From: Verrucomicrobiales bacterium
GTDB taxonomy: Bacteria > Verrucomicrobiota > Verrucomicrobiia > Limisphaerales > UBA11320
Direction of reading: 5' to 3'
NCBI GenBank assembly: GCA_016793885.1
Contig: JAEUHE010000231.1
Coordinates: 1-64,000, forward strand
Length of the DNA: 64,000 nucleotides
Made by a program: the position numbers and the translations under genes. Position 1 is the first letter of the stretch, and each line of letters begins with the position of its first letter. The notes under the pieces are model-generated. The model saw nothing but the letters and a program-made list of their open reading frames with translations, ran no database searches and was not told where the DNA came from. This document shows, in pieces, positions 1 to 64,000 of this stretch.

Positions 1-97
1 GGGCGGCGTGCGTTCAGCGGTTAAGGCTGGGACTCGCAACCAATGCAAGTAACCCCACCGAACAGGCCAGAACCTGAGTTTTTGCCCACGGAACACA

Positions 98-237
98 CTG
101 ACCACACGGATGGAACCGCAGAGAAGACGGCCCATCCCCTATCCAATCTGACCTCTGCGCTCTTCCCGTCTCTGTGGTGCAATTCGGACGTCCCCAGTTC
201 GGGTCCCATCCGTGTGATCCGTGTAATCCGTGGTCAC
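98..237. repeat. ATCCGTGTN tandem 9-mers with inverted partner
   Basis: Positions 206-233 read three consecutive 9-mers of the form ATCCGTGTG, ATCCGTGTA, ATCCGTGGT. A partial inverted copy (GACCACACGGATGG) sits at 100-113, so the two arms could fold back over about 90 bases. A second intact triple lies at 39267-39299 and a fragment at 34438-34449. All copies are intergenic or abut a stop codon. I know similar sequences as scattered intergenic repeats in environmental bacterial genomes; their function is unknown to me. Confidence 0.65.
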
Positions 238-295
238 AATCGCCTCGTTCCCTCTTCCCCGGTCAGCGGCGGTTCCGAAACAGCAACAGGGGGCA

Positions 296-313
296 TCGTC
301 CGGGGACGGACGA
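296..313. repeat. TCGTCCG hairpin after stop codon
   Basis: A 7-bp perfect stem, TCGTCCG then GGGA loop then CGGACGA, ends 10 bases from the stop codon of the minus-strand gene. It is followed by ACTACAAC. A near-identical motif (TCGTCC, 5-base loop, GGACGA, then CGCTACAAT) lies at 14198-14214, so this is a repeat family rather than a chance stem. There is no U-rich tract, so a role as intrinsic terminator is doubtful. Confidence 0.5.
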
Positions 314-323
314 CACTACAACA

Positions 324-3300
324 TCAGAAATCGATCTCCATCCCCGGGTCATCCCCACCGACTCTCAACATGATGCCCAGGCTCTTCGAAATCTTCAGGC
401 AGAAGGGACAAGGTCCGAATCGTCCTTCCACAAACCCGTCGCCGAACAAGGTCAGACTGGCTCCCGCGGGTGCCGGTTGGTCCGCTCGATCCAGAAGTCC
501 GCCATTCTTCGGATCGCTTCCAAGCCCCCCATTCGGCACGCTAGGCGTGCCCGGGATGTCCACCAAACCGACGAGTTTCAACTCTCCACGGACGCTGAAG
601 ATGCAGAGGAGTGTTCCTTCGACACCGAAGAACTGCTTAGCTCCCACCAGGATCCGACCTTCGTCGTTCACAAAGGCGAAAAACCCTGCTCCGCCACCCA
701 CCCGCACCGTGAAGAGGCAGGTGGAGGGGATCCCAAACACTTCGTTCAGCGGGATCCAGCCCTCGCCATAGGCATACACGCCCGTCAGCGGTAGCGTGCC
801 TTCCAGTGAGGGACTGGCTTTCGACAAGGCTCTACCGACCTCCGGATCGATGTCAGCAATCACCTTCAGGTCGCAGGTCCGACCAAAATACAGACCCGCC
901 GCCACCTCATACGCGTTCATCCGACCGCGAGCCTTCGCAGCGATGTAAGCCCAGTCCTTCGTCTTGCCGCCGCCCACCGCAATGGAGCCCATGCCCGCCG
1001 CCAACCGCACTTCCGTCACCACGACGGGGCCAATTCCAATCTGCCCGGTCAGCCCGAAGTACCCATCAAATCCCTTCACCACCAACGGGGCCTTCGGATT
1101 GCTGGGCGGATCGTTCTGCAGAGTGATTTTGCTTCCAACTTCCGCGCGGATCCCCTCGCCAATCCAGGAGATTTCAGCGTTGGCATCGACTATCACCTCG
1201 GTCAGACGGGTCGTGCCGTTCCGACATCCCGACGGCGGGCTGTCCGAATCAAACTCTTGAATCCGGAGATGCGCCCCCACCTTCATCTTGTCCGGCACGT
1301 TGAACTCGAACTGTCCGTTGATATCCAACAAGCGCAAAGACTCGTCGTTGATCTGCGCGTACCCTTCCAACTTGGCCGCGCCTAGCTTGCCGGCAATGTC
1401 GCCCAGGGCGCCGTTGACCGTGGCATCGAGGCCAGCGGTGTAATCGGACGCTTTTTCTTCCACCACCGTCCGAAGCAGCGTGTTGACCTCTCCAAACAAA
1501 TCATCCAGCGCCCCGCGGAACGACGTGTTGAGATCGGCAAGGTTCTGCTTCAGGACCGACTGCAACTTCGGAACGAGCACCGTGGCGAGCAGACGCTCCT
1601 TGATAAGCCGTTTAAGCTGAGGAACCACGACATGTGGCGGGTTCTCTGTGCGCCAGCGAACGGGGTCTGGTAACGTGCCATAGCGAGCTTTGATATCATC
1701 CAACGCCGCCCGGCTGGCAGTGTCCAAGGCCTGCCCGGATTTGCCAAGCGCCGCGAAGAGCGCGCTCACTTGTGACAGCGTCACGGTTCGGGCCTGTCGC
1801 AGCCGATCCCGCACCGACGTCAGACCCTGGCTCAGACTGCGCAACTGCAGATCCATTTTCGGCAACTCAGCCACCAACACCTCGTCGACCGCGGCGCCGG
1901 CAATCGCGGCCAGGGCCGGGATGTCCGACTGGGCCAGGAGGGCCTTGACCATCGAGCCCACTCCCGGCTCGCCCGCAGGATCCGCCGAATTCAGCAGGGC
2001 GATCAGCAGGTTGAGCCCCTGCTCGGCCTGATCGAGTCGCTGAACAATATCCGTGACCAGCGCACCGTCCGATCCCACAGCGGTCAACTCCGCTCGCACC
2101 GTGGCGAGCTGAGCATCGATCGCAGCCACATTTCCCAAGCCCTGATACACCAGCTGCACCGGCGTCTCCAAGGCCGCGTCCAAGGGCGGATCCAAGGCCC
2201 GCGTCATCTGTTCGGCCAGCAGACCGTCCAGTTGTTGAATCGCATTCGCAATGGGCAGCGCCTCCCCCATCGCCTGTGACAACCCCGAGAATAGCCCAGT
2301 CACTTCCTCGATCGCCCCGGTAATTAGTTTGGCGGTGTTGAGCCGGGGCAGACCCTGGTACTCCGCTCCGAAAGTCAGTTCCGCAATCTCGGGCGTCAGC
2401 GATGTGAGGCTCCGATGCACCCCGCCAAGCACGAGCAGATCTCTCTGAATGGAGGCGGCATCAAACCTACGCGTCGTTCCCTGCCACTGCAGCGGGAAGG
2501 AAAAGTCCACCGTGTTCAACCAGACGCGTTCTCCCAGGGGGTTAAAGGTGGAGGTCGCGGGATTTCGATACTCGTTCACATCAGACCCTTCGAAGGCGTA
2601 GTGGTTGGTATCGAAGTTCCGATGCGTGAAGAAGTGACGGCCTAAGCCGTCCTTCCATCCCTCGCCCGGCCCGCGCGTAGGATCCGCATGCCAGCCGCCC
2701 ATGAGAAACTGCTGACTTAATTCCGTCGCGCGCGAGCTGGAGCTCGCGTGCACCTGAACCTTGCAATCCTGATACCAGGGCAAATCCATCGTGCCGGCAA
2801 ACGAGAGGAAACCGCGGTCCGGCCGGGTTTTACCCGCTGGCAATTCCGGATTGTTAAAGTATGCCTTAGTAGCAGGCGTGAGTTTCCAGGGCTTGCTGCC
2901 AGGACCAGCAATCGTCAGCTGGGTCGGCAACTCCAATCTCGAGTCCACACCCAAACCTGCGGAAAGAGGATCCCCCTCGGTCACGAAATTCCCCGAGGCT
3001 TTGAACGCGAACTCACCGAACAAGCGGGACGCGGTGACCGCCGGCAATTTCGTCTCAACTCCCAAAGCAATGAATCCCGTCGCCACGTCGGCACAGCCGT
3101 TCAAGACCGGCTGCTTGAACTCCATCGACAGCGGGATGAAATCCGTCTCCCAATAGTCCAGAGTCTTTGTCTCGCCACGAGTGTCCAGGGTGCAAACTCC
3201 CGGCTGACCCTGACACTTGAAGAACAGATTCTTAAACTGAAGGTCGAAGCCGAGAGCGGGTGTCACCGGGTCTGGCACGCGAACCGAACCTCCCGTTCGA

Positions 3301-5837
3301 CTGTCGGTATTCTCGTTGTCCAAGTAGGCGAGGCGCAAGCCGTCCAGGGTCACGTCAAACCCATACATCTTGAGCACCGGAGGCAGGAGCGAGACCGCGT
3401 CATGAATTCCGTTCACCCCAGCCGGACGGACATAGTACTTGGAGCGCAGCTTAAGTGCGTAGGGCGGCGTTTCGCGATTGGCCAGAATGCTCTGGGCTTG
3501 CTGATCCGTGGTGCGGAAGTTCAGTCCGGCATAGTCGGAAAAACCTTCCGAATATTCGGGAGTCAAAGGCCGCTCCAGACGGTCCGCCACCTCAGGAGAT
3601 CCATACCCCGTCAGAAGCAAGGCCGCCGCCTGATCGACAGTGGGTAGCGTCGAGGCCACCAGTGCGTGACCGGGCATGTGTAACCCAGCCCGCGTCCATT
3701 CCGTCGTGCGATGCGCGAACCGCGGGCTGTCATCAATCGTGCCCCATTCCATCGTTTGAGGGGCCACATTCCCTGCCGCTTGCAGCCCGCGATCCGGCGT
3801 AAAGCGCATGGTGGCATCGTCCGCGGCGAATTCGAAGCTCCCCGCCTCCACCTTCGATCCCGGACAATCCGGACCCGGGCATCCTCGATGGTATCGCAGG
3901 GTCGTTGGGTTTAACGTATCGATGAACGAGGGTTCCGTGACCACCGAGTTCACCAAGGTCAGCTGGCCACGACCGCCACCCGACCAATCGACGGGCTGCC
4001 CCAATGGAAAGTGGCTGATCAAAAAGCCCGGATCGATATCCAGCTGCGTCGTGAGCAGCGCTTTCCCCTCGGCATCGGCTGCGATGGACACATCTCCTAC
4101 CCGGCCGACAAACCGATAGAACCCGTCATTGCCATAGCGTTGTTGCAATGTGGTTAGGACACCCACCTCATGACGAAGATGTTCGTTCAGCCGAACCCAC
4201 TCCTGCGATTCGACCGAGAATGTCAGAGTTCCTTCACCGCGATTCCACTGAATGTAAGGAGTTCTCAAACGCAGCGGCAAGGTGTCATGAGAGGCATACC
4301 AGCTCACACCGCCTGGCGCCTCAAATCGCACCGGGGATGCGGCCGGAAGAAGGCTGTCGTCCAGCAGCACATCCCGCACCTCAAGCACCGGCAACAGCAG
4401 ACGAGACGTGGGCGAAGTCGTGACACCGAAGCCGGCCGGCAACACGAGGCCCAGGGCATCGGCCACCACGCCATTCGGAGTCAACTGGAGTATCGTGCGG
4501 ATCACTCGCAATCCCGCGACCGTCTCGATGTCGACGCCCGGCGTGCTCAAAGCCTGCTTGGCGGTGTCGACCATCAAGGCATCGCCATTGCGAAAAATCA
4601 TCACGGGGAACGGCACACCATCCCCGTAGGTCCGGCCGGGGGCTGCGGAATAAGTCCCGGTCCCGATCGCGATCGCCAATTGTGAAGTAAACCAATCCCC
4701 GCCCGCTGGGTCGTTCGCCGGAGCGGGGACGATGGCGGCCGACGTTGGATCGTTCGCGATCTCGGTAAAGACCGTCTCAGGGGCACCCGCGAAGAGCTTT
4801 CCTGAAAGTCCCAGCAGCCGACTTGGCATGGTCGCGGGGGAACGCGGAAAACCCTGAGGAATGACCGTAACTCCATCCGACTCCAAGGTCTCCATGGTCA
4901 CTTCCAGTCGATACGGCCGCAACGGATCGAACGTCAGCCAATCCGCAGGCGCAAATGTCACTCGTTGGCTAATGGCGGTGACGCTGGGACTCTGGATCAA
5001 TTCGTCCTGCCGATAGGTCGGGACCGAGACAACAAAGCTGACGGTATCGGCCGCCAAGACCACATCCACGGGAGCCAACGGATCACTGTCGTCGAGCAGC
5101 CGCATGCGCAACGTCACCGTCACATCATCCGAGGTCGGCGCGGCACCCAACTCATCGAAGCGCAACAGCCGTCCATCGACTTGGGCGGAGAATTCTTCCT
5201 GTCCCGGCTGGGAACGGATGATCACCGTGCTGCTCATCAACACCTCATCCACATCTCCCAGAACATGAAACTCGGCATCCGTCGGCTCCGCAGCCGCGAA
5301 GTAAAAGAAATACTGTGGCGCGGTGGTACGGGGGGTGGAAGCCCCGGTGAACACCCCTGAGCCGGGAGGCACTTCTCGCTCCAGGGACGCTTGCACTCGG
5401 TACGCCCCAGCTGGGTTGAGAGGTGTCAACGGAATGAGCACCGCCGGGACGAACTGATCCGTTCGGATGGTTCCGATGCCACCCGGAATTCCGCCAGGTT
5501 GTTCCACTGTGACGGTCGAAGTCACTCCGCCCGCCCCATCATCGAGATCGACCACATTGCCCGCCTCGTCGAGCAACTGAAAGTGAGTCCGAAACAAGGC
5601 CGACTGCGGAGCGAGCCCCGTGCCGGTGAAGCGCAACGTCGCCTGCGCTGCCACCCCATGGCGATTGGATGCCGGGTCCCCGTCCGTGCCGTCCGCCGCA
5701 ACGATGACATCATCGGGATTGGTGATGACTAGCCGGCTGATAGTGGAGGTGAACGCCGCATGGGCCGAGTGTGAAAGGCCGAGCGTCAGGCACATCCAGA
5801 CACTGATCCGCAGGCAACATAGAAACGAAGTCTTCAT
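324..5837 (-). CDS. Giant exported protein, family not recognised
   Basis: I do not recognise a family. The chosen start gives MKTSFLCCLRISVWMCL, a good signal peptide ending in AHA, for a protein of 1837 residues; an in-frame ATG at 5873 adds 12 residues that would spoil it. Roughly the first 1150 residues look beta-rich with Ig-like strand patterns and paired cysteines (GCPGPDC, KCQGQPGVC), consistent with an oxidising compartment. Residues about 1150-1500 are strongly helical, with heptad-like Leu/Ala/Gln spacing that suggests a long coiled coil. The last 330 residues return to glycine-rich beta strands with further cysteines. It is the last gene of a three-gene operon, 42 bases after the preceding stop. 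It lacks the C-terminal module found in many other exported proteins here. A surface or periplasmic structural role is inference only. Confidence 0.88.
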   Translation of the reverse strand: MKTSFLCCLRISVWMCLTLGLSHSAHAAFTSTISRLVITNPDDVIVAADGTDGDPASNRHGVAAQATLRFTGTGLAPQSALFRTHFQLLDEAGNVVDLDDGAGGVTSTVTVEQPGGIPGGIGTIRTDQFVPAVLIPLTPLNPAGAYRVQASLEREVPPGSGVFTGASTPRTTAPQYFFYFAAAEPTDAEFHVLGDVDEVLMSSTVIIRSQPGQEEFSAQVDGRLLRFDELGAAPTSDDVTVTLRMRLLDDSDPLAPVDVVLAADTVSFVVSVPTYRQDELIQSPSVTAISQRVTFAPADWLTFDPLRPYRLEVTMETLESDGVTVIPQGFPRSPATMPSRLLGLSGKLFAGAPETVFTEIANDPTSAAIVPAPANDPAGGDWFTSQLAIAIGTGTYSAAPGRTYGDGVPFPVMIFRNGDALMVDTAKQALSTPGVDIETVAGLRVIRTILQLTPNGVVADALGLVLPAGFGVTTSPTSRLLLPVLEVRDVLLDDSLLPAASPVRFEAPGGVSWYASHDTLPLRLRTPYIQWNRGEGTLTFSVESQEWVRLNEHLRHEVGVLTTLQQRYGNDGFYRFVGRVGDVSIAADAEGKALLTTQLDIDPGFLISHFPLGQPVDWSGGGRGQLTLVNSVVTEPSFIDTLNPTTLRYHRGCPGPDCPGSKVEAGSFEFAADDATMRFTPDRGLQAAGNVAPQTMEWGTIDDSPRFAHRTTEWTRAGLHMPGHALVASTLPTVDQAAALLLTGYGSPEVADRLERPLTPEYSEGFSDYAGLNFRTTDQQAQSILANRETPPYALKLRSKYYVRPAGVNGIHDAVSLLPPVLKMYGFDVTLDGLRLAYLDNENTDSRTGGSVRVPDPVTPALGFDLQFKNLFFKCQGQPGVCTLDTRGETKTLDYWETDFIPLSMEFKQPVLNGCADVATGFIALGVETKLPAVTASRLFGEFAFKASGNFVTEGDPLSAGLGVDSRLELPTQLTIAGPGSKPWKLTPATKAYFNNPELPAGKTRPDRGFLSFAGTMDLPWYQDCKVQVHASSSSRATELSQQFLMGGWHADPTRGPGEGWKDGLGRHFFTHRNFDTNHYAFEGSDVNEYRNPATSTFNPLGERVWLNTVDFSFPLQWQGTTRRFDAASIQRDLLVLGGVHRSLTSLTPEIAELTFGAEYQGLPRLNTAKLITGAIEEVTGLFSGLSQAMGEALPIANAIQQLDGLLAEQMTRALDPPLDAALETPVQLVYQGLGNVAAIDAQLATVRAELTAVGSDGALVTDIVQRLDQAEQGLNLLIALLNSADPAGEPGVGSMVKALLAQSDIPALAAIAGAAVDEVLVAELPKMDLQLRSLSQGLTSVRDRLRQARTVTLSQVSALFAALGKSGQALDTASRAALDDIKARYGTLPDPVRWRTENPPHVVVPQLKRLIKERLLATVLVPKLQSVLKQNLADLNTSFRGALDDLFGEVNTLLRTVVEEKASDYTAGLDATVNGALGDIAGKLGAAKLEGYAQINDESLRLLDINGQFEFNVPDKMKVGAHLRIQEFDSDSPPSGCRNGTTRLTEVIVDANAEISWIGEGIRAEVGSKITLQNDPPSNPKAPLVVKGFDGYFGLTGQIGIGPVVVTEVRLAAGMGSIAVGGGKTKDWAYIAAKARGRMNAYEVAAGLYFGRTCDLKVIADIDPEVGRALSKASPSLEGTLPLTGVYAYGEGWIPLNEVFGIPSTCLFTVRVGGGAGFFAFVNDEGRILVGAKQFFGVEGTLLCIFSVRGELKLVGLVDIPGTPSVPNGGLGSDPKNGGLLDRADQPAPAGASLTLFGDGFVEGRFGPCPFCLKISKSLGIMLRVGGDDPGMEIDF

Positions 5838-5879
5838 AGGACGTAGGACAGTGTATTGAGGGAAAGGGATCATCGCGGA

Positions 5880-7904
5880 TTAGGGTGCACGCAAGCGGAA
5901 GAACAGCCGCGAATCTTGAATGAGTAGCTCGTAAGAACGCCCCGTGGGCTGAGGAACGACATCGGTCCACGTGATTAAATCGGGACTCGATTGGAGCACA
6001 ATGGCACCGGCATCCGCCGGCCAGTCGAGCCGCAGCACCGGACCATCGGGTCCAGCTGAGGTGCTGAGCGAAATGATCCGCTGAGGGTTGTCGATTGATG
6101 GGCGGCTGCGCGGATCCAGCGGGTCGGTACCTGCGTTTTGTTCCGTTAGGGCGTTCGCCCCGTCCCCATCGGTGTCCGCATTGGGATCGAACTGTCCGAA
6201 CGCCGACTCCCAGGCGTCCGCCAATCCGTTCTGATCAGCATCCACCCCTGGATTCGAGGCGATGTCGGATGGACGCGGTGAAAAAGTGTAAGTAGCCGTC
6301 CGCAATAAACCCGGCTTGCCACCCGGCGGAATCGCATAGGCTTGAAGCGCGGTGGGTCCGGTTAGCTCAATGGGAGCATCCGCCACCTGCCAAGCGGACT
6401 GGCGATCCTTCCGGAAGAGGACGCTCTCGCCGCTTCGAGTGGCGCTCAGGGTTACCGACAATCTGGCGTCCCCCTCTGGGTTCAACGTCGGATACTGCCC
6501 GGCCGGCGGCGAGAACTTCACATCCCCAATGGGCGCTCCAACCCCGGCGGTCAAACTGGCGGCGCTGGCGGCCGGCAGGAGTTGATTCACTAGAGCGAAG
6601 CGGGCGGTTGGGTCGGAAACGGTCACCGAACCATTCGGACGCAACCCTTGCTCAGCATTCACAAAACGCTCCGACGCGATGGATCGGCTGTTCCCGGACA
6701 ACTGCCCTCCCTGAGAACTCCAGTCGCCCTGACGCTCTCGATTGATCAAGGTCGCCCGGGGATTCACCAGCGGCTCTGCGGAAAAGAAGAACACATTGGC
6801 ACGCCCTGCCGTCGAAGGAATCGCCGGAAGGGCCGTCGTAGCTCCCTCCGTCCACACACCGCCCGACAAGGTCCATCGGGTGATGGCTTGGGAACGTCCA
6901 CTCGCTCCGTGGAGCAGCCCGAGATTTCCTTTCCCGCTGGGGACGGCGGTAGTGAAAACCTCCCCACCGGCAGCCGTCAGAGACTGTTCCAATCGGCTCG
7001 GAGTTCCTCCCTCGAAAGAATAGAGCGCTGCGCTTGTTCCACCCTCAAAGAAGACCAAGAGCTGCTGCGGATCGGCATCGATCACCACCAAGGAAACGAG
7101 TGGCTGTGGAAAGGCATAGTCCTCGCCGTCCGACCACACCGAACCTCCCGCGCCATTGTGACTGGAGATTTGGACATCGGCGCTGCCCGGCTTCCAGAAT
7201 ACAGCCATGGAATCGGCGTTTCCTGCCACAAACCGCCCGGTGACAAACCGGCTGCCCTCCGGCAAACCGGTTCGAAACACAGTCCCCGCGCCGTCGGGAC
7301 TCACGCCGATCCAATCACCGGCCCGCATCGCGGCCACGCGTCGTGTCTGGCCGACGCGACGCGTGATCGGATTACCCCAAGCCAAGGGAACGTCTATCGT
7401 GGCGGCAATCGCGGTGTTTACTGCCGCTCCCGCAGTATTCAAGGCGTGAGCCAGGACAGCGCCTGGAGGATCATTCTGATCCGTCACCGCGAGTAAAGGG
7501 GCGCCAGCCGCGGCGTGGGCAGCCAAAACGCTGAGCCCCAGTCCCGGCTGATACCAGATCGCGCGCTGATTGTTGCCCGGGCTCCAAAGCTGAATCCGGT
7601 TCCAAGCGGTCGATGCCACCGCCACAACATGAGCCGAGCCTCCAAAAAAGGGTCCCACGGCCAGCAGGGAGGGATCATCGACGCCACTGGAACTCGAACT
7701 CCAGTTCCACGATCCGTTGGCTTGCTGCAAGCCGATGCGGACCTCGCCCGAGGCACGATCCACCAGCGCCACATCCAAGCGTCCATCCGCGTTGAAATCG
7801 CCCGGAGAGCACAACTCTTGCTCGGTAAAGGTGGTGACCGGCTCTTGGGCAGAAGCGACAACCGACAGCAGCGCCGCTCCGAAGATAAGAACAAAACGTT
7901 TCAT
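5880..7904 (-). CDS. Exported FG-GAP/VCBS-like propeller protein
   Basis: The 674-residue product starts with a clear signal peptide (MKRFVLIFGAALLSVVASAQ). Right after it comes GDFNADGRLDVALVD, an FG-GAP/VCBS-type calcium-binding loop, and the following ~380 residues have the spacing of a seven-bladed integrin-like propeller. Near residue 560-600 there is a calcium-loop segment (VDADQNGLADAWESAFG, then DTDGDGANALTEQNAGTDP). The last ~60 residues form the shared C-terminal module (LQSSPDLITWTDVV ... FFRL). It is the middle gene of the operon, 20 bases after the 1199-aa gene. Such propellers usually mediate extracellular binding; the ligand is unknown. No Shine-Dalgarno sequence is visible before the ATG. 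Confidence 0.9.
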   Translation of the reverse strand: MKRFVLIFGAALLSVVASAQEPVTTFTEQELCSPGDFNADGRLDVALVDRASGEVRIGLQQANGSWNWSSSSSGVDDPSLLAVGPFFGGSAHVVAVASTAWNRIQLWSPGNNQRAIWYQPGLGLSVLAAHAAAGAPLLAVTDQNDPPGAVLAHALNTAGAAVNTAIAATIDVPLAWGNPITRRVGQTRRVAAMRAGDWIGVSPDGAGTVFRTGLPEGSRFVTGRFVAGNADSMAVFWKPGSADVQISSHNGAGGSVWSDGEDYAFPQPLVSLVVIDADPQQLLVFFEGGTSAALYSFEGGTPSRLEQSLTAAGGEVFTTAVPSGKGNLGLLHGASGRSQAITRWTLSGGVWTEGATTALPAIPSTAGRANVFFFSAEPLVNPRATLINRERQGDWSSQGGQLSGNSRSIASERFVNAEQGLRPNGSVTVSDPTARFALVNQLLPAASAASLTAGVGAPIGDVKFSPPAGQYPTLNPEGDARLSVTLSATRSGESVLFRKDRQSAWQVADAPIELTGPTALQAYAIPPGGKPGLLRTATYTFSPRPSDIASNPGVDADQNGLADAWESAFGQFDPNADTDGDGANALTEQNAGTDPLDPRSRPSIDNPQRIISLSTSAGPDGPVLRLDWPADAGAIVLQSSPDLITWTDVVPQPTGRSYELLIQDSRLFFRLRAP

Positions 7905-7924
7905 AGGCGTGTGAGCGGGAAAAG

Positions 7925-10900
7925 TTATTCAATCAAGAGCTGACCCGCGTTGACGGAGTGCAGCAGTTCGCCTCGAGGACTGAAGGTCACCAGGGTGTAT
8001 TCGTAACGAGCCCCCATCACGACCGGCTGAGTGTCGAGCAGACAGAGTTCAAAGGTATCTTGAATCTCCGAGTTGGGGCTGAAGCGGAATCGGATCGCGA
8101 AGAACGGGTCGCTCAGTGCGATACCCGGTCCATCGATTGCCGGCCGAAACGCGATTTGCCGGACCAAGGGCGAAACTTGGACGGTGTCTCCCTGCGCTTG
8201 GGGAAAGAGCGGGCTGGGCACTTGCCGACGATAGAGGACAAAGCCTTCCGCCAACTCCGGCTTCCCGTTCCCCATGGGCGCGTAGACATGAAGGTTGGGA
8301 TTGGCGCGCTCCGCACCGGCCGATCCGGGCCGAGGATTGTAGACCACATGTGGATCTCCCTGCCCCCGAGGGCGTCGATAATCCCGTCGATCCGTCGAGG
8401 CCAACGTCGCCACTCTCACCCCCACCACCACAGCGTCAGGTTCATCGTAGGGCCAGAGCGTTTGATCTGTGGTATCGGGAGTGGGACCGCCAGGGGGGAC
8501 CGGAGTCGCGAGGCGAACCACTTCCACGCCCGGGAAACTTCCCGAGGGCGGCAACGGTCGTGCCGGCCAGGGAACCACGGGCTCGGGCGCTGGCTCTTCA
8601 AAGGTCCAGCTAAAGGAATGGGTAGCACTGGAAGGGCCCTCCAGCTTGGGAATCCCCAGTGCCGTAACCCGGACTTCGTAAGTCACCCCTTCTTCGCAAT
8701 GGAAGTCGATCGTGAACGGCGGGGCCGATGGAAAATTCCCGCCCAGCCGGCCGGTCTCAAAGAACTCCGGTGCCGAAGCCAGTTTCACAATGGCCCCTCC
8801 CGCCAGCGTTTGCAGCGGTTTCAAGACCGATCCGACCGCGGAGTAAATGATCGGAATTCCACCCGCCGTCACGCGGTCAAAGTCGGCTCCAAACTTCGGA
8901 GGAAGCGGCTTGTTGTTCAACGGCTTCACGAACACCCGAAAACGATCCACTCCCACCGGCGGACAGGACCAGGTCAAACGCATGATGGGGTCCTCGCGGG
9001 TTCCAGCCGATTCCGGCGGACTGAGCCGCGGCGCCGGCAGCGACACAGGCTGGATCGGCACGCAGGGTTCCATGCGGACGAGGGCGGAGCCATTCCCGTC
9101 ACGATCAACCAACTGCGCATAATAGCAAACCGTGGCTCGCGTCGTAGGCAACCCCGTGTCCAAGGCGACCACTTCGCTCGACGGCACGCTCGGATCGAAA
9201 CTCTTGAGACCTTGTCGAATCAGGGTGTAGGGCCCGTCATCCACGCGTCGGAACAATCTCCACTCCTCGGTGCGCGGCTTGAGCGGGAATCGGATCTGAA
9301 GAGGAGGAATCTCCTGACTGCCAGGAGCCGTCGCCAAATGCTCGCATGGTGAATCATCGAAACGCAGGACCGGAAAGGCTCGCACCGAGACGTTCCCGGG
9401 ATTGCTCGGAAAACGCCAACCGATCACCCCCTGACGACATTGGCTGAAACCCACCTTGCGCCAGATGGTTGCAATGCCCCCGATCGACGAAGCCTGAATC
9501 AGGAGCGTCTGGCCATCGAGCTGAACCGAGGCGACCCCTTGAGCGGTGAAATCTTCCGGGTCCAGGCTGAGGATCTGCACCCCTACCGGCGGGCCTAGCA
9601 ACACATCGGACAGCGGTTCTCCCGGAACCAGTTCAGCATCGGTGAGCGCTGCCGTCAGAAACGAGAGAGTCAGGCTGACATCGCCCGGAGGCGTCAATTG
9701 AGGGGCGCAGGACGCCGTATTCCCCCTGGTTCCGCCGTACGTTTGCGTCACACAGTAGAACAACTGGGTGTCACCGAGTTGAGCAATCGGAAGATCGATT
9801 TCCTGCACCACGGTGTCGAAGGTTTCCGCAAAAACGTGGGTGGGGAAGTTGATGGTCGACACCACCACCCCCCGGGAAATGACTTCCATCCAAAACGTCG
9901 CCGAGGCGATGCCGCGATTTTGTCGCGTGCATTCCACTCGGAAATGGCGACGCCCGTCTTGCGGTCCGGCATACGGTTCGAATCGCTGCGGCTGGCAAAT
10001 CACCGCGGCATTCGGGCAGCTTCGATCCACCACTCCGCTGGGGGCGTCCGGACCGGTGCGCTCGCGCAAGGAGCCAAAGACCGGGGCGCTGAAAGGACTT
10101 TTGATGGGGCCGCAGGGCGAATCGTGAATCGCGCGGACCGAAAACCAGAATGTCTTGCCGCGCGTGTCTTTCACGTCGGCCGCATCGTCCACGTAACTCA
10201 ACCACACGGCGTCGCCCGCATGCGCGACGGTCGCCAGCGGAACCAACCCTTCGCGAAGCACGGGATCCTGCAGTACGGGGAGATTATCCGACCCACGATA
10301 GATCTCATAGCGTTGGGTGGTGTCGCGACCGGTGTCGGTGTTGGACTCAAACGAAAAGAGGAATCCCTGAGTTCCCTCGGAGCTATCGGGAGCCGGTTGC
10401 CAATGATTTTCCAACTTGAGCCGGAAAGGCGACTTCGGCGGAAGGGTTCGGCAGACGATGCCACGTCCTCCGGCCGAAACCGCACCGTCCCGTCCTAACA
10501 GATCTCGTGCGGTGGCAAAATAGAACCACTCCGTTCCTTCAACCAACGGATCGTCGACATTCACACCCTCGGCATTCATGCGATAGCGGTTGCCGTCGTC
10601 GGAATAGAAAACCAGATCCTTGAACGTGACGAAATCGATGGCCTCTGCGGCCGTCAACATCTGCTCGGGAACGATCGACTGAGGTGTCACCAATTGGGCC
10701 GAGCCCTGGAGATCGTTGAGCGTGGGAGGGGTGTTGTCCCACCCCCGGGTCACAGCCAATTCCAGAGGCACGCGCCAGAGTACCACCCCGGCGCTGAGCA
10801 ACGACTGTCGACGCAGCGGATCGGGTGTCGACCAGCGCAGTTTGATGTTCAGGTCGCCTTTGGGGGTAAGGTCTGGAACCTGAACCGGGGCACCCGGGGC

Positions 10901-11524
10901 AGGCAGCGGATCCGGTTGTCCGGCGGTCAAGGTGAGCCGTCCCAGAACCCGGACCACCTCGCCGGCTGCGTCCAGTTCCCGCAATTCGAAGGTAAAGACC
11001 TCCCCGAGGGCCACCGGAGTCGGCCCAGCCCATCCCAGCCCTAAAGCCATCCTCAGACTAGGATGACCTTGCGCTAGAAATCGGAGGTTTTGATCCAAGG
11101 GCGCGTCGACGGTGGCCTGTTGCAGCAGGGCCGACAGCATTTCTGCCAGCGAAGGATCCCCCGCCCCATTGAAACGACGGTACAGCTGGGTGACCGCATC
11201 GCTCAGCGTGGATAGATTTTCACCCAACTGGCTCGCACGCTGCAAAAACACTTGCAGCACAGCGACCTCCGTTCCAGCCGAGACCGGCAGGGTGGGAGCA
11301 AAGAGACCCGGACCGCCCTCTGCGCCCGCCTTCATAGCCACGCCAAGTCTCTTGCCGGCGAGCAGTTCGGGTTGGCTGGGAGTCCAGACCGCGTAGACCC
11401 ACGGTCGACCGGAAGCGTCGGTGGTGGTGGTTCCCACGGTCAGAAGGGTGTCGGGCACGTCCAACTGGCCCCACGCGGACCAAGCCAAACTGCTGGCGAT
11501 GATGAAAGCAACTAAGGTTTTCAT
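7925..11524 (-). CDS. Large exported protein with Fn3-like repeats
   Basis: This 1199-residue product has a signal peptide (MKTLVAFIIASSLAWSAWGQ) and is the first gene of the minus-strand operon. Much of it reads like degenerate fibronectin type III or Ig domains: alternating beta strands with motifs such as RYEIYRGSDNLP, EWRLFRRVDDGPYTLI and TYEVRVTALG, each the typical central strand of an Fn3 repeat. Several cysteine pairs suggest disulphides. I cannot place it in a named family. It does not carry the C-terminal module and ends in GQLLIE. It sits divergently from the hydrolase gene at 11716, with a 190-base promoter region between them. A scaffold or adhesin role together with the two downstream gene products is inference. 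Confidence 0.88.
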   Translation of the reverse strand: MKTLVAFIIASSLAWSAWGQLDVPDTLLTVGTTTTDASGRPWVYAVWTPSQPELLAGKRLGVAMKAGAEGGPGLFAPTLPVSAGTEVAVLQVFLQRASQLGENLSTLSDAVTQLYRRFNGAGDPSLAEMLSALLQQATVDAPLDQNLRFLAQGHPSLRMALGLGWAGPTPVALGEVFTFELRELDAAGEVVRVLGRLTLTAGQPDPLPAPGAPVQVPDLTPKGDLNIKLRWSTPDPLRRQSLLSAGVVLWRVPLELAVTRGWDNTPPTLNDLQGSAQLVTPQSIVPEQMLTAAEAIDFVTFKDLVFYSDDGNRYRMNAEGVNVDDPLVEGTEWFYFATARDLLGRDGAVSAGGRGIVCRTLPPKSPFRLKLENHWQPAPDSSEGTQGFLFSFESNTDTGRDTTQRYEIYRGSDNLPVLQDPVLREGLVPLATVAHAGDAVWLSYVDDAADVKDTRGKTFWFSVRAIHDSPCGPIKSPFSAPVFGSLRERTGPDAPSGVVDRSCPNAAVICQPQRFEPYAGPQDGRRHFRVECTRQNRGIASATFWMEVISRGVVVSTINFPTHVFAETFDTVVQEIDLPIAQLGDTQLFYCVTQTYGGTRGNTASCAPQLTPPGDVSLTLSFLTAALTDAELVPGEPLSDVLLGPPVGVQILSLDPEDFTAQGVASVQLDGQTLLIQASSIGGIATIWRKVGFSQCRQGVIGWRFPSNPGNVSVRAFPVLRFDDSPCEHLATAPGSQEIPPLQIRFPLKPRTEEWRLFRRVDDGPYTLIRQGLKSFDPSVPSSEVVALDTGLPTTRATVCYYAQLVDRDGNGSALVRMEPCVPIQPVSLPAPRLSPPESAGTREDPIMRLTWSCPPVGVDRFRVFVKPLNNKPLPPKFGADFDRVTAGGIPIIYSAVGSVLKPLQTLAGGAIVKLASAPEFFETGRLGGNFPSAPPFTIDFHCEEGVTYEVRVTALGIPKLEGPSSATHSFSWTFEEPAPEPVVPWPARPLPPSGSFPGVEVVRLATPVPPGGPTPDTTDQTLWPYDEPDAVVVGVRVATLASTDRRDYRRPRGQGDPHVVYNPRPGSAGAERANPNLHVYAPMGNGKPELAEGFVLYRRQVPSPLFPQAQGDTVQVSPLVRQIAFRPAIDGPGIALSDPFFAIRFRFSPNSEIQDTFELCLLDTQPVVMGARYEYTLVTFSPRGELLHSVNAGQLLIE

Positions 11525-11715
11525 GGAAAATCGATGGGTTCCGCCCTAAAAGTAGAACCCTACCTCCATTACCTCAGGAACCAGAAGCCACGATTACAAA
11601 GAGTTTACAAAATCCCAACCGAACCGAAAAAGTCCGGTTCCGGGTTTGCGTCGTGATGATCGATTGACTCAAAGTGGGACAGATCAATAGCCCGCACCCA
11701 TCCAATCAAAGAACT
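11525..11715. promoter_or_regulatory. Divergent promoter region
   Basis: The region separates two outward-facing transcription units. It contains a direct repeat TTACAAA at 11594-11600 and 11605-11611, exactly 11 bases apart, and an inverted repeat GAACCG, 8 bases, CGGTTC at 11621-11640. Eleven-base direct repeats are typical of OmpR/PhoB-type regulator sites and inverted repeats of dimeric repressors; which protein binds is unknown. No clear -35/-10 pair could be assigned with confidence. Confidence 0.45.
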
Positions 11716-12657
11716 ATGCGACATCTCTCCCTGAACTGGACTCGATGGAGTCGAGCGGTCCTTCTCGCCCTAGCCGTGCTGTGTTTCCCACGTCTGTCAC
11801 CGGCAGCCGAAGAATCCGCCCTCCTCGAGATTGAGCGCAAGGTGACCCATGGCTACGCCACCAACGAAGGTGTTCGTCTCCACTATGCCCAACTGGGTCA
11901 AGGCCCCCTGATCGTCATGATTCACGGATTTCCGGACTGCTGGTTGACCTGGCGGGCACAGATGGAGGTGCTGGCCAAGGATCATGAAGTCGTGGCGGTC
12001 GATCAACGCGGTTACAACCTCAGCGACCGTCCCAAGGGGGTGGAGAACTACGACATGTCGAAACTGGTATCGGATGTTGCCGCCGTGGTCCGAGCTCGCG
12101 GCCGTGAACGGGCCATCATCGTAGGACATGACTGGGGTGGGATCGTGGCTTGGACGTTCGCCATGACCCGGCCGGAGATGACGGAGAAGTTGATTATTTT
12201 GAACCTGCCCCACCCGCGGGGACTGAGTCGCGAGCTGGCCACCAATCCCGAACAACAGAAAAACAGCGCCTACGCTCGACGGTTCCAGCAGGAGGGAGCC
12301 CACACCAATCTCACGGCCGCCGGCCTCACCTTCTGGGTCAAGGATCCAGCCGCCCGCGCCCGATATGTTGAGGCCTTCGAACGGTCGGACTTCGAAGCGA
12401 TGCTCAATTACTACAAGCGCAACTATCCTCGGGAGCCGTACACCGAGGACACCTCGCCCGTCTTCAAGGTGAAGTGTCCCGTGCTGCTGATCCACGGGCT
12501 GAAGGACAAGGCGCTGCTGTCCGACGCCCTGAACGGAACCTGGAAATGGGTGGAGCAGGATCTCACTCTCGTCACCGCGCCCGAGGCTGACCATTGGGTG
12601 CAACAAGACGCGGCTGATTTGGTCACCCGAACGATGGTGAGCTGGCTGAAGCGGTAG
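11716..12657 (+). CDS. Exported alpha/beta-hydrolase, epoxide hydrolase-like
   Basis: The product of 313 residues is an alpha/beta-hydrolase of the epoxide hydrolase/haloalkane dehalogenase branch. It shows the oxyanion motif HGFPD, the nucleophile elbow GHDWGG with aspartate (residue 139) instead of serine, an acid in HGLKDKALL (about residue 264) and the histidine in EADHW (about residue 293). Aspartate at the elbow argues for an ester intermediate opened by water, as in epoxide hydrolases; the YYKRNYP stretch may hold a lid tyrosine. The start MRHLSLNW was chosen because it gives a signal peptide ending SPAA; an in-frame ATG at 11674 adds 14 residues. The sugar dehydrogenase gene follows after 46 bases and is probably cotranscribed. 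The substrate is not known. Confidence 0.9.
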
Positions 12658-12703
12658 GAAAGGAGTATTCAACACGCGGGCTTCATTGTTAGAATCGGAA
12701 CTC

Positions 12704-14143
12704 ATGAAGCCGATCCGTTATGGACTCCAGGTTGCCATCGCTCTGGCCACCACGCTATTCATTAACTCGCACTCACGTCTTGAAGCCGCCGAGCAGTCTG
12801 CCAGCGCACCGGGCTTCCGAAAGGTGATCCTCGAGACGAACTGCTTCAACCCGATGGAACTCGCCGTGCTGCCTGATGGCCGGGTGCTCTTCGTCGAGCG
12901 CTTCGGAGCCGTGAAGATCTGGAAACCGGAGACTCAAGCCAGTGTGCTAGCCGCTCAAATGAACGTTCATGGCACCCTGAACGCCATGAACGCCCGTCAG
13001 GAGGACAAAGGCAGTTGGGAGGCTGGGGTGCTCGGCGTGACTCTGGACCCGGGTTTCGCCCAAAATAATTGGGTGTGGCTCTACTATTCTCCTAAGGATG
13101 CCCCGGGCAATCACCTATCGCGCTTCACGCTCAAGGGCGATACCCTGGATCTTTCCAGCGAGAAGCGGGTCCTGTCGGTGGCGGTGCAGCGCGAGGTTTG
13201 CTGTCATGAAGCCGGCTCGCTGGCCTTCGATGGCTCCGGAAACCTATTCTTGTCCACTGGCGACAATACCAATCCATTCGCGTCGGACGGCTACAACCCC
13301 ACCGACTACCGAACGAACCGATACGCGTGGGATGCGGCGCGCTCTGCCGGCAACGCCAACGACCTCCGCGGAAAGATTCTGCGAATCCGCCCGCAGCCGG
13401 ATGGCACCTACACGATCCCGCCAGGAAACCTGTTTCCACCGGGAACCCCCAAAACCCGCCCGGAGATCTTCGTGATGGGATGCCGCAACCCCTTCCGCAT
13501 CGCCGTCGATCCACTCTCCGGGACGGTCAGCTGGGGGGATGTCGGTCCCGACGCGCGCGAAACCAAGCCTGAACGCGGACCGGCAGGTTTTGATGAGCTC
13601 AATCGCACGCGCGAAGCCGGCAACTTCGGCTGGCCTTTTGTCATTGCCGACAATAAGCCATATCGCCAATACGATTTCGCCACTCAGCAATCGGATGCCG
13701 CGCAGGATGTCCAACGTCCCGTGAACCGTTCGCCACAGAATACAGGACCGGTCGAACTACCTCCGGCCCGTCCGGCCTGGATCTGGTATCCCTACTCGGC
13801 GTCCACTCGTTTCCCTCAAACCGGCAGCGGCGGCCGAACGGCCTGCGCCGGGCCCTTTTATCATTTCCGCGCCGACCTGAAGTCTGACCGCAAGCTGCCA
13901 GCCAACCTGGATGGACGCCAGTTCTTCTATGACTGGGAACGAGGTTGGATCCTAACCGCGATACCCGATGATAAAACCGGCCAGGCTCGGCTTGAACGCT
14001 TCGCTCCGGAAATCAAGCTGAAGCGCCCGTTAGAGATGGAACTGGGGCCGGACGGCGCCCTCTACGTGATCGAATTCGGCACGGGATGGGAGAGTAACAA
14101 GGATGCCCAGATCGTGCGAATCGAACCGATTCCCACTCCCTAA
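12704..14143 (+). CDS. PQQ-type glucose/sorbosone dehydrogenase-like protein
   Basis: The 479-residue product resembles the soluble quinoprotein glucose/sorbosone dehydrogenase family (GSDH). These are six-bladed beta-propellers that oxidise sugars in the periplasm using PQQ. Family marks include NPMELAVLPDGRVLFVER near the start, GVLGVTLDPGF, HEAGSLAFDGSGNLFLS, LRGKILRI, and a GCRNPFRIAVDP segment followed by GDVGPD. The start MKPIRYGLQ gives a signal peptide; an ATG 18 bases upstream is possible. PQQ binding cannot be confirmed by eye, and many verrucomicrobial and planctomycetal members of this family have no proven substrate. Its position after the hydrolase gene suggests one transcript. 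No PQQ synthesis genes are present in the window. Confidence 0.87.
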   Translation: MKPIRYGLQVAIALATTLFINSHSRLEAAEQSASAPGFRKVILETNCFNPMELAVLPDGRVLFVERFGAVKIWKPETQASVLAAQMNVHGTLNAMNARQEDKGSWEAGVLGVTLDPGFAQNNWVWLYYSPKDAPGNHLSRFTLKGDTLDLSSEKRVLSVAVQREVCCHEAGSLAFDGSGNLFLSTGDNTNPFASDGYNPTDYRTNRYAWDAARSAGNANDLRGKILRIRPQPDGTYTIPPGNLFPPGTPKTRPEIFVMGCRNPFRIAVDPLSGTVSWGDVGPDARETKPERGPAGFDELNRTREAGNFGWPFVIADNKPYRQYDFATQQSDAAQDVQRPVNRSPQNTGPVELPPARPAWIWYPYSASTRFPQTGSGGRTACAGPFYHFRADLKSDRKLPANLDGRQFFYDWERGWILTAIPDDKTGQARLERFAPEIKLKRPLEMELGPDGALYVIEFGTGWESNKDAQIVRIEPIPTP

Positions 14144-14373
14144 GCGCAACCTAACTTGGGGGTGAAAGAACGTCCGCTGCGCTCGGGGGCCGGGGAATCG
14201 TCCGGCATGGACGACGCTACAATGGAGTGTGGTCCGTCTCGGCCCATGGGGTGTCGGACTTAATTCTCCTTTCGAGGCTAGACCCAAAAACTCAATTTCC
14301 GGGAAACTTTTCATTGGGCTCGCTTAAGAACTGGGTGAACGGACTGATCCGTTGCAACCCAACACAGATACTT
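14144..14373. promoter_or_regulatory. Intergenic region with hairpins and palindrome
   Basis: The region contains two repeat-family members: the TCGTCC/GGACGA hairpin at 14198-14214 and, next to it, a sequence (about 14228-14252) whose reverse complement shares ATGGGCCGAGACGG with the hairpin at 39577-39595. Closer to the gene an 11-base palindrome, TTTCC G GGAAA, lies at 14296-14306 and could be an operator. An ATG at 14227 is in frame with the following gene, but the 49 residues it would add look non-coding. Confidence 0.5.
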
Positions 14374-17300
14374 ATGCGAGTTACCATGAAGCAAGCCGGC
14401 CGTTTTCTCCATCGGGTCACGAGGACCTTGTCTGTAGCCCCCATGGCGATGGGGCTAGCCACCTATTTGCTAGCTGCTGATCGAGTTTCCGGGGCGATTC
14501 CCGCAGTGGTAGAGTCCAACCCGCACGTCCTGCCGGACGTGAAGACCGCCTTCCAAAAGCTGAGCCACCATGGGGAAGCCATGGGCTTTCGGATGGGAGC
14601 GGGTGCCCGGTCGGCAACGTGGGATGGGAACCTGGCCAACGCCGAGGGGGTCAATGGCCGAGAAACCCACTACCAGGGGATCACCCGATCACGCGGCCCG
14701 GGGGTTCCCTACTTCTATGTCACCCGATCCGGAATCGCGGAGGGAGATGCTGGAAACATGATGGTGGTTCGACTCGGCACGCGTCCCACCGATGGCGAGC
14801 GGCTACGCTCGAACCGCCTGCTCCAGGACGCCAAAATCAATGAAACCATTCCGGCAGCGTCGGATGCCGTCGTGGCTAACGTCGTCTTCGACTACCATCA
14901 CGCCGGCAGCATCACCCGGGTGGGGGATATTCTCGCGGTAGCTTTAGAAAACCCGATCCTTAGCGGTCTGCCCAGTGGCCGAATCGTCTTCCTGGATGCC
15001 AGCAACCCCGGACGCCCCGTAAGCCTGCCCTACACTCTGGACATCCACGACCACGATGCCGGCGTTGTGGGCCTGACGAAATTGAACGACGGCCACTTCT
15101 TCTTGGTGATCAGCTGGGGTAAGAATGAGAAACTGGAATTTTATCGGTCCACGGGAACCTCTTTCCGTGACCCCGGGTTTAGATTCGAACTCCACGACGC
15201 CTGGAACAGTAGCGAACTGTCGACCTGGCCCGCCGGAAGCGGTGCGTGCTATCAGGATCTGAGCTTGGTGACCCAAAGCGATGGGCGGGTGTTCATGATC
15301 GGATCCCGACGAGACTCCACGGCGGCCCCCCTGTTTGGAAAAGATTTGATGGCGCTTTATGAGATCACCGGCTGGCAGGCGAACGCCCCGGGAAAAAAAG
15401 TGAGCCTTAGCCTAACCGTGGCCGAGACCCAGAAATGGACCGACACTCCGGGCGTGGTCGGCAACCCGGTTCGAATAGCCACCTCAACGATCAACGCTGA
15501 CTTTCTGGCCGGCGCAGGCGCCTATGTTTCTCCAACCGGACAACTCTACTTCTACGCAACGGAACACTGGAATGATGGGCCGGGAGGTTCGGTTCGTTGC
15601 GTGGAGTTCCGTCACGAGACCGTAGCCAGTGCGGGATCACCCCTCTATTCCAATCGTGCCAACCTCAAGACTTCCACCTTCGTCTTGGGGGAAGGCGACA
15701 GCATTACCCTGGATGCATCCCAGGCGTCACGTGGCATCAAGCCCTGGGTGGAGGTGTATGAACATGATGACTACACCGGACGCAGTGTGGTGATGGACTA
15801 TGCAGACCGCGGGGTGGAAGACTATCAGGATTTCCGCAAGTTCGGAGATGGGTTCAACGATGAGGCCAGCGCGGTCCGATGGTACACCCCCATCGGCTGG
15901 AGCATCATGCTGCACAACGAGGACAATTTCGGGCTGGATGAAAGCATTCTGCTCCTGCAGGGGTCCGGAGTTCCTTCGGCGATGAGCCTGAAGGACGCCT
16001 CCTTCAACGACCGCGTCACCTCGATGCGGTTTATTCCCCCGGCCGGCAACAATCTCGACCAGGCGGCCACCGTAACCTGGAATGCGGATGATTCGAATCC
16101 GGCGCTGGCGTCCCTCGGCGCGCGGGAGACCAAAACAGCGATTCTCACCGCCGGGTGGGAAAGCGGCACCTTTCCGGTAAGCATCATCGTCGGTCCGGCA
16201 CCGACGACCACCGAGAGCTTTACTTTCACGATCACCAATAAACCACCACGCATCGTTGCCGCCAAGGCCACCCCGGTAGCTGATGTTTCGGGGGAAGTCC
16301 AACTCCAGGTTTCCTACATCGATGATGGCATTGGCGACACACATTCCGCGGAAATCCATTGGGGCGACGGCACCGTGGACCGCATCGATTCGTTACCCTC
16401 GTTCGCTAACGACTTCACCCGATCCCATGTCTACCGTGAAACGGATCCCTGTGAGCCCGACACCTCCACCTTCCAGATCCACGTGACCCTGAAGGACAAT
16501 GATGGAGACACAGCGCAGATCGAAAAAACTCATACCGTCGCGTGGCCACGTCCAACCGTGCGAACCAATGGCCCGGGAAACTCGCTGGTATTCGCTGATG
16601 GATCGGGACTGGCAACGATCGAACATCACTCCTCCCTGAATCCATTCCCGTTCACGGTCATGACCTGGGTTCGAACCGAGCAGACCAACTCGACCGCGCT
16701 GGTGTCGAAATACCTTTCAAACTTCGGAGGTTACCAGATTCACCTGATTCAGGGGCAGGTCCATGCCTGGCACTTCCATGATTTGCAGGGATGGGTGGCC
16801 GGCCCCGGAGAGGGCTTTGCGGCCAATGGAGTGGATTTCAATGGCCGGGGGCTGAATGGAGGTTTTGTGGCTGACGGAGCTTGGCACCATATTGCCTGGG
16901 TCGTGGACGAGACCGGAGGCACCCTCTATGTGGACGGGGTAAACCGCAACCGCGGGAACTGGGTCGGAAGCCCGGGAGCCTCCCAGATGAGCGATCACTT
17001 GCGGTTCGGCGTTTGGCCGGGATCCCGAGGTCCGTCGGATCGCAGCCGATTCATCGGAGAGTTGGATGAAGTCAGCCTGTGGAACCGAGTCCTTGAAGCC
17101 GATGAAATCGACTACCACCGATACCATCCCCTGAGCAGCTTCGAGCCCGGATTAATCGCGGTATTTAAGATGGACGAGGCCGAGGTTGGCAACCTACTCG
17201 GGTTCCGCGAAGGAACCGCCCGCTATACCGGAACAGTCACCACCGGTATCGCCTGGAGCCCCTCGACCGTGGGACGGGCGACATCCCCCGCTCCGCTCAA

Positions 17301-18900
17301 CCAATCCATCCGGTTTGACGGTCGCGGAGGCGTCGTCATCGCTGAGCAGGATTCTCTGATGCCTTATCCCATGACCCTCAGCGCCTGGATCAAGACCGAA
17401 AGCACGAACCGAGCCCTGGTGATTCACAACTACTCCGAAGCTTCGGACATGGGATATCTACTGAGCATCGACCGGGGACGTTTGAAGGCGGAATACGCGC
17501 GCTCGAAGACAGACTACATTAGGGATGGTCTCCAACCCTTGGATGGCGGCGTGGTGGCCGACGGAATCTGGCATCACGTGGTGTTCACCGTATCGGACGA
17601 TGGCGGAAAACTCTACCTGGATGGGGACCTCAAGATCCACGGCCTCTGGAAGGGAGTTCCAGGAGGCGCGAAGTCACAGCGAGACCTGACCTTTGGCCGA
17701 TCACGGGATGCCAGCAGCGCTGGATGGCAGCCATTCGTTGGCGCGCTGGATGAGGTCACACTCTGGGACCTTGAAAAGACCGTCCAAGAGGCCCGCGAAC
17801 TGGCCGACGGTCCGCTTACCGGAAGCGAAGCTGGAATGATCGGTTACTGGCCAATGGAACAGAGCCAGGATCCGAGATTGGAAGGGAAGGTCAGGGATCT
17901 GGCCAGCGCGGGCGGAGTCAATGACGGGAAAGCGGATTCAACGGTGGGGTGGCAAAGCTCGGACGTGTGGTCAGTCCGCCGCACCCAGGGACCGGGATGG
18001 GGTTTGCTCTTCGATGGGGTGACCGGGACAGTGGCCGTCGGCTCTAAAAACCCCATGAACGCCTACCCGCTCTCGGTGCTCGCCTGGGTGAAAACCACTC
18101 AGACAAATGAAGCGGCGCTCATCAACAACTACGAAGCTGGCTCGGCCAACGGTTGGCAGGTGTTTATTTCCGAAGGACGCCTGCGCGCCTGGTATTTCAA
18201 GGATTCCCGAAACCTGGTCTTCGGAGGCAATAACGGGCTGGATGGCGGTTGGATTGCGGATTGCCAGTGGCATCAGGTGGGCTTCGTGGTGGATGCGGCT
18301 GGAGGTCGGCTCTACGTCGACGGAGTGCTTCGCGCCAGCCAGGCTTGGGTGGGAACTCCTGGACCTTCCAGTTCTCGAGAGCCGCTCCGGTTGGGCAACT
18401 ATCCCGGGAACTCCCTCCCCTCAGGCGCCCACTATTATGGGCTGATGGATGAGATCAGCATTTGGAACGTGGCTCTGACCCTTGAGCAAGTGAATAGCTT
18501 TGGATGGAGCCAGCCGCAGGGCGACACACCCGGAATGCTCACGTATTGGCGATGCAACGAGGGGCAAGGCACTTCCCTGCTCCCCTTTAATCATGCCAAG
18601 TCCGCACTCTCAGCCACGCTGAATGAGGGGGTAAGCTGGGTGAGATCGGATGCGATTGTCGGCACTCCGGCGATGGTTCCCAGGATCGGCCAAACGGAAT
18701 GGACACCCGCCACAGGAACCCATATCCGGTTCCCGGGACAGTCCCGGTATCGTTACCACGTCGAGCGAACCGCGAGTCTGGAGAATCCAACATGGCAGAG
18801 CCTGGGCCTCGCGATCGAGACGGCACCCGGCAGCTTCGAGCTGGTTGATCCCACCTCGACCGCAGGTCGTGCTGGATACTATCGTCTCGTGACCCAGTAG
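14374..18900 (+). CDS. Exported crystallin/PKD/triple-LamG protein
   Basis: The product has about 1509 residues. The start at 14374 (MRVTMKQAGRF) or the ATG at 14386 gives a signal-like N-terminus with a hydrophobic stretch ending near VSGA. Residues ~30-440 are an unassigned, probably propeller-like region. Residues ~457-557 match a beta/gamma-crystallin fold (VEVYEHDDYTGRS, GFNDEASAVRW, then a second motif NFGLDESILL, SFNDRVTSMRF). A PKD-like domain with IHWGDGTVDR follows (~622-722). Then come three LamG/concanavalin-like domains (~732-910, 975-1145, 1205-1370), each with GAWHH/GIWHH/CQWHQ and LYVDG motifs. The protein ends with the shared C-terminal module (YHVERTASLENPTWQSLG ... YYRLV). 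LamG and crystallin modules point to calcium-dependent glycan or matrix binding outside the cell. Confidence 0.92.
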   Translation: MRVTMKQAGRFLHRVTRTLSVAPMAMGLATYLLAADRVSGAIPAVVESNPHVLPDVKTAFQKLSHHGEAMGFRMGAGARSATWDGNLANAEGVNGRETHYQGITRSRGPGVPYFYVTRSGIAEGDAGNMMVVRLGTRPTDGERLRSNRLLQDAKINETIPAASDAVVANVVFDYHHAGSITRVGDILAVALENPILSGLPSGRIVFLDASNPGRPVSLPYTLDIHDHDAGVVGLTKLNDGHFFLVISWGKNEKLEFYRSTGTSFRDPGFRFELHDAWNSSELSTWPAGSGACYQDLSLVTQSDGRVFMIGSRRDSTAAPLFGKDLMALYEITGWQANAPGKKVSLSLTVAETQKWTDTPGVVGNPVRIATSTINADFLAGAGAYVSPTGQLYFYATEHWNDGPGGSVRCVEFRHETVASAGSPLYSNRANLKTSTFVLGEGDSITLDASQASRGIKPWVEVYEHDDYTGRSVVMDYADRGVEDYQDFRKFGDGFNDEASAVRWYTPIGWSIMLHNEDNFGLDESILLLQGSGVPSAMSLKDASFNDRVTSMRFIPPAGNNLDQAATVTWNADDSNPALASLGARETKTAILTAGWESGTFPVSIIVGPAPTTTESFTFTITNKPPRIVAAKATPVADVSGEVQLQVSYIDDGIGDTHSAEIHWGDGTVDRIDSLPSFANDFTRSHVYRETDPCEPDTSTFQIHVTLKDNDGDTAQIEKTHTVAWPRPTVRTNGPGNSLVFADGSGLATIEHHSSLNPFPFTVMTWVRTEQTNSTALVSKYLSNFGGYQIHLIQGQVHAWHFHDLQGWVAGPGEGFAANGVDFNGRGLNGGFVADGAWHHIAWVVDETGGTLYVDGVNRNRGNWVGSPGASQMSDHLRFGVWPGSRGPSDRSRFIGELDEVSLWNRVLEADEIDYHRYHPLSSFEPGLIAVFKMDEAEVGNLLGFREGTARYTGTVTTGIAWSPSTVGRATSPAPLNQSIRFDGRGGVVIAEQDSLMPYPMTLSAWIKTESTNRALVIHNYSEASDMGYLLSIDRGRLKAEYARSKTDYIRDGLQPLDGGVVADGIWHHVVFTVSDDGGKLYLDGDLKIHGLWKGVPGGAKSQRDLTFGRSRDASSAGWQPFVGALDEVTLWDLEKTVQEARELADGPLTGSEAGMIGYWPMEQSQDPRLEGKVRDLASAGGVNDGKADSTVGWQSSDVWSVRRTQGPGWGLLFDGVTGTVAVGSKNPMNAYPLSVLAWVKTTQTNEAALINNYEAGSANGWQVFISEGRLRAWYFKDSRNLVFGGNNGLDGGWIADCQWHQVGFVVDAAGGRLYVDGVLRASQAWVGTPGPSSSREPLRLGNYPGNSLPSGAHYYGLMDEISIWNVALTLEQVNSFGWSQPQGDTPGMLTYWRCNEGQGTSLLPFNHAKSALSATLNEGVSWVRSDAIVGTPAMVPRIGQTEWTPATGTHIRFPGQSRYRYHVERTASLENPTWQSLGLAIETAPGSFELVDPTSTAGRAGYYRLVTQ

Positions 18901-18911
18901 GTTCTGAACCT
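18899..18911. other. Palindrome over the stop codon
   Basis: AGGTTC T GAACCT is a perfect 13-base palindrome that includes the last two bases of the TAG stop codon. It could form a 5-6 bp stem or act as a protein site. There is no U-tract, so it is not a convincing terminator. Confidence 0.3.
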
Positions 18912-19035
18912 CGAACCGCATTCAGAAAATTCATAGTCCTCGTTCCTCTCCTGGCGGACCTCCTCAGTGCTTTGTCACGACAGTGGACACAGAGCGAACT
19001 CGACGAAGGTGCCCAGCATATGCTAGGAACTCAAT

Positions 19036-19731
19036 GTGCGCATCCTGGTCGTGGAAGATGAATGTAAGGTGGCCCGCTTTATCGAGGAAGGGCTCCGCGA
19101 ACAAGCGTATGCGGTCGACTGGGCTCCGGATGGCCAGGAAGGACTGTATCGGGCCTTGAATAACGCCTACGACTTGATCGTATTGGATGCACTACTGCCC
19201 AAGAAGGACGGTTTCACCCTGCTTCGGGAGATTCGCTCGACAGGCAGCAATGTGCTAGTGCTGATGCTGACTGCACGAGCGAGCGTGCGGGATCGCGTCC
19301 AGGGGCTTGATGCGGGAGCGGATGACTATCTCACCAAGCCTTTTGATTTCGATGAGTTCCTGGCTCGTGTGCGCGCGCTGTTGCGCCGGAGTACGGCCGA
19401 CGGCCAACTTATACTCCGTGTTGCGGATCTTGAGCTCGACCCCCGAACACGGAAAGTAAGTCGCGCAGGCCGCCCGTTGTCACTCTCCGCCAAACAGTTC
19501 AGCGTCTTGGAGTTCCTTCTGCGCAACCCGAACGAAGTCGTCACTCGAACCAAGCTGGCCACTCATGTGTGGGATGAAAACTTCGATCCATTCAGCAATG
19601 TGATTGATGTGACCATGCATCACGTTCGTGAAAAGGTCGACCGCGAGTTCTCACCCACACTCATCCACACCGTGCGAGGAGTTGGCTACGTGCTGAAAGT
19701 GGAGGGATGCCCCCGAAATTGCATTTCTTAA
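19036..19731 (+). CDS. OmpR-family response regulator
   Basis: The 231-residue protein is a receiver plus winged-helix regulator close to the CusR/CopR type. The receiver has acidic residues VEDE, phospho-acceptor Asp51 in LIVLDALLP, the switch threonine in MLTA and Lys101 in YLTKPFDF. The DNA-binding half (about 130-225) has the usual LSAKQFSVLEFLL and the recognition-helix segment NVIDVTMHHVREKVD, ending in HTVRGVGYVL. The start codon is GTG, chosen because AGGAA lies six bases upstream and the frame begins RILVVED. The kinase gene follows; its likely start is 57 bases downstream. A four-hexamer array begins over this gene's own stop codon (19728-19765), suggesting that the regulator controls the kinase gene and the 2582-aa gene downstream. 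Confidence 0.96.
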   Translation: MRILVVEDECKVARFIEEGLREQAYAVDWAPDGQEGLYRALNNAYDLIVLDALLPKKDGFTLLREIRSTGSNVLVLMLTARASVRDRVQGLDAGADDYLTKPFDFDEFLARVRALLRRSTADGQLILRVADLELDPRTRKVSRAGRPLSLSAKQFSVLEFLLRNPNEVVTRTKLATHVWDENFDPFSNVIDVTMHHVREKVDREFSPTLIHTVRGVGYVLKVEGCPRNCIS

Positions 19732-19765
19732 CGCAAGTTAATGTTGGTTTCACCCAGGGTTAATG
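19728..19765 (+). promoter_or_regulatory. TTAAnn hexamer array before the kinase
   Basis: TTAACG (19728), TTAATG (19738), a degenerate TTCACC (19749) and TTAATG (19760) are spaced 10, 11 and 11 bases. The identical spacing recurs at 21253-21290. Tandem half-sites on one face of the helix are the known binding pattern of OmpR/PhoB/PhoP-type regulators, one of which is encoded just upstream. The array overlaps the regulator stop codon and ends 23 bases before the likely kinase start at 19789. Confidence 0.55.
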
Positions 19766-19788
19766 GACCACCAGGCATCCTACCACGC

Positions 19789-21240
19789 ATGAAAAGCATT
19801 CGGACTCGCCTCATGGTAGGCATTGGTGTTGTGGTCGGCCTGGGGCTGACCACCTTCTCGATTGCCTTTTTCAACCAAGTAGTGCTTTGGATGCGAGAGG
19901 ATCTGAACGAGAAGCTCACCAATCGCGCGATCGCCTTCGCGTTCGCGGTAAATCCTCGCCGCCCCATCTACGAAGCCCATTTTGATCGCGGGTTCCGCCC
20001 TGAGGTGAGTGGAACGCTGTATCTGCTCTACGATACTAACGGCACGGTAATCGGGAAATCCACCGGCGTCAGCGTGCCCTTTGGTCTTAGCCAGCTCGCA
20101 CGCGAGCAAACCCACCCGTTCGCCAGACCGTTGAAGGAGGAAATCACGCTCCCTGGGGGAATACCTTTCCAGGTGGCCACCTACCCGGTCTTCATCCGAG
20201 AGGACGGGCCGACCCGAACGCCCAAAGGTGATGATCCTACCCAATTCATTCCGACCGACCGCACCATCACCGCTTGGGCTCAGGTGGGCACCGCGATCGG
20301 GGGGCTGCACGACCGCGTCCTGCGTTTGCGCCTGTGGCTCACGCTCGCAAGTGTGGTGTTTTTCGGCAGTGTGATGGCTTGTGTCTACTATCTGACCGGA
20401 CAGTGGTTGCGGTCGCTGAGTCTCGCCACGGAAACTGCCGAAAGACTCAGCAACTCCGAGATCGGGCAACTTCGCCTAATCACGCCATCGGACGAGCCGG
20501 AAATCAACCGGTTGACCCAAGCGCTCAACGGCATCCTCGACCGCTTAAACGAGTCGCACAACGCACAGCAACGCATGGTAGCGGATGCCTCCCACGAGCT
20601 GAGAACACCGCTCACCATCCTGCGGGGAGAAATCCAGGTGGCTCTCCGTCGGGAGCGATCCATCGACCGGTATCAGGCAGTTCTGGCCAGCAACCACGAC
20701 GAAATTGTTCGGCTCTGCCGAATCGTCGAGAACCTGCTCACGCTGGCGCACGCGGATGCCGGAGAAGTGCTGGTGAAACAGGAACGAGTCAAGGTCGAGG
20801 TACTCGTTTCGATGGTGTGCGCCAAGCTCTCCCCCCTGGCGGACCCCCATCAAGTCCGCCTGCGCACGGAGCTCCAGGAAGGACTGATCGTGCTGGGGGA
20901 CCCCCTCGCCTTGGAATCGGCCCTAACAAATCTCATCGAGAACGCCATCCGCCACTCCATGCCCGACGAGGAAGTGCAGGTGCGAGCCGCGGCGCAGGAA
21001 GAAGAAGTCGTCGTGGAGGTGATCGACGGAGGAGCGGGGATCGCACCCGAGCACCTCCCGCGGCTGTTCGAAAGATTCTATCGTGTGGACAAAGCACGTT
21101 CACGGCAACTCGGAGGTGCAGGACTGGGGCTGGCCATCGTCAAAATGCTGGTGGAAGCACATGGGGGAACCGTCGGGGTGAAGAGCACCATCGGAACCGG
21201 CAGCACGTTCACCATCCGCTTGCCGACCGCCCCTCCATGA
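19789..21240 (+). CDS. Sensor histidine kinase
   Basis: The chosen start MKSIRTRLMVG gives 483 residues; an ATG at 19741 adds 16 residues overlapping the hexamer array. There are two membrane segments, at about residues 7-30 and 180-203, enclosing a ~145-residue sensor region outside the membrane. A HAMP-like linker follows, then the phospho-acceptor His269 in DASHELRTPLTILRGE. The ATPase part shows the N box (LIENAIRHS), G1 (DGGAGIAPEHL), the F box (LFERFYRVD) and G2 (GGAGLGLAIVKML). It is the partner of the OmpR-type regulator just upstream and resembles heavy-metal-type kinases such as CusS. The sensor region has no cysteine or histidine cluster, so a metal signal is not supported. Confidence 0.95.
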   Translation: MKSIRTRLMVGIGVVVGLGLTTFSIAFFNQVVLWMREDLNEKLTNRAIAFAFAVNPRRPIYEAHFDRGFRPEVSGTLYLLYDTNGTVIGKSTGVSVPFGLSQLAREQTHPFARPLKEEITLPGGIPFQVATYPVFIREDGPTRTPKGDDPTQFIPTDRTITAWAQVGTAIGGLHDRVLRLRLWLTLASVVFFGSVMACVYYLTGQWLRSLSLATETAERLSNSEIGQLRLITPSDEPEINRLTQALNGILDRLNESHNAQQRMVADASHELRTPLTILRGEIQVALRRERSIDRYQAVLASNHDEIVRLCRIVENLLTLAHADAGEVLVKQERVKVEVLVSMVCAKLSPLADPHQVRLRTELQEGLIVLGDPLALESALTNLIENAIRHSMPDEEVQVRAAAQEEEVVVEVIDGGAGIAPEHLPRLFERFYRVDKARSRQLGGAGLGLAIVKMLVEAHGGTVGVKSTIGTGSTFTIRLPTAPP

Positions 21241-21252
21241 AACACCAGGACC

Positions 21253-21290
21253 TTAACGCGTTTTAATCTCGCGTTAATCATGGATTAAGC
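21253..21290 (+). promoter_or_regulatory. TTAAnn hexamer array before the 2582-aa gene
   Basis: Four direct repeats start at 21253 (TTAACG), 21263 (TTAATC), 21274 (TTAATC) and 21285 (TTAAGC), a 10/11/11-base spacing. The array ends 24 bases before the ATG at 21315. Architecture and first hexamer match the array at 19728-19765. The simplest reading is a binding site for the response regulator encoded at 19036, controlling the giant surface protein gene. The closeness to the ATG leaves open whether it activates or blocks. Confidence 0.6.
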
Positions 21291-21314
21291 CTTCGACCGG
21301 CAGGCTCGTTTTCC

Positions 21315-24300
21315 ATGAAAACCGTCAATTCACCTGCTTCGAGTTTTCCTGAACGGACGCGCCTCTCACTCTTCCTGGCCTTCATCGGCTTGAGCCTGCT
21401 TTCGGGATCAGCCGACACCATCACCTGGACAAATGTCGCAGGAGGGACCTGGGGGAGAGCGACACACTGGAGTCCAGGCAGAGTTCCCACGATCGCGGAT
21501 GATGTCCTGATCACCACGCCTGGCACTTATACCATCACTCAGGATGTTCATTCGGTGGCTGCCAGCCTCACCCTCGGTGCCGCCACGGGAAGCCAGACAC
21601 TCGTGGCCAATGGGCGGAGTCTGACGGTGGCTCAAACTCTCCTCATCGGTGCCAACGGAGTTCTCACTGAGAACAACAATCTGACGAGCGCCGTGGCGCG
21701 AGTGGAGGGGCGTCTCAACTGGACAGGCGGCACGCTGGTGGGCCCGTTGGGTCGCACCGGGCTGGTGGACGTCGCGGTGGGCGGACTCGTCACGATGACC
21801 AACAACGCCGGGAGGACCCTCACTCGCATGGGTGTTACCAACGGTGGACGGATTCTGTGGACGCAAGGCAGCCTGACCAGTTCTGGAGGAAACATGGAGT
21901 TCTGGAATCTGAACCAGTTTGAGATCGGTCCCAACTCCCCAGCGACGGCATCCTGGGCGCCCTCCGCTGCCACGATCACCAGTTTTCTCCACAATACCGT
22001 GAGCGGTCGAGTCCTGAAGACCGGCAGCGCCGCTGCTCGCCTCGATGCTCGCCTGATCAATGAGGGGACCATCGAGGTTCAAGCCGGCACTTTGGAATTC
22101 TCCGACGGGGGCACTAACTCCGGACCGATCGCCATCAACGCTGGCACCACGCTGCAGATCTCCGCCGGCGTGTTCGATTTTGTGGGCGGCCAACTCACCG
22201 GCGACGGGACGAACCTGATCTCCGGAACCGCAAGGGTTCGGTATCTCGCCGGTGCCCAATTCGGGGCTGGGTCCTATCTCCTCGATGTGGCGGGCGGATC
22301 CCTCGACTTCGAGACAGGGGCGGCACCCACGGTCAACAGTCTAAGGGTTCGCGGTGGGGTCCTAGGTGGCAGCGACACGCTGGAAATCAACGGCCGATTC
22401 ACTTGGAATGGCGGCAGCTTCGAAGATCTCACTCTCATTACTCATGGAGGGCTGTTTATAACCCCGACCGCCGGCGTAGCCTTAAGTTGGCGAGGAGGGC
22501 GAATCGACAATTGGGGCAACGGGGCATGGACAAACGGGAGCATTCAAACGATTTCTCAGGGGACTCAGGCCACACTCTCTAACCACGGCCGCCTTGACTT
22601 CATGCAGGGGGTCAACTGGAACGATTCAGGGAACCCCGGCGCTCGGATCGTCAATGAAGGCCTCATCCGTCTTCCCGAAAGTACCCAGGCGACTTCCCTA
22701 GGAGTGTTTCTGGAGAACCGCCCATCGGGGACGCTTCACGTGACCAACACCGATCTGACTCTCTCCAAAGGGGGCTACAACGAGGGACGTGTGGAAGTCG
22801 CAGGAACTGGATCGATGAAGCTTACCGCCACAAGCGTTCCATTCGAATTGCGCCCCGGATCTCAACTGGTGGGCAATGGCCTCCTTCAGATTAACGGTCT
22901 CCTCAAATGTTTTTCGGGTGTCGAGGTCGGTGATCCATTGATGCACCTCCGTCTCAACTCCGGCCAGCTTCTTCTCAACCAGGACTGCACATTTTCGGCC
23001 GGAGAGGTCGAGCTGGTCGCCGGCTCCGTCGCGGGACCTGGGCAACTGGTGGCCCATGGAGAAACACATTGGCAACAAGGGGATCTCCGAACGAACGTGT
23101 TCCTGAATTGCCTCGGCGGCCTGACCATCGATAGTCCAACCACCGCACCCCATTCTTTCAGCGCAGGGATCGTGCGCAACGCCGGGGTTGCCCACTGGTC
23201 GGCGGGGCTCACACAAACCACGCCTGGGCCCTCGATCATCACCAACGACGCTGGCGGGACTTTTCAAATGGACGACGGGGTCCGATGGAGTTCCCCGGGC
23301 AACACGCCCAACCGCTTAGTAAACGAAGGAACCTTCACGCGAAATCCCGGTGCAGGCACGGTCCAGATCGAAGGACATTTCGACAATGCTGGAACCAATG
23401 TCCTCCGCGGATCGCTGAGTCTCAAACCGAATGTGGGAGTCTACCATCAGACGGCCGGAAGAACTGTGTTCGAGGGTGGCGGATCCCTCCGAGCCGACGG
23501 AGGAACGCAAATCGACGGGGGCACGTTCGATGGCAATGGCGAAATCGACTCGGCCGTGACCAACGGCGGAACGATCCGTCCCGGTGCGAGCCCGGGACTG
23601 TTGCACCTCCTTCGACAGTTTGTCCAACTGCCCTCCGGCAATTTGGAAGTCGAGCTGACCGGCACCGCAGTGGACCAATTTGACCGCCTGTTGGTGGATG
23701 GCTCCGCAGCCCTCGACGGTCTGGTCAGCGTGTCCTTTCTGGGAGGGTTCACCCCTCAACCCTCCGACACTTTCAAATTTCTCACGGCGACCGGCGGGAG
23801 AACCGGGGCGTTCGCCGATCTGGCCGCCCCAGCGGGCCCACCTTGGCTGGCCTTGGGCGAGCTCGCGGACGGAGCCCAACTCAGCGTAATCACTGGCCCA
23901 CCCCAGCTCTCCATCTCCCTGCCGTTTCCCTCAACCACCCTCACCGCGGAGCAATCGGTTGACATCGACGTCTCCTTGTCATTTCCGGGTGGCAACGTTG
24001 CAAACGTGAGTTTGACCGCCATCAGCGGGGACCAGTCCATTGTTCCCAACGCGAACATTACCTTCACGGGGACTGGCCGCGTGAGAGTGATGCGCATCCG
24101 TCCGAACGTGGGGAGCTCCGGGTCCACCGTAGTCACCGTAACGGCAACTGGCGAAGGGGGCCGAACCGCCAGCGCCTCGCTGAATCTGGTCGTTCTACCT
24201 GCCCCCCCCCAAGGAATGCTGGTGTATGAACCTTTTGACTACACACCTGCAGCAGGCCCGCTGTCCCTCAAGGCTGGTGGCTTTGGATTCAGCGGACCTT

Positions 24301-27300
24301 GGGGTGCCGCCAGTGGGTTCACTTTGGATTCTGGATCACTGCCCTATCCCAACATGCAGCAGGCGGGACATCACGCGAAGGTTCCCTCGCAGCCGATCAG
24401 TGCGCAAACCATCGCGCGTCGGTTGTCGACCCCATTGGGTACCCCAGGGACGGTCCGCTATCTGAGTTTCCTCGCCAGGCCGGCCGGAACCCTCGGGGCG
24501 GGCGGGGGCAACGGCTATTTCGGACTGCTGGCCGATGCCTCGGTCGGATTGGACCTATTCGTGGGTAAGCCGGGTGGCGGCGACTTCAACCACTGGGTGG
24601 TGGAGGATGCCGGGGGAGCTAGACAAGTCACAAGCTCCCAACCGGCACTGGTAGGAACAGCGGCCTGGCTAGTCATCAAGCTGGAGTTCTTCCCAGGCAA
24701 CGATCGTATTTCCCTGTTTGTGAATCCGATCCCAGGCCAACCAGAGCCCGTGACGCCGAATGCGCTCAGGACCGATCGCGACCTCGGGGAGATCGCCGGG
24801 CTGGCCCTGACTTCGACGGGAGCATGGGCGATCGATGAACTGCGAGTGGGAACAACCTGGACCAGTGCCACACCCGATTCGGCCTATCTGGTCCCCTTGG
24901 CTTTGCAATCCGTGGGCACCTTGAAAGCCACGGAGGGAACGGCGCTCCGATTTACACCCTCGCTGCAATCGGTCGTCACACCGCGTCAGCCCATTTTCGA
25001 GCTGGTTGCTAGCCCTCCGGGCATGACGATCGACGCCAATACTGGGGCGCTCTTCTGGCTTCCGGATGAAAGGTCAGGAGGTACCCTGCCTGCGGTCACC
25101 GTTCGGGTCCACGATGAGCCATTGCCGTCCACGGGTCAGGCCGAAGTCACTTTCCAAGTCGACGTTCAGGAAGCGAACAGTCCTCCCGGGTTGAACCTCG
25201 CCTCCAACGCAAGCTTGGAGGTGGCTCCAGGGACGCCTTACCGGCTCCAACTCGGATTCATCGACAGCGATCTGCCTGCCAATACTGTGGTCTTCGCACT
25301 CACCCCTAACACCGGTCCGGTCGGTCTGACGGTTTCCCCCGACGGCCTACTGGAGTGGACTCCGCCGGTCGATGCACCTCTCGGCCCGCTGACAGTGCGT
25401 GTCCGTCTCACCGACTTCAACCCCAGCGCCCCAGCCAGCTCGCAACACCTAACCACCGATGCCCGATTTGACCTCACGATAGTAAAGCCCAACGCGGACT
25501 TGGCGGTCCGTCACGTCCTCGCGCCTCGAACGGTGGCCCAGGGCCAGACCGCCCAGTTCCAATTCGAGATTGAGAACCGGGGACCCTCGATAGCTAACCA
25601 GTCACAATTCACGTTTCAATCTCCTGAGTTTCTAGGAAATCCCGCCCGACTCGCACTGGTGAGCGCTTTCAACAACCGCGGCACCTACCAATTGCAAGGC
25701 GACAAACTGATCTGCGATTTGGGGAATCTGGGGGTGGGAGAAAAGGCGGGCGTCTTGATCGAGCTCAGATTCTTGAGCGACAGCACGACGTCGTTCATGA
25801 CCTCCGCCAAGTCGAGCCTGGTGGACTTCAATCTCAGTAACAATGGAGACGCTGGAACAGTCGAAGTCGCCGAGCCACCCCCTCAAAACCCTACCCAGTG
25901 GCAGTTCACCAAGATTGAGGAACTGGGGGATACCGGTTACGGAGCGTGCCTGGCCACCGATCGAAAAGGATTACCTCACTCGATCTGGTTCAACCGCAGC
26001 CAACGCCAGATTCACTATGGGACCTGGGATGGGCTGAGATGGACGGGGCGCCTGCTGAACGCGCCATTCAGTCCCCAAAGCGCTTCACCCAGCACAGTGT
26101 CCGCAGACATCAGCACTCCGTTGTCGATGGCGGTAGACGAGAACTACCGAGTTCATGTGGCTGGGGCGATTCAACGCAGTGATTTAAGTCGAGCGTTGGT
26201 GTACTCCACTCCAAATCGTGACAACGACCCAGCGGCCGAGTGGGTGGTGGAAGAGGTGTTCCCGGGGCCAGTGTTTAGTCCGATTCTGCACATTGGCCCG
26301 GGCACCTCGCCGTCTCGCGATATCTGGTTTGTGGCTGCCGGGACGCTGAACCGCGCCACTCGAGGTGCTAGCGCCGTGGCGAGCTGGGGGACTGAGACAT
26401 TTCGCCTCCCAGACGGTTGGAAGGTATCAAGTTTTGGAACCACCATCGCCCCCGTCGAAGGAGAGCAGGTTTTTCTAGCGGGCGAGCGTCCTGACGGAAC
26501 GGTGGCACTGCTGCTGTTCGATGTGCACTCAAGCCAACTGCAAGTCCTGGACGAGTTAGCCAAGAGAAGTGATCGCCCTATCCATATCTCAGCGAAATCG
26601 ATCCAAGAATCCACAGCTGCCGCCTACACCCGATATCCCGTGGAGGATGGACTTCCAGAAATTGCCTACGTTCATCAACAGCCGTCCGGGTGGAAGATTG
26701 AGTTGGTCAACCCACAGGACCGTTGCAGTCGCCCCTCGCTAAGTGTGGACCAACAAGGCGCACCCCTCGTCGCGTTCACCTGCACCGAACAGACGGCCAA
26801 TTTCACGGTATTTGAAGACCAGGATCGGTTTTATCGACGGCTTTGGTACACGGCCCGGTTCGACGGATCGGTCTGGGCTCTCAACCGGATCTATGAAACC
26901 GAGGAGATCACCGTGGGGCTCACGCTCGAACAAAAGCGAATTCCGCTCGACCATCCGATCGATCCAGCACTGGCTCTAGGCAATTCGCTGGACGGCTCGC
27001 CCATGATTGTATTTCACACGGGGTGGCCGAACGAGAATGTGGTCTTTGGCACCCTCGCTCCTCGCTGGACGCCAATGCCCACCGTCGCCACTTTAGGTGA
27101 AGGGGTGAACGTGGCTCCTGTCCTCTCCCTCGATTCCTCTTCCTTACCCCATGTCGCCTGGTCAGACAGCCACCAAACCGCTACCGACATCCTGAATCAC
27201 AAGTGGCTGTTGCCCGGCTTCGCGTACGGGGCCTCTCCTCCGCAGATCTTGAGAGGAGCGATCCACCGCGATGGGCTGCTCCACACCCGATCCGGCGAGC

Positions 27301-29063
27301 TGCTCGCATTGGTGACCGATCCACTGAGTGACCGTGAAGCGAAAGCGCTGCGCTGGACGACGGGAGTCACCCCCTGGATGGACGACGCTCTTCCGCCAGG
27401 CTTACGAGGAGCCGGAGATGGCAAAGTGGGTCTGGTGGAGTTGGTCAATGAAGGCTCCTCGATCAGTGTCCCTCTCCAAATCGCTCTCGGCTTTGATGAT
27501 CAAAACCGGCCGACAACCTACGACACCACCTCCTTTTCCTCCTGGCTGGCTGCGCGCACGGCCAATACGGTCTCCCCGAACCCTGGACTCCCTCCCGTGA
27601 CTGCTACATTCGCGGCAGGCATCGGCCGATTTGAGACGCCTGCGGCCTATGTGGCCTACGTGGTGAAGGACCAAACATTCCGTATTCGCGTCGCAAGATT
27701 CGAAGGCTTCGTCTGGCGGGAGGATCAGGAGATTCTTCAGGTCAACGATACCCTACCTCCACTGATCGATTTGATGTGGACCGATCATCCTCCCTACGAT
27801 GATATTAGCAACCTCGGCTACCTCTATCTTGCCTACACGCTCCCCGCGCCCAACGGCCAGCGCTCCGTTGCAATTGCACGCCGTCACCTGACCAAGTTGA
27901 ACACGGAACCTTGGGAATTCATTTCCCTCGCCAACCTCCCTCCGAGTTATATCCAGAGTTTGCGCCTGAAGGGGGTTGAAGAGTCCCTACGTCTGGCCGT
28001 ATTCGGCGCCGGGCGGGCCCTGTTGGTTTCTTCCGAAGGAATCCTCGACACCAATAAATTAGGGCACGCTGCAGTAGAACGACTGCCGATATCGGGGACA
28101 CCGGTGAATGTGGACATGGCGATGACCGACTCCCGAGTGTGGCTCACCTACCAGAACCAAGACCGCGTCGAACTGGTTGGGAGCGGCGGATTCATCACGT
28201 TCTCAGGGAATGAGATACCTCGGAGTCCAGGCTTAGTCCCTCCGATCATTTCCCTTGGGGCATCCTGTGAGAATCACGAGGATGATGCTGACTGCTATAC
28301 TTGCTTCTTTCTAATAAAGGCCTTTGCAAACCGCTGGGTTTCAGGACTCCCATCCCCCAATTCCCCTGCCCCACCGCCCTTGATCAAGACACTAAGTCAC
28401 TCATCGCCTGTCGATGACACGTCGATCAACATGGTCCCTAGCTTCTACCGAATCCGCGACCTCATGAATCAAACCTCGGAAGGGAAACGTTTGGTGGATC
28501 TTTATTATCGATTCGAGGGGACAGCGCGGCAGATCGCGAACCGGAATCCAGTCCTTTATGTCCGATCCTATCAGATGTCTCTAAACTATCTTCCCGCCCT
28601 CGCGGCTTGGCTGGCAGGCCGCGGATCCGAAGTCACCATCACTCGCGAAATGATCGAGCAGCTGAACTCCCTATGGGATACGTTCGCCGCACTCGGTGAT
28701 GCGGATCTCAAGGCCGCCTTGCTGTCTGAGCGCGCGCGGTTTCATGGCTTCGACGACTTCATCGGCAAGAACATGGATGACTGGGCCGCCCTGCTCCAAA
28801 TCCCCAGCACGGCTCCGAACCGCCTCCAGATCCTCAAAGCCGCGTTTGGTGGGGATGGCTTCTTTGTCACCCTCACGCCGCAACCGGGCTCCAATTACAC
28901 CTTGGTTCGGAAAAGCGACGTGGAGGGCGCTACCTGGACCAGGGTAGCCAACCAGTCCCAACGCACCGTGGCGGATCAACTGGTCCTGAACGATCCACAG
29001 CCGCCCAATGGAAGGGCATTCTATCGAGTGGAAGCCGCTCCGGAGTTACCGAACCTCAAATGA
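21315..29063 (+). CDS. 2582-aa exported beta-helix/propeller surface protein
   Basis: A signal peptide (hydrophobic LSLFLAFIGLSLLSG, ending near residue 36) leads a long modular protein. Residues ~37-830 are a beta-helix-like region with many short G-T-N-rich rungs of the autotransporter passenger type, closed by a typical end segment (GNLEVELTGTAVDQFDRL). Then follow an Ig-like domain (~855-960), a LamG-like module (~965-1190) with YEPFDY and IDELRVGTTW, two cadherin/putative-Ig domains (~1200-1390), and a DUF11-like domain (~1395-1515, NADLAVRH ... FNLSNNGDAG). Residues ~1520-2300 look propeller-like, followed by a cysteine-rich patch near 2315 (SCENHEDDADCYTC). The C-terminal module (YTLVRKSDVEGATWTRV ... 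FYRV) ends the protein. A run of nine C lies in frame at 24202-24210. It is probably under control of the adjacent two-component system. Confidence 0.93.
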   Translation: MKTVNSPASSFPERTRLSLFLAFIGLSLLSGSADTITWTNVAGGTWGRATHWSPGRVPTIADDVLITTPGTYTITQDVHSVAASLTLGAATGSQTLVANGRSLTVAQTLLIGANGVLTENNNLTSAVARVEGRLNWTGGTLVGPLGRTGLVDVAVGGLVTMTNNAGRTLTRMGVTNGGRILWTQGSLTSSGGNMEFWNLNQFEIGPNSPATASWAPSAATITSFLHNTVSGRVLKTGSAAARLDARLINEGTIEVQAGTLEFSDGGTNSGPIAINAGTTLQISAGVFDFVGGQLTGDGTNLISGTARVRYLAGAQFGAGSYLLDVAGGSLDFETGAAPTVNSLRVRGGVLGGSDTLEINGRFTWNGGSFEDLTLITHGGLFITPTAGVALSWRGGRIDNWGNGAWTNGSIQTISQGTQATLSNHGRLDFMQGVNWNDSGNPGARIVNEGLIRLPESTQATSLGVFLENRPSGTLHVTNTDLTLSKGGYNEGRVEVAGTGSMKLTATSVPFELRPGSQLVGNGLLQINGLLKCFSGVEVGDPLMHLRLNSGQLLLNQDCTFSAGEVELVAGSVAGPGQLVAHGETHWQQGDLRTNVFLNCLGGLTIDSPTTAPHSFSAGIVRNAGVAHWSAGLTQTTPGPSIITNDAGGTFQMDDGVRWSSPGNTPNRLVNEGTFTRNPGAGTVQIEGHFDNAGTNVLRGSLSLKPNVGVYHQTAGRTVFEGGGSLRADGGTQIDGGTFDGNGEIDSAVTNGGTIRPGASPGLLHLLRQFVQLPSGNLEVELTGTAVDQFDRLLVDGSAALDGLVSVSFLGGFTPQPSDTFKFLTATGGRTGAFADLAAPAGPPWLALGELADGAQLSVITGPPQLSISLPFPSTTLTAEQSVDIDVSLSFPGGNVANVSLTAISGDQSIVPNANITFTGTGRVRVMRIRPNVGSSGSTVVTVTATGEGGRTASASLNLVVLPAPPQGMLVYEPFDYTPAAGPLSLKAGGFGFSGPWGAASGFTLDSGSLPYPNMQQAGHHAKVPSQPISAQTIARRLSTPLGTPGTVRYLSFLARPAGTLGAGGGNGYFGLLADASVGLDLFVGKPGGGDFNHWVVEDAGGARQVTSSQPALVGTAAWLVIKLEFFPGNDRISLFVNPIPGQPEPVTPNALRTDRDLGEIAGLALTSTGAWAIDELRVGTTWTSATPDSAYLVPLALQSVGTLKATEGTALRFTPSLQSVVTPRQPIFELVASPPGMTIDANTGALFWLPDERSGGTLPAVTVRVHDEPLPSTGQAEVTFQVDVQEANSPPGLNLASNASLEVAPGTPYRLQLGFIDSDLPANTVVFALTPNTGPVGLTVSPDGLLEWTPPVDAPLGPLTVRVRLTDFNPSAPASSQHLTTDARFDLTIVKPNADLAVRHVLAPRTVAQGQTAQFQFEIENRGPSIANQSQFTFQSPEFLGNPARLALVSAFNNRGTYQLQGDKLICDLGNLGVGEKAGVLIELRFLSDSTTSFMTSAKSSLVDFNLSNNGDAGTVEVAEPPPQNPTQWQFTKIEELGDTGYGACLATDRKGLPHSIWFNRSQRQIHYGTWDGLRWTGRLLNAPFSPQSASPSTVSADISTPLSMAVDENYRVHVAGAIQRSDLSRALVYSTPNRDNDPAAEWVVEEVFPGPVFSPILHIGPGTSPSRDIWFVAAGTLNRATRGASAVASWGTETFRLPDGWKVSSFGTTIAPVEGEQVFLAGERPDGTVALLLFDVHSSQLQVLDELAKRSDRPIHISAKSIQESTAAAYTRYPVEDGLPEIAYVHQQPSGWKIELVNPQDRCSRPSLSVDQQGAPLVAFTCTEQTANFTVFEDQDRFYRRLWYTARFDGSVWALNRIYETEEITVGLTLEQKRIPLDHPIDPALALGNSLDGSPMIVFHTGWPNENVVFGTLAPRWTPMPTVATLGEGVNVAPVLSLDSSSLPHVAWSDSHQTATDILNHKWLLPGFAYGASPPQILRGAIHRDGLLHTRSGELLALVTDPLSDREAKALRWTTGVTPWMDDALPPGLRGAGDGKVGLVELVNEGSSISVPLQIALGFDDQNRPTTYDTTSFSSWLAARTANTVSPNPGLPPVTATFAAGIGRFETPAAYVAYVVKDQTFRIRVARFEGFVWREDQEILQVNDTLPPLIDLMWTDHPPYDDISNLGYLYLAYTLPAPNGQRSVAIARRHLTKLNTEPWEFISLANLPPSYIQSLRLKGVEESLRLAVFGAGRALLVSSEGILDTNKLGHAAVERLPISGTPVNVDMAMTDSRVWLTYQNQDRVELVGSGGFITFSGNEIPRSPGLVPPIISLGASCENHEDDADCYTCFFLIKAFANRWVSGLPSPNSPAPPPLIKTLSHSSPVDDTSINMVPSFYRIRDLMNQTSEGKRLVDLYYRFEGTARQIANRNPVLYVRSYQMSLNYLPALAAWLAGRGSEVTITREMIEQLNSLWDTFAALGDADLKAALLSERARFHGFDDFIGKNMDDWAALLQIPSTAPNRLQILKAAFGGDGFFVTLTPQPGSNYTLVRKSDVEGATWTRVANQSQRTVADQLVLNDPQPPNGRAFYRVEAAPELPNLK
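24202..24210 (+). repeat. C9 homopolymer inside the giant gene
   Basis: Nine consecutive C encode part of LPAPPQG at about residue 963, between the Ig-like and LamG-like modules. Homopolymers of this length can slip in replication; a one-base change would truncate the protein and remove its C-terminal 1600 residues. It may also be chance in GC-rich DNA. Confidence 0.5.
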
Positions 29064-29131
29064 GTGGCGGCCGCCTCCGTCCGTTTGAATCCAAACCCAC
29101 ACACAGGCAAATGGACGAAACCGATCTTCGT

Positions 29132-31090
29132 CTACAAATCCGTCAATGCGCGCCGGATCGCTTCTTGGACCTCCGAGGTGCCCAGATTGCCCATATGACC
29201 GCCGCGACCAAAGACCGTGATTTGCTCGGCTCGGAAGGAATTTCTGAGCCAGTCCAGATCTTCCCGAGGCAGCAGGAAATCATTCTCATTCGTAATGATC
29301 CACACCTTGGGGTTACTCTGTAGCCCCTCACTGTAGGTTCTCAAATCACCCGCCCGATCCAGGGCGCCAGGCGCGGCGAGATCAACTCCCCGCGAATGGT
29401 AGTAGGGCACCGCAAACCTCTGAAGATACTCGGCAAACGAATAGCGAAGAATCTCGTCGTAAACCGGCCCTCGACGAGAGCTGCGAATTGCGTGCTCCAG
29501 CACTCCCAGGTTGGTCCGCTGCTGGCTGCTGAAAATGACATCGCGTAGTTTGAGGCGAAAGCTGAGTCCAATAAGAAACTTGGACTCGACCGCGCTGAAA
29601 GGCACAGCCGAGGTTGAAACTTGTGACCCCTGCACGGATGACGCGATCTTCAGCAAGGCATTTTCCATGTTGGCAGTGCGCTGGTGCGCGGGCCAGGCGA
29701 GTGGGGCGTGATAAAAATCATCCAATCGAGAGATACCGTAACTCAACCTAACCGGAGCGTTAATCGCCACAAAGCGGTCAAACCGGAGGAGGGCAGCATC
29801 GCTCGCCTTCCCCGATCCAGCCAGGAACAGCGTATGGAATCCCCCCATCGAATAACCCATCAGGGCTCTAGTAGTGAGGCGCTCCGGATGCCGTCGAACG
29901 AGATATCGATCCACCTCAGTGAGCGCGACATGGAGATCGTGGGCATCCACCGGAGTGTAACCCGGCACCGCAGCGGTGGAGGCGTGGTCCATGAACTCCG
30001 GGTTATACGGACTGCTGACGCAGACCACCGAATTTCCTTTTTGATAGGCCAACTCGGCCAGCGCCAGGGTCATGTCTGTCAACCGATGCGATCCCAGTCC
30101 CGGAACCAGATATACGATCGGCGCGCGGTTCGGTTGGAGCCAGAGGGAGAACTTTAACGTGTTCCCCGTGGACGGTATTTTTATCGACTTGGTCTGACCG
30201 CGGCCGGGAAAGCCAAGTTCCTTGAACGACACCCGGGTGGACCCAAGGGTGTCCAGTGAAGCGGGATCGGTCTCCCCATGTAAACCGAGGTCGGGCGAGC
30301 GCGGGCTGCGAGCGAAGGTCCACGCGTACTGGAGCATGGCATAAGGATCTGCTTCGGCCCGCGCGAAGCGCACGTAACTGTCAACGCTGTCGGTAAGGTT
30401 GTTGTAGGTCACCCCGTAGGTGTAAAACGTGTACGGACTGATGAAGGACAGCGCACCTTCGCGGCCGCTGCTTTGGGGGGTCACGTAGTGTAGTGGATCG
30501 GCCGCCGAATCGCAGGCCAAACCAAGCGCATCCCGCTCGTTGCTGGGACCAAACACCGGAAGCATCAGATAACAGGCGGGATTCCAGCCCCACCGTCCAA
30601 ACGTCTGACCGAAATCGGCGTCGGATTTCGGAATATGCCATCGCGTGGCCACGTCCACAAAACCCGCCCCGCCGGCCAAGGTGTTGCAGAGAAATCGATC
30701 CGATTCATCCATCGCCCCGCGCCAGCGCCCTTGGAGCAGGTTGTTCAGCAGGCGGCCCGGATAAGTGACGTTGCGGCCGAAGTTGGCAATACCCTGGCGA
30801 AGCGGCTTTCGAATGACAAACCGATACACTTTGCCCGTGGGCTTGACCACCCACGTCATGAGGCCGCGGTTCACACCCCACATCGCCCGATTAAACGGTT
30901 CGAGAGGATCGGGAACGGAGGGCGGGAGGTGGATGATTTCTGCCTCCGGGGCGACTGCGCCTGCTGGCGAGGACTGGTGGGTCGTGTTGGTGGCCAAGGT
31001 CGATTGCGCCCACACATCACCCGCCCAAAACCAAAGAATAAACAACGCTATCCGTCGTGCGTCCAAGTGCATCCTCATCAAACAATCCAT
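29132..31090 (-). CDS. MlaA (VacJ) domain fused to alpha/beta-hydrolase
   Basis: The 652-residue protein joins two enzymes of envelope lipid handling. Residues ~60-260 match MlaA/VacJ, the outer-membrane component that removes misplaced phospholipids: DPLEPFNRAMWGVNR, RNVTYPGRLLNNLLQGRW, FGQTFGRWGW and PVFGPSNERDALG. Residues ~310-650 are an alpha/beta-hydrolase with Ser414 in GYSMGG, Asp604 in NENDFLLP and His632 in GRGGHMG. Standard MlaA is a ~250-residue lipoprotein; here the N-terminus has a signal peptide ending VWAQ with no lipobox cysteine, so attachment must differ. The start at 31090 has GGTGAG upstream; ATGs at 31078 and 31072 are alternatives. No other mla genes are nearby. A role in hydrolysing extracted lipids is inference. 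Confidence 0.92.
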   Translation of the reverse strand: MDCLMRMHLDARRIALFILWFWAGDVWAQSTLATNTTHQSSPAGAVAPEAEIIHLPPSVPDPLEPFNRAMWGVNRGLMTWVVKPTGKVYRFVIRKPLRQGIANFGRNVTYPGRLLNNLLQGRWRGAMDESDRFLCNTLAGGAGFVDVATRWHIPKSDADFGQTFGRWGWNPACYLMLPVFGPSNERDALGLACDSAADPLHYVTPQSSGREGALSFISPYTFYTYGVTYNNLTDSVDSYVRFARAEADPYAMLQYAWTFARSPRSPDLGLHGETDPASLDTLGSTRVSFKELGFPGRGQTKSIKIPSTGNTLKFSLWLQPNRAPIVYLVPGLGSHRLTDMTLALAELAYQKGNSVVCVSSPYNPEFMDHASTAAVPGYTPVDAHDLHVALTEVDRYLVRRHPERLTTRALMGYSMGGFHTLFLAGSGKASDAALLRFDRFVAINAPVRLSYGISRLDDFYHAPLAWPAHQRTANMENALLKIASSVQGSQVSTSAVPFSAVESKFLIGLSFRLKLRDVIFSSQQRTNLGVLEHAIRSSRRGPVYDEILRYSFAEYLQRFAVPYYHSRGVDLAAPGALDRAGDLRTYSEGLQSNPKVWIITNENDFLLPREDLDWLRNSFRAEQITVFGRGGHMGNLGTSEVQEAIRRALTDL

Positions 31091-31125
31091 GGCTCACCCT
31101 AACCTACGCAGCTCGCAGGGAGCAG

Positions 31126-31163
31126 CAAAATAAAGAAAGGCCGGACCCGAGGGCCCGGCCTTT
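31126..31163 (-). terminator. Rho-independent terminator
   Basis: Read on the minus strand, a stem of AAAGGCCGG against CCGGCCTTT, with an inner GC-rich part, is followed by CTTTATTTT. It lies between the stop codon of the minus gene at 31208 and the ATG of the next minus gene at 31090, so the two genes are probably separate transcripts. Confidence 0.88.
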
Positions 31164-31207
31164 GTGACAATATCAGGTGAGCGGCCGACTCGGCCGTCTC
31201 AATCAGG

Positions 31208-33643
31208 TTACTTTCTCACCGCACGGTAGAACTTCGCCTGAGCACCAGCGGTAGGCACGCGGAACGGATTCGTTGCGCCTGCCACTTCGGTGTAAGGACC
31301 TTCTACCTTGGAGGCTTCCTCCAGGACGATCGCGCCGGCTCCGGCCCAGGCCACGACGGCGTCACCCTGGTAGCTGCCCACCGCCAGCGAGGGGCTGGCC
31401 GCGCTCCAAACCTGGACTTCGGCGATGTTGAGATACCCCTTGGTCGGATCCTCGAACTGCCGCTCAACTCGAACCGTTTTGCCGTTCACCGGCGGGTTGA
31501 TATCCAGGGTCAACGGATCCTCGGGCGTGCCTTCGGCCGCGTAAGTGTATTCCACCCCGCCAGTCGCGTTGAGCACCGTCACAATGAGATTGTCGCTCCG
31601 ATCGCCGCAGCAGTCGGTCCGACGATAATAAACGATCTGACCGATCGACTTCACACCGCCGAGGTCGATTGACAGCCAGGGATTGACTTCATTGTCAGAG
31701 TGGAACACGGAGTTGCCGCCCCAGTTTCCATCGGTGTTGCCGTCGATCGCATACGAGGGCGGGCCACCAAAGGCGGTGGAGGAGGCGGTCGCCACAGCGT
31801 CCTCGGTGAGGGAACCGTTCGCCGGACGGATGTAAGCCCCGCCGACCTTCACCGTAGCCACGGTGGTGGTCAGGTTGCCGAGCGGGTTGGTGATCTGGAG
31901 CTGATAGTCACCAGCCTCGCTGGGAACGATCTGACTCAGGGTCAACTTGGCGGTCTTCGAACCTTTGACGTACTTGCCGTCGGTCAACGGCACACCGTTG
32001 CGAGTCCAGCGGTAGGTGTTCGGACTGCCCGAGGCGGCTGCTGTCAGCACTACTTCCGAGCCGGCGAGCACTTCAGTGCCGGACGGATTGGTCTGAATGG
32101 CTGCGGCAACGTTCTTGATCTCGAACACGCCGAAACCACCGTTTTCCAGGGCGACGTACGCATAGGACTTGCCCAAGTTCGCGGGCGCAGTCAGGTCGGG
32201 CACCACCTCGAGCCAGGACTCGGTGGTGTCGAAGTCAGGTTCAACGCTGCCGCCGTAGTCGAGCAGCACATCGTCTTCTTTGACCGGGATTACATAGGAC
32301 GACTTTCCGCTGGCGATGCTGCCATCCAAACGATGGACTGCCACCCAAGCGTAGGTGTAGAAACCAACGTCATAGGAAGAGGCGGAAATGGACACGAGGT
32401 AGTCCAGCTTCGGGTTGGTATCCAGAGCCACGCTCCAGTTACCATCATACCGATCTACGCCATCAACGCCGCGTTCCAAAGGAAGCCCATCCTTACCAGC
32501 TGCCTCCCAAACGAATTTCGGGAAATTGCCAGCCTCGGCTTCGTCTTGCTTGAACAACCGTACGTCGGGCTGGTTGTTGTACGGATCGCTCGGGGTCGGG
32601 TTGTCCGGATTGGAGGTATAACGATTCGGACGAGCCTGCCAGCCGCTGCCGGGGTAGTGACCACTGTAGATCACTTCCAGGTTGGGCCGAGCGGGATCCG
32701 AACTGACCTGAACACGTCGGCTAGAAGTGCCGCCGAGCGCGAAGTCGTTCCGGCGGGCGTTGTTGCCTCGATCATCCACCCGCGCGAACGGAGTGAAGGT
32801 AAGGCCGTCCGTGGTCTTGAAGAGCTGAGGTTGCTGACCGATACGCCACGTGCCGCCACCGGCCGCGATGATGGTATCCAAGCCATAACCATAAACCCGA
32901 GTATTCCGCCAGCGCCAGGCGCGCCAGCTGCCTTGTTCGCCCGAAGTGGAGGCGGTGCCGGAAAGTCCATCACCGATGCCCGCTTCTGGCTTTACCGCGC
33001 CGTCCGCCTCGTCCAATCCGGGAAGCGGCTCTTCCCAAGCGATGGTAGGCGTCGTTTCCCAGCCGGTGCCGTCTGCTTTGGGAGCATAGCGGAGAATCAA
33101 GTGGCGATAGCCGCTGTAGATCGCGCGTTTGGTAGGATCGGGATTCTCGTCCAAAACCGGGCGCCAAAAAGCATAGCCCTTATTGGCCTGATAACCGGTT
33201 TGACCAGCCGTCACATCATAGTCGATCAAGTCGGCCGGCCGCAGGCTCTCCGACCACGCGACACCGAGAGGCTTGCCGGTGGCGGCCTCCAACCAAACCA
33301 ACGAACGGTCCGGAAACTGCGCAGCCTTGGCCAACTGCTCAGGGGTCACGTCCGGGCTCAGCTCATCAATACCATTCTCAGAAACGGCCAGGAGCAGGCG
33401 GTTGGCATCATAGGGAACGAGCCGCGAATAGATCGCCAGCGACTCACGTCCGTCGCGGAGCAACCCGTCGGGCATTGCGATAACCGGCTGGTTCTCCGGC
33501 TTGTTGAGGATTGGAAGCACATTGGCAGGATCCACGTTGACGGTTCCGTTGATGTGCTGAACCCAGACCGGTGTGACTTCCTGGGCAGAAGTATGTAATG
33601 CAGCCGCCACTGAGAACAGTGGGGTTAAATAACGTAGTTTCAT
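31208..33643 (-). CDS. Exported Ig and F5/8 type C (discoidin) protein
   Basis: The 811-residue product begins with a short signal peptide (MKLRYLTPLFSVAAALHTSAQ). The first ~510 residues are a beta-rich region I cannot name, with SASSYDVGFYTYAWVAVHRLDG and other propeller-like strands. Residues ~512-605 form an Ig-like domain (YRWTRNGVPLTDG ... SEAGDYQLQITNPLG). Residues ~610-740 match a discoidin or F5/8 type C carbohydrate-binding domain (ATASSTAF, AIDGNTDGNWG, NPWLSIDLGGVKSIGQIVYYRRTD). The end is a divergent form of the shared C-terminal module (IVLEEASKVEGPYTEV ... KFYRAV). The gene is a single-gene unit closed by the terminator at 31126-31163. The role is probably extracellular polysaccharide binding. 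Confidence 0.9.
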   Translation of the reverse strand: MKLRYLTPLFSVAAALHTSAQEVTPVWVQHINGTVNVDPANVLPILNKPENQPVIAMPDGLLRDGRESLAIYSRLVPYDANRLLLAVSENGIDELSPDVTPEQLAKAAQFPDRSLVWLEAATGKPLGVAWSESLRPADLIDYDVTAGQTGYQANKGYAFWRPVLDENPDPTKRAIYSGYRHLILRYAPKADGTGWETTPTIAWEEPLPGLDEADGAVKPEAGIGDGLSGTASTSGEQGSWRAWRWRNTRVYGYGLDTIIAAGGGTWRIGQQPQLFKTTDGLTFTPFARVDDRGNNARRNDFALGGTSSRRVQVSSDPARPNLEVIYSGHYPGSGWQARPNRYTSNPDNPTPSDPYNNQPDVRLFKQDEAEAGNFPKFVWEAAGKDGLPLERGVDGVDRYDGNWSVALDTNPKLDYLVSISASSYDVGFYTYAWVAVHRLDGSIASGKSSYVIPVKEDDVLLDYGGSVEPDFDTTESWLEVVPDLTAPANLGKSYAYVALENGGFGVFEIKNVAAAIQTNPSGTEVLAGSEVVLTAAASGSPNTYRWTRNGVPLTDGKYVKGSKTAKLTLSQIVPSEAGDYQLQITNPLGNLTTTVATVKVGGAYIRPANGSLTEDAVATASSTAFGGPPSYAIDGNTDGNWGGNSVFHSDNEVNPWLSIDLGGVKSIGQIVYYRRTDCCGDRSDNLIVTVLNATGGVEYTYAAEGTPEDPLTLDINPPVNGKTVRVERQFEDPTKGYLNIAEVQVWSAASPSLAVGSYQGDAVVAWAGAGAIVLEEASKVEGPYTEVAGATNPFRVPTAGAQAKFYRAVRK

Positions 33644-34006
33644 GGAAGGTTACTTAGTAGTTAACAAACGCATCGAGATTTGTCTGATCGCGGAATCCCC
33701 GATGACGATCTGATGTCTAGGCGAAGTGACATAGTCCAGCAAGTCTGATTTTGCTGAAATCCGGTCCGGAACTTCACAAACGCCGAGGTTTTAACCCTGG
33801 GCGCTCAGCCGCCCACGCGAATAGTTGAAAATAGTTGTGGCTATTTCACCAGAACCCGCCATGGTGCACCCATATCTGTTAGATTACTAATCTCTTTCAA
33901 GGCATGGTAGATCTTCAAGGAACTCAGTTCAGTGATGATTTTAGACCCGATGTTCGGGAACAGTCTTCTGGAAAGGAAATGGTTCTTCGGACAGTAAAAC
34001 ATCACT
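33644..34006. promoter_or_regulatory. Divergent region and long RRM leader
   Basis: No gene fits in these 363 bases between two divergent genes. On the left half, CAGCAA and TTGCTG form a 6-bp stem at 33737-33756. Nearer to the RNA-binding protein gene there is a perfect palindrome AGATTA C TAATCT at 33881-33893 and a small hairpin CCCGA TGT TCGGG at 33946-33958. The base composition is more AT-rich than the flanking genes. The RNA-binding protein gene lacks a Shine-Dalgarno sequence (AAAACATCACT before ATG). Long structured leaders are common for cold-inducible genes, but no thermosensor is proven here. Confidence 0.5.
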
Positions 34007-34327
34007 ATGAGCAATAAGCTATTTGTAGGAAATCTTTCCTTCAACACCACTGAAAACGATCTTAACGACGTTTTCGCTGCACACGGCACCGTCACCGAAA
34101 CGAACCTCATGATGGACCGGGAAACCGGCCGTCCTCGCGGTTTCGGATTCGTGACGATGAGCTCGGCTGAAGAAGCCAACAAGGCGATCGAAGCCTTGAA
34201 CGGCAAGGATATGGACGGACGGGCTTTGACCGTCAACATCGCCAAGCCTCGTGAAGAACGCGCCCCGGGCGGCGGCGGCGGTCGCCGTGAATACGGCGGC
34301 GGCGGTGGCGGTCGCAATCGCTACTAA
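34007..34327 (+). CDS. RRM-type RNA-binding protein with glycine tail
   Basis: The 106-residue protein is a single RNA recognition motif followed by a glycine/arginine-rich tail. RNP2 is LFVGNLS (residues 5-11) and RNP1 is RGFGFVTM (about 44-51), both with the aromatic residues that stack on RNA bases. The tail holds two runs of five to six glycines around RREY and ends GRNRY, the layout of cyanobacterial Rbp and plant glycine-rich cold-induced RNA-binding proteins. Such proteins bind single-stranded RNA and often respond to cold. The gene stands alone with a long upstream region and a strong terminator just downstream. Confidence 0.96.
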
Positions 34328-34353
34328 GAGTTCAGTAGCCCAATTTTAGACGC

Positions 34354-34386
34354 AGCGAGGCCCGGTTTCCGGGCCTCGCTTTTTTA
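34354..34386 (+). terminator. Strong rho-independent terminator
   Basis: A perfect 12-bp stem AGCGAGGCCCGG, loop TTT, CCGGGCCTCGCT is followed by a run of T. It begins 26 bases after the stop codon of the RRM gene. On the opposite strand it may also stop transcription coming from the minus-strand gene at 34447. Confidence 0.95.
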
Positions 34387-34446
34387 TGTCCTCGGCGGAT
34401 GGACCCGTGGGGGGCTTAACCTAAAAAAGAGAAAGGAAACCACGGA

Positions 34447-36033
34447 TTAAGGCAGCACGATGCGGTAAAAGGCACCTTCGGCCGGGGGATTGGCGTCCTG
34501 ATACTCGACCTGGCCCTCGGCATTGGCGACCACGGTCTGGATGGTCGTCCACCCCAGCAGATCGGGACTGCGCTGGAGCAGATAGGACTGGCCCACCGTT
34601 CCGAAGAACGTCAACTCCACCGAGTCATCGGCGGACTGATAGGTGATGGTGGGGTTAGGCAGAGGTGGTGCTGAGGCGAACCCAGTGAACACGTAAACCG
34701 CGCCGGACCGATTCGCCGTGGTGCTGTCTTGATGGGCACTGAACACAGCGGTGTTGCCATCGATGGCCATGGATTGGGTGAATCGCACGCTGCCTGGAAC
34801 GGAGTTGGTAAGGCGCGCGCGCGTGGCCCAAGCGCCATCCGATCCACGCTCAAAGACATAGGCCGCGCTGCGGGAGCTATTATGCGCACCCACGATAACC
34901 AAATCGTCCTGAACCGCCACGTCGTTCCCGAACTGATCCACCGCACTGGCGAAAATACCGGTAAGACCAAAAGGTTTGAGATACGCGGTTTGCGTCCAGT
35001 TGGTGCCCCCCGCAGCCCGGCCGAACACATAGGCGGCACCGCGATCCACGCTCGCCGGCTGGATCACGTTCGGATTTTGCTGCGACCCATTCACACCCTC
35101 CGCCACGCTATCCTCAAACGGAGCCCCCACCACGACGGTGGACCCAGTCTCATCGATCGCTACCGACACACCGAACTGATCATTCGGATCGGTGTTCGAA
35201 GCCTTCAGATAGGCCTGCAAGATCCATCCAGGCCCCTGCCCTTGCACATCAGGGAAACGACGATAAATATAGGCGGCACCCGATCCCGGGCTGGTGACGT
35301 CGTTCTGAACCCCGTTCACACCCGTGGCCTTACTGGATTCCTTGGGAGCTCCAACCACCAGCCATTCTCCGTCCTTCGACAGCGCGATCGAGCGACCGAA
35401 GTCGAAGGAGAAAGCCACCCCGACTGGCTCCCGGCCCATGAGCACGGACTCGAGGGTCCATTGTCCACCCACCAATGAATAAATATGGGCAGAGCCTCGG
35501 CCGCTCAACTGACCGACCGCCATCCGTCCGGGAGTCATCGCGATCGATTCACCAAAGTAATTGCCCTGAATGACCAAGGTCGACCCTATCTTGCCGGCCA
35601 CCTCCCAGTCTCCATTCGCACCCGTCGGTTTGAAAAGATACACGAAGCCCAGATTGGCGTTGGTCGTGAAATTCGGCTCGCGAGAGGCCACCACCGCCAG
35701 CCAGTCGTCGAGCAGAGCGACTCGGTAGCCGAAATTGGCCAGGCTGGCAGAACCATTCCCAGGGAAGAACACGATCTGCTTCTGGGCCCACTCCGTCCCG
35801 GACCTCGCGAAGTAGTAGGCCCGGTTGTAGGGTCCGCCACCCGCACTCCAATTACCCACCACCAACTTGTTTCCTCGGAGGGCAACATCGGTCCCAAAGG
35901 TCCCAAACGGAACCGGATCAGAGGGCTTGAGATAGGCTTCCTGACTGAAAGGGCCAGCGGCTCCCAGCGCCGACGCGGTCAAAACGCAAGCCACCGCCAT
36001 CCAGGCACACTTCAAAACATTCATAGAACTCAT
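34447..36033 (-). CDS. Exported FG-GAP repeat protein
   Basis: The product has about 528 residues, starting MSSMNVLKCAWMAVACVL, a signal peptide ending near LGAAG. ATGs at 36024 and 36093 are alternatives; the longest form adds 20 polar residues before the signal sequence. The body is built of FG-GAP/integrin-alpha-like repeats, for example QFGVSVAIDETGSTVVVGAPFED and GRSIALSKDGEWLVVGAPKES, each followed by GAAYIY or AAYVF strands, which suggests a seven-bladed propeller. The last ~65 residues are the shared C-terminal module (YLLQRSPDLLGWTTIQ ... FYRIV). The final TAA overlaps a fragment of the ATCCGTG repeat. Probable role: extracellular binding; ligand unknown. Confidence 0.93.
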   Translation of the reverse strand: MSSMNVLKCAWMAVACVLTASALGAAGPFSQEAYLKPSDPVPFGTFGTDVALRGNKLVVGNWSAGGGPYNRAYYFARSGTEWAQKQIVFFPGNGSASLANFGYRVALLDDWLAVVASREPNFTTNANLGFVYLFKPTGANGDWEVAGKIGSTLVIQGNYFGESIAMTPGRMAVGQLSGRGSAHIYSLVGGQWTLESVLMGREPVGVAFSFDFGRSIALSKDGEWLVVGAPKESSKATGVNGVQNDVTSPGSGAAYIYRRFPDVQGQGPGWILQAYLKASNTDPNDQFGVSVAIDETGSTVVVGAPFEDSVAEGVNGSQQNPNVIQPASVDRGAAYVFGRAAGGTNWTQTAYLKPFGLTGIFASAVDQFGNDVAVQDDLVIVGAHNSSRSAAYVFERGSDGAWATRARLTNSVPGSVRFTQSMAIDGNTAVFSAHQDSTTANRSGAVYVFTGFASAPPLPNPTITYQSADDSVELTFFGTVGQSYLLQRSPDLLGWTTIQTVVANAEGQVEYQDANPPAEGAFYRIVLP

Positions 36034-36093
36034 AAGGGATGATCGTGGACCCCGTGGAACGTTGGTTAGGGCCTGACCCTCCGAATCACTCAC

Positions 36094-36366
36094 TTAACGG
36101 CATCTTTACTACACTATCGTCCGGCAAACGCAAGCCTGCATCCGGATTCTGCGGTTTGGGGGTGTGATTAGAAGTGGGTGAGATCCTTCTTTCCGCCATG
36201 GGGATTCCCGACTCCGTCGATGTGAAAAAGCTGTAGAGGGCTACAGCAGTCCATGACGCTTCGCGAGGTACTACCCATTAGGGAGCGCGGCAGCCCTCTC
36301 CCGCTTTAGCTCCCCAGCGGAGCTGGCATCTTCCACCAATCTCACCGATGTTTGAGGGTCTTGCGG
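36094..36366. other. Intergenic region with fold-back repeat
   Basis: The region between two minus-strand genes holds the first copy of a fold-back repeat (36200-36307, separate entry) and, at 36113-36130, CTACACTATCGTCCGGCA, similar to parts of the TCGTCC repeat family. No open frame with coding character was found. Confidence 0.6.
36200..36307. repeat. Fold-back repeat, copy A
   Basis: The left arm begins GGGGATTCCCGACTCCGTC and runs into the perfect hairpin GCTGTAG AGGG CTACAGC (36230-36247). The centre, GACGCTTCGCGAGG, is followed by a diverged right arm (GGGAGCGCGGCAGCCCTC, then GCTTT) that mirrors the left. Copy B at 39661-39838 shares the tip, the hairpin and the centre. The two copies flank the Calx-beta gene. 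The structure resembles REP/BIME-type or small non-autonomous mobile repeats; no transposase is near. Confidence 0.7.
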
Positions 36367-39087
36367 CTACGGGTCCTCGGAACTCAGCTCCCGAAACCGG
36401 TAGAACCGTTCCGCGTGATCTCCCTCGGAGACGTCGACAAACTCCTCGGGATCCTGAGTGGTGCCAATCTCCTCCCAGAGCACCAAATCGCTCGAAGCGT
36501 CCACCGCCCACGTGATGGGTTGTGAGGCAACCGATTCCTCCTGCAGTGAGGGGGCAGGCAACGGAACGACGACATGGCGGTGATAGCGGTTGTGCCGCCA
36601 CAGCAACACCTTCATGCGGCGGGTCAAAGGCTGTCCGGGAGTCAAGAAGGAGTCGCGAATGCTCGCACCCGCCGAACTGCGAAGGGTCGACGATCCACTC
36701 AACACATAAGGGGGCGGATACACGTCCGAGGGCGGCCGAGCCAGGCTGACGCTAATGCTCTCGGTTGGCTCGGCCACCCCATCAGCAATCGCTTTGATTA
36801 GAATGGTCGAGCGCGCGCTCCCGGCGGGAATAGTGACGACTCCAGACATCTCCTCGTAGTCAACGCCGTGAAGAGCCGTCCCCCCCAGCGAATAGGGAAC
36901 CGTCAAACTCTCGGCCAGGTTTCCAACCCGCTGCACCGTAAACGACGCGGTGCGGTTGAAGGATTCATTCTCGATGGCTTGGGAATCCGCCGTCTTGATA
37001 TAAACCACTGGTGTCAGTGCCGGCAGCACAAAATCGCGAATGACCAAGCTCGCCATGGAGTTGGTATACAGAAGGTAACTCGAGGAGCTCGGCACCGGAA
37101 TCGACGAGGGGCGCAGATGGATCTGCACATACTCAGGCGACTCCGTTACGAGATCATGAATGGGTGCGATGACAATGTCCGTGCTCGTGGCCCCAGCCGG
37201 GATCGTCGCTACACCCAGGCTGGGAAGAACCACATAGTCGATCCCATGCTGCGCCTGCACGGGAATGGGAAAGCGCAAGGGAATGTCGCGCGGCCGCGCC
37301 GTCAACTGGTAGTTCACGCTCAGGGGAAGGTCGGTAGGCCCGACCCGTGAAATGGTGAAGACACCGACATTGGCCACACCCGCACCTGGAGCCGTCTCCT
37401 CCGCGTCGCTATCCGTGGCGGCGATGGCCACGACTGCAAAAGGAGTGGGCTCTGTATCGTTATCCAAGAGGGTGGCGGTGGCCACCGAGTTGGTGGTCAG
37501 ATCATAGTCAAAGTAGCGCACCGGCAGGGCATAAGGATCGAACGGAGGGGTGTGGAACCCACCTTCGGTAAACTGAACGATTCCTTCAAACGTTCGTTCA
37601 GTAAAAACAAAGGGATAGCTCAGGGTCAACGTCAGGGCCTCGTTCCCTTCCTGCATCGCATCTTCGACCGGCTCCACCTCAATCACAACCCGGGTGGTCC
37701 CTTTGGGAAAGAAGGCATAGCCATAGTCAGTCGGTCCGATCGGCCAATACATCGGCCAATTGGTCTGGCTGTAGCCGGCCGGAGGATGAAAATCGAGACC
37801 GGGTCCGGGGGAAGTCAGGCGGTAAACCACATACTGATCGGTTGGCATCGGAACATCGACGGTAATGGCAAAGGCTGCCGGATTCGACGGCCCGCCCATC
37901 GGGCCCTCGGCAGCTTCCGCATCCAGCGCCTCGACCGACATTTTAGAAATGATCGGCGGGATGTTCGTGACAATGGACTGCACCACCGAAGAGGAACCCA
38001 TCTGACCCGAGTTCGACCAGGCCCTGGCACGAAAGGAATGCAGGCCGGCGCGCACATTGGTGAGTGTGGTGGTGAACTCGAAAGGCGTACCCGGCAGCGG
38101 AGGAGTCACGTGAGTCACCCCATTCGAGGCGATCACCGTTGGACCATCGGTCAGCACAAAGCGCACAATATGCCCCAGCGGATCCACGGCGGAAACCGCC
38201 ACCTGGATAGTGCCCGGAGCAGCTTGGCTGCTTCCGGCAACGGGAGAAGTAATGGTGACTGCCGGCGGAGGCGGAAGATCCTCCGAGATGAGGTTCATCG
38301 TACCGCTCGTGACCTGACCCAACGCGTAAGCGTCGACCGGCGGCGGAACTTCACCGCCCCTGGGATGAGGCATCAGGGTCAGGATCACCGATTCGGAGGT
38401 CTCGATGAGCGTATCATTGATCGCCACCAGGGTGAGGTCGCCGAACGTCGCGCCGGCAGGAATGATGACCCTGTCTGCCGATACCTGATAGTCCGCTCCC
38501 GGGGTCGCGCTGCCTCCCAGGGTGTAAAGCACCTCCAACGGGACACTGAGATTGCCTTCCCGAAAAACGCGAAACGAAACCGCATTGCTGAGCGACTCCA
38601 ACATCTGCGCTCCCAACGATGCTACACGAACTACCGCTCGGGGAGGAAGGCTGGGGTCCTCATTATCCTGAATCCTGACCTCCGCACGATCAGCACCGAT
38701 ACGGTAAGGCACCGCGGCACCGGAGTTGGTTTCATCCTCCAGGTCGATGCGGATCTCCTCGTCAGCCTCCGTGAAAGCGTCATCTCTCACCCGGATGGGG
38801 ATGTCCAAGCTGGAACTGCCAACGGGAATTACCACGAAGCTCCCGATGGCATTTCCAAAAGTATAGTCCGTGCCCTGGATGGCATTTCCGGCCACCTTGA
38901 CCCAAACGGTCAGCGGTGCCGAGGTCGCCCCAGTGCGAGTGATCCGGATGAGCCCCGGATTCTCGGGTTGCCCCGCCAGGGTCTCCGCCGCGCTGCCGTC
39001 GGCCACCAGGATCGTAACGGTCGTTTGAGCCGCTGCCACCCGGGCCAGGATCCCCAGGAGGCAGAACATCAACAGGTAGCTTCGCAT
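36367..39087 (-). CDS. Exported multi-Calx-beta protein
   Basis: The 906-residue product has a signal peptide (MRSYLLMFCLLGILARVAAAQ). It contains about five Calx-beta domains, recognised by the repeated GTDY, PAGS/PAGA and E-x-x-E calcium-site patterns: GTDYTFGNAIGSFVVIP with EADEEIRIDL (first), GADYQVSADRVIIPAGA with ETSESVILTL (second), and further copies ending EGNEALTLTL, ESPEYVQIHL and EPTESISVSL. A bacterial Ig-like domain lies at about 275-385. The end, WAVDASSDLVLWEEIG ... FYRFREL, is a form of the shared C-terminal module. Calx-beta domains bind calcium and stiffen extracellular adhesins. Fold-back repeats lie on both sides of the gene, which might hint at past mobility. Confidence 0.94.
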   Translation of the reverse strand: MRSYLLMFCLLGILARVAAAQTTVTILVADGSAAETLAGQPENPGLIRITRTGATSAPLTVWVKVAGNAIQGTDYTFGNAIGSFVVIPVGSSSLDIPIRVRDDAFTEADEEIRIDLEDETNSGAAVPYRIGADRAEVRIQDNEDPSLPPRAVVRVASLGAQMLESLSNAVSFRVFREGNLSVPLEVLYTLGGSATPGADYQVSADRVIIPAGATFGDLTLVAINDTLIETSESVILTLMPHPRGGEVPPPVDAYALGQVTSGTMNLISEDLPPPPAVTITSPVAGSSQAAPGTIQVAVSAVDPLGHIVRFVLTDGPTVIASNGVTHVTPPLPGTPFEFTTTLTNVRAGLHSFRARAWSNSGQMGSSSVVQSIVTNIPPIISKMSVEALDAEAAEGPMGGPSNPAAFAITVDVPMPTDQYVVYRLTSPGPGLDFHPPAGYSQTNWPMYWPIGPTDYGYAFFPKGTTRVVIEVEPVEDAMQEGNEALTLTLSYPFVFTERTFEGIVQFTEGGFHTPPFDPYALPVRYFDYDLTTNSVATATLLDNDTEPTPFAVVAIAATDSDAEETAPGAGVANVGVFTISRVGPTDLPLSVNYQLTARPRDIPLRFPIPVQAQHGIDYVVLPSLGVATIPAGATSTDIVIAPIHDLVTESPEYVQIHLRPSSIPVPSSSSYLLYTNSMASLVIRDFVLPALTPVVYIKTADSQAIENESFNRTASFTVQRVGNLAESLTVPYSLGGTALHGVDYEEMSGVVTIPAGSARSTILIKAIADGVAEPTESISVSLARPPSDVYPPPYVLSGSSTLRSSAGASIRDSFLTPGQPLTRRMKVLLWRHNRYHRHVVVPLPAPSLQEESVASQPITWAVDASSDLVLWEEIGTTQDPEEFVDVSEGDHAERFYRFRELSSEDP

Positions 39088-39266
39088 AAGATGAGTCGAG
39101 AGTCTAAGACACCTCTAGCAAAACCCAGGCCAGGTCAAAACCACGAAAACCATCAGTAAATCCATTGCTACGAGTTGAGCGCCTGGGAGAAAGGGCCCAG
39201 AAGCCAGGCCAGGCTGGGCCGCACAGCCCATTCAGGAGAGCCACCCTCCAGAATCCAAGTCTTGGC

Positions 39267-39299
39267 GGATCCGTGTCATCCGAGAAATCCGTGGTTTCC
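39267..39299. repeat. ATCCGTG 9-mer repeat, second copy
   Basis: Three consecutive 9-mers read ATCCGTGTC, ATCCGAGAA, ATCCGTGGT, the same triple as at 206-233 in this window. It lies 180 bases upstream of the Calx-beta gene start. Confidence 0.65.
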
Positions 39300-39315
39300 A
39301 TCAACCCTTCTAGGT

Positions 39316-39419
39316 TTAGCCGCAAGAAACGAAAGATGACGAAAAAATGGTCGAACCCAGGAAATCAGTCACCCTACCTCCGTCCGCTTCTTTCGTCTCT
39401 TTTCGTTCTTTGCGGCTAA
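39316..39419. repeat. Inverted repeat TTAGCCGCAAGAAACG
   Basis: The left arm at 39316-39345 (TTAGCCGCAAGAAACGAAAG and onward) and the right arm at 39388-39419, read in reverse complement (TTAGCCGCAAAGAACGAAAA and onward), match over about 30 bases with a few mismatches. The arms enclose ~42 bases. The motif belongs to the 'CGCAAAGAACG' type of intergenic repeat that I know from several environmental phyla; its function is unknown. Confidence 0.65.
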
Positions 39420-39576
39420 TGCGGCAGTTCCGGCGATCGGGGTCCCTCGGGCTTTGGGCAGCAGAACTCTTCGAGGCTTCGTGGCCTCGTTGGCTTTGTG
39501 TGAAAAAATCGGGGGGATATGGGGAGCGTTTGCCATGGTCAGACTATCAGTCGTCCGCGGAACGAATACCCCGTCG

Positions 39577-39595
39577 ATGGGCCGAGACGGCCCAT
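39577..39595. repeat. ATGGGCC-GAGAC-GGCCCAT hairpin
   Basis: A perfect 7-bp stem with a five-base GAGAC loop is followed by GCTACACTGTGGCGGCAG. The reverse complement of about 14228-14252 carries the same core (ATGGGCCGAGACGG), so this is a dispersed motif. Confidence 0.55.
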
Positions 39596-39660
39596 GCTAC
39601 ACTGTGGCGGCAGAGTTCATCCCCCGCTGGACCGAGTGTGTTTAAAAAGCAGCTGATTAT

Positions 39661-39838
39661 GGGGTATCCCGACTCCGTCAGGGGGGGGAAAGCGGCACAG
39701 GTGTACACGACGAATGAACTTTAAGCCGGGTCGGATCGGTTCTCGATCAAATCCAAGACGCTTCGCGAGGCAGCTACTCCGTTTGGAGTGCTGTAGCCCT
39801 CTACAGCTTTTCAAGACCGGACGGAGTCGGGTATCCCC
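39661..39838. repeat. Fold-back repeat, copy B
   Basis: The ends, GGGGTATCCCGACTCCGTC at 39661-39679 and its inverted partner at 39820-39838, match in 17 of 19 bases. The right half carries the hairpin GCTGTAG CCCT CTACAGC (39790-39807) and the centre GACGCTTCGCGAGG shared with copy A at 36200. The left half has lost the hairpin. A run of eight G follows the left end. Confidence 0.72.
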
Positions 39839-40016
39839 CCACTCTGAATCACCCCGCCGGGCCGACGGCCCAATTGACGACTCGACCGGCGAGGGGCGGG
39901 CCTCTTAAACTGGCCTCTCGTGTTTCCGCGCGCCACCATAAAAAATTGCACGCCTTCCGGGGCTACTACGTCCCAGCCTCAAGTTTTCCACTCCACTGCC
40001 CCACTGACACCCACCC

Positions 40017-40670
40017 ATGAAAGCTGAAATTCGGATTCTGATGGCGGATGATCACCCGGTTTACCGCGAAGGGCTGCGTCAGATCATCAGCACCGATCCC
40101 GTCATGAAGATCCTGCGTGAGACTGGGAACGGGACCGAGGCACTCCTGCTAGCCAGGGAACTCAAACCTCATATTGCCCTCCTCGACATGGATATGCCGG
40201 GAATGAACGGACTGGATGTCGCACGGGCCCGGAAGAAGGACCAGCTGTCGTTCGAAATTATCTTTCTGACCATGTATCGCGAGCGGGACATGTTTAACGA
40301 GGCCATGGATCTAGGCGCCAAGGGATACGTTCTGAAAGACAGCGCCGCCGGCGAAATCCTTCAGAGCATTCGCGCGGTCGCAGCGGGCGACTACTACATC
40401 AGCCCCGCCATCTCCGGACTTCTCGTGAGCCGAACGAATCGTTCCGCCGGAGCAGAAGGCCAAAAGCAAGGGCTCGACACCCTCACCCCGGCGGAACGTC
40501 GCATTCTCAAGCTCATCGCCTCGGACAAGACGAGCAAAGAAATCGCAGAGGAGCTTGGCCTCAGTCCGCGCACGGTTGAGAACCACCGCACCAACATGAG
40601 CGCCAAGCTTGGACTGCAAGGGAGCCACAGCCTGCTCAAGTTTGCCTTCGAGAACAAAAATCGCCTGTAA
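40017..40670 (+). CDS. NarL/LuxR-family response regulator
   Basis: The 217-residue protein has a receiver domain with acidic pocket ADDH, phospho-acceptor Asp57 (LLDMDMPG), a threonine in FLTMY and Lys107 in YVLKDSA. It ends in a LuxR-type helix-turn-helix (about 150-205: LTPAERRILKLIA, TSKEIAEELGLSPRTVENHRTN). Such regulators are phosphorylated by a histidine kinase and bind DNA as dimers. No kinase gene is adjacent, so the partner is encoded elsewhere. A lone receiver protein gene follows after 112 bases, so the two may act in one phosphorelay. No Shine-Dalgarno sequence is visible before the ATG (CACCCACCC). Confidence 0.96.
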   Translation: MKAEIRILMADDHPVYREGLRQIISTDPVMKILRETGNGTEALLLARELKPHIALLDMDMPGMNGLDVARARKKDQLSFEIIFLTMYRERDMFNEAMDLGAKGYVLKDSAAGEILQSIRAVAAGDYYISPAISGLLVSRTNRSAGAEGQKQGLDTLTPAERRILKLIASDKTSKEIAEELGLSPRTVENHRTNMSAKLGLQGSHSLLKFAFENKNRL

Positions 40671-40697
40671 CGTTTAATCGGCCTGCTAGGTAGAAAC

Positions 40698-40713
40698 ACT
40701 CAGGCGTCTGAGT
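40698..40713. promoter_or_regulatory. ACTCAG palindrome
   Basis: ACTCAG GCGT CTGAGT is a perfect inverted repeat of 6 bases per arm between the two regulator genes. It could be a binding site for a dimeric regulator such as the LuxR-type protein encoded upstream, or a weak hairpin. No U-tract follows. Confidence 0.4.
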
Positions 40714-40753
40714 AATCTCCGCCTCTTCACACGGGAGTTCACCTCTATTCACA

Positions 40754-40778
40754 GGAGAGAGTGTCTGCCTCACTCTCC
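40754..40778 (+). promoter_or_regulatory. Hairpin holding the only SD-like sequence
   Basis: GGAGAGAGTG pairs with CACTCTCC (one small bulge) just before the GTG start at 40783. The only Shine-Dalgarno-like sequence upstream, AGGAG at 40753-40757, lies in the left arm and is 25 bases from the GTG. If the stem forms, it hides that sequence and brings it closer to the start. Alternatively translation uses a non-standard start or no SD. Confidence 0.35.
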
Positions 40779-40782
40779 AACC

Positions 40783-41166
40783 GTGAACAGCACTCCGAGA
40801 ACCGCCGGTCGCCCCATCAAGTTTCTGGTCGTTGATGATCACGCCGGTTTCCGAAAGACTCTTCGCGCGTTCCTCCCCTCAGGGAGCGTGACCGAATGCG
40901 GGAGCGGGCTCGAAGCGCTTGTGCTCTATGCTGCCGAGCAGCCCGACTGGGTGCTCATGGACATCGAGATGCCAGTCATGGACGGACTCACCGCCACCCG
41001 GGAACTCCTGGCCCGATTTCCGAAAGCGCGGGTCATTCTGGTGAGCAATCATGACGGCGAGGAATTCCACCTTAAGGCCCGGGAGCTGGGGTCCTATGGA
41101 TTCGTGCATAAGTCCCACTTGGAGGAAGTCCCCCGCCTGATTCACAGCCACGATTTAGCCTACTAA
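40783..41166 (+). CDS. Stand-alone receiver-domain protein
   Basis: The 127-residue protein is a CheY-like receiver without an output domain. It shows the acidic pair in VVDDH, phospho-acceptor Asp60 (LMDIEMPVMDG), Ser88 in LVSNHD in place of the usual threonine, and Lys110 in FVHKSHL. The start codon GTG was chosen because the fold begins shortly after it; no better in-frame ATG exists. Such proteins usually relay phosphate or act by protein contact. The neighbouring gene encodes a complete NarL-type regulator, so they may share a kinase encoded elsewhere. Confidence 0.92.
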   Translation: MNSTPRTAGRPIKFLVVDDHAGFRKTLRAFLPSGSVTECGSGLEALVLYAAEQPDWVLMDIEMPVMDGLTATRELLARFPKARVILVSNHDGEEFHLKARELGSYGFVHKSHLEEVPRLIHSHDLAY

Positions 41167-41214
41167 CAACGGAACACAAATCCTCATCCACCCACCCATT
41201 GAATCAAAAGACCC

Positions 41215-44200
41215 ATGAAACCAACAAAGCCTCAGATTCGTCCCCATAGGAGAGAGCTTGGCATCGCGCTGGTTGCGATGCTGGGCAACTTCGGCCCGGC
41301 CTACTCGAGCGCGCAAGCGCAGCCGTTCAACATCGATACGGGAAGTCGCGAGATCGTTCGCTCCTTCTACAATCGAGTCTACCAGGCCTCCGAAGGAGTG
41401 CCCATCGGTTGGACCGGCGATATTGCGAGCTGCAACGCGGGCACCGTATCCCCGGCCTACCAAGAAGCGACGCGTCTCCGGGTGAACTTCTTCCGCGCGA
41501 TGGCCGGACTCCCGTCCAACATCACCTTCAACGACGCCAACAACGCCAAGGCGCAAGCTGCTGCGCTGATGATGAGCGCCAACAAGCAGCTCAACCACCA
41601 ACCGCCAACCTCCTGGACCTGCTACACTCAATTAGGGAGCGATGGAGCACCTTCCAACCTCAACATGGGCAGCACCGGACCGAAATCCATCGACAGCTTC
41701 ATGCAGGATGGAGGTGACAACAACGCCGAGGCGGGACACCGACGGTGGATTATGGTGCCGGAACAACTGACGATGGGATCGGGCCACATCCCCGGGACCA
41801 GCAGCACCGACTGGCAGAGCATGACGGCAGCGCTCTGGGTTCACGACCCACGCGCCCAGCAACGACCGCCGACTCGCGAAGAGTTCGAAGCGTGGCCGCC
41901 CAAGGGTTATGTGCCCTATCAAATCGTCTATCCGCGTTGGTCCTTCGGTCTCTCCGGCTCGGATATGGCAGGCGCGACCGTGACCGTGCAGCGTGCCGGC
42001 CAGTCGCTCCCCATAAAGATTGATTCACGATCCGGTGGCAACCTGGTGTTCATCCCCAACAACCTGAACCACAGCGCCAGCTGGACCAGACCGACCGCGG
42101 ATGATCCCCACGTGGTGACCATCGGCAATGTCATGGTCGGCGGGACGGCACGCAACTACTCGTATACGGTCACCATCTTCGATCCCCAGGTGCCGAGTGC
42201 GGATTATGCGCGCACCGCAGTGACCGGGCCTGATCGCCCGAACCTGAATCAGGACAACGCCTATAACTTCTCCGCTGTCCCCATCGCCACGGGATACCAA
42301 TGGCGCGCGACCAAAATCACCGGAGCCAACCTCACCGATGGCGCGGAAAGTGGCCTGGCGAACTTCGACGCTGCGGGAGGAATTGGCAACCCAGTGAACA
42401 CCGCCGTCAAAGCGACGGGGGCCAGTTCCTTTCGACTGCACCGAGTCAGCGGCGCAGCCCCACAAACACTCACCCTGAAGCGGACTCTCCTGGCGGGCCC
42501 CGCAAGCCAGATCACCTTCAAGAACCGGTCTCTGAGCACCTCCTCATACGCGTCGACCGTCCAGGTTTCCACCGACGCAGGAGCGAGCTGGCAAACGGTC
42601 TTCACGCAAGCGGGATCGGATACGAGCGACGCCGGCTTCACGGATCGGATGGTCTCCTTGGCCAGCCTCGCCAATCGCCAATTTCTGCTGCGATTTGCAC
42701 TCGAAAACACCGGGGGGCCTTTCTACACCGGGGACAACCCGGGATGGTACATCGATGACATCACGCTCGTAAACCTTGAGGAGGCGTTCCCCAACCCGAT
42801 CATCAACACTGTGGCGGCCGGGACCACCTTCAACTTCAGGCCAACCGAGGCCGCCGACTTCGCACTGGATGTGCGTCCGCAGGTCTTCGGCAACTACTTC
42901 GAGGAATGGGGCAATTCCCTCCGGGTGTCCACCTCCACCACCGTTCCCACAGCTCCGACCATCGGCTCGCAACCCCAAAGCCAGACGGTCGTGGCTGGCG
43001 CGAACGTCACCTTCTCGGTGACCGCCCAAGGCACCGCCCCCCTGAGCTATGTTTGGAAGCGCAACAACACCGACCTGGCTGATGGAGCAGGTGTTCAGGG
43101 TTCCCGCACGGCCACGCTGAACCTGCAGAACGTCCAAGCCGCGCAAGCCGGCAGCTACACCGTGCAAATCAGCAACGGCGCCGGCAACGTTACCAGCACC
43201 CCGGCCACCCTGGTGCTGGGCGAAGCTCCGAGCCTGGCGACCGCTCTTGATACAACCGGCCTCACCTGGACCACGGCTGGCGCGGTCGGATGGCAGGTTC
43301 AAACCGCCACTACTCACGACAACGTCGATGCTGTCCAAAGCGGCAAGATTGCCGACAGCCAGGAAAGCACTCTGGAAACGGTCATCAATGGCCCGGCCAC
43401 CGTAGCCTTCTGGTGGCGGTCCGACTCGGAACAAAACTTCGACTTCCTCAGTGTGGAACTGGATGGAGCCCTGCAGTTCCGCATCTCGGGAACCATCGCC
43501 TGGGAGCAGAAAACCGTGGCCGTGCCGGCCGGAACCCACACCCTGCGGTGGGCTTATCGCAAGGATACCAGCGACTCGCGCGGAGCTGACGCCGGCTGGG
43601 TAGATCAGGTGGAAATCCGCCAAGCTCAACCCCCGCCCAGCCTCGGCGATGCCCTCGACAACAACGACATCCGCTGGGCGGCTGCCGGCGATCGCCCCTG
43701 GTTCGCTCAGACGACCACCACTCGCGACGGGACCGATGCCGCTCAAAGCGGGCCGATCACGGACAACCAGAGGAGCACTCTTGAAGCAACCGTGGTCGGA
43801 CCGGCCAACTTGTCCTTCTGGTGGAAGGTCGATTCGGAACAGAACTACGACCTCCTCAGCTTCGAGTTGGACAACGCGGCCGCAGCCAGCGCGGCTCCCA
43901 TCTCGGGTTCGGTAAACTGGGAGCAGAAGACAGTGCCCATCCCCGCCGGCACGCACACCATCCGCTGGGTCTACACCAAGGACGCCAGCGCCTCGAGCGG
44001 GGCCGATGCCGCCTACGTGGATCAAGTGGTCCTGACCAAGCTAACCCCTGGCGAAGCGGGCGAGCCCGGGCCTAAACTGGAATACACCCTCAGCGGAACC
44101 AAGCTCCGCATCACCTGGCCGGAAGCAGCCGAACGGTTTAAGCTGCAATCCGCCACGTCCATCACGGCTGGAAATTGGACGGACGTGTCCGAGAACGACA

Positions 44201-44280
44201 TCTCCAAGGAAGAAGGTGAGTTCTTCACCACGGTCATCACCTCCGCGGGCACTCGCTTCTACCGACTGGTGGACCAATAA
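41215..44280 (+). CDS. Exported CAP/SCP-domain multimodular protein
   Basis: The 1021-residue product has a signal peptide ending SSAQAQ. Residues ~45-205 resemble the CAP superfamily (SCP/PR-1) with NNAEAGHRRWIMVPEQLTMG, the equivalent of the conserved histidine-bearing CAP motif. Residues ~390-525 are MAM-like, with STDAGASWQTVF and PGWYIDDITL. An Ig-like domain follows (~582-670). Two copies of a ~125-residue module come next (~676-800 and 808-940), typified by AFWWRSDSEQNFDFL and GTHTLRWAYRKD; the same module occurs three times in the protease encoded downstream. The protein ends with the shared C-terminal module (FKLQSATSITAGNWTDV ... FYRLV). CAP domains act outside cells in binding sterols, lipids or partner proteins; here the function is unknown. 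Confidence 0.92.
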   Translation: MKPTKPQIRPHRRELGIALVAMLGNFGPAYSSAQAQPFNIDTGSREIVRSFYNRVYQASEGVPIGWTGDIASCNAGTVSPAYQEATRLRVNFFRAMAGLPSNITFNDANNAKAQAAALMMSANKQLNHQPPTSWTCYTQLGSDGAPSNLNMGSTGPKSIDSFMQDGGDNNAEAGHRRWIMVPEQLTMGSGHIPGTSSTDWQSMTAALWVHDPRAQQRPPTREEFEAWPPKGYVPYQIVYPRWSFGLSGSDMAGATVTVQRAGQSLPIKIDSRSGGNLVFIPNNLNHSASWTRPTADDPHVVTIGNVMVGGTARNYSYTVTIFDPQVPSADYARTAVTGPDRPNLNQDNAYNFSAVPIATGYQWRATKITGANLTDGAESGLANFDAAGGIGNPVNTAVKATGASSFRLHRVSGAAPQTLTLKRTLLAGPASQITFKNRSLSTSSYASTVQVSTDAGASWQTVFTQAGSDTSDAGFTDRMVSLASLANRQFLLRFALENTGGPFYTGDNPGWYIDDITLVNLEEAFPNPIINTVAAGTTFNFRPTEAADFALDVRPQVFGNYFEEWGNSLRVSTSTTVPTAPTIGSQPQSQTVVAGANVTFSVTAQGTAPLSYVWKRNNTDLADGAGVQGSRTATLNLQNVQAAQAGSYTVQISNGAGNVTSTPATLVLGEAPSLATALDTTGLTWTTAGAVGWQVQTATTHDNVDAVQSGKIADSQESTLETVINGPATVAFWWRSDSEQNFDFLSVELDGALQFRISGTIAWEQKTVAVPAGTHTLRWAYRKDTSDSRGADAGWVDQVEIRQAQPPPSLGDALDNNDIRWAAAGDRPWFAQTTTTRDGTDAAQSGPITDNQRSTLEATVVGPANLSFWWKVDSEQNYDLLSFELDNAAAASAAPISGSVNWEQKTVPIPAGTHTIRWVYTKDASASSGADAAYVDQVVLTKLTPGEAGEPGPKLEYTLSGTKLRITWPEAAERFKLQSATSITAGNWTDVSENDISKEEGEFFTTVITSAGTRFYRLVDQ

Positions 44281-44359
44281 GCAGCTGATCCCATCGGTCT
44301 CGCCGATGACCTCGAACTGAATACCCAACGTGGTATCCAACAGCAGGCCCAACTAAACA

Positions 44360-44390
44360 GCGGGCGGTGGCCTGAGGCCACCGCCCGCTT
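44360..44390 (+). terminator. GC-rich terminator-like hairpin
   Basis: A perfect 13-bp stem GCGGGCGGTGGCC, loop TGA, GGCCACCGCCCGC is followed only by TTCCCGCTCTTC, so the U-tract is weak. It lies between the CAP-protein gene and the subtilase gene, 33 bases before the next ATG. It may end or attenuate transcription into the protease gene. Confidence 0.7.
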
Positions 44391-44421
44391 CCCGCTCTTC
44401 AATCTCACTCCAACTCGGACC

Positions 44422-47400
44422 ATGAACATCAAACAGGCTCTCGGCACGGTGGCCCTGCTCATCTGCATCGCAGTCGGCTCGCACTGGGCAACGCGTTCCC
44501 ACCCTCCAGACCCATCCCATCCCTCCGAGAGCACCGTCCGAGTCGGAGAAGGGCCACTTCGGGAATCGAAGCGAGGACAACCACCCCTTTCCGAACCATC
44601 AACGTCGCTCGCGCCAGAGCACGCCAGCCTACATCAAGCACTCAAGCCCGAAAGCGATGAAGGCGCCAAGACCCCGACACCCCTCCGAAGGCTCTCCAGC
44701 CTATGGCCCGGGGCGCGGCTTTTGGAGACACGCGAATCCGATCCGCTGGACGGCTTAATCACGCGGGTCACCCTGCTGCAACCCAACCACTTTCCCTATC
44801 CCGTCTACGTCAGAGAGATTCTGAACACCCAGGACGCACCCGAGGAACAGCGCCTCGTGCGACGATCTGAGATGGTCGCCAGCCACCTACTGATCAAACT
44901 GCGTCCGGGCCGAGCGGCGATCGAACTCGAGCCGTTGGCACGCTCCTTGAATGCCAGACTGAGAGCGCACCCAACCGCACCGGCGCTCTACTTTTTGGAG
45001 CTGCCCGACCTCACCCTGGATGGCGTCTCACAAGCCCAGGCGATTCTTGCCCAATATCCCGAGCTGATCGAGTATGCCGAGCCCGACGCCATCGTTCGCG
45101 CCGCCGCTACTTCGCCCAATGATCCCCGCTTTTCCACAGAACAATGGGGACTGCAAAACACGGGGCAAGCGGGAGGCACCGCCGACGTCGACATCGACGC
45201 TCCCGAAGCTTGGGACATCCGCCGGGAAGCCACCAACGTGGTCGTCGCAGTGGTCGACTCCGGGGTCCGTTACACCCACGAAGACCTGGCCGCCAACATG
45301 TGGCGAAATCCCGGCGAAATCCCGGGCAACGGCCTCGATGATGATGGAAACGGTTTCGTGGATGACATTCACGGGATCAATGCGATCGACGACACCAGCA
45401 ATCCGGACGACGATGTTCCTGATCCGGTTCTAGGCGTCGGCGGCCATGGAACATCGGTGGCCGGAGTGATTGGAGCCGTGGGCAACAACGGACTGGGAAT
45501 CGCCGGGGTGGCCTGGAAGGTCCAGATCATGGCCCTCAAGTGGTTCAACAACCAAGGAGCCGGCGCCCTTTCCGACGCCATTCAATGCCTGGACTACGCC
45601 CGTTCAGAAGGCGCGGCTATCGTCAATGCCAGCTGGCAGCAAGGCGGACTGCTAAGCGGCACTGTCAACCAGTCCATGATGGACGCGCTGGAACGCTTGA
45701 GGCAGGCGGGAATCCTGTTTGTTTCGAGCGCGGGCAACGACGCAGCCAACAACGACCTGGTGGCACATTTCCCCTCCAACTATCCCTTCGACAACATGGT
45801 CGCCGTGGCCGCCGGCACCCGCACGGGGTCGCTTTCACGCCAATCCAATTTCGGGGAGCGCCTGGTGGACGTAGTCGCGCCGGGAGAGGAGATTTTAACA
45901 ACCGCGTCCAAATCGGATACCGAGTATGCGGTAGTCAGCGGAACCTCTTTCGCCGCACCGCATGTGTCCGGAATTCTCGCGATTCTCAAAGCTCATTTCC
46001 CCTCCGCCGACTACCGAACCTTGATCAACCGGCTGCTGAGCAGCGCGGACCGCCGGGATCGCCTCGTCGGAAAGGTGCGCACCGGCGCTTTCGTCAACCT
46101 GTTCAATGCGCTCAGCTTGCGCAACGTCTCCGAGTTCCCGCAGATCACCACCTTCACTCTCAACGGTCAACCCGTGGGCAGCCTCGAAGAAGTCTCCGTA
46201 CTGCAGGGAACGAATGTCAGCCTGGCCTCGGTGGTCGCTGGAGCCACGCCCCTCAGCTACTCCTGGAAAAAAGATGGGAAAGCGATCACCGGAGCCACCA
46301 GCGCCAATTTGAACATCCCCTCCTTCGCCGCCGGTGACATCGGCGAGTATCAGCTGCGAGCAACCAATCCCGCGGGGGCAATCACGGTCAGCGTCAAGCT
46401 TCTCGGCGTGGTTTCGAAGCCCGAGGTCGCAGCCGCCGTGAACGCCACGAACCGCACTTTCCTCAGCAGCGGGAACGCCCTGTGGGAAGGCCAGCGCACC
46501 GTGACTCGGGATGGACTTAGCGCCGGGGCGAGTGGAAAAATCGTCGCCCGCCAAGCCACCCTGGCGGCCACCACGGTCGTCGGCCCCGGCAAGGCAAGCT
46601 TCATGTGGAAGGTATCCTCGGAACGAAACAATGACACCTTGGAATGCTTGATCGACGGCGTGCGCATCGATGCGATCTCAGGCGAGGTCGACTGGACCAA
46701 AAAAGAGCTTCAGGTCTCGGCCGGAACTCATGAGATTCGCTGGCGTTACCTCAAGGACTCCAGCCTGTCCAAGGGCGCGGACAAGGGCTACCTGGACCTG
46801 TTCACGTTTACAGCCGATGCAAAGTCGGCACCGACCATCACCGCCCAACCCATCACTCAGTCTGTCCTGGAAGGCAGCCCGGCCTTCCTCTCCGTCGTGG
46901 CGGCAGGCTCGGTACCGCTGAGTTATCAGTGGCTCAAAGACGGCACCAATATCGTGAGCGCGCGGTCCAACCGTCTCGACTTCGCGAGTGCAAGTCGGGC
47001 GGATGAAGGGCGCTATTCGGTCATCGTCAGCAACGAGGCCGGGATCGTGACCAGCGCGACCGCCCGCCTCACCGTCACGCCCATCGCACTCCCCCCTCGA
47101 ATCACCAGCCAGCCGACCGGCGTCTCCGCGGATGAAGGCGGGAGCGCGCGATTCAGCGTTGCCGTCAGCGGAACTCCACCGCTGCGTTATCAATGGCAGA
47201 AGGCGGGGACCGCACTCCAGGGGCAGACCAACGCGAGTCTCGCGCTCACGAACCTGAGCCTGGCCGATGCCGGCAATTACAGCGTGGTGGTATCCAATGG
47301 CGCCGGGCAGGAGCTGAGCCGCTCCGCCTCGCTGGCGGTGGTCCAACTCCAACTGGCACCCACCATCACCAAACAGGCTTCAGGACAGAGTCTGGCGGCA

Positions 47401-49116
47401 GGCCAAAGGCTGGAGCTGGCAGTGGAGGTCAAAGGCCTGGGCCCGTTCAGCTACCAGTGGATCCGCAACGGGCAACCCCTGCCTGGGGAAACGAAACCCG
47501 AGCTGGTGCGTCCCTCGGCTCAGGCCGCTGACGCCGGAAAATATCAGGTCCGCGTCAGCAGCCCATTCGGGGTCACCTTGAGTGGCAGCGCTTCAGTCAT
47601 CGTCACTGTCTCCTCCCCTCCGCTGGCTCAGGCGGTGAACAACACTAATTTCCTTTGGACCACAGCCGGCGATGCCCCGTGGTTCCACCAAACGAAGACA
47701 ACCTTCGATGGACTTGATGCGCTCCAGAGCGGAGCCATTACGAATCTCCAGTTCAGCGAAGTCACGGCCGAGATCATCGGGCCGGGCCAGATTTCCTTCT
47801 GGTGGAAAGTCTCCTCCGAGTTCGGATACGATTTTCTGGATCTCTATGTCGATGGCGAATTCGTCGATGGCATCAGCGGCGAATGGGGATGGGAGGAAAT
47901 CCTCTGGAACGTTGGTGAAGGGACGCATACCGTCACTTGGAGGTATTCCAAGGATGACGATTTCTCGGCGGGAGCCGATGCAGCCTGGCTTGATCAGGTA
48001 GCTTTTGTCTCCTTCGACACCGAAAGCCCGGTGGTCGCCCAGCATCCCGTGAACCAAAGCGGCCTTCAGGGTGGTTCGGCTACCTTCGAAGCGTACGCGC
48101 TGGGAAGTCCTCCGCTTCGCTTCCAATGGTTCAAGGGGGAGACGCCTTTGCCGGGCGCAACTTCTCGAACCTTGACCCTCAGCGGGCTGGCCGCCGCGGA
48201 CGAGGCCGCCTATTCTGTGACCGTCTCCAATCGATTCGGGGTAGCGATCAGCCGCGAGGCCTTCCTGTTTGTATTCAATGAATCGGAGGCCACGGACTTC
48301 GCTCTGGATCAGCCCGGCCTCAGCTGGACGAACTATCTCTACGCCTCGTGGTATCCTCAGGTGCAAACCGCCTACTTCGGGGACAGCGCACTACGGAGTG
48401 GACCCATCGGAGACGCGGAGGTTGCCTGGCTCGGCAGCGCGGTGGTAGGACCAGGGATCCTCTATTACTCCTGGAAGGTATCCTCGGAGCAGGACTACGA
48501 CTTCCTTGAATTCCTGCTCGATGACCAACTCTATGACTATATCTCTGGCGAGGTGGATTGGCAGGAAGGGTCCGCACTCATCCCGCCGGGTATCCATTTC
48601 ATCGACTTTGTGTATCTCAAGGACGCAGCCATAGCGTCCGGGGACGATGCCGGGTGGCTTGATCAAGTGAGCTTCGTCCCCCTGAACGGGTTCTCCTATT
48701 GGCAACAGCTTTACTTCAATCCGTCCGACCTGATTGATCCCCAAATCAGCGGTCCCGAGGCAGATGCCGATTTCGACGGCATCGCCAACGAACTCGAATA
48801 CGCCTTCGGTTTGGATCCGCAATGGCCGGATCAGCAGGGATTGCCCTCCGCCTCCCTGGAAGGCACTGGCCCGACCAGGACGCTGGCTGTTACCTATCGC
48901 CGACGCACCGACGATCCCTCGCTCACCTATCAACTGGAGACCTCGACCGACCTGCAAGTGTGGACACCGGTTGATGCGACAGCCTGGGTGGAGTCCGTCA
49001 GCGAGTGGGATGAAGGAATCGAAGAGGTTCGAGCATCCTCGCGAAATTCAATCCCCAGGCAAGGCCAGGCCTTTTACCGAGTGCGATTCAATGTCGTTGA
49101 AGTGACAGTAAGGTGA
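44422..49116 (+). CDS. Exported subtilisin-like serine protease, multimodular
   Basis: The 1564-residue protein begins with a signal or anchor segment (QALGTVALLICIAVGS). A likely propeptide lies at about 150-230. The S8 catalytic domain spans about 255-560: Asp279 in VVDSGVRYTHEDL, His342 in GGHGTSVAGVIGA, the oxyanion asparagine in SSAGNDA, and Ser509 in SGTSFAAPHVSG. All catalytic residues are present. After it come five Ig-like domains and three copies of the ~125-residue module shared with the CAP protein (about 670-795, 1067-1196 and 1290-1420). A calcium-loop-like segment (DADFDGIANELEYAFGLDP) precedes the C-terminal module (YQLETSTDLQVWTPV ... FYRVRF). It likely degrades proteins outside the cell while bound to surface polymer or matrix. 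Confidence 0.95.
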   Translation: MNIKQALGTVALLICIAVGSHWATRSHPPDPSHPSESTVRVGEGPLRESKRGQPPLSEPSTSLAPEHASLHQALKPESDEGAKTPTPLRRLSSLWPGARLLETRESDPLDGLITRVTLLQPNHFPYPVYVREILNTQDAPEEQRLVRRSEMVASHLLIKLRPGRAAIELEPLARSLNARLRAHPTAPALYFLELPDLTLDGVSQAQAILAQYPELIEYAEPDAIVRAAATSPNDPRFSTEQWGLQNTGQAGGTADVDIDAPEAWDIRREATNVVVAVVDSGVRYTHEDLAANMWRNPGEIPGNGLDDDGNGFVDDIHGINAIDDTSNPDDDVPDPVLGVGGHGTSVAGVIGAVGNNGLGIAGVAWKVQIMALKWFNNQGAGALSDAIQCLDYARSEGAAIVNASWQQGGLLSGTVNQSMMDALERLRQAGILFVSSAGNDAANNDLVAHFPSNYPFDNMVAVAAGTRTGSLSRQSNFGERLVDVVAPGEEILTTASKSDTEYAVVSGTSFAAPHVSGILAILKAHFPSADYRTLINRLLSSADRRDRLVGKVRTGAFVNLFNALSLRNVSEFPQITTFTLNGQPVGSLEEVSVLQGTNVSLASVVAGATPLSYSWKKDGKAITGATSANLNIPSFAAGDIGEYQLRATNPAGAITVSVKLLGVVSKPEVAAAVNATNRTFLSSGNALWEGQRTVTRDGLSAGASGKIVARQATLAATTVVGPGKASFMWKVSSERNNDTLECLIDGVRIDAISGEVDWTKKELQVSAGTHEIRWRYLKDSSLSKGADKGYLDLFTFTADAKSAPTITAQPITQSVLEGSPAFLSVVAAGSVPLSYQWLKDGTNIVSARSNRLDFASASRADEGRYSVIVSNEAGIVTSATARLTVTPIALPPRITSQPTGVSADEGGSARFSVAVSGTPPLRYQWQKAGTALQGQTNASLALTNLSLADAGNYSVVVSNGAGQELSRSASLAVVQLQLAPTITKQASGQSLAAGQRLELAVEVKGLGPFSYQWIRNGQPLPGETKPELVRPSAQAADAGKYQVRVSSPFGVTLSGSASVIVTVSSPPLAQAVNNTNFLWTTAGDAPWFHQTKTTFDGLDALQSGAITNLQFSEVTAEIIGPGQISFWWKVSSEFGYDFLDLYVDGEFVDGISGEWGWEEILWNVGEGTHTVTWRYSKDDDFSAGADAAWLDQVAFVSFDTESPVVAQHPVNQSGLQGGSATFEAYALGSPPLRFQWFKGETPLPGATSRTLTLSGLAAADEAAYSVTVSNRFGVAISREAFLFVFNESEATDFALDQPGLSWTNYLYASWYPQVQTAYFGDSALRSGPIGDAEVAWLGSAVVGPGILYYSWKVSSEQDYDFLEFLLDDQLYDYISGEVDWQEGSALIPPGIHFIDFVYLKDAAIASGDDAGWLDQVSFVPLNGFSYWQQLYFNPSDLIDPQISGPEADADFDGIANELEYAFGLDPQWPDQQGLPSASLEGTGPTRTLAVTYRRRTDDPSLTYQLETSTDLQVWTPVDATAWVESVSEWDEGIEEVRASSRNSIPRQGQAFYRVRFNVVEVTVR

Positions 49117-49251
49117 CAAGTCTGACAGGATGCTAGAGGACCGATGTTGGCCATCCCCAGGCCAATATATTTCCACCATTTTGATAGACAGGGGTAGCAG
49201 CTTACGCTAAGTCAGCAGGCAATCAGACAGTGGATCAGTGAGGGACACCGG
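49117..49251. other. Intergenic with small hairpin
   Basis: TTGGCC, 7 bases, GGCCAA at 49147-49165 is followed by TATATTT and could be a weak terminator for the protease gene. A GAGGGA sequence before the ATG at 49252 is a possible ribosome-binding site. Confidence 0.45.
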
Positions 49252-52200
49252 ATGAAGCTTTCAGCCACGAGAGATCTTTCGGGCCTGGCGCTGCTCTCCA
49301 CCCAACTCAAACCCCTCAACACTATGCTCACCTCCTTCGCTCGCGCCCTGATGCCGACTCTCAGTCGGTATCTGTCCACGGCCCTGCTCGCCGTGGTCGC
49401 CATAATGCCCACAGAAGCCCTCGCACAGACCTGGGGACGGCCCACTCATTCCAGCCCGATCGCTGTGTCGAGAAACGACCGACTGATCTGGGTGGTAAAC
49501 CCTGAGGCTGACAGCGTCAGCGTGATTCGGCCGGACAACAATACCCGCATCACGACCATCGGGGTAGGAGACGAGCCGCAGAGCGTCACCCTGACCCCAG
49601 ACGGTCGATACGCTTTTGTGGCCAACGCCGCCGGCAATTCCGTCAGTGTTATCCAGATCAACGATCCTGCCTGGGGCACCTTCAGTGCCAACGTGGTGCA
49701 AACGATCCCGACGGGATCCGAGCCCTGGAATATCGTGGTATCCCCGGATGGTAATCGCGTGTTCGTGGCCAACAGCGCCCAGGACACCGTGGCGGTGATC
49801 AAGACCGCGGATCTTTCGGTCACCGGGTATATCAATCTTCGATCCAGCGTGGCGAACCTTCCAGATGTCTCCCGACGTTTTCAGCCCCGCGGCCTCGCGG
49901 TTACCGAAGACAGCACCAAACTCTACGTCACTCGGTTCCTCTCTTATACCAAACCAGGTGGACGACAGGGAGACGATTTTGGAAAAGAGGGCGTGGTGGC
50001 CGTGATCCGCATCAACACCAGTTCAGATGCCATCAGCGACTACGAGGTGGTCAGGGCGATCACCTTGGCTCCTCAGGTGACCGGATTCAAGTTCCCAGGC
50101 GTCGACGCGGATACCGGGGCTTTTCCGAACCAGCTCCAGAGCATCGTGCTGCGCGGCACACGCGCGTATCTGCCCAACATCGCAGCGTCACCCAGCGGTC
50201 CGCTGCGATTCAACCTGGACACGCACGCTTTCGTAAACCAGTTGGGCGAAATCAATGGCAACGCGCCCACCGATTTGGGAGCCGTCAACTTGCATTTGGG
50301 TGCCCGCGACCCAGAGGCTGGCAAAGAACGCCTCTTCTTCGCCAACCCTTGGGCCATCGCGTTCAACACCCAATCGGGTGCCGGCTCCGCTTATGTCGTG
50401 TCCGCCGCGAGCGACCTCTTGGTCAAGCTGAACGTGGCCGCCGATGGGGCGCTCAGCTTTACTACAGACGACAACACCACACGCTACATTGATCTCAATG
50501 ACCCAACCAACCCAGCCACCAGCGGACCCAACGCGGGCAAAAATCCTCAGGGAATCGCGATCAACAGCACCGGCGACCGAGCCTATGTCGCCAATTTTGT
50601 GTCGCGCAATGTCTCCGTCGTGAATCTCGCCACCGACACGGTTATCGCCACCGTGCAGACCAGTCCCCTGCCCGAGGAAGGCTCCAAGGCACAAGAGGTC
50701 CTGGTAGGGGCTGAAATGTTTTTCTCCTCCCGGGGTCATTTCGATTCCATCCCGGGAACCAACTCCTTGCGCAACCGCCTGTCTAGCGAAGGGTGGCAAA
50801 GCTGCGCCAGCTGCCACTTCAACGGTCTCACGGACGGAGTGGTGTGGCAGTTCGGTGCAGGCCCGCGCAAAAGCGTGCCGTTGAATTCCACCTTCAACCC
50901 TCACAACCGCAACCAACAGCGGGTGCTCAACTACTCCGCCATCTTTGATGAGGTTGAGGACTTCGAAGCCAATATTCGCAACGTCTCTGGTCCAGGCCCC
51001 CTGGCGGGCGGCGCCTTGAATCCCAATCAAGGACTACTGATCGGTGACGCCGGCGACCTGAACGTGCCTCCAAGCGCGGTGAACGCGTTCGCCCTCGCCA
51101 ACGCCAACCGGGCGCAGGTCACGGTCACCCTTCCGGGCAGCACCAATAAAATCCCAGCCCTGACCGCGATGCGCGAATGGGTACGGTTTGCGGTGCGCAC
51201 CCCGAACGCACCGGTTCCAAACCTTCCCGCCTCCGCTTCGGCAAGCCTCATCGCTGAGGGACGGGAGTTGTTCGCCCGAGCCAACTGTGCCAGCTGCCAC
51301 GGAGGCCAAAACTGGACCATCAGCGTCAAAGACTTCACCTCTCCTCCGGCGGCAGCCGAGATCAGCACCGAGCGAGCACCTACCCCCTTCACCGACAACC
51401 CGGTCGGGGCTCAATACCTGAACCGATTCCTCCGCGATATCGGCTCGTTCAACCTCGGCGTACCCGGTCAGGGCAATCCGCTCCTCGGCAATGTGGGAGC
51501 CGACGAAAAGACCACCCAGGCGGTCACCGCCGGAGTCGTCCAGCCCGCCCCGGATGCACTGGGTCGTGACTATAACGCCGATGGAAAAGGGATCGGTTTC
51601 AACGTGCCGTCGTTGCTAGGGCTGGCGTCGCTTCCCCCCTACCTCCACAACGGCGCGGCGGAATCGCTGCTCGCGGTCGTCGGCGACAGAAACCATCGGA
51701 CGGATGGAGGAAGAATTCCCGATGTGCTGAGCAACCCGGCCGATCAACTCAAGGTCACGGCGTTCCTGGAGTCAATCGACGCCAGCACCACCCCGGTGAC
51801 CGATGTGCCGGTCCGCCCCACGCACTCCAGCCCCATCGCCATCAACCGAACCGACCGCCTGATCTGGGTTGTGAATCCGTCGGATGACAGCGTCAGTGTG
51901 ATCCGCCCGGACAACTACACTCGCATCGCGAAGATCGGTGTGGGCGATGAGCCGGAAAGCATTGCCCTCACTCCCGACAACCAGTGGGCCTATGTGGCCA
52001 ATGCAGCTGGCAACTCTGTGACCGTTCTCCGGATCAACGACCCCGCCTGGGGCACCTTCAGCGCGAGCGTCGCGACCACCATCATCACAGGGGCGGAGCC
52101 CTGGAACATCGTGTGCTCTCCAGATGGAAAACGAGTCTTTGTGGCCAACAGCGCGCAGGACACCATCACGGTGATCAACACCGCCAACCAGTCCGTGATC

Positions 52201-54393
52201 GGAAACATCGACCTGCGCGACAGCCCCGCGAATGATCCCGACCGAAGCCGCCATTTCCAACCCCGGGGGCTCGCGGTCACCGCCGACAGCCGCAAGCTGT
52301 ATGTCACCCGGTTTTTGTCGTTCACCAAGCCCGGCGGGCGGCAGGGTGACGATTTCGGGAAGGAGGGACTCGTGGCCGTGCTCGATATCAACACGAGCTC
52401 AACGGCCCTCGCCGATTACAAAGTATCAACCGCGATCCCGCTCGCAGCCCAGCTCGCCGGCTTTCGGTTCCCCGGCCTGACCAATGACACCGCCGCCTTC
52501 CCCAACCAACTGCAGAGCATTGTGCTGCGGGGCGACTTGGCCTACCTGCCCAACATCGCCGCCTCTCCGACGGGCCCGCTCCGGTTCAATCTCGATACCC
52601 ACGCTTTCTTGAATGTGATCTCGGGAGTCAACTCGGTAGCTCCGTCCAGCCGTGGTGCCCTCAACCTCCATCTCGGAGCCCGTAACCCCGAGCCCGGCAA
52701 GGCTCGCTTGTTTTTCGCCAATCCATGGGCGGTGGCATTCAACCGCCAAGTCGGTGCTGGGGCCGCCTACATCGTTTCGGCAGCCAGCGACCTGCTCGTG
52801 AAGGTGAACGTCGGCGAGGACGGCCGGCCGGCATTCACCGAGGATGGTGACACGACCCGGTACATCGACCTGAACGACCCGAGCAATCCCGCAACCCGCG
52901 GAGCTAACGCGGGCAAGAATCCGCAAGGCATCGCCATCACGAGCGACGGCACGCGCGCTTATGTGGCGAACTTCGTTTCCCGCAACGTCTCCGTCGTCGA
53001 CCTGACCACCGATGAAGTGATCGCGGTCGTCCAGACCTCGGACCTCCCTGCGCCCGGATCACGAGGTGAGACCACCCTGGTCGGAGCCGAGATGTTTTTC
53101 TCCTCGCGCGGGAACTTCGATTCCATACCAGGAACCAATTCTCTCCGCGACCGCTTGTCGAGTGAGGGTTGGCAAAGCTGCGCCAGCTGTCATTTTAAGG
53201 GGCTGACCGACGGTGTGGTGTGGCAGTTCGCTGCGGGGCCGCGTAAAAGCGTGCCACTCAACGCGACTTTCAATCCGCACAACCGGGACGAGCAGCGCCT
53301 CCTGAACTACTCGGCGATCTTTGACGAGGTCCAGGACTTCGAAATTAACATCCGCAATGTGTCTGGTCCTGGGCCGTTGGCTGGAGGGGCTCTGGATCCG
53401 AACCACGGACTCCTGATCGGTAATACCGGCGATTTGAATGTGCCTCCCGGCACGATCAACGCCTTCACGGTGGCCAACGCCGGCCGGCCCCAGGTCACCG
53501 TGACCCTGCCCGGCAGCACCATCCGCGTGCCGGCGCTGGATGCGCTGGCCGAGTGGGTGCGCTTCTCCGTGCGGACTCCGAACAGTCCTCTGACCGGAGG
53601 GTATGGAGGCTATGATGCCACCGGTACCGAACTGGCGACGGGCCGTCACCTTTTCCAGACCGCTGGCTGCGCCAATTGTCACGGCGGCGGCAATTGGACC
53701 ACTAGCCTCAAGGACTTTGTTTCGCCCCCCTCGGCTTCCGACATCAGCACCGAACGCAGTCCTGCGCAAACCTTCGGAAATCCGGTTGGCGCCGGCTTCC
53801 TGGACCGGTTCCTCGAGAACATCGGATCCTTCAACCTGGGTGTGCCGGGACAAGGAAACGAGTTCGGCAACAACATCGGCGCCGATGAGGTGGCCGCTCC
53901 CGCAGTTGCCACAGGGGTGCTGCAACCGGCGCAGGATGGCCTGGGCCGGGATTACAACGGCGACGGCAAGGGCATTGGCTTCAATGTGCCTTCCCTATTG
54001 GGCATCCACGCGGTTCCGCCCTACCTGCATCACGGGGCCGCGGAGTCCCTGGCGGCAATCGTGGCCGATGTGAATCACCGCACCGACAACGGCAGCCTGC
54101 CGGACACCCTCAGCAACCCAGCCGACCAGGCTCTGTTGGTGAAGTTCCTGCAATCGATCGACGTTCAAACGGTTCCGTTCGTACCCCTTCACGTTCAGCT
54201 CGATGGAGCCGGCGTGCTGGTCTCGTTCGACACCATCGTAGGCGCGCGCTACGCACTTCAGTCCAAGGGGCTCATCTCCGATGCCTGGTCGCCCCAGGGC
54301 GCGGCGGTGAATGGGACCGGCGAACGCATCACCGTGACCGTGCCATTGGACGTCGCCGCGAAGTTCCTACGTTTAGTGGCATTGCCCGAGTAG
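49252..54393 (+). CDS. Duplicated beta-propeller/di-heme peroxidase-like protein
   Basis: The 1713-residue exported protein is a tandem duplication of a ~792-residue unit beginning RPTHSSPIA (residues 63 and 855). Each unit has a YVTN/NHL-type beta-propeller (~450 residues; DSVSVIRPDN, AYVANFVSRNVSVV) and then a di-heme cytochrome c part. Heme motifs are CASCH at 518 and 679 in the first unit, CASCH at 1310 and CANCH at 1473 in the second. The ~161-residue gap between hemes and the NVPSLLGLASLPPYLHNGAAESL-like segment match bacterial cytochrome c peroxidases and MauG. The end is a form of the C-terminal module (YALQSKGLISDAWSP). GAGGGA supports the start at 49252; the ATG at 49324 gives a shorter signal peptide. 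No cytochrome maturation genes are near. Peroxidase activity is inferred. Confidence 0.94.
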   Translation: MKLSATRDLSGLALLSTQLKPLNTMLTSFARALMPTLSRYLSTALLAVVAIMPTEALAQTWGRPTHSSPIAVSRNDRLIWVVNPEADSVSVIRPDNNTRITTIGVGDEPQSVTLTPDGRYAFVANAAGNSVSVIQINDPAWGTFSANVVQTIPTGSEPWNIVVSPDGNRVFVANSAQDTVAVIKTADLSVTGYINLRSSVANLPDVSRRFQPRGLAVTEDSTKLYVTRFLSYTKPGGRQGDDFGKEGVVAVIRINTSSDAISDYEVVRAITLAPQVTGFKFPGVDADTGAFPNQLQSIVLRGTRAYLPNIAASPSGPLRFNLDTHAFVNQLGEINGNAPTDLGAVNLHLGARDPEAGKERLFFANPWAIAFNTQSGAGSAYVVSAASDLLVKLNVAADGALSFTTDDNTTRYIDLNDPTNPATSGPNAGKNPQGIAINSTGDRAYVANFVSRNVSVVNLATDTVIATVQTSPLPEEGSKAQEVLVGAEMFFSSRGHFDSIPGTNSLRNRLSSEGWQSCASCHFNGLTDGVVWQFGAGPRKSVPLNSTFNPHNRNQQRVLNYSAIFDEVEDFEANIRNVSGPGPLAGGALNPNQGLLIGDAGDLNVPPSAVNAFALANANRAQVTVTLPGSTNKIPALTAMREWVRFAVRTPNAPVPNLPASASASLIAEGRELFARANCASCHGGQNWTISVKDFTSPPAAAEISTERAPTPFTDNPVGAQYLNRFLRDIGSFNLGVPGQGNPLLGNVGADEKTTQAVTAGVVQPAPDALGRDYNADGKGIGFNVPSLLGLASLPPYLHNGAAESLLAVVGDRNHRTDGGRIPDVLSNPADQLKVTAFLESIDASTTPVTDVPVRPTHSSPIAINRTDRLIWVVNPSDDSVSVIRPDNYTRIAKIGVGDEPESIALTPDNQWAYVANAAGNSVTVLRINDPAWGTFSASVATTIITGAEPWNIVCSPDGKRVFVANSAQDTITVINTANQSVIGNIDLRDSPANDPDRSRHFQPRGLAVTADSRKLYVTRFLSFTKPGGRQGDDFGKEGLVAVLDINTSSTALADYKVSTAIPLAAQLAGFRFPGLTNDTAAFPNQLQSIVLRGDLAYLPNIAASPTGPLRFNLDTHAFLNVISGVNSVAPSSRGALNLHLGARNPEPGKARLFFANPWAVAFNRQVGAGAAYIVSAASDLLVKVNVGEDGRPAFTEDGDTTRYIDLNDPSNPATRGANAGKNPQGIAITSDGTRAYVANFVSRNVSVVDLTTDEVIAVVQTSDLPAPGSRGETTLVGAEMFFSSRGNFDSIPGTNSLRDRLSSEGWQSCASCHFKGLTDGVVWQFAAGPRKSVPLNATFNPHNRDEQRLLNYSAIFDEVQDFEINIRNVSGPGPLAGGALDPNHGLLIGNTGDLNVPPGTINAFTVANAGRPQVTVTLPGSTIRVPALDALAEWVRFSVRTPNSPLTGGYGGYDATGTELATGRHLFQTAGCANCHGGGNWTTSLKDFVSPPSASDISTERSPAQTFGNPVGAGFLDRFLENIGSFNLGVPGQGNEFGNNIGADEVAAPAVATGVLQPAQDGLGRDYNGDGKGIGFNVPSLLGIHAVPPYLHHGAAESLAAIVADVNHRTDNGSLPDTLSNPADQALLVKFLQSIDVQTVPFVPLHVQLDGAGVLVSFDTIVGARYALQSKGLISDAWSPQGAAVNGTGERITVTVPLDVAAKFLRLVALPE

Positions 54394-54433
54394 CTTCGGC
54401 TACCCCGTCCACTAGAATTAGAGCGCACAGGCC

Positions 54434-54462
54434 CGGTGAGCCCTCATCGAGAGGGCTCACCG
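54434..54462. terminator. Hairpin between convergent genes
   Basis: A perfect 12-bp stem CGGTGAGCCCTC, loop ATCGA, GAGGGCTCACCG lies 40 bases after the heme protein stop codon. It contains the stop codon and last codons of the minus-strand esterase gene. It probably serves both converging transcripts, although neither side has a good U-tract. Confidence 0.65.
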
Positions 54463-56255
54463 TCGCCTGCCTCCAAGTTCGATACTATCCTAAAGAACGC
54501 GCGCGGGCCCTCGGTTGAGATCTCCAACGGCGAGGTGGCTGCTGGAACCACATCGGCCCACGTCGGAACATCGATGTTTCGAGTGCTCTGGAGCACGAAG
54601 GGTCCGACGCCGCCGGTCCACTCGATTCTAACCTGGTTGCCTAGCATCGTAACTGCAGTCAGGCGCAAGGGGGGCTGGTAGATCCATCTGACGAGGTCAT
54701 TCACCGTGGTAGTGCCGCCAAGGCCGGGGGCGAAACTGTAGGTGGAGCCCACGACGACAACGGTGTTGGTGCCGGTCATCATGAGCGGCAGACTCTCCAC
54801 AGCCCAGTTTGTTGTGCCGATGCCGGTGCCGCCCCGTCTGGAGAGCAAGTTCGTCCAGGTGAGCTTCGTGAGCGGCTCACCAAACACACGGGCCACTCCC
54901 GCCAGCAAGACGTTCGTGGCGGAGGTCGGCACCAACTCTCTGCTGTTCACGATATTTGTGATCTGGAGATCAGGAGGGATCTGCGACGGCAGGGCTCGAC
55001 GCTGTGACAGCGTCCATTCCACCAGGCCTGGCGTGGCCCAAGCCTGCGCCCAAATGGCATGCCCACCTTCGGCATACTCGGTGTAAACCGGCCGTCCCCC
55101 GACGGCGCGGACAGCTCGGATCATTTGCCGAGACAGGTCGACTGGAACGATGCTATCGATCGCCGAGTGAAAATTCCAGATCGGGAGATCCTTCAAGTCG
55201 ACCGCCCGACTCGGCGTCCCGCCGCCTGCGATGGGCACCGCGGCCGCAAAGTAGGAGGAGCGAATTCTTGGAAGCTCCCAGCTGCCGAACCCGCCCATGG
55301 ATAGACCGGTGACGTAAATGCGGTTCGTGTCGACTGGAAAGGCCGAGATAAGGGCATCGATCAGAGCGAACAACTGTCCCCGAATGTCGGTCTCGAGCCA
55401 GTCCCTACCGGCCGGGCATTGAGGAGCCACAAAAACCAGGGGGAAGCGCACCTGATTCGTGTACGCGATAAAAACCATCGGCTGCGGCCATGCGCTGAGC
55501 TGGGCGATGTTGTCACTCCCACGCTCGCCGGCGCCATGCAGCGCGAGAACCAGGGGATACGGCCCAGCTCCTTCAGCCGGTGGAACACTCGGCGTGAACA
55601 GCCGGTAAGGCAAGGGAACACGTCCATCCCCCGGTAGCACGCGCGCTTGGAGTGCTGACGGAGCCGGAGTGATGCGGACCCGGGCCACGCGACTGGTCGC
55701 GGCGCCATAGGGGTTGGTAGCGACTACAAAATAGTCTCCCTCGTTGGTCCTGGATGCCCTCGCAACCGCCAAGCTCTGGCCCGTTCGTCCGGCGATCGCT
55801 TGTCCATCGAGAAACCACTGGTAACGAATGGGGGCGGTCCCGACGACCGTGAGGCCCAACAAGAAGTCGCTGCCCTCCACCGCGATCGTGGAGGACGGAT
55901 CGATGGAGAAGCTCGGCGGACGCAGCACCGTCAGAGTAGCGAGTCGGCTCGTGACCGAACCTGCGCTATTCGACGCAACCAGGGCAAACCTTCGCGTCGT
56001 GGGTTGGATATTGGTGAGAGTCAGCGCGGAACTCGTCGCTCCAGGAACGTTGGTAAAGAGGCTGCCGAGGTAGGACCGCCACTGCAGTTGCAAGGGTGGC
56101 TCACCCTCTACGGTAGCAGCAAAACGCACGGTCGAGCCGATGACGTTGGTTTGGTTAGCGGGCTCGGAGACGATCTGAGGCGCTGCCGCGACGGCGACCG
56201 CGAAAGAGACATCCAGCCACAAGAGCAGAAGTGTCGTGAGAGCGATGGGTTTCAT
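54444..56255 (-). CDS. Exported Ig-esterase (PHB depolymerase/feruloyl esterase-like)
   Basis: The 603-residue product has a signal peptide ending VAVAAA. Two Ig-like domains follow (~27-112 and 113-200; LQLQWRSYLGS, YQWFLDGQAIAGR). The catalytic part (~205-425) is an alpha/beta-hydrolase of the carbohydrate-esterase/PHB-depolymerase type: LALHGAGERGSDN near the oxyanion hole, Ser319 in GLSMGGFGSW, Asp367 in HSAIDSIVP and His399 in EGGHAIW. This group includes feruloyl esterases and related 'phospholipase/carboxylesterase' proteins; the substrate cannot be read from sequence. A beta-rich linker (~435-530) and the C-terminal module (FVLQSTRNIDVPTWADVV ... FFRIV) complete it. Its stop codon lies inside a terminator-like hairpin. 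Confidence 0.93.
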   Translation of the reverse strand: MKPIALTTLLLLWLDVSFAVAVAAAPQIVSEPANQTNVIGSTVRFAATVEGEPPLQLQWRSYLGSLFTNVPGATSSALTLTNIQPTTRRFALVASNSAGSVTSRLATLTVLRPPSFSIDPSSTIAVEGSDFLLGLTVVGTAPIRYQWFLDGQAIAGRTGQSLAVARASRTNEGDYFVVATNPYGAATSRVARVRITPAPSALQARVLPGDGRVPLPYRLFTPSVPPAEGAGPYPLVLALHGAGERGSDNIAQLSAWPQPMVFIAYTNQVRFPLVFVAPQCPAGRDWLETDIRGQLFALIDALISAFPVDTNRIYVTGLSMGGFGSWELPRIRSSYFAAAVPIAGGGTPSRAVDLKDLPIWNFHSAIDSIVPVDLSRQMIRAVRAVGGRPVYTEYAEGGHAIWAQAWATPGLVEWTLSQRRALPSQIPPDLQITNIVNSRELVPTSATNVLLAGVARVFGEPLTKLTWTNLLSRRGGTGIGTTNWAVESLPLMMTGTNTVVVVGSTYSFAPGLGGTTTVNDLVRWIYQPPLRLTAVTMLGNQVRIEWTGGVGPFVLQSTRNIDVPTWADVVPAATSPLEISTEGPRAFFRIVSNLEAGDGEPSR

Positions 56256-56418
56256 GGAGTGAGAGCGACGGTCATGAGCCCTTTATAGCACGCCCGGGTA
56301 GAATGAGACACCTCGAAATGCCGCTGACGGGGAGTGCGATCCAGAAGGCCTTGATACAGGCTTGCACCCCAGCGCCCTGCTATTATGTTGCTCTCGCTCA
56401 TGCGAGCTTGGAAATCAT
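56256..56418. promoter_or_regulatory. Divergent promoter region
   Basis: The region separates the esterase gene (minus) and the lipoprotein gene (plus). An ATG at 56362 is in frame with the lipoprotein but would add 19 residues before the signal peptide. I could not assign promoter elements or operators. Confidence 0.35.
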
Positions 56419-56775
56419 ATGCAACGCATCACTTCTTTCGTCGGATCCCTCGCCTTATCGCTCCTGACCATCATAGCGGTCGGATGTTCCAGTCCCGAAG
56501 CCAAGCCACCTGCATCCCCGGTTGGCATCTGGGAAGCCTATACCACCGTCACCACGCTTGAACTCTCTGCCAGCGGACAAGCGCTGATGTCGCAGAAGGG
56601 AGTCACGATCGAGGGTAAGTACTCCATGCTCGGTGACAACGCGCACGTGAAACTGGACTTCGAGTTCGAGCCAGGCAAGAGCACCGCCATGTATGGAGTG
56701 ATCGCAGGCAACTCGCTCTCCTTTGTGAATCTCAAGGGCAAGAAAGTGCGTTTCGTAAAGAAGGACGCGCAGTAG
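56419..56775 (+). CDS. Small lipoprotein, function unknown
   Basis: The 118-residue product starts MQRITSFVGSLALSLLTIIAVGC, a lipoprotein signal with lipobox AVGC and Ser-Ser after the cysteine. The mature part is a compact beta-rich domain with GIWEAYTTVTTLELSASGQ, VTIEGKYSMLGD and KVRFVKKD. The G-x-W ... EGKYSMLGDN pattern resembles small lipocalin-like 'copper resistance/META-type' or hypothetical beta-barrel lipoproteins, but no family is certain. It lies next to, but convergent with, the phosphatase gene. Confidence 0.85.
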   Translation: MQRITSFVGSLALSLLTIIAVGCSSPEAKPPASPVGIWEAYTTVTTLELSASGQALMSQKGVTIEGKYSMLGDNAHVKLDFEFEPGKSTAMYGVIAGNSLSFVNLKGKKVRFVKKDAQ

Positions 56776-56807
56776 TCGTCCGCAATCCATCAGCCGTCGG
56801 AGCGAGG

Positions 56808-57248
56808 TCAGGATCGTTCACGAAGCAGTTCGCGATACGAGATGCGTTCGCCATAGTGCGCACCGAGCGAGTCCCACAAAGCGGGATGCGGCAAGGCTTC
56901 TGGGTGATGACTCCGAATGTCCCGATACGCCTCCACTAGACCCAGCCCCTCCGTTTCACGGAGTGTGGCAATGGCGATCGTGACCGAGCGACTGATCCCA
57001 GCCCCGCAGGCGATCAGCAAGTTAGCGTGAGAGTTACGCGCTTCTCTGATGAACGCCAAAGCTCGGGGCAACACCTCGGGAGGAATGGGCATACCGTCGT
57101 CAAAGGGGAGATAGCGGGTGGTGATGCCCACTTGGGGAACCGACTCCGCCAACTGCAACATCGCACCCACCTTGAAGTGACTGAGCAGCCCGTAGTTTAA
57201 AGTGTCGCGATATCCCCCGACATGAAGCCATGGTCTGATGCATCGCAT
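56808..57248 (-). CDS. Dual-specificity phosphatase-like protein
   Basis: The 146-residue cytoplasmic protein has the size and order of a small dual-specificity phosphatase. The signature CX5R loop reads ACGAGISRS (Cys81, Arg87), and a likely general acid is Asp50 or Asp51 in LPFDDGMP. The residue before the catalytic cysteine, normally histidine, is alanine, which may weaken activity. The N-terminus (IRPWLHVGGYRDT) is the typical first strand of the fold. It lies 48 bases downstream of the giant minus-strand gene and may be on its transcript. Substrate unknown. Confidence 0.9.
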   Translation of the reverse strand: MRCIRPWLHVGGYRDTLNYGLLSHFKVGAMLQLAESVPQVGITTRYLPFDDGMPIPPEVLPRALAFIREARNSHANLLIACGAGISRSVTIAIATLRETEGLGLVEAYRDIRSHHPEALPHPALWDSLGAHYGERISYRELLRERS

Positions 57249-57296
57249 GTGGCTGACACCTAGCAGACTCGCACCCTCGATGCAACCGAGCAGTCC

Positions 57297-60200
57297 TCAC
57301 GGAGCGTTTTCCCACACCGCGTAAAATGCCGCAGGATTACCCCCGGCGAAGGTGAACTGGCCGGTCACGTAGAGCTGCTGACCTCGCAGCTGCAAACGGG
57401 CCACCGAGCCAGACACGCGCGCTGCCCCCTCGAAGGAACCCGCCTCCGACTCCACACCGATCCCTGGGGCGCTCCACTCAGTGCCGTTCCAAAGGCCAAT
57501 CCCTTGGGTCACAGTGGAGTTCTCCGGACGGCCGGTCGCAGTGTCATCCGACAGGTTGAACAACATTCCCCCAACCACGATAGTCTCGCCCCGAACCACC
57601 ATATCACTGACCCCGAAGGACGGCAGGGAAGTCGGCCCACGTCGCCATTCAGTTCCCGTCCAGACCGCAAAATCCTGAACGTCGATGGTTCCAAAGTTTG
57701 CACCCGCCCTGCCGATCTCACCCTGCACATATAAAAGCCCCCCGTCGGCCCGGGCCAGCCGGACGCGACCGCGATCGAACGTGGATCGAAGAGTGCCGCC
57801 GAAGGTATTGTCCAGCATACCATCCAGCCCCCAGCCCCCAATGTTGGAGCTTGGGAATTGATAGGCCCCCGCGACATAGACCTTACCTCCCAAGACCACG
57901 AGCGAATCCGCTGACTCCCCCAGGTCGTCGCGTCGGCCGCCCACCCCGTCCAATTGCCGCAGGCCGAGAGGTCCCGGCAGCGAGTGCCATCGAGTTCCAT
58001 CCCAACGACTGAGATTAAAGGTCGGCACCCCGCCGGAGACACGGAACAGTCCGCCCGCAAAAAGATTGTCCCCCAGGAACGCGAGATCTCGCACCTCCAG
58101 CAGCTGATTCGAAAAGTCCGCGGCGACGACCTCGATACCCGTCCCAAGCGACTCCCAGATCGACCCATTCCAACGTGCGATGCCAGGAGCGGCAACACCT
58201 CCCATGGAAGTAAAATTGCCTGCCGCAAACAGGTGAGCGCCTCGACGTAATAGCGCGAGAACACGAACCGGAACAGCATCCTGCCGCGAGGCAAGACCGA
58301 GAATATCCCATCCCTCCCCGCTCCGCTGCGCCACCCCGACACCACCGGCAAAAGGCCCGGCCACATACACATCAGAACTGCCTTCTGCCGCCAGCAGCGC
58401 GGTCCCGGGTCCCTGCAGCGGATTCTTGAGGTCGGTCTGAGCGACCCATCGGCCTGGGGCTTGACGCGCACGATCCACCTGCAGTCCATACCGCTCCGGC
58501 TCAGCGTCCGGCGAGAGCTGGAACTCCACTCGATAAATTCCGGCTCGGCCCAGCCTGAGGAACCGCGTGGCACCGCAGTCTCCTTCGTTCAGCGAAAAAA
58601 GCAGCGTGCCATCCGGAGCGAGGACCCGCGCCGCGACCAGACCGCTGCAACCCTCGCTACCCAGCCCGATCTGGAACTTAACCACCTCTTCCGCGAGGAA
58701 TTCCAATTCAAAGACGCGGCCGGCTCCGGGCAGCGGGAGTTCGTCAAAGGCCTCCAATGCCCGATCGACCCGCAGATCGTGCCGAGTCGTGACGATCCCG
58801 GGGGTCCCGGCGGCGAACGCGTAATCGGATCCGAAGTCAGCCGAGTCCGGAGTAGCGGTGATCACGAGCTGAAACACCCCGCTGGACGCAGGCGAAAAAC
58901 GCACACTCCGCCCACACATGCTCGCCGGCCCGAAGACCCGCTCGCCCTGGTCATTCAGCAACTGCCAGTTGTGACAACGGTTGAATCTTCCAGGCGTGAA
59001 GATCACTTCCTGATCAGCTGACAGCACCACCGGATAGCTATCTTGGCTCCCGGGGCCGTTCAGGCGCTCCTCACGACGAACGAACCCTCCCGCCGCCAGA
59101 TTCAACTCCGGCAACATGCGTCGGACATGGCGCGCGAGCAAAAGCCTCATCGACCGGGCACCACTCAACGTGTTGACGATCCGGAGTTGGTGCACACCTC
59201 CAGCCCCAAAGGTCAGCGTGCGGGGCCCGTCGCACTCCTCGTCGGTCAGGATCTCACCGGTCGGCCCCGTGAACCGGACGGACATGCACTCAAAGGATCC
59301 CGAGGGATCGCTGAAGTGATATTCCTCGCCGGCCGCAGCTGTGATCGCCACCAGGGCGCTATCCCCCGGATTAAGGGTCGACTTGGAACCGGAGAACTGC
59401 GGATCCGAACTACTGGAGTAAAGATCAACACCGGTGAGGTCGATTTGAAAACTGCGCTGCTGAGATCGCGTGACTCGCAGGTCGGCCCGACCGGCACGGA
59501 GTCCCTCGACGACCACCCGCATCACGCCACCGGTCGGACTCCTCACCACGGCGGATTGACCGCAACCTGCCTGGAGGAACACCAGGGGCACACCTCCCGG
59601 CTCGAACACGCTCCACCGAACCGGACAAGGAAAACCGCTGGCCAACAGCTGCACGAAATAGTTTTGACCTGCCGTCATCGAGAGCAGGTAGACGTCTTCA
59701 TCCCCCGCGTCCAACTTGGTTCGTCCGGTGATACTTTGCGGGCTCTCGCCCACCAAAACCTGTTCCACGACCCGTTGGCTGAAGCGGTTCAGCCCCAGCG
59801 TGTAGTTCAGGCTACCTCCCCCTGCCCCGCGATGAACCTGAATCAGGTAGGCCCCCGGAACCAAATCGGAAATTTTGAGCAAAGACCGGTTCTCATCGGC
59901 CAAAATGCTCCCGTCTAGACGGGTGAGCACCACGCGCAACTGATTCGGATTTTGAATCACAAACGCGCCCCCCGCCTGGACGGTCACCCGATGCTCATCC
60001 GTGGCGAACTCACCCGCCAGGACACCGGAAAGCGAGATGGCGTTCGTGCCGAAGGTCACCGAGCTTACCTTAAAGTCCCAGGTCACCGGCGCAGCCATCG
60101 CCACCTGGGCCGCACTGGCAAGGGTTTGGGGCAGCAGGACACGATAGTTGCCGGAGGGCAACGGAGCGGCGAAATGCCGAGCAAGTTCGGCGGTGCCGGG

Positions 60201-63200
60201 AAGATAGTTCACCGAGCCTCCCATCAGCACATCATCCCCGGTGCCGAGTTGTTCATCCGGGCCGGCCGAGGTTACCACTGGCGCAGCCCCCACCGAGGCA
60301 GGATCCAAGAAGCTGCTGAAGCGAATCTCCACCCGAGTTCCGCCGGAGTTGCCTCCAGGTGCCGGCAACCGTTGCACGACCCGCGGACCCACCACGGTAA
60401 AATCCCAGGAAACGGGCGAGGTCAGCCGATTCCCGACCCGATCTCCAAGTCCCTCCAACAGGACCGCGCGAAAGCGCCCCTGGGCAACCGGCGAGGTCAG
60501 CGAGAGAATCAATGTCGACGTGGCGGCGCTGTAGGTCACTTCGCCAGGAAGGTCCACGTCATCCGCTGTTCCCAGCGTAGCATCGCTTCCCGCAAAGAAC
60601 AGACGGAGCGAGCCAGCAGGGAGTGACGAGGCCTCGATAGGCTCATTGAACACCACTTGAATGGAACGCACCGCCTCATTGGCAACCTCAACCCCAGGAG
60701 GCGGAGTGAGCGACATGGCGACAGGCGCGGAAGCATCGGCCGTCAATTCGAGAGCCAGTTCGTCGCTGACAGTCACGTTCCCGCCCGTGTCGATCGCGCG
60801 GGCACGAAGCCGGATGATCTCCCGGCCCAACGCGCGGCGCGGAGTGAGCAACTTTAGCTCAAAGGGCGGTGAGGCATCCGTGGCTACGAGAGTTCCATCC
60901 AGGAGAAATTCCACGCGCGAAACACCCACATCGTCGGTGGCGAGCACCGCTTGAACGAACATCTTTGCTTCCTCCACGCGAGATTCTACCGGCGGACTTG
61001 CCCAGCTCACCAGAGGAGGCCGACCAGCCCGGTCTGCGTCCTGAAAACGTACCACTTGTAGCCCGGACGCACCGTCCGCCACGTAACCAAGCCCCTGGCG
61101 GATGGCGACCGCCTCCGCACTTCCAGGAGTCGGAATCTGCTGATCGAAGGAAACAGTCGTACCCCCGGGCTCAAAACGGTAGATCTGAACGTCGTGCGCT
61201 CCGTCGTCGGTGCTCACCGGATCAGCAGCCGCGAACAGGTTCTCGCCCAACATCGCTGCGTGTCGCCAGCCGAACTGGCCTGTCAGAACCTGCGCCTCAA
61301 CCGAAGGCTGCCCAGGATTGGTCAAATCGATGATACTAAATCCCGCGGTATGGATGACCAAGAGCCGGTCCGAGCCCGAGACCAACCGCAAGCGTCTCCC
61401 CCCAGCACCACGGCTTCCTTTGGAAGAAGCGCTGCCCGAGACAAAAGCGAATCCATCACGAACCTCGACCGCGGAGACCAAGGCGTCCTCTCCGGATCTG
61501 CCGAGCACATACACATACCTACCCGAGACCAAAACGTCGTCCAGAGGATACCCCAGCTCAAGCTTCTGAATGACGGTGCCCGTGGCTGAATCCAGCAACA
61601 GAAGCGAACCATCCTCCAGAGCTGCAGCCGCCAAGCCTCCGCTCATGGCAACTCCGGAAACCTCAGCACCGGTCGGAGTCAGGGCTCGAAGTGATGGGGC
61701 GGAGGGGCCTTCCAGATCCACCATGGCCAAGCCGGCGCCACGGACGGCCACGATGGCATTCCGGCCCAGGCAAGCAACCGCGGTGGCTTCACCGCCCAGC
61801 TTCAGTTGCGCGATGCGGACTGGCGGCATTGTTTCGAAGACGTTAAACACTTCCAGACCGGCTGCGCCGGCCGCGAGAAGAGCTCGGTCCCCTTCCACAC
61901 AAACATCCCAGGCATAACCCGAGGTCGCCGCGCCCCCCAGTGCGCCGGGCTCACCGGGATCTTCACCCAAAGGTTGGGTTCCCGATCGCACCTCGGTCCC
62001 GTCGTTCACTCCATCACCATCGGTGTCGGATCGAGTCGGATCCGTTCCCACTATGAACTCCGCCAAGTCGCTGAGGCCGTCGCGGTCGCCATCAGGGCTG
62101 AGGTCTGGTTGAAGGAGGAATCGCGGAAACCCAAACGGGACACCGTCCGCCGGAGATTCAAAGGTTTCGATCGCCACCTTCAGCGTTCGCTCGTTGAGCA
62201 AATACTCCCGGAAGCGGGTAAGTGAGGCCACGCGCACGGGCCGAGGGTGGGCCACGCCATTCGCGGCCGTCAGCCCGCGCCGGATGGAGCCGGTCTTCAG
62301 GTTGACCCGCGCGTAATAGTTCCTCCCCTTGACCGGACGAACCGCTGGACTCCCCGCGCCTGAGACATCCGCAAGACTGGGCACGGGTGGAGTCGGGCCT
62401 GAAACCGTGACAGTGTGGGTCAAGGTGCACTCACCGGGGGTGAGCAACGCGAACGTGCCCAGATAAACAACCTCAACGGTGTAGGTTCCAGGAGAGTTGA
62501 ATCCCACTCCGAACTCGAACGGCACCCCGTCTCCAGGCTGGCCGAAACCGAGGCTTTCCCCGGTGGTGGCCACCTTCGCCGCATAAAACCCGCTCGTGCC
62601 GTTTCCCAGGACACTGAAGTCTCCCACCTCTCCAGGCTCCAGGACCGAGGGACCGCTCAAGGTCAAACGGCAATCGATGGCACCAACTTGCACACTGCCC
62701 AGGACGCTGCACCGCTCGCCTTGGGCCGTCTCGTAGGTCGCCGTCACCTGATAGATTCCCTCCTTGGCATACCGCGTCGTGAAGGAGCGACCGGTCCCGG
62801 TGGCTGGCGTGGCACCCACCGCCTCCCAGCTGACCGTACCACCCGAGTCCGGGGCGGTCGTGACGGTCACGGTGACGGGGTCACCTACCGCGGCAACGCT
62901 GCGCAGAGGTGTGAGGACCACCGTGCAGGTATCTCGCACGCGCAGGGTCACGAGGCGGGTTTGGGATTTTCCGGACTCCTCAAACGGTGTGAACGTGGCC
63001 TGAATGACCTTCATTCCCGGAGAACTAAAGGAAATCTGAGTGTGCGATGAAGCGGGGTTGAGGATATTCACGCCCTCGCTGCCGCTCCACTCATACCGGC
63101 CGAGTGAGCTGGAGAGATTTCCGTGAACCGTGATCGTCGAGCCAACGAAAGGAGGCTCCGCGTCGGAAAGCGGAAGGTCCCGATGGTCCAGAAGTTCGAG

Positions 63201-64000
63201 AGTTTCGTCCACGAAAACACTTACCTCATCCTCGCAAGTCTGCGGGGCACCCGAAGGTGGTTTGGTGGTGTAGACAAGCTTCAACACATGCCGCCCCCCA
63301 GTTCGCCAGGCCACATCCACCGTTGGACCATCGCCCTGCCCGAACAAGGATCCACCCGAGTCCACGCTCCATCGGTAGGTTCCAACTTCTGGATGCACCG
63401 TGGCTTGATAGGTCTCTCGCACACCCGCCACCGCGCGGACAAATCCGCCAATGGAGACCCGGCACTCGTCGGGCGTAATCCGCACGGTGTGCACATCGGA
63501 GCACTCCTGCTCACCATCAGGAGAGGTATAAGCCACGGTGATCTGATAGTCGCCGAGCTGGGCATACCGAGTGGAGAACTCAGGGCCAGAACCAGCCGAC
63601 GGCTCGCCCCCCGGAGCACTCCAGGACCAACTGCCGCCCCCGCTGATACTTGTCCCAAAGGAGTACACCACATTGGTGGTGCCGCCAATCGGGCCCACAA
63701 TCAGTACAGAGCATTGCTCCTCTTCCTTCTCGACCTCCCCACCGCTGCCCGAAGCGCCCGGTTGGACTCCATGCCAGCCCGGCTGCTGGATGCCGACTCC
63801 CGGGTCGGTGCACACACGGGAGCCGTCCGGCGAAACCGTCATGGATCCCACGATCTCCCAATAGCCTTTGTCGTGGTCAAAACTCCACAATGCCGACTTG
63901 CTCCCGCCCACTGCCACCAGGCCCGTTTCAGGATCGGGAAGGTTCGGAAAACAAATCGGAGCTGGAATGGACAGGTTCTGGGGGCCATCGCTCTGAACCG
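57297..64000 (-). CDS. Giant exported PKD/Ig/propeller protein (5' end missing)
   Basis: The frame stays open to the right edge of the window, so the start is missing; at least 2230 residues are visible. Near the edge there is SFDHDKGYWEIVGSMTVSPDG, a motif known from large bacterial repeat proteins. Counting from the GTG at 63917: PKD- or Ig-like repeats with conserved tryptophans fill ~20-540; a thrombospondin-3-like calcium segment (TDPTRSDTDGDGVNDGTE) is near 625; LVIVD-like propeller repeats cover ~665-960; Ig-like and Big_5-like domains ~970-1370 (IQVVFNEPIEASSLP); several pre-peptidase C-terminal-like domains ~1375-1825; and a final Kelch- or delta-60-like region ~1826-2206 (NFTSMGGVAAPGIARWNGS). 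It ends AVWENAP and lacks the shared C-terminal module. A surface or matrix role is inferred. Confidence 0.92.
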   Translation of the reverse strand, partial: VQSDGPQNLSIPAPICFPNLPDPETGLVAVGGSKSALWSFDHDKGYWEIVGSMTVSPDGSRVCTDPGVGIQQPGWHGVQPGASGSGGEVEKEEEQCSVLIVGPIGGTTNVVYSFGTSISGGGSWSWSAPGGEPSAGSGPEFSTRYAQLGDYQITVAYTSPDGEQECSDVHTVRITPDECRVSIGGFVRAVAGVRETYQATVHPEVGTYRWSVDSGGSLFGQGDGPTVDVAWRTGGRHVLKLVYTTKPPSGAPQTCEDEVSVFVDETLELLDHRDLPLSDAEPPFVGSTITVHGNLSSSLGRYEWSGSEGVNILNPASSHTQISFSSPGMKVIQATFTPFEESGKSQTRLVTLRVRDTCTVVLTPLRSVAAVGDPVTVTVTTAPDSGGTVSWEAVGATPATGTGRSFTTRYAKEGIYQVTATYETAQGERCSVLGSVQVGAIDCRLTLSGPSVLEPGEVGDFSVLGNGTSGFYAAKVATTGESLGFGQPGDGVPFEFGVGFNSPGTYTVEVVYLGTFALLTPGECTLTHTVTVSGPTPPVPSLADVSGAGSPAVRPVKGRNYYARVNLKTGSIRRGLTAANGVAHPRPVRVASLTRFREYLLNERTLKVAIETFESPADGVPFGFPRFLLQPDLSPDGDRDGLSDLAEFIVGTDPTRSDTDGDGVNDGTEVRSGTQPLGEDPGEPGALGGAATSGYAWDVCVEGDRALLAAGAAGLEVFNVFETMPPVRIAQLKLGGEATAVACLGRNAIVAVRGAGLAMVDLEGPSAPSLRALTPTGAEVSGVAMSGGLAAAALEDGSLLLLDSATGTVIQKLELGYPLDDVLVSGRYVYVLGRSGEDALVSAVEVRDGFAFVSGSASSKGSRGAGGRRLRLVSGSDRLLVIHTAGFSIIDLTNPGQPSVEAQVLTGQFGWRHAAMLGENLFAAADPVSTDDGAHDVQIYRFEPGGTTVSFDQQIPTPGSAEAVAIRQGLGYVADGASGLQVVRFQDADRAGRPPLVSWASPPVESRVEEAKMFVQAVLATDDVGVSRVEFLLDGTLVATDASPPFELKLLTPRRALGREIIRLRARAIDTGGNVTVSDELALELTADASAPVAMSLTPPPGVEVANEAVRSIQVVFNEPIEASSLPAGSLRLFFAGSDATLGTADDVDLPGEVTYSAATSTLILSLTSPVAQGRFRAVLLEGLGDRVGNRLTSPVSWDFTVVGPRVVQRLPAPGGNSGGTRVEIRFSSFLDPASVGAAPVVTSAGPDEQLGTGDDVLMGGSVNYLPGTAELARHFAAPLPSGNYRVLLPQTLASAAQVAMAAPVTWDFKVSSVTFGTNAISLSGVLAGEFATDEHRVTVQAGGAFVIQNPNQLRVVLTRLDGSILADENRSLLKISDLVPGAYLIQVHRGAGGGSLNYTLGLNRFSQRVVEQVLVGESPQSITGRTKLDAGDEDVYLLSMTAGQNYFVQLLASGFPCPVRWSVFEPGGVPLVFLQAGCGQSAVVRSPTGGVMRVVVEGLRAGRADLRVTRSQQRSFQIDLTGVDLYSSSSDPQFSGSKSTLNPGDSALVAITAAAGEEYHFSDPSGSFECMSVRFTGPTGEILTDEECDGPRTLTFGAGGVHQLRIVNTLSGARSMRLLLARHVRRMLPELNLAAGGFVRREERLNGPGSQDSYPVVLSADQEVIFTPGRFNRCHNWQLLNDQGERVFGPASMCGRSVRFSPASSGVFQLVITATPDSADFGSDYAFAAGTPGIVTTRHDLRVDRALEAFDELPLPGAGRVFELEFLAEEVVKFQIGLGSEGCSGLVAARVLAPDGTLLFSLNEGDCGATRFLRLGRAGIYRVEFQLSPDAEPERYGLQVDRARQAPGRWVAQTDLKNPLQGPGTALLAAEGSSDVYVAGPFAGGVGVAQRSGEGWDILGLASRQDAVPVRVLALLRRGAHLFAAGNFTSMGGVAAPGIARWNGSIWESLGTGIEVVAADFSNQLLEVRDLAFLGDNLFAGGLFRVSGGVPTFNLSRWDGTRWHSLPGPLGLRQLDGVGGRRDDLGESADSLVVLGGKVYVAGAYQFPSSNIGGWGLDGMLDNTFGGTLRSTFDRGRVRLARADGGLLYVQGEIGRAGANFGTIDVQDFAVWTGTEWRRGPTSLPSFGVSDMVVRGETIVVGGMLFNLSDDTATGRPENSTVTQGIGLWNGTEWSAPGIGVESEAGSFEGAARVSGSVARLQLRGQQLYVTGQFTFAGGNPAAFYAVWENAP

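Follow-up and report, generated by a model that had tools for sequence, protein, structure and literature searches.

A single protein joining an MlaA domain to an alpha/beta-hydrolase is encoded in the window, the whole stretch of 64,000 nucleotides analyzed here from a member of Verrucomicrobiota, and the fusion is real. The protein probably combines, in one covalent chain, an MlaA in the role of MlaZ with a periplasmic lipase of the MlaY type, which would receive lipid directly and cleave it in replacement of the MlaC shuttle. The degradative principle was already published in 2023 for the two-gene system of Pseudomonas aeruginosa. As far as we have checked, the fusion, its spread over the phylum, and the replacement of MlaC are new.

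In P. aeruginosa, MlaY and MlaZ are reportedly a degradative branch of the Mla system, in which MlaZ extracts and MlaY hydrolyzes, as described by Guest et al. in PNAS in 2023. Four other papers state that PA3239 (MlaZ) takes out misplaced phospholipid and passes it to PA3238 (MlaY) for degradation (PMC11131202, PMC12569750, PMC10474453, PMC10925693), and mlaY mutants showed no cardiolipin loss after sphingosine treatment (PMC11977310). The literature searched, with most subscription papers outside its scope, yielded no mention of an MlaA-hydrolase fusion.

The fusion gene and its two domains

The open reading frame of the fusion runs through 652 codons with zero internal stops (Table 1). Its MlaA domain was matched by PF04333 in Pfam with an E value of 3.1e-53 and 180.8 bits (cut-off, 25), and the solved MlaA chains 8i8r, 5nuq, and 5nuo aligned with this domain at E values of 4e-18 to 3e-17. 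The earlier note had read the gene as MlaA joined to an alpha/beta-hydrolase, with an intact catalytic triad and without the lipobox cysteine, and each of these observations was confirmed. The two domains lie in one open frame, and the three triad residues stand in their motifs at the positions that had been given and are conserved in aligned relatives. The only cysteine of the N terminus, C3, precedes the hydrophobic core. When inspected by eye, this core ended in GDVWA, followed by QS after a site resembling that of signal peptidase I, and no lipobox cysteine was seen past it. The fusion differs in this respect from lipoprotein MlaA, in a trait that is variable among relatives. The lipobox is also missing from Pseudomonas MlaZ and from many MlaC-type MlaAs of the phylum. 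Lipobox loss was rejected as a hallmark of the fusion because other fused relatives carry a lipobox.

Table 1. Features of the fusion gene, with positions in the window
Feature	Position	Strand	Description and basis
mlaZ-mlaY-type fusion gene	29132..31090	(-)	652 codons plus stop; sequence, homologues
Signal peptide, residues 1-28	31007..31090	(-)	Type-I-like site between VWA and Q, no lipobox cysteine; by eye
MlaA domain (PF04333), residues 60-261, lipid channel of the outer membrane	30308..30913	(-)	Pfam; solved MlaA chains
Linker, residues 262-285, at the MlaA end	30236..30307	(-)	Position from domain limits; in E. coli, helices and tail at this end receive MlaC (PMC10245069, PMC10719372)
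Alpha/beta-hydrolase domain, MlaY family, residues 286-652	29135..30235	(-)	Pfam, profile, homologues
Ser414, nucleophile, GYSMG	29849..29851	(-)	Motif and alignments
Insertion, residues 447-596, 150 residues, probable cap/lid	29303..29752	(-)	Lacks coverage by the best solved-structure matches
Asp604, catalytic acid, NENDF	29279..29281	(-)	Motif and alignments
His632, catalytic base, GGHMG	29195..29197	(-)	Motif and alignments

We next consider the hydrolase half. Across 45 aligned relatives, the position of Ser414 was occupied by serine in 44, with one gap, and Asp604 and His632 were each present in all 45; the triad was kept in fused and separate forms of the hydrolase alike. The Pfam matches were to generic alpha/beta-hydrolase models only and fell below the cut-off for the window protein, the hydrolase half alone giving a subthreshold match to Abhydrolase_6 (E = 6.5e-4). 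PF02253, the model of the phospholipase A1 beta-barrel PldA, was absent from the Pfam matches of the fusion protein. Profile matches of the hydrolase to solved structures were mixed esterases, and the top match was a venom phospholipase A1, which aligned weakly and over the nucleophile half only. The insertion between the nucleophile and the acid is probably a lid that sets the substrate. Because this insertion is unmatched by the best solved structures, the substrate is unreadable from the sequence. AlphaFold models built with three-sequence input, a shallow alignment, reached a pLDDT of 32 for the whole protein and 39 for the hydrolase alone, values too low to locate the active site relative to the channel.

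The fusion gene stands alone in its surroundings. The upstream gene ends at 31208, and between it and the fusion gene a terminator-like hairpin and a T-run were recognized by eye; the downstream gene (21315-29063) lies on the opposite strand. This convergent neighbor encodes a predicted secreted protein of 2,582 amino acids with DUF11 and putative Ig domains, in which no link to lipid transport was seen; an OmpR-type response regulator and a histidine kinase are encoded directly ahead of it (19036-21240). No operon partners beyond the MlaA/hydrolase pair were conserved, and 36 neighboring genes had almost no family in common. The fusion gene is the sole MlaA gene of the 8.7-Mb assembly, a draft of 274 contigs.

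Kinship of the hydrolase with MlaY

Occurrence beyond the phylum was sampled by tblastn through plasmid records only, in which homologues of the hydrolase were found in P. aeruginosa, Skermanella, and Fusobacterium at 25 to 31% identity. Each of these genes adjoins a VacJ/MlaA gene, as identified by Pfam. In P. aeruginosa, genes for DUF2061, the hydrolase, VacJ, pirin, patatin, a lauroyl acyltransferase, and minCDE follow one another in an order that fits PA3238/PA3239, and PA3239 is given as VacJ (PMC2246019). A profile made from 44 hydrolase domains of Verrucomicrobiota alone matched P. aeruginosa MlaY with 241 bits (E = 3.7e-75, four proteins searched), the Fusobacterium protein with 224 bits, and the Skermanella proteins with 190 to 192 bits; the identity between P. 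aeruginosa MlaY and the Verrucomicrobiota hydrolase is about 25%. The serine and histidine of the triad aligned in all outside homologues, and the acid is Asp, but Glu in Fusobacterium. These profile scores (190 to 241 bits), together with the triad alignment, indicate that the hydrolase is a member of the MlaY family.

Two of the outside loci deserve description. In Fusobacterium vincentii (L111, 5785-7825), the genes form an mlaY-mlaZ pair, whose hydrolase is the one with Glu at the aligned position of the catalytic Asp. On two Skermanella plasmids (L108, 1075-12123; L110, 1075-12108), mlaY-mlaZ are located, in the same orientation as their neighbors, between an RND efflux pair with a small gene and a TamB-like gene. 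It is possible that this locus is a lipid-homeostasis operon joining delivery (TamB) and destruction (MlaYZ).

The MlaA partners showed a different relationship from the hydrolases. MlaZ of Pseudomonas, Skermanella, and Fusobacterium grouped with proteobacterial MlaA (100/98), apart from the fused MlaA, and a common clade of the outside MlaZ and the fused MlaA was marginally rejected (p-AU = 0.034). Because the outside MlaZ proteins do not group with the fused MlaA, the MlaA-hydrolase pairings may have separate origins; a homologous lipase would have been joined to two MlaA branches or moved between branches. Judged from the sequences, the fusion appears MlaYZ-like, with true homology in the MlaY half and an MlaA half of another lineage.

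Like MlaY/MlaZ of P. aeruginosa, the fusion comprises an MlaA-family channel and an exported alpha/beta-hydrolase, the latter homologous end to end with its triad aligned. The genetic linkage is also shared, the two parts being fused in the window and neighbors at ten Verrucomicrobiota loci as well as in Pseudomonas, Skermanella, and Fusobacterium. In addition, PldA (PF02253) was found in none of the 31 hydrolase-type genomes tested, the window genome included, as reported for P. aeruginosa, and in 2 of 25 other genomes. However, the fusion is one chain with MlaA followed by the hydrolase, whereas P. aeruginosa has two genes with mlaY first; the same opposition in order separates the outside lineages, in which mlaY comes first, from Verrucomicrobiota, in which MlaA does. 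The window genome also lacks MlaC, whereas P. aeruginosa keeps the canonical pathway too, and the MlaA half of the fusion comes from a branch of the MlaA tree other than that of MlaZ. Compared with the canonical MlaA-MlaC-MlaFEDB system of E. coli, the fusion has the MlaA domain in common, and the window genome has MlaE and MlaD homologues, but no MlaC is present and the lipid is proposed to meet a hydrolase rather than a carrier. E. coli PldA (OmpLA, PF02253) resembles the fusion in its proposed job, the destruction of misplaced outer-leaflet phospholipid, but belongs to an unrelated protein family. MlaY has been called homologous to PldA (PMC11977310); Pfam matched MlaY to alpha/beta-hydrolase only.

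Distribution in Verrucomicrobiota and exclusion of MlaC

The distribution of the two domains was surveyed in 388 genomes of Verrucomicrobiota, which are drafts of varied completeness. The profile search found the hydrolase family in 106 genomes, all of which have MlaA, and ordinary hydrolases scored at most 27 bits in this search. MlaA was found in 153 of the 388 genomes, a large share of its frames being 600 to 880 amino acids long, and the fused form is widespread in the phylum. Among the window genome and its relatives (58 genomes), MlaA was found in 10, with frames of 650 to 750 amino acids in nine; the exception (G040) has a standalone MlaA adjoining MlaC. Four congeneric species are without MlaA, indicating that the fusion gene is patchy. 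One genome (G174; L071 and L072) has two copies of the fusion, which have diverged but pair as sisters on the trees, and another (G287) has two fused frames, one of them at L076. Two Bacteroidota loci (L013 and L014) gave a weak hydrolase match (27%) with no MlaA alongside, and nothing was found in the viral contigs searched.

MlaA and the hydrolase are usually fused, but they are separate neighbors in ten inspected loci (L079-L086, L088, and L089), on the same strand with MlaA first and, in the nine measured, with -112 to +27 bases between the two frames. The separate hydrolases begin, as seen by eye, with a signal-peptide-like stretch of their own, which indicates that its export does not depend on fusion to MlaA. 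On the MlaA tree, the fused forms made up two groups with the separate forms in between, and the hydrolase tree, with the outside MlaY as root, needed two changes between fused and separate states. The two trees thereby indicate that fusion occurred either twice or once, in the latter case with a single fission in addition.

MlaC (PF05494) was found in 46 of the 388 genomes. Among the 153 genomes with MlaA, 105 have the hydrolase only, 44 have MlaC only, 1 has both, and 3 have neither, an exclusion with a Fisher P value of 1e-33, uncorrected for relatedness. A tree built from 80 MlaA domains shows one switch of partner type. This single switch is a fairer measure than the Fisher P value and corresponds to one old split that has been kept since. 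The genome with both partners (G230) has two MlaA genes, one adjoining MlaC and the other fused. Of the genomes with neither, one (G326) has an MlaA that is truncated at the edge of a contig and falls within the fused clade, and another (G368) has a glycosyltransferase adjoining MlaA. In the third (G329; L093, 3138-6360), MlaA overlaps the frame of an 828-amino-acid MMPL/RND-type transporter, and a PldA-family protein is present in the genome. The MlaC-type MlaAs of the phylum mostly have very short C-terminal tails.

The window genome gave no match to the PF05494 model, by which MlaC was detected elsewhere in the phylum, and it carries three MlaE and three MlaD/MCE genes, located on the same three contigs. 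Because MCE proteins were found in all 58 genomes searched, irrespective of MlaA, the MCE genes cannot be tied to the fusion.

Proposed mechanism and alternative explanations

In the proposed mechanism, the MlaA part in the outer membrane would take up glycerophospholipid misplaced in the outer leaflet, and this lipid would descend through the MlaA channel. The C-terminal helices and tail of E. coli MlaA form the docking site of MlaC, at the periplasmic base of the channel (PMC10245069, PMC10719372). The hydrolase would hang on this C-terminal periplasmic end and, because it begins right after the MlaC-docking end, would sit where the carrier would bind. It would receive the lipid directly from MlaA, and Ser414, Asp604, and His632 would then cleave an acyl ester in a presumed phospholipase reaction, the products of which may be recycled. 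The hydrolase would thus take the place of the MlaC shuttle, in keeping with hydrolase-type genomes being without MlaC. The earlier note had suggested that extracted lipids are hydrolyzed in place. This suggestion is well supported by the hydrolase being a whole-length homologue of MlaY, for which, with MlaZ, such a mechanism has been published.

We lean slightly toward a broader reading, in which a large part of Verrucomicrobiota would use the MlaA channel for degradation only. One MlaA lineage would be tied to a tethered MlaY-type lipase in place of MlaC, by repeated fusion or by fusion and then fission, no retrograde shuttle would operate, and hydrolysis would be the sole MlaA-dependent route to outer-membrane asymmetry. 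Such a system bears on outer-membrane asymmetry in diderms without MlaC, a question raised previously (PMC10665443). The fused and neighboring forms would be natural evidence for a direct hand-over of lipid from MlaA to the lipase, which has only been proposed for P. aeruginosa MlaYZ, and the single-chain form makes this hand-over testable by structure and by mutation of one serine. The near-perfect exclusion of MlaC and the lipase suggests two alternative fates, return or destruction, on the same channel within one phylum.

Acyltransferases and esterases also share the alpha/beta-hydrolase fold. With the mixed esterases among the solved-structure matches and the unmatched insertion, this leaves room for a reading in which MlaA brings in phospholipid and the hydrolase half, as an acyltransferase, transfers an acyl chain to a different acceptor, or in which the substrates are hopanoids, glycerolipids, or lipids from the environment. 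We consider this reading unlikely, given that P. aeruginosa MlaY is needed for the cardiolipin loss that sphingosine induces and has been placed on genetic grounds with the removal of misplaced phospholipid, and that the hydrolase is paired exclusively with MlaA in the 106 genomes. Still less credible is a fusion of convenience, in which the two halves would share one compartment and act separately, MlaA with MlaEFD/MCE and the hydrolase on other substrates. The MlaE and MlaD/MCE genes of the window genome would fit such an arrangement, as long MCE proteins can span the periplasm without MlaC (PMC10665443), but the hydrolase is always accompanied by MlaA and, with one exception, by no MlaC, the pair stays adjacent in three other lineages, and the MCE proteins do not track MlaA. 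An assembly or gene-calling artefact uniting two neighboring genes, which the draft state of the window genome and the separate genes of relatives might have suggested, is ruled out because fused open frames of about 600 to 880 amino acids recur in independent genomes, including those of one or two contigs (G140, G174, G207, and G230) and the named records L011 and L012 at 54 to 57% identity.
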